Source of the DNA: Nitrospinota bacterium
Lineage (GTDB): Bacteria; Nitrospinota; Nitrospinia; UBA9942; JAHJSF01
Direction of reading: 5' to 3'
DNA: 16,141 bases
Assembly (NCBI GenBank): GCA_018830405.1
Contig: JAHJSF010000049.1
Span: forward strand, 1-16,141
A program made the translations under genes and the position numbers. How positions within the stretch are numbered: the stretch's first letter is position 1; each line of letters opens with the position of its first letter. The notes under the pieces are model-generated. The model saw nothing but the letters and a program-made list of their open reading frames with translations, was not told where the DNA came from and searched no databases. Positions 1 through 16,141 of the stretch are shown piece by piece.

Positions 1-737
1 ATCCGATGCATCTGCACGGCCATTTTTTCCGTGTCATCAATGGTCAGGGGGACTACGCCCCTCTCAAACATACCGTCGATGTTGCCCCCATGTCCACCAC
101 GGTTATCGAATTCGATGCCAACGAACTCGGCGATTGGTTTTTCCACTGTCATCTGCTCTACCATATGGAGGCCGGTATGACCAGAGTTGTGCATTACGAT
201 GGTTTTACTCTGCCTCCCCAACTCGAGGCAATCCGGCCTAAACTCTACAAAGATTCTTGGAATTTCTGGGGACAGGCCAATCTTCTCAGCAACATGACAG
301 ATGGATTTATGACAATTTCTAATACCCGTAATATCCTGACCGCAGAGTGGGAAGCGGGGTGGCAAAACGTGGACAACACCGAGTGGGAAAAGGTCTTCAC
401 CTGGGATCGCTACATCAACCGCTTTTTCACGGTATTTGCCGGAGCTGATCTAATGGGTGTAAATGACGACATCGATGATACCCGGACACTACTTGGTATC
501 CGATACCTGCTGCCGCTTAATCTGGAATCCCGAACTTGGATAGATTCAGATGGCGGAGCGAGGTTCAACTTGGAAAAATCTTTTGAATTGTCACCGCGTC
601 TTGCGCTAATCGGAGAAGCCCAGTACGACACACACAATACGTGGGAGGGGGGTACGTCACTCTCCTACATGGTTAGCAAGGATTTCTCCATTATCGGCCA
701 ATGGCACTCCGATTACGCCTTCGGCGGCGGTTTGTAG
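1..737 (+). CDS. Multicopper oxidase fused to CopB-like outer-membrane domain (5'-truncated)
   Basis: Only the 3' part is in the window. The reading frame enters from the left edge; bases 1-2 finish a codon, and His is expected before Pro-Met. The first ~65 residues are the last cupredoxin domain of a CopA-type multicopper oxidase: HPMHLHGH at the edge and HCHLLYHMEAGM near residues 47-58 carry type 1, 2 and 3 copper ligands, including the axial Met. Such oxidases oxidise Cu(I) or phenolics in the periplasm. CopA proteins usually end just after this motif, but here the frame continues for ~180 residues of alternating polar and aromatic segments (FWGQANLL, TAEWEAGWQN, GIRYLLPLNL, GGTSLSYMVSKDFS, WHSDYAFGGG) resembling the CopB copper-resistance barrel. 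The protein would therefore be a periplasmic oxidase tethered to the outer membrane. It stops at TAG (735-737), followed in frame by Met-Arg-Phe-TGA, so the terminal Phe typical of barrels is lost. The domain calls are made by eye from motifs; the oxidase part is certain and the CopB part likely. Confidence 0.85.
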   Translation, partial: PMHLHGHFFRVINGQGDYAPLKHTVDVAPMSTTVIEFDANELGDWFFHCHLLYHMEAGMTRVVHYDGFTLPPQLEAIRPKLYKDSWNFWGQANLLSNMTDGFMTISNTRNILTAEWEAGWQNVDNTEWEKVFTWDRYINRFFTVFAGADLMGVNDDIDDTRTLLGIRYLLPLNLESRTWIDSDGGARFNLEKSFELSPRLALIGEAQYDTHNTWEGGTSLSYMVSKDFSIIGQWHSDYAFGGGL

Positions 738-749
738 ATGAGATTCTGA
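735..749 (+). other. Amber codon followed by three sense codons and a second stop
   Basis: After Gly-Gly-Gly-Leu the frame reads TAG ATG AGA TTC TGA. Without the TAG the protein would end in Leu-X-Met-Arg-Phe, a normal outer-membrane barrel C-terminus with terminal Phe. One C-to-T change in a CAG (Gln) codon would explain it. It may be a real nonsense mutation, an assembly error, or a site of low-level readthrough. Confidence 0.7.
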
Positions 750-786
750 GTTGAGATGGATACCCACAATAAGCCCACTATTTTTG

Positions 787-819
787 AAAAAATAGGCCCG
801 TTATAAAAACGGGCCTATT
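787..819 (-). terminator. Intrinsic terminator of the tig-clpPX-lon-hup operon
   Basis: A perfect 12-bp inverted repeat (AATAGGCCCGTT at 791-802, AACGGGCCTATT at 808-819) encloses a 5-nt loop. Read on the minus strand, the stem runs into six U residues (787-792). It lies 15 nt beyond the hup stop codon. On the plus strand the stem is followed by GGGTAAAAG with no U-tract, so it serves mainly the leftward operon, although it also separates two convergent genes. Confidence 0.9.
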
Positions 820-834
820 GGGTAAAAGACTGTC

Positions 835-1110
835 TTATTTATTTACAATATCTTTCAGATATTTCCCCGGTTTAAAACTAACCACGATCCTTTCGGTTAT
901 GTCTGTCTCTACACCGGTCTTGGGGTTTCTCCCTATCCTTTTATTCTTATGGCGGGTGGAGAAGGAACCGAATCTCCTCAGGGTCAAGGTCTTCCCCTCA
1001 ACGAGTATATCCTTAATAGAATCTATGACTGTCTCCAAGGACTCTTCCGCCTTATTCTTGGGGAGTCCGGTTTTATCCACAACCTTATTTACTAAATCCC
1101 TTTTTGTCAT
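835..1110 (-). CDS. hup: HU/IHF-family nucleoid DNA-binding protein
   Basis: This small basic histone-like protein of 91 residues has the usual HU length. It forms dimers that bend and compact DNA. The N-terminal helices (MTKRDLVNKVVDKTG) are typical. The DNA-binding arm carries GRNPKTG at residues 60-66, with the intercalating Pro63, and the C-terminus reads SFKPGKYLKD. The ATG at 1108-1110 is preceded by an AGAAAGGAT ribosome binding site. The gene starts 19 nt after the lon stop and is followed directly by the operon terminator. The order lon then HU matches E. coli lon-hupB. HU and IHF subunits are hard to separate by sequence alone, so the exact paralogue is uncertain. Confidence 0.95.
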   Translation of the reverse strand: MTKRDLVNKVVDKTGLPKNKAEESLETVIDSIKDILVEGKTLTLRRFGSFSTRHKNKRIGRNPKTGVETDITERIVVSFKPGKYLKDIVNK

Positions 1111-1129
1111 ACCTTATATCCTTTCTTGA

Positions 1130-3523
1130 TTAGTGTGCCGGCTCTGATGGGGAGAGGGAAGCATCCTTCTTTCCCCCCTTTTTTATAACCAGGCAAGATT
1201 TTAGCTGTTTGGTGAGGGCTATTTTAAGCACCTCATCCACCGTTTCTACACAATGTATCTTAAAACTATCCTTTATATTGGACGGAATTTCTCCAAGATC
1301 TACCCTATTTCTCTCGGGGATGATTATGGTATCTATCCCTGCCCTTTGGGCAGCCAGCATTTTCTCCTTAAGGCCGCCAATAGGGAGAACTCGGCCGAGG
1401 AGTGTTATCTCGCCGGTCATAGCAACATCGGCCTTAACGCTTATGTTGGTTAGAGCGGATACAATTCCGGTGGCTAGTGTAATACCGGCCGATGGCCCAT
1501 CCTTGGGAATGGCACCTTCCGGAATATGTATATGTATATCATTTTTATTGTGGAAGTCGGTAGGTATTCCGAGAGTTGCGGCCTTAGAGCGGACATAGCC
1601 GAGGGCCGCCCGGGCCGATTCCTGCATCACCTCTCCAAGTTTTCCAGTCAGGGTTAGTTTCCCCTTCCCCTCCATTACCAGAACCTCTATCAGAAGCATT
1701 TCCCCCCCAACCTCGGTCCAGGCCAAACCGTTGACCAAGCCAACCTCATTTTTTTTGGAGGCGTTGGAATGATTAAATTTCGGGATGGGCAAGAGTTTTT
1801 CCAATGCCTTGGATGTGAAGGAGGGCTGTTTTTTCTTATTCTTGGCCTCAACTACCAACCTAGTCACCTTACGGCATATGGAGGCGATCTCCCTCTCCAG
1901 GTTTCTAACCCCAGATTCACGGGTATATTTTTCCACCAAGAGACGCAATAGAGCCTCGCCGAAATTTATTTTTACCTTATCCAAACCATGTTTTTCGATA
2001 TTCTTGGGGACAAGGTACTTTTGGGCTATCTTTATCTTTTCATTTTCCGTATATCCCTCCATCCTTATTATCTCCATCCTATCCAAGAGAGGTTTCGGGA
2101 TGGTATGGATTACGTTGGCCGTGGCGATGAACATAACCTCGGAAAGATCAAAGTCGACCTCAAGGAAGTGATCGTTGAAGGCGTTGTTCTGCTCAGGGTC
2201 TAGGACCTCAAGCAGGGCCGAGGCAGGGTCTCCCCTAAAATCGGCCCCGAGTTTATCTATTTCATCCAGCATAAAAACCGGGTTTTTGGTATTGACCTTT
2301 TTTATCGATTGTATGATCTTCCCCGGCAGGGCGCTTATATAGGTTCTTCTATGTCCCCTTATCTCGGCCTCATCCTTTAGACCGCCTAGAGATATTCTGG
2401 CAAACTTTCTTCCGGTCGCCCTAGCGATAGATTTACCGAGTGAGGTTTTCCCAACGCCCGGCGGACCGACCAGACAGATTATAGGACTCTTCATCGATTT
2501 TACACAGATAAGGGTTGAGAGGTGTTCGAGTATTCTCTCTTTAACCTTTTCTATCCCATAATGGTCCTCATCAAGAATCTTATTGGCCCGTTCAATGTCA
2601 TGGTTCTCTTTGGTGTGTATAGACCAAGGCATGTCGGCTAACCATTCAACATAATTCCTGACCACCGCCCCCTCGGAGGACATTACCGGCATGTGTCTCA
2701 GGCGGCTAAGCTCTTTGGTGGCTCTGGTTAAAACCTCCTTCGGCATCTTGGCCTTCTTTATCCTCTCCTCCAGCTCTTCTAGGTCGGAGGCGGATTCTTC
2801 GTTGCGACCCAATTCGCTCTGAATCGCCTTCATCTGTTCCTGAAGGTAATATTCTTTCTGGTTCTTTTCTACCTGAAGCTTGACCCTATCCTGAACACGC
2901 ATTTCCAGTTTAAGGATGTTAATCTCTGACTTGAGTATAGAGTTTATGGTTTCGAGGCGCTGGAGAGGGTCGACCGTCTCCAAAATCTCCTGCTGTTCTG
3001 AGGTCTTGATATTAAGCTGTATGGCAATGGCGTCGGAGAGGTAATCAGGGTTGTCTATCTCTAATATGTCATTAAGGTTGTCGTTGGAGTCGTCCTTCAG
3101 CTTGATATATTTCTTCAGATTCCTGACGGTAAACTCCATGCTTGCCTTCATTTCAGGGGTATTCTTGATGGGAGTTTCCAAGGGGATAATATCTGCCTTA
3201 AGATAATGGTCGCTGGAGGATATTTTGGTTATCTCTACCCTCTTGATTCCTTCTACCAATATCTTCAGGGTGCCGTCGGGAAGTCTTTGTTTCTGCAGAA
3301 TGCTCCCCAACACCCCGACATCATAGAGATCCTCAACGGTTGGAATATCTATATCGCTATCCTTCTGGGCAACAAGGGCAATCTCTTTATTTCCTTGGGA
3401 GGCAGCCTCTACCGCCTCGATAGACCTATCCCTCCCGACGAAGAGGGGGATTATCATGTGGGGAAACAGAACAATATCCCTCAAAGGGAGAAGCGGCAAC
3501 TGCAGGGGCTCTTTTTTTTCCAT
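1130..3523 (-). CDS. lon: ATP-dependent protease Lon
   Basis: This cytosolic AAA+ serine protease degrades misfolded and short-lived regulatory proteins. At 797 residues it is the normal length for bacterial LonA. In order it has an N-terminal substrate-binding domain beginning [13 protein letters not shown]; a coiled-coil helical region (~190-290); an ATPase with Walker [10 protein letters not shown] (Lys359), Walker [11 protein letters not shown], and a conserved [16 protein letters not shown] segment; and a C-terminal protease domain with Ser678 in PKDGPSAG and Lys721 in GGLKEK. The 43-residue Ser-Lys spacing equals that of E. coli Lon (Ser679, Lys722). The C-terminus has a short Lys/Ser-rich tail. 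The start follows the clpX stop by 2 nt, with AAGGAGG at 3534-3540 lying inside the end of clpX, so translation is probably coupled. All catalytic residues are intact. Confidence 0.98.
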
Positions 3524-3525
3524 AT

Positions 3526-4767
3526 CTAACTTGCCTCCTTCTCGTATAGAAGAAGCGGGGGCTTCTTCTTGGTTATGACGTCTTTACTGATAACGCATTC
3601 CTTAATTCCCTCTTTTGAAGGGATGTCATACATCGTATCGAGCATTATATCTTCAAGTATGGAACGGAGTCCCCTCGCCCCTGATTTTCTCTTGACGGCA
3701 TAAGCGGCCACAGCCCGTATGGCATCGTCCGTAAATTTAAGACGAACACCCTCTATCTCAAAGAATTTTTGATACTGCTTTATAAGGGCATTCTTTGGTT
3801 CAGTCAGTATCTTAACAAGGGCATCCTCATCGAGGTGGTCAAGTGTAGCCACTACCGGTATTCTCCCTATAAACTCGGGTATGAGACCATACTTCAAGAG
3901 GTCGTCCGGTTCTACCTGTGAGATTATGTTGACATACTCCTTATCTTTATTGGCGTTTATCTTGGAGGAGAAACCTATGGTCTGTTTCCCGATCCTCTGC
4001 TGGATAATCTTATCCAAGCCGACAAATGCCCCGCCGCATATAAAGAGGATGTTTGAGGTATCAATATTGATAAACTCCTGATGAGGGTGTTTTCTTCCCC
4101 CCTGTGGAGGTATACTGGCTATGGTTCCCTCTATTATTTTAAGAAGGGCCTGCTGGACCCCCTCTCCCGAGACATCACGGGTTATAGATGTGTTTTCAGA
4201 TTTACGGCTTATCTTGTCTATCTCATCTATATATACTATCCCCTTTTCCGCCCGGGCTATATCGAAGTCGGCGTTCTGTAACAGCCTTACTATTACATTC
4301 TCCACATCTTCCCCAACATAACCCGCCTCGGTTAAGGTGGTAGCATCGGCTATGGTGAAGGGGACATCCAATATCTTGGCCAAGGTTTGAGCGAAGAGTG
4401 TCTTCCCCGTTCCGGTTGGACCGACAAGGAGGACATTGCTTTTTTGCAGCTCCACATCTTGGAACCTTAACTGCGACTCTATCCTCTTGTAATGGTTGTG
4501 TACCGCTACCGATAGAACCTTTTTGGCTCGTTCCTGTCCTATTATATGTTCGTCGAGCACCCTTTTGATTGTCACAGGTTTGGGAATTTCCTTCCCCTTC
4601 TCATCGCCCCCTGTCTTGACTGACTCGGTGATGATGTCATTACACAACTCGATACATTCGTTGCATATATAGACCTCTGGTCCGGCAATCAATTTTTTAA
4701 CCTCGTCCTGTTTCTTTCCGCAGAATGAACAGGTGCAGAGAGTTGTTTCTTTACTATCTTTAGACAT
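3526..4767 (-). CDS. clpX: ClpXP protease ATPase subunit ClpX
   Basis: This AAA+ unfoldase recognises tagged proteins and threads them into ClpP. Its 413 residues are typical. The N-terminal zinc-binding domain has Cys13, Cys16, Cys35 and Cys38 in C-X2-C-X18-C-X2-C spacing. Walker A is GPTGTGKT (Lys122) and Walker B is VYIDEIDK. The pore-1 loop GYVGED, the RKH loop within GGRKHPH, and the ClpP-docking loop with Ile-Gly-Phe (KQTIGFSS) are all present, as is the sensor-2 segment [12 protein letters not shown]. The ATG overlaps the clpP stop by one base (TAATG), which suggests coupled translation and matched ClpX and ClpP production. The stop is TAG, showing that TAG is an ordinary stop in this genome. 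Confidence 0.98.
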
Positions 4768-5384
4768 TACTCTTCCTTTTTATCTTTTTTTTTATCGAGG
4801 GACTCATGGCGAACTATTACGCTGTCGACTATACCATATTTGGCTGCCTCTTCCCCAGACATAAAATTGTCTCTCTCCGTATCTTTTCTTATAGTCCTCA
4901 TCGGCTGCCCGGTATGTTTGGCCAGGATATTGTCTAGGGTCTCTCTGATGCGGAGAATCTCCTTGGCGTGAATATCAAAATCTGTTGACTGACCTTGGAA
5001 CCCCCCCGAAGGCTGATGGATCATAATCCTTGAATTGGGGAGAGAAAAACGTTTTCCGGCCGCCCCGGCGGCCAAGAGGAGTGCCCCCATGCTGGCGGCC
5101 TGACCTATACAGATAGTCTGGACGTCGGATTTTATATACTGCATAGTATCGTAGATGGCCATACCGGAGGAGACACTCCCTCCGGGGGAGTTAATGTAGA
5201 GATATATATCCTGCTCAGAATCTTCAGCCTCCAAGAATAGGAGTTGAGCGGTTATCAGATTGGCTACATGGTCATCTACCGCCTCCCCCAAGAATATTAT
5301 TCGGTCTTTAAGGAGTCTCGAATATATATCATAGGCCCTCTCCCCCCTTGGGCTCTGTTCTACTACCATAGGTATTAAAGTCAT
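4767..5384 (-). CDS. clpP: ATP-dependent Clp protease proteolytic subunit ClpP
   Basis: This serine peptidase forms the tetradecameric barrel of ClpXP. Its 205 residues match the family. The catalytic triad is visible: Ser98 in GQAASMGA, His123 in IMIHQPSGG, and Asp172 in TERDNFMS. The N-terminus [27 protein letters not shown] is cut here to its hallmark [20 protein letters not shown] segment, which aligns with the usual start and mature N-terminal region. The start overlaps the tig stop in an ATGA arrangement, with AAGGAG upstream inside tig. The Lys/Glu-rich C-terminal tail (KKKDKKEE) is ordinary for the family. Confidence 0.98.
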
Positions 5385-6697
5385 TTTACGGCTCCTTCTT
5401 CTTGTTTTTTAGCTTCCACAAAAACGTCTTTTATCTTAATCTTTCCCAATATGCTGTCGTAGGCCTTAACATCGGAAAGGTGATACTTTATTGTCTCTAA
5501 GGCATCATATTCCTTAATCCTCTTTTTCATTTCGGACATGGACACCTTTTGTCTCTCGGCCATACCTTTAATCTCCTCTTCCAACTCTTCGCCGGTTACC
5601 GAGATATTTTCCTTCTCGGCAATATTCTTCAGGATAAGCTTTCTCTTTCCTACCTTGGCCGCCTGTTTTCTTATCTCTTCCTTCTGTTCCGGGGTCTGCT
5701 CTATCTTTCCCCTTCCCCGGCTCATCAGCTGATACTGCTCCTGAATCATCCGGCTCAGGTTTTCCTCTTCAAACTTGACTATAGAATCGGGGATATCAAA
5801 CTTATTATCCTCTATAAGCTTATTGATGACATCCTCCTTAAGCTTTGCAGTAGCCTCTTCCGACTGGTTATCCTCAAGCTTTTCCCGTATATCCTTTTTT
5901 AGGGCATCCATAGTATCGTTTTCAAATTCTTTGGCGAACTCGTCGTTGAGCTCGGGGAGTATCTTTAGCTTAACCTCTTTTATGGCGATGGTATAGACCA
6001 CCTGTTTTCCCACAAGCTCCTTACCGGCGGGCTCTTTAGGGATATCAACGGAAATCTCTTTGGTGTCCCCCTTCTTAAGACCAATGATCCCGGCCTCTAT
6101 CTCGGGGAGAAACATCTTGTCCCCTATAATCATCTGCTGATTGACCTGTTTGCTGGTTGGGATCTCCTGTCCGTCTATAGCCCCGACCACGTCGAATATG
6201 GCGCAATTCCCCTCTTCCAAGACCTTATCATCGGCGCATTCTAATGAGGCCTTCTGGTCGCGCATATTGTTCAAGACACTGTCTACATCCTCGTCAGTTA
6301 CCTTTATAATCTCTTTCTTGAACTCGCTCCCCTCATACTTGGCCAAGGTTATTTCGGGAAAGACCTCGGTTGTGGCCACAAACGAGAAAGGCTTCCCCTC
6401 CTCCATGGTGACATCTTCCAAGGTTGGGGTGCCGGTTGCCTTGAGCCCCTTAGCCTTGATTGCCTTGGTTATCTCCTTGGGGACGACATCATTGATGAGG
6501 GAGCTCCCAATCTTTTCAGGGAAGTTGCGCTCCATGACTCCCTGCGGGATCTTCCCCGGTCTAAAACCGGGGAGCTTGACGGTGCGGGAAAGTTTACGGC
6601 AGGCCTCTTTCTTGGCTTCGCTGATTACCTCGTCGGGGACGACGATGGTCAGCCTCTTCAGGGTTGGGCTTGCATCTTCAACCTTTATGTCGCTCAT
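5381..6697 (-). CDS. tig: Trigger factor, ribosome-associated chaperone
   Basis: Trigger factor binds near the ribosomal exit tunnel and shields nascent chains. The length, 438 residues, is typical. The N-terminal ribosome-binding domain has the signature GFRPGKIP at residues 44-51. The FKBP-like peptidyl-prolyl isomerase domain covers about 150-242 (it starts near FDVVGAIDG and contains [11 protein letters not shown]). The C-terminal helical chaperone arms follow to the end. It is the first gene of the leftward operon tig-clpP-clpX-lon-hup, the same order as in E. coli. The ATG at 6695-6697 has GGGAAGAG upstream. The 117-nt gap before it should hold the operon promoter. Confidence 0.97.
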
Positions 6698-6750
6698 AAT
6701 AATACTCTTCCCAAATTTTATTAATGATTTTTAATATTTTGCGTAACAAC

Positions 6751-6780
6751 GATGGGGGTGAATTAAACGCGTAAGTGCAA
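6751..6780 (-). promoter_or_regulatory. Possible heat-shock-type promoter of the tig operon
   Basis: Read on the minus strand, TTGCAC (6775-6780) is followed after 16 nt by CCCCCATC (6751-6758). The C-rich -10 resembles the sigma-32 element CCCCATnT, but the -35 fits CTTGAAA poorly. A start near 6744 would give a leader of about 47 nt before tig. This is a by-eye match only; an ordinary sigma-70 promoter elsewhere in 6698-6814 is equally possible. Confidence 0.3.
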
Positions 6781-6814
6781 TTTTTGGTAAAAATTTAAAG
6801 ACCAATATGCCTTT

Positions 6815-7174
6815 CTACGACAATTCTGCCTTTATTTGGTCAGTATATTTTGCCCCGACCATACGTATCATACCCAAGGCGGTATCCTTATGGGCTACTA
6901 TAACAAGAATATGGTTTTTAGTTATCAGCTTGATATAAACATAGGCATCCTTGGCCTGCAGGATGGTTTCTTCAAGTTCCCCCCCCAATTCAGGCAAGTC
7001 GCGGCATATGTTTATTAGCAGCTTGGTACTCATGGCAAATCGTACCGCCAACTGTTTAATTTTTTCACCGGCAGTTACTTGGGCAATTTCAATGCCATCC
7101 ATTCCCTGGACTGATATGGCCATCATACCATCAATCTTGCCGGCCATTTCCGTTAAAATATCTTTTAGCGTCAT
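6815..7174 (-). CDS. Possible nested gene: free-standing roadblock/LC7 protein
   Basis: Codon 265 of the three-domain gene is an ATG (7172-7174) preceded by AAGGAGGT (7181-7188) at ideal spacing. Starting here would give a 119-residue protein, the usual size of a single-domain MglB-like roadblock protein, beginning MTLKDILTEM exactly at the domain edge. The site is at least as strong as any ribosome binding site in the window. It may make a second product, or it may be a relic of a once-separate gene that fused to the upstream receiver-PATAN gene. Production of the short form is not shown by sequence alone. Confidence 0.5.
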   Translation of the reverse strand: MTLKDILTEMAGKIDGMMAISVQGMDGIEIAQVTAGEKIKQLAVRFAMSTKLLINICRDLPELGGELEETILQAKDAYVYIKLITKNHILVIVAHKDTALGMIRMVGAKYTDQIKAELS

Positions 7175-7966
7175 TGGTTTACCTCCTTTTTTGTTATCAG
7201 ATGCCCTTTCAGTAGACAAGCCTTCCGTAGACGGCTTTTTAAATACATCCCCATCCAGCTCAAGAGATTTTTTATTCTTGTTATGAAGGGCTTCATCCTT
7301 TACTCTTGTCCCCTCCATAATTAATGAGATTAAAGACATCTTGATCTTCTTTTCTACCTTCTTTTTTGGATATGGTCTTATTTGTATATCGGTGTTATCG
7401 AGGGATAAAAGTGCAATGGCCGCCTCGTCTCCCGAGAGGTCGCCGTAGGAGGCATCCTCAAGCACCCCACCGTTAAAATAAAACTCGCCTCTCAATTCGC
7501 TCCCTTGCTTTATGGCCAGCAGGCATGTCTTTTGTTCCGTGTCTATCAATTGAAGAACATTTCCTACCGAAACATGCGTTAGGGAACCGGAGTCATTTTC
7601 TATTTCCAGCCCTTTGGCAATAAACCCCAAGACAGTTTGGGAATCAATCGGTCTTTGCAGTATGGCCACAGCCCTTTTATAATTGATATTGGCGGCCACG
7701 TTGGCCGGAACATCGGTTGAGGACATGGCAATAACTGGAATATTGGGATGGTTTGAGGCTAGGTAGGCAATTAACTCAACGCCGTCCATGATAGGCATTT
7801 CCATGTTGGTAATTACCAGATCTACCTCATTTGATTCGAGTATATTTATGGCCTCTTTACCGTTTTCGGCCTTTAAGAGATTGAACTTGTCTTTGCTGGC
7901 ATAGAGGTCTTTTAGAAAAGCGCATGGGTACTGCTTTTCATTATTAGCCAATAGAACATTCGGCAT
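6815..7966 (-). CDS. Pseudo-receiver–PATAN–roadblock/LC7 signalling protein
   Basis: This 383-residue cytosolic protein has three domains. Residues 1-112 form a CheY-like receiver. The phospho-acceptor position is Asn54 (DLVITNMEMP; codon AAC, 7805-7807), the usual acidic pair is Asn8-Asn9, and the conserved Lys is Arg105 (QRPID), so classical phosphorylation is unlikely. Residues ~115-215 match the PATAN/DUF4388 domain (GSLTHVSVGNVLQLI, ELRGEFYFNGGVLEDASYG). A low-complexity Lys/Ser linker (~216-264) leads to a roadblock/LC7 domain (265-383; MAISVQGMDGIEIA, QAKDAYVYIKLITKNHILVIVA), of the type found in MglB, which regulates small GTPases. The gene is monocistronic or leads weakly into tig, and is divergent from the pfkB-pil operon. 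It may act in polarity or pilus control, but this is inference. Met265 could also be an internal start. Confidence 0.88.
   Translation of the reverse strand: MPNVLLANNEKQYPCAFLKDLYASKDKFNLLKAENGKEAINILESNEVDLVITNMEMPIMDGVELIAYLASNHPNIPVIAMSSTDVPANVAANINYKRAVAILQRPIDSQTVLGFIAKGLEIENDSGSLTHVSVGNVLQLIDTEQKTCLLAIKQGSELRGEFYFNGGVLEDASYGDLSGDEAAIALLSLDNTDIQIRPYPKKKVEKKIKMSLISLIMEGTRVKDEALHNKNKKSLELDGDVFKKPSTEGLSTERASDNKKGGKPMTLKDILTEMAGKIDGMMAISVQGMDGIEIAQVTAGEKIKQLAVRFAMSTKLLINICRDLPELGGELEETILQAKDAYVYIKLITKNHILVIVAHKDTALGMIRMVGAKYTDQIKAELS
7181..7188 (-). promoter_or_regulatory. Strong internal ribosome binding site
   Basis: On the minus strand AAGGAGGT is followed by AAACCA and then ATG, in frame with the larger gene. 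It falls in the linker between the PATAN and roadblock domains. The resulting Lys-Gly-Gly-Lys-Pro residues are not needed by either domain fold, so selection for translation initiation is a reasonable explanation. Confidence 0.65.
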
Positions 7967-7988
7967 GAAGCCATCTCCCTTGATATTT

Positions 7989-8018
7989 AGTATAATCAGT
8001 TACAAAAAAAACGAGCAA
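7989..8018 (-). promoter_or_regulatory. Candidate sigma-70 promoter for the receiver-PATAN-roadblock gene
   Basis: On the minus strand TTGCTC (8013-8018) is followed after 18 nt by TATACT (7989-7994). The start would fall near 7982, leaving a short leader that still includes the GGGAG ribosome binding site before the ATG at 7966. The spacer contains a run of eight T. Confidence 0.5.
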
Positions 8019-8023
8019 GAACC

Positions 8024-8054
8024 ATTATACAACCAACAAGACCCTTGCCGTCAA
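8024..8054 (-). promoter_or_regulatory. Second candidate promoter upstream, tandem
   Basis: On the minus strand TTGACG (8049-8054) precedes a perfect TATAAT (8024-8029), but the 19-nt spacer is longer than ideal. Together with the site at 7989-8018 this may be a tandem promoter pair. Confidence 0.4.
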
Positions 8055-8198
8055 TAATAGCTTAACCGCCGCCAAAAAATCAGATAGGCTAATTCGTAAT
8101 AACGACCTAAAAAATATAGATTTCAGGTGTATACTCGCTCCGAGAAATATAATAACACCAAGTTAAATATATTATGTTTTACAGTGTTTTGTTATATA

Positions 8199-8227
8199 TT
8201 GCAAGGGGATATAGTAATTGTTTTAAT
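8199..8227 (+). promoter_or_regulatory. Candidate promoter for the pfkB-pil operon
   Basis: TTGCAA (8199-8204), a 17-nt spacer and TTTAAT (8222-8227) make a fair sigma-70 match. It would leave a leader of roughly 155 nt before the kinase gene. In such AT-rich DNA chance matches are common. Confidence 0.3.
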
Positions 8228-8388
8228 CTGCCCTGTGTGGTAGCATAGCCCAGAGGTGCATTGTTGTTGGCATTGATGATGAATCTCACTCTATCTTCAA
8301 CATTATTTAAGATTTAATATGACCGGCGGTGATGATATCTATTTATTATTAATGCTGCGAGTTAATACCTGATCGTGGGGAATTTATA

Positions 8389-9333
8389 ATGAGTCTATTG
8401 GTTGTCGGTTCAGTCGCTTTCGATTCAGTTAAAACGCCCTTCGGAGAGGCCAAGGATGTTTTAGGCGGTTCAGCCTCTTACTTCTCCGTTGCCGCGAGTT
8501 ACTTTACTGACGTGCGTCTCGTGGCGGTTATCGGGAAAGATTTTCCTGAGGAAGAAATATCCGTATTCAGAGATAGAAATATAGATATAGATGGTCTGGT
8601 TTCGGCTGAAGGGGAGACGTTCCGCTGGGAGGGGAGTTATGGGTATGACCTCAACGAGGCCCATACAATTGATACACGGCTGAATGTCTTTGCCGACTTC
8701 AAGCCTGACCTCCCCCGGAATTATCGTGAAAGTGAATATGTCTTTTTGGCCAACATAGACCCTGATCTCCAAAGAGAGGTTTTGTCTCAAGTTAAAAATC
8801 CTAAATTTGTAGCTTGTGATACGATGAATTTTTGGATTGAGAACAAGAGGGATTCTTTAAAAGAAACAATTAAGCTCGTAGACCTTCTTGTTATAAATGA
8901 GGGGGAGGCGCGGGAATTAGGGGAAGACCCAAACCTGGTTAAGGCAGCCCGTAAGATACTCTTGTGGGGGCCTAAAAGAATCATTATAAAACGAGGGGAA
9001 TATGGTGCTATCATGTTTTCGGGAATGCACATATTCGTTGCGCCTGCCTATCCGATAGAATCTGTTTTTGACCCGACCGGGGCCGGAGATTCTTTTGCCG
9101 GCGGTTTGATGGGCTATCTGGCGCGGGCCGATAGTCTTTCGGAGGCCGATATCAGGAGAGGTATGGTTTGCGGGAGCACAATGGCCTCTTTTAATGTAGA
9201 AGATTTTAGTTTGAACAGAATAAAAAAACTTAACCGAGTTGATATAATGGACCGGTATACTGAATTTAAAAATTTGACCCACTTTGAGGATCTGTCTGAA
9301 GAAGAATTTGCTGAAATGGGGGTCTTAACCTGA
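8389..9333 (+). CDS. PfkB/ribokinase-family sugar kinase
   Basis: This cytosolic kinase of 314 residues phosphorylates a sugar or nucleoside hydroxyl using ATP. The ribokinase-fold marks are present: a di-glycine substrate motif near residue 27 (LGGSASYFS) and the C-terminal signature DPTGAGDSFAGG, with the catalytic base Asp234. The substrate cannot be told from sequence; the fold also covers adenosine, fructose and ribose kinases. The ATG follows GGGG at 8376-8379 with AT-rich spacing. The gene ends 32 nt before pilM on the same strand, so it is probably the first gene of the pilus operon, but its role there is not obvious. It may be a housekeeping gene that supplies the promoter. Confidence 0.93.
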   Translation: MSLLVVGSVAFDSVKTPFGEAKDVLGGSASYFSVAASYFTDVRLVAVIGKDFPEEEISVFRDRNIDIDGLVSAEGETFRWEGSYGYDLNEAHTIDTRLNVFADFKPDLPRNYRESEYVFLANIDPDLQREVLSQVKNPKFVACDTMNFWIENKRDSLKETIKLVDLLVINEGEARELGEDPNLVKAARKILLWGPKRIIIKRGEYGAIMFSGMHIFVAPAYPIESVFDPTGAGDSFAGGLMGYLARADSLSEADIRRGMVCGSTMASFNVEDFSLNRIKKLNRVDIMDRYTEFKNLTHFEDLSEEEFAEMGVLT

Positions 9334-9365
9334 CTCTAATAACAAGATTAAAACGGGGGAAATAG

Positions 9366-10448
9366 ATGCTTTTTCCGAAAAAAACAATAGGGCTGGATAT
9401 TGGATCTCATTCAATTAAATTTGTTGTTCTTAAAAAGAGTGGTAAGTCTATGTCCCTGGTCGATTTGGGGCATGTCCCTCTGAAAAACAGATCGATTGTT
9501 GATTCCTCCATAGAAGACCCTGAAGCGGTCATTGAGGCTATTGAGAACCTTTTCAGCGTGGCCAAGTTGAAGAAGGGGGAGGTTGTGGCCTCTCTTTCAG
9601 GGCCATCGCTGGTTATAAAGAAGATATCTTTACCCAAAATGCCTCCGGAGGAACTTGAGGAGGTTATACAGTCCGAGGCCGAACAGCATATTCCATTCGA
9701 TATCAATGATGTCAATATAGATTTTCAGCCTATAGGGGATAGGGTTGTTCAGGGAGACGGGGATGATGAGGAAGAAATTATCACAACCGATGTTCTCCTG
9801 GTAGCGGTAAGGCAGGAACTTGTAGAGGAACGTAGACAGGTTATTTTAGATGCCGGATTTATCCCAATAATATTTGATCTTGATGTCTTTGCCCTGGAAA
9901 ATCTTCTGGAGCATAATCTTGGCGGTTTTGGTGAGCAAGTCGTGGCCATCGTAAATATGGGGGCCAGCTTCACCAATGTTAATATTATAGCTGATGGGGT
10001 GACCGAGGTTACCAGAGCCATCCCCGGGGCTGGAAACAAGATCAACTATGATATACAGAAGGAGTTTAATGTAGCCTGGGAGAAGGCGGAAGAGCTAAAA
10101 AAGGGCATTTCCCTGGGGAATATATCAGAAAAAAAGGTTGTTGAGGTTATCATTAATTCTCTGGAGGGGGTCTGTTACGACATAAATAGAATGTTCCGGG
10201 ACTTTATCGATAATTCCGGACGAAACATTGACAAAGTATACTTTAGCGGCGGGTGTGCCAATATTGTCGGTATAGAGGACTTAATCAGGAATAATCTCGG
10301 CATAAGTACCGAAATTATTGATCCCTTTGCCAAGATTAATGTCGACAATAAAAAGTTTGACCCGGATTATATCCGCCAGGTTGCGCCCATATTTGCCGTA
10401 GCGGCCGGCCTGGCCCTTCGGGATTACGACGATAAGGGGTTATCATGA
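9366..10448 (+). CDS. pilM: Type IV pilus assembly protein PilM
   Basis: PilM is a cytoplasmic actin/FtsA-like ATP-binding protein that anchors PilN on the inner face of the membrane. The 360 residues match the family. The phosphate-1 motif GLDIGSHSIKFV lies near residues 9-20, the conserved PxEExxxxIxxEAEQHIPFDI segment near 95-115, and the adenosine motif FSGGCANI near 292-299. A GGGGGAAA ribosome binding site precedes the ATG. The stop overlaps the pilN start (ATGA), consistent with a tightly linked PilM-PilN pair. An acidic insertion (DGDDEEE) sits near residue 133. Confidence 0.97.
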   Translation: MLFPKKTIGLDIGSHSIKFVVLKKSGKSMSLVDLGHVPLKNRSIVDSSIEDPEAVIEAIENLFSVAKLKKGEVVASLSGPSLVIKKISLPKMPPEELEEVIQSEAEQHIPFDINDVNIDFQPIGDRVVQGDGDDEEEIITTDVLLVAVRQELVEERRQVILDAGFIPIIFDLDVFALENLLEHNLGGFGEQVVAIVNMGASFTNVNIIADGVTEVTRAIPGAGNKINYDIQKEFNVAWEKAEELKKGISLGNISEKKVVEVIINSLEGVCYDINRMFRDFIDNSGRNIDKVYFSGGCANIVGIEDLIRNNLGISTEIIDPFAKINVDNKKFDPDYIRQVAPIFAVAAGLALRDYDDKGLS

Positions 10449-11002
10449 TCAGGATAAACCTTATATATGATCGGTTAGGCGCAGAGGTTAGGAGGGTTAA
10501 AGAGGATTTTATTACTGCCGGTTTTCTGCTCGCTATTCTTTTTGGCCTAATGGCGACCCATTGGACGATTAACACCCTTCTGATAAGCAAACTTTCTTCC
10601 GAAAACAGAATACTCACGTCTAAGAAGGAAGAATATAGTAAAATTTCCCAAAAAACTAACGATTATCAAAAATCTAAAGAAGAACTTTCCTTAGTCATAG
10701 ACGCTATAATATCTCTGCTGGAAATGCAGAAGGGTCCGACCCGTGTTATCGAAAACATAGGGACGAGATTACCTGATGAAGTTTGGTTGACCTCCATTGT
10801 TGAAAAATCAGGGGGGATAAACATAGAAGGGTTGTCATTTTCCGATCCGGGCGTAGCCCTCTTTATGGATAACCTTAAGAGCGGCGGCATGTTTTCTTCC
10901 ATTGAATTGCTGGGAATTGACCGTGTTGAAATTCAGGGAGAGACCATTAAGAAGTTTACCCTAAAATTAAGCCTGGATGGGAAAGGTAAAGGGAATGGTT
11001 AA
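10445..11002 (+). CDS. pilN: Type IV pilus assembly protein PilN
   Basis: PilN is a bitopic inner-membrane protein that binds PilM through its cytoplasmic N-terminus and pairs with PilO in the periplasm. Its 185 residues have the typical start MIRINLIYDR (the conserved INL peptide that docks in PilM), one transmembrane helix at ~22-44, a coiled coil at ~45-95 and a C-terminal ferredoxin-like domain. It overlaps pilM by 4 nt. The position between pilM and pilO settles the assignment. Confidence 0.95.
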   Translation: MIRINLIYDRLGAEVRRVKEDFITAGFLLAILFGLMATHWTINTLLISKLSSENRILTSKKEEYSKISQKTNDYQKSKEELSLVIDAIISLLEMQKGPTRVIENIGTRLPDEVWLTSIVEKSGGINIEGLSFSDPGVALFMDNLKSGGMFSSIELLGIDRVEIQGETIKKFTLKLSLDGKGKGNG

Positions 11003-11031
11003 CGATAAATATTTATTGGGACTCAGGGGCA

Positions 11032-11703
11032 ATGGAATCTTTTAAAGAAAAAATCGGAAATATCTTTGCCCTGGCGGAGGGGCTGGCTGACAAGATTCCC
11101 TATGAGAGGATTGCCGAGTTCCCGTCCCTATACAGGCGGTTGATTATAGGTATTTTCCTATTGATGTTGCTGCTTATCTACTACTTCACACTCTATGGTG
11201 TCCAGCAAACAAGTATTACTAATCTAAGGGATGATATAGCCAGACAGGAGCTTGATATTCTAAAACTTGAAAAGACGTCTAAAAACCTCCCCGAGTTAGA
11301 GCAGGAGGTTGCGGAGATGAACGCCAAATTAAAGATGGTTAGGGCCCGACTGCCGGACGAGAAAGAGATATCGAGTCTGCTGACGGAGATATCACGTATT
11401 GGGACTCAGGGGGGGCTTCGTTCTATAAAATTCCAGCCTCAGACTGAAACTTATGAGACCTATTATGCGAAAGTTCCTGTCAGTATGGTTATCCAAGGTT
11501 CCTACCACGATCTCCTCACCTTTTTCGACCAGATAAGCCGTATGCCGAGAATTATTACTATCTCCGATATTGACTTATCTGTGGCCAGAACCAAAAGCAG
11601 TGGGGAGTCAGTTTTGATGGAGGCAAAATGTCTGGCCACAACATTTAGGTACCTGACGGAAGAAGAGAGAAAAAGCAGACAAGGGGCTGCACAGAAGAAT
11701 TGA
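11032..11703 (+). CDS. pilO: Type IV pilus assembly protein PilO
   Basis: PilO is an inner-membrane protein forming heterodimers with PilN to align the pilus machine with the secretin. The 223 residues contain a cytoplasmic stretch, a single hydrophobic helix at ~36-56, a coiled coil at ~60-110 and a C-terminal ferredoxin-like domain (e.g. YAKVPVSMVIQGSYHDLLTF, which is typical of PilO). The ribosome binding site before the ATG is only CAGGGG. The start is 29 nt after pilN. Confidence 0.95.
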   Translation: MESFKEKIGNIFALAEGLADKIPYERIAEFPSLYRRLIIGIFLLMLLLIYYFTLYGVQQTSITNLRDDIARQELDILKLEKTSKNLPELEQEVAEMNAKLKMVRARLPDEKEISSLLTEISRIGTQGGLRSIKFQPQTETYETYYAKVPVSMVIQGSYHDLLTFFDQISRMPRIITISDIDLSVARTKSSGESVLMEAKCLATTFRYLTEEERKSRQGAAQKN

Positions 11704-11715
11704 TGTTACCCGGAA

Positions 11716-12225
11716 ATGAGGGCAATGTGTAAACGAATACTCATATTTTTATTCTTGATGACTTTTGGCATTTCGGCCGCTGTGGCCGTTGCCGCGCCAG
11801 AGAAAGAGATGACCTCTTTAGAAAGATTAGATAAGGCACTGGCGGCCGATAAATATGTATACAATCCGGCCGGCACCAGAGACCCCTTTCGTTCTGTCTT
11901 GGAAGAAAGATTGATTAGAAGGGATAAAAGCGGTAGGGAGCTGGCCTCCAAGGTGCCATTCACTCCTTTGCAGAAATTTGATGTATTGGCCCTCAAGCTT
12001 ACCGCCGTATTTTGGGGAGAGATGGGGAGCTACGCTATTGTTGACGCCCCTGATGGAAAAGGATATACAATCAAACTGGGGACGTTTTTGGGGAAAAATA
12101 GTGGTGTGGTAACCGCCATACTGCAGGATATGATAGTTGTTGATGAACAGTATATCGACATAGATGATGCCGTAAGGGTCAGAAAAGTAACCTTAAAGCT
12201 TAAGCCGGAGGAAAAAATTGAATAA
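11716..12225 (+). CDS. pilP: Type IV pilus assembly protein PilP (no lipobox)
   Basis: PilP links the PilN/PilO pair to the PilQ secretin. The 169-residue protein has the family mark TRDPFRSVL near residues 54-62 and a C-terminal beta domain (KLTAVFWGEMGSYAIVDAPDG, shortened to the hallmark VDAPDGKGYTIKLGTFLGK region). The N-terminus is a signal peptide (basic MCKR, hydrophobic ~8-22, then AVAVAA). Most PilP proteins are lipoproteins, but no Cys follows the hydrophobic core here, so cleavage by signal peptidase I or retention as a membrane anchor is expected. The start could be Met1 or Met4; both have a purine-rich site. The gene overlaps the TTG start of pilQ by 8 nt. Confidence 0.92.
   Translation: MRAMCKRILIFLFLMTFGISAAVAVAAPEKEMTSLERLDKALAADKYVYNPAGTRDPFRSVLEERLIRRDKSGRELASKVPFTPLQKFDVLALKLTAVFWGEMGSYAIVDAPDGKGYTIKLGTFLGKNSGVVTAILQDMIVVDEQYIDIDDAVRVRKVTLKLKPEEKIE
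12207..12220 (+). promoter_or_regulatory. Ribosome binding site and TTG start of pilQ
   Basis: GGAGG (12207-12211) is followed by 6 nt and TTG (12218-12220). No ATG or GTG occurs in frame before the signal sequence, and the TTG also gives the short overlap with pilP expected in this operon, so TTG is the best start. Confidence 0.8.
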
Positions 12226-14383
12226 AACTTATCTTTTCTCGAAACGTTCTGCTTCGACCGGGAGATTTGAGAAGTATGGTGTCGACATCCCCCGTCTACT
12301 GTTTATATTTTTAATTTTGTTTGTTTCCGCTTGTGCTACCGGCGGCGGACTGAAGGGCGCCCAGAAAGGCGAACTGCAGGATATCAAAGTTGATTATCTG
12401 AATGGTGAAGAGAAGGTTGTTATTACCTCTACAACACCCATACTTTATACAGCCTTTAAACTAAAACAGCCATTAAGGCTTGTTTTGGATATAAACGATA
12501 CGGACATAGGTAAAATAGAGGAGAACATTAAGGTCAATCAGGCCGTCCTTAACTCTATAAAGGTAAGCCGATTTCAAGGGAGCGATACCGCCAGATTGGA
12601 ACTTGTCTTAAACCAAGAGACACCCCATGAGATATCGAGACTGACCCCCAATACCATAACCGTTTCTCTCAAGGGAAGCGGGGAGATCACCCCCGAAGCT
12701 CTGGCCAAGGCTATTTCCATACAAGACATTGCGCTTGTGAAGGTGCCGAATGACAAGTTGAGGGTAGTTCTTAAAACAAACGGGAGGGCCCCGCAATTCT
12801 CTTTCTTTAAGACAGCCAACTCAAATCAGCTTATTCTTGATTTAAAAAACTCCGTTTTATTGCCCACCGTGTCAAGAGAGGTTGAAATCCCCGGCTCATC
12901 TTCTCTCATCAACAAGATTCGTTCCTATCAGTCTAAGAATGCCCCGATTCCCGAGACGAGGGTTATAATTAGTTTGAACAATCAGGCCCATTACAATGCC
13001 TATAGAGATGCTGGGAATGTTCTGGTTGATATCTCCCTCCCCCCCAAAGAAGACCAAGAGGGTAAGGTTGTGGCTGATGCCAAAGATAAGTTAGATAGCG
13101 GGAAGGCAATAGCTAAGAAGGCTGAGGATGAAAAGAAGCCGCTTATGCCGGAGAAGCAGTTTGTCGGCAAGAAAATGTCTATGGATTTGCAGAAAACCGA
13201 TATAACCAGCGTATTAAAACTTATCTCCGATGTCAGCGGTCTGAATATTGTGATAAGCGGTGCGGTTGAAGGAACGATTACCATGCACATAGTAGATGTC
13301 CCTTGGGATCAGGCTCTCGATATTATTCTGAAAACGGCCAAACTTGGGATGATCAGGGATGGGAATGTTATTCGGGTGGCTCCGTTTGATGTAATCGCGG
13401 CCGAGAATGAGGGGCGGATTACTCAGGAGATGGCGTCTAAAAAATTGGAAGACCTTGGCGAGTTATTTACCATAATTGTGCCGGTCAATTATGCCCAGGC
13501 AGCCGATCTGGTTAAGAATATTGATAAACTCAAGGGCCCTAGGGGGGATATTTCTATAGACGAAAGGACAAACTCCGTCATCGTTACAGATACTGCGGCC
13601 AATATGGCCAAGATTGAGGATCTGGTTAAAAAACTTGATAAACGTACCCCGCAGATTCTCATTGAAGCCAGGATCGTTGAGGTCAATAGGAATTATACCA
13701 ACTCATTGGGCATAGAGTGGGGAGGGACTTCTTTGATCGATCCTACTACATTAAAAGGTTCAGTCCCCGAAAAGCTTGGGATTCTAGGGAGTGCTGTTGG
13801 GACGAACGTTGTCAGTCTTCCGGCCGCTGTCGGAGCAGGAAGCGGTGGAGCTCTCAGCGCTACTTTGGGGAATGTATTGGGAACGGCTACGCTTGATATG
13901 AGACTCTCAGCCCTTGAATCAAATGGTAAGGCCAGGATATTATCAACGCCCAAGATCGTCACTTCTGATAATAAGGAAGCAACTATAAACAGTGGTAAAT
14001 CTATCCCTTATTCTACTGTATCGGCTGACGGAACGACCATCCAGTTTATTGATGCCACTATAAGTCTTACCGTAAAACCGCATATAACATCGGATGACTT
14101 TATATCCATGACGATCGAGGCCACCAAGAATGAGGCCGATTTTGGTAATCAGGTCCAGGGAACACCGAGCATTATAAAGAAGTCGGCTAAGACCGCCTTA
14201 CTGATAAAGAATGGCGATACAACGGTAATAGGGGGTCTCTATAAAACATCCGAGTCAAATGCCACGGCCGGTGTCCCCGGACTTAGCAAGATTCCTATTT
14301 TGGGGTGGCTGTTCAAAAATCGTAGCAAGACTGATGATGGTGAGGAACTGTTGATATTTATAACGGCCACAAGAATAGAGTAG
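12218..14383 (+). CDS. pilQ: Type IV pilus secretin PilQ with apparent lipobox
   Basis: PilQ is the outer-membrane gated channel through which the pilus passes. The 721 residues contain two AMIN domains (~56-160 and ~167-270) that bind peptidoglycan, a Lys/Glu-rich linker (~275-312), an N0/STN domain (~318-386), an N1 domain (~416-480) and the secretin barrel to the end, with VPGLSKIPILGWLFK near 687-701. The N-terminus has a long basic and polar stretch, a hydrophobic run (LLFIFLILF, 27-35) and VSAC, with Cys39 followed by Ala-Thr-Gly-Gly. This is a lipoprotein-type cleavage site, so the mature secretin may carry its own lipid. Translation probably starts at TTG with a strong GGAGG. aroB follows after 1 nt. 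Confidence 0.96.
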   Translation: MNKTYLFSKRSASTGRFEKYGVDIPRLLFIFLILFVSACATGGGLKGAQKGELQDIKVDYLNGEEKVVITSTTPILYTAFKLKQPLRLVLDINDTDIGKIEENIKVNQAVLNSIKVSRFQGSDTARLELVLNQETPHEISRLTPNTITVSLKGSGEITPEALAKAISIQDIALVKVPNDKLRVVLKTNGRAPQFSFFKTANSNQLILDLKNSVLLPTVSREVEIPGSSSLINKIRSYQSKNAPIPETRVIISLNNQAHYNAYRDAGNVLVDISLPPKEDQEGKVVADAKDKLDSGKAIAKKAEDEKKPLMPEKQFVGKKMSMDLQKTDITSVLKLISDVSGLNIVISGAVEGTITMHIVDVPWDQALDIILKTAKLGMIRDGNVIRVAPFDVIAAENEGRITQEMASKKLEDLGELFTIIVPVNYAQAADLVKNIDKLKGPRGDISIDERTNSVIVTDTAANMAKIEDLVKKLDKRTPQILIEARIVEVNRNYTNSLGIEWGGTSLIDPTTLKGSVPEKLGILGSAVGTNVVSLPAAVGAGSGGALSATLGNVLGTATLDMRLSALESNGKARILSTPKIVTSDNKEATINSGKSIPYSTVSADGTTIQFIDATISLTVKPHITSDDFISMTIEATKNEADFGNQVQGTPSIIKKSAKTALLIKNGDTTVIGGLYKTSESNATAGVPGLSKIPILGWLFKNRSKTDDGEELLIFITATRIE

Positions 14384-14384
14384 A

Positions 14385-15464
14385 TTGGACACTCTTAGAG
14401 TAGAATTAGCTGAGCGCGGGTATAATATACACATAGGCCAAGGCATCCTCAAGGATGTCGGCGCCTATATAAAGCCTATCGTCCTCTCCGAAAAAGTTTC
14501 CATCGTCACCAATCCATCTATATGGGATATTTATTCAAATATCCTTGAGACATCCTTGCTAGCTGAGGGGTTTGATATAGACCTTATATTGATCCCCCCC
14601 GGTGAGAACCACAAAAACCTCAAGACCGTCAGCGACATCTACGACCGCCTCCTTAAAAGAAGGATGGATAGGACAGCCTCTCTCATCGCCTTTGGCGGAG
14701 GGATAGTTGGCGACGTGGGAGGATTTGCCGCCGCCACCTACCTACGGGGCATCAACTGCTTTCAGATACCCACAACACTTCTCGCCCAGGTTGACAGCAG
14801 CGTCGGGGGAAAAACGGGGGTCAACCATCCCATGGGCAAGAATATGATTGGGGCCTTTTATCAGCCTCGAGCGGTTATAGCCGATACAGCCACATTGAAG
14901 ACCCTCCCCCGCAGGGAGTTTCTGGCCGGCGTAGCCGAGATTATAAAATATGGGGTTATAGCCGATTCCGGCTTCTTTGCCTATCTGGAAAAAAATATAG
15001 AAGGGCTGATTAACGGAGACAGCAATATCTTGAGCTACTCCATCAGGCGCTCGTGCGAGTTAAAGGCGGATGTTGTTGCTAAGGATGAGAGGGAATCAGG
15101 GCTTAGGGCCATTCTGAACTTTGGTCACACCTTCGGCCACGCCGTAGAGGCGGCCACCGGTTATGAAGAGTATCTGCATGGTGAGGGGGTGGCCATCGGC
15201 ATGGTTCTGGCCGCCCGTCTATCTGCCAAGATGGGGCTGTGCCGAGAAGATGAGGCCAATAGGGTGATTGCCCTGATAGAGAAGAGCGGACTTCCTGTTT
15301 CAGCCGAAGGGGTTAAGATAGAAGAGATCATGGAAGCCATGAAGGTCGATAAGAAGGCAGCCGCCGGTAAGGTAAGATTTGTCCTTATGAATAGTATAGG
15401 CAGCGTATCCCTTAAATCAGATATCCCCGAAGGGAAGATTGCCGAAGCCGTATCAGGGAAATAG
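14385..15464 (+). CDS. aroB: 3-dehydroquinate synthase
   Basis: AroB converts DAHP to 3-dehydroquinate, the second step of the shikimate pathway, using NAD and a divalent metal in the cytosol. The 359 residues match the family. The NAD-binding GGGIVGDVGGFAAATYLRG and the DSSVGGKTGVNHP segments are present. The metal ligands are Glu185 (GVAEIIKYG), His248 (FGHTFGHA) and His265 (LHGEGVAIGM), nearly identical in spacing to characterised AroB enzymes. The start is TTG, one base after the pilQ stop, with no clear ribosome binding site, so translation probably depends on ribosomes finishing pilQ. Linkage of aroB to pilQ is widespread, but aroK, often present between them, is absent here. Confidence 0.96.
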   Translation: MDTLRVELAERGYNIHIGQGILKDVGAYIKPIVLSEKVSIVTNPSIWDIYSNILETSLLAEGFDIDLILIPPGENHKNLKTVSDIYDRLLKRRMDRTASLIAFGGGIVGDVGGFAAATYLRGINCFQIPTTLLAQVDSSVGGKTGVNHPMGKNMIGAFYQPRAVIADTATLKTLPRREFLAGVAEIIKYGVIADSGFFAYLEKNIEGLINGDSNILSYSIRRSCELKADVVAKDERESGLRAILNFGHTFGHAVEAATGYEEYLHGEGVAIGMVLAARLSAKMGLCREDEANRVIALIEKSGLPVSAEGVKIEEIMEAMKVDKKAAAGKVRFVLMNSIGSVSLKSDIPEGKIAEAVSGK

Positions 15465-15481
15465 TTTTTCTTTCTCGATGT

Positions 15482-15495
15482 CCTCTGTGGTTAAA
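15482..15495 (+). repeat. Direct repeat copy 1, CCTCTGTGGTTAAA
   Basis: It matches 15732-15745 (CCTCAGTGGTTAAA) in 13 of 14 positions. The two copies bracket the palindromic elements between them, about 250 nt apart. Confidence 0.6.
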
Positions 15496-15502
15496 GTTCC
15501 TT

Positions 15503-15532
15503 CTCCTTTTCTTGCTCGTCCAAGAAAAGGAG
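15503..15532. repeat. Perfect 12-bp stem-loop
   Basis: CTCCTTTTCTTG (15503-15514), a 6-nt loop CTCGTC, and CAAGAAAAGGAG (15521-15532). There is no U-tract on either side, so it is not a canonical terminator, but it lies 38 nt after aroB and could protect the 3' end of the mRNA. It resembles a REP-type palindrome. Confidence 0.75.
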
Positions 15533-15544
15533 GAAAGAAGGACG

Positions 15545-15679
15545 GCCTGCTCATTTTTTTAACGGTTTGAAACTGCGGTTGCTTAAGGAGCCTCAAAAAC
15601 TCATCAGGCTTTGCCTTCCTCAGACAGTTTGAGGCTTGATTCCTTAATCAACCTGTTCCAAAACTAAAAATGAGATGGC
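15545..15679. repeat. Long imperfect inverted repeat (~135 nt)
   Basis: Arms pair in nested blocks: GCC with GGC, CTCATTTTT (15550-15558) with AAAAATGAG (15666-15674), GGTTG (15577-15581) with CAACC (15649-15653), TTAAGGA (15583-15589) with TCCTTAA (15641-15647), and GCCTCAAA (15590-15597) with TTTGAGGC (15628-15635). The middle is about 30 nt. The number of matching blocks in the right order makes chance unlikely. It could be a folded RNA or a palindromic mobile element. Confidence 0.75.
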
Positions 15680-15695
15680 GGAGCTGTTGAGCGGT

Positions 15696-15710
15696 AGCCT
15701 TCGGCTTTTT
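15696..15710 (+). terminator. Weak possible terminator after the pil-aroB operon
   Basis: AGCC-TTC-GGCT is followed by T residues (15707-15710). The 4-bp stem is short, so termination would be weak. No stronger terminator is visible after aroB. Confidence 0.25.
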
Positions 15711-15731
15711 ATTCTTCTCCGTGACTCAGTG

Positions 15732-15745
15732 CCTCAGTGGTTAAA
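15732..15745 (+). repeat. Direct repeat copy 2, CCTCAGTGGTTAAA
   Basis: This is the partner of 15482-15495, with one mismatch. Just upstream, TGACTCAGTGCCTCAGTGG shows an internal CTCAGTG duplication. Confidence 0.6.
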
Positions 15746-15747
15746 AA

Positions 15748-15773
15748 ATCCTGTTCAATCCTGTTATCCTGTC
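15748..15773 (+). repeat. Three short ATCCTGT units
   Basis: ATCCTGTT at 15748-15755 and 15758-15765, then ATCCTGTC at 15766-15773. The units are 2 or 0 nt apart. Too short and too few for a CRISPR; probably part of a degenerate intergenic repeat. Confidence 0.6.
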
Positions 15774-15849
15774 TGAAAGTTTCTCTCATCCTCGCTTTCG
15801 TCGCGCCTCGGTCTACTTTTCTCTGCCGCTCTGTATAGTTTATTTTGTT

Positions 15850-15936
15850 TGGTGCCGGAGGGGGGAATTGAACCCCCACACCCTTGCGGATACGGGATTT
15901 TGAGTCCCGCGCGTCTACCAGTTTCACCACTCCGGC
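15850..15936 (-). tRNA. tRNA-Leu(CAA)
   Basis: Read on the minus strand, the acceptor stem pairs GCCGGAG with CTCCGGC perfectly and is followed by A and an encoded CCA (15850-15852). The anticodon arm is CGGGA-CTCAAAA-TCCCG with anticodon CAA at 15900-15902, which reads UUG. The T arm is GGGGG-TTCAATT-CCCCC. A long variable arm gives 87 nt in total, as expected for a class II tRNA-Leu. It lies 28 nt after the stop of a minus-strand protein gene, so it may be co-transcribed with it. Confidence 0.97.
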
Positions 15937-15964
15937 CCTGCTTGATAGTTGGAAAGAAGAGAGA

Positions 15965-16141
15965 TTAGGCGGCCGATTTATTTTCAGCCTTCTCCTTCTT
16001 GGTTCTCCCCTCTTTGCTTTCAGAGGAGGCTTCCTTTTTTGTTTCCGCTGTTGGAGAAGACGCAGTTTCCTTCTTTGTCTTATCTTCTCCCTTTTTATCA
16101 GAGACTTTCTTATCTCCCTTATTATCCTTAGGGGCGTAATC
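15965..16141 (-). CDS. C-terminal end of a Lys/Glu/Ala-rich protein (truncated by the window)
   Basis: An open minus-strand frame enters from the right edge and ends at TAA (15965-15967), giving 58 residues with no start codon in the window. The visible tail is low-complexity and highly charged (DKKGEDKTKKE, AETKKEASSESKEG, KKEKAENKSAA). I do not recognise the domain. A secG just upstream of a tRNA-Leu is a known arrangement (E. coli secG-leuU), and SecG proteins often end in low-complexity tails, so secG is one hypothesis; a ribosomal protein with a charged extension is another. The steady Lys/Glu/Ala/Ser codon pattern and the position just before a tRNA support real coding. Confidence 0.6.
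   Translation of the reverse strand, partial: DYAPKDNKGDKKVSDKKGEDKTKKETASSPTAETKKEASSESKEGRTKKEKAENKSAA

Follow-up and report, generated by a model that had tools for sequence, protein, structure and literature searches.

Analysis of the window (the whole 16,141-nucleotide stretch of DNA studied) suggested that a single reading frame likely encodes two proteins, a regulator of REC–PATAN–roadblock architecture together with a free roadblock protein, with the inner start being the retained start of a formerly separate roadblock gene that became fused. Sequence comparison pointed to initiation at Met265, and the nested start is probably still used. The source genome was a draft assembly of 185 contigs that was 87% complete.

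Domains and starts of the window gene

The earlier note on this DNA had described a Shine–Dalgarno (SD) sequence at good spacing before an in-frame ATG, such that the same locus holds a 383-residue three-domain frame and a nested frame of 119 residues. Both reading lengths were confirmed, as was the site itself, with the SD AAGGAGGT at 7188–7181 and the ATG at 7174–7172 separated by 6 nt. The features were as follows:

6815..7966, minus strand: REC–PATAN(DUF4388)–linker–roadblock gene, 383 aa (open reading frame, Pfam, and structure prediction)
7964..7979, minus strand: primary ATG (7966–7964) with a plain SD, GGGAG (7979–7975) (sequence)
7631..7909, minus strand: REC domain, residues 20–112 (Pfam PF00072, E = 3.7e-15)
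7292..7591, minus strand: PATAN/DUF4388 domain, residues 126–225 (Pfam PF14332, E = 9e-11)
7181..7270, minus strand: disordered linker, residues 233–262 (pLDDT <50; stop-free in frame)
7181..7188, minus strand: internal SD AAGGAGGT (sequence; equivalents in paralogues)
7172..7174, minus strand: internal ATG, Met265, 6 nt after AAGGAGGT (sequence; in frame)
6815..7174, minus strand: nested open reading frame for a putative stand-alone roadblock protein, 119 aa (MglC profile match, homologue in genome G333, and predicted topology)

The REC and DUF4388 matches both exceeded the Pfam cut-offs, with REC preceding DUF4388. The last codons of the linker hold the internal SD, which is followed by the spacer AAACCA and is a better match than the GGGAG of the primary start. 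The first predicted roadblock helix spans residues 267–277 and begins two residues past Met265, such that with the linker running to residue 262, Met265 is the natural first residue of the last domain. The start had been placed at the PATAN–roadblock boundary, and this holds for the roadblock end of the linker but not for the PATAN edge, as PATAN ends near residue 225. A run of eight G on the coding strand (eight C at window positions 6979-6986) was also observed inside the roadblock domain; slippage may occur there and would alter both forms.

Residues 265–383 scored 16.5 bits against the Pfam roadblock family, below the cut-off of 23, and their homologue in G333 passed the Robl_LC7 cut-off (26.3 bits). 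A profile combining the two sequences matched MglC (E = 7e-8), and on this sequence evidence the C-terminal domain of the window gene is assigned as a roadblock protein that is closest to MglC. The predicted helix-2 strands-helix-3 strands-helix topology of the same residues is that of the roadblock fold and agrees with this identity; the best structural matches of the model include MglC and roadblock chains.

Paralogues and homologues in other genomes

Three PATAN genes were identified in the genome, comprising the window gene and its paralogues on contigs C77 and C31 (below named by contig), and all three encode REC–PATAN–linker–roadblock proteins. An SD and ATG occur at the roadblock start in every one of them, with AAGGAGGTAAACATCATG in C77 and AAAGGAGATAAACATCATG in C31 preceding Met286 and Met284, respectively. 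The codon phase of the SD differs, being read as K-G-G in the window gene (KKGGKP-M) and as K-E in C77 and C31 (IKEVNI-M in C77), and this sharing of the SD nucleotides but not of the peptide argues against an accident of coding. The Pfam roadblock match of the C77 and C31 C-terminal domain was weak, and its structural model (pLDDT 75, pTM 0.74, TM about 0.7 to roadblock3 and MglB) predicts a roadblock fold.

Sequence identities among the paralogues indicated that modules have been exchanged at the linker–roadblock junction. C77 was 71% identical to the window protein over residues 1–235, while its roadblock domain was 82% identical to that of C31 and only 22% to that of the window gene; the overall identity between the C31 and window proteins was about 28%. 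At the DNA level, C77 and C31 were identical at 16 of 17 positions from SD to ATG compared to about 25–50% just upstream. The exchanged unit consists of SD, ATG, and roadblock domain, in other words a gene. C77 and C31 share one roadblock module and do not count as independent cases. None of the three linkers contained an in-frame stop (chance probabilities of 0.036, 0.007, and 0.003 for the individual genes), which implies that the long forms would also be made wherever the first start is active. The beginning of the C77/C31 module showed no clear excess of synonymous conservation.

C77 also carries an extra AAAGGAGG that was considered as a relic of the window gene's site and is not claimed as such, the linker alignment between the window gene and C77 being ambiguous near the SD. 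In addition, C77 contains a second in-frame AAAGGAGGG (L034:1800-1808, plus strand), located about 60 nt before the SD in use; it lacks a suitably spaced start codon and is possibly an older, dead start. Downstream of the fused genes of both C77 and C31, a small cysteine-rich open reading frame of about 60 aa with C..C and CSCPSWES motifs was conserved about 150 nt past the roadblock stop (L034:2426-2599, plus strand, and L035), with a perfect SD AAAGGAGGT on the C77 side.

Searches with a profile (A1) built from the three paralogues identified REC–PATAN proteins in many lineages, and three states were distinguished among these homologues: split, fused with a nested start, and fused without one. 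The split state was found in G333, where the REC–PATAN frame ends in TAG and is directly followed by a separate roadblock gene with its own SD AAAGGAGGAATAGATG, opening with CCAAAGGAGGAATAGATG and coding for a product 36% identical to the window roadblock (E = 1e-18). Fusions with a nested start were found in G105, G158, G391, G392, and G453 besides the three genes of this genome, with less certain cases in G424, G427, and a longer gene in G428. Examples of fusions lacking it included G136, G290, G212, G128, G388, and G390. Since high-GC genomes have upstream frames that are open by chance (e.g., L165), a fusion was accepted only with a REC–PATAN match, or a recognizable diverged one, in the same frame.

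Several homologues connected the free and fused states of the same domain. In G388, a REC–PATAN–Robl1 gene precedes an unfused Robl2 gene (AAGGAGGCAAAATG), and in G105 a Robl2 homologue (56% identical to Robl2 of G388 and 21% to its Robl1) is fused to REC–PATAN with AAAGGAGGATAACATG kept before the domain. G316 has a separate Robl2 gene that is 53% identical to the C77 roadblock domain. Within the order to which G158 belongs, free and fused members of one roadblock family are intermingled in the tree. Fusion with a retained start seems, from these sequences, to have occurred several times. No close orthologues outside this genome were found in the phylum of the window (77 genomes; roadblock and PATAN queries), the C31 roadblock had no close match outside this genome among 195 relatives, and scans of genomes and viral contigs gave distant matches only, covering the receiver-domain region.

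Further arrangements were recorded in these genomes. In G316 (L119:2405-3659, plus strand), the REC–PATAN frame overlaps Robl1 in a different frame ahead of the separate Robl2 gene, which reflects either a fusion with a frameshift or genes that are naturally split. Immediately upstream of REC–PATAN, both G316 (L119:439-1800, plus strand) and G105 (L090:2417-3676, minus strand) carry a gene for a sigma-54-type response regulator. G139 (L043:67-1830, plus strand) encodes a 460-aa protein with TPR-like repeats, a KKEEPKKEE linker, and a roadblock-like end; the next gene encodes a stand-alone roadblock-like protein, giving another fused and free pair.

Retained start, relic, or accident

The genome uses SDs, with a median pairing energy of −6.5 at gene starts (taken as the best of several candidates per gene) compared to −3.1 at internal ATGs. 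Five of 1468 internal ATGs reached −13 kcal/mol or better, including the window and C77 sites, such that a ranking on this energy alone places the internal SD of the window gene among the top few but does not single it out. On 40 contigs of the same genome (about 367 kb; C77 and C31 counted, the window gene left out), AAGGAGGT at proper spacing to an ATG was absent from all 290 gene starts and present once among 1400 internal in-frame ATGs, the sole internal occurrence being the paralogue C77. No strong RNA structure was found over the internal SD (z 0.8–1.4).

It is very improbable that AAGGAGGT merely reflects K-G-G coding in a lysine-rich linker with an unrelated methionine. A-rich linkers easily yield AAGGAG-like strings and the motif alone was not significant, as AAGGAGG-N4-9-ATG was seen twice within the window against 0.40 expected and 16 of 200 shuffles equaled it; however, the presence of the site in all three paralogues in different codon phases stands against such an accident, and in G333, G388, and G316 a gene truly begins at the homologous position. 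A test on 40 non-redundant REC–PATAN-X open reading frames from several lineages pointed the same way, with a six-base SD core at 4–10 nt found before 8 of 52 ATGs at the domain boundary and 0 of 264 elsewhere in the same frames (Fisher 3.3e-7; about 1e-4 from approximate counts without this genome), where the p-value is strong but not exact because the zone was chosen with the first cases already known and homologues lack independence. It is scarcely credible that an error of assembly or base calling in AAAAAAGGAGG joined two genes split as in G333. One added A in the A6 run would put the TAA of GGAGGTAAACC in frame just before the ATG, but C77 and C31 keep the frame although they have no such run, the linkers are hydrophilic and stop-free in frame, and in-frame fusions occur in several other genomes.

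A relic of recent fusions, in which SD and ATG were left behind and may allow some initiation while the short protein is unselected and will decay, is unlikely though a more serious alternative. Fused homologues without the site are common, and the fused-with-SD roadblocks of the G158 order adjoin stand-alone ones in the tree, as repeated recent fusions predict. Against this, the strong site has been kept in all three paralogues despite the low identity of the C31 protein to that of the window. The SD-to-ATG 12-mer of the G391 and G392 orthologues was 11/12 identical compared to 62% for the linker and 78% for the roadblock domain, a difference that is suggestive only. The stand-alone roadblock start that the earlier note proposed was well supported by comparison, through the three paralogues, the boundary enrichment, and the separate genes with an SD elsewhere, although it is not obligatory: many of the more distant fused homologues lack the site, so the nested start is optional and the short form dispensable in the family.

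The reading of a retained and still active start implies a sequence of events in which the roadblock gene would once have been a separate gene following a REC–PATAN gene, an arrangement still present in other bacteria, and would then have been fused to that gene in frame without losing its own ribosome binding site and start codon. The first start would give the 383-aa REC–PATAN–roadblock regulator and the inner SD–ATG the free roadblock of 119 aa. Roadblock proteins are dimeric, MglB and MglC being established cases, so a short form could bind to the roadblock domain of a long form and thereby set the number of REC–PATAN parts in a complex. Free roadblock subunits may thus pair both with the long protein and with each other, bringing the phosphorylatable REC–PATAN part into a roadblock complex at a chosen ratio, and such pairing of long with short forms, or tuning of dose, fits the family by analogy. 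The complex might act on an MglA-type small GTPase or on a polarity or pilus target. An MglB-like roadblock gene was observed directly before an MglA-like small GTPase gene on contig C20 of the same genome (L037:1860-2881, plus strand), and this pair is a plausible candidate partner of the roadblock proteins. Whether the nested start represents a convergent and recurrent dual-product system, in which different lineages fused the roadblock and kept its start for a mixed complex of fused and free subunits, is an evenly balanced question.

Comparison with known dual-product genes

No report of internal starts in roadblock proteins was found in the literature searched, and the suggestion that no such case had been described stands to that extent for this family; the general arrangement is known from Spa33/SpaO and endolysins. 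The nested frame would add a hidden protein, missed by annotation, to a poorly understood class of bacterial signaling proteins. Relatives with separate genes and relatives fused with a nested start provide a natural comparison for why free and fused copies of a dimerizing domain are both needed, and an SD kept at a domain boundary may serve as a simple sign for recognizing further fused genes from which two products are still made.

Fusions of Response_reg with Robl_LC7 have already been recorded (PMC4316618), and the C-terminal domain of the window gene is, like MglB and MglC (PMC4316618, PMC7949163), a roadblock domain, with MglC the closest by sequence. Unlike the window gene, MglB and MglC are described as stand-alone genes, and the relevant passages of these papers mention no nested start (PMC4316618, PMC7949163). 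Isoforms from internal starts are well known in bacteria, including CheA-short, CcmM-short, and other N-terminal proteoforms (PMC11005335), and the nested start is similar to these in-frame alternative starts of signaling or scaffold genes. CheA-short and CcmM-short belong to other families, and the sections of that source dealing with them discuss no origin by gene fusion (PMC11005335). In type II phage endolysins, an in-frame internal start likewise precedes the C-terminal domain and free copies assemble with the full-length protein (PMC12203907), although these are lytic enzymes with binding domains and not roadblock signaling domains.

The gene for the type III secretion C-ring protein Spa33/SpaO gives both the full-length protein and, through an internal start, its C-terminal domain, and the counterpart of the single-gene Spa33 is the pair of separate genes FliM and FliN (PMC6925163). 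Secretion requires the short product, which associates with the long one in a 1:2 ratio (PMC6925163). The two systems differ in that their domains are unrelated, Spa33C starts at GTG, and the roadblock short form, its complex with the long form, and a need for it are putative. They are alike in that one gene with an internal start, here and in Spa33/SpaO, corresponds to separate genes elsewhere.
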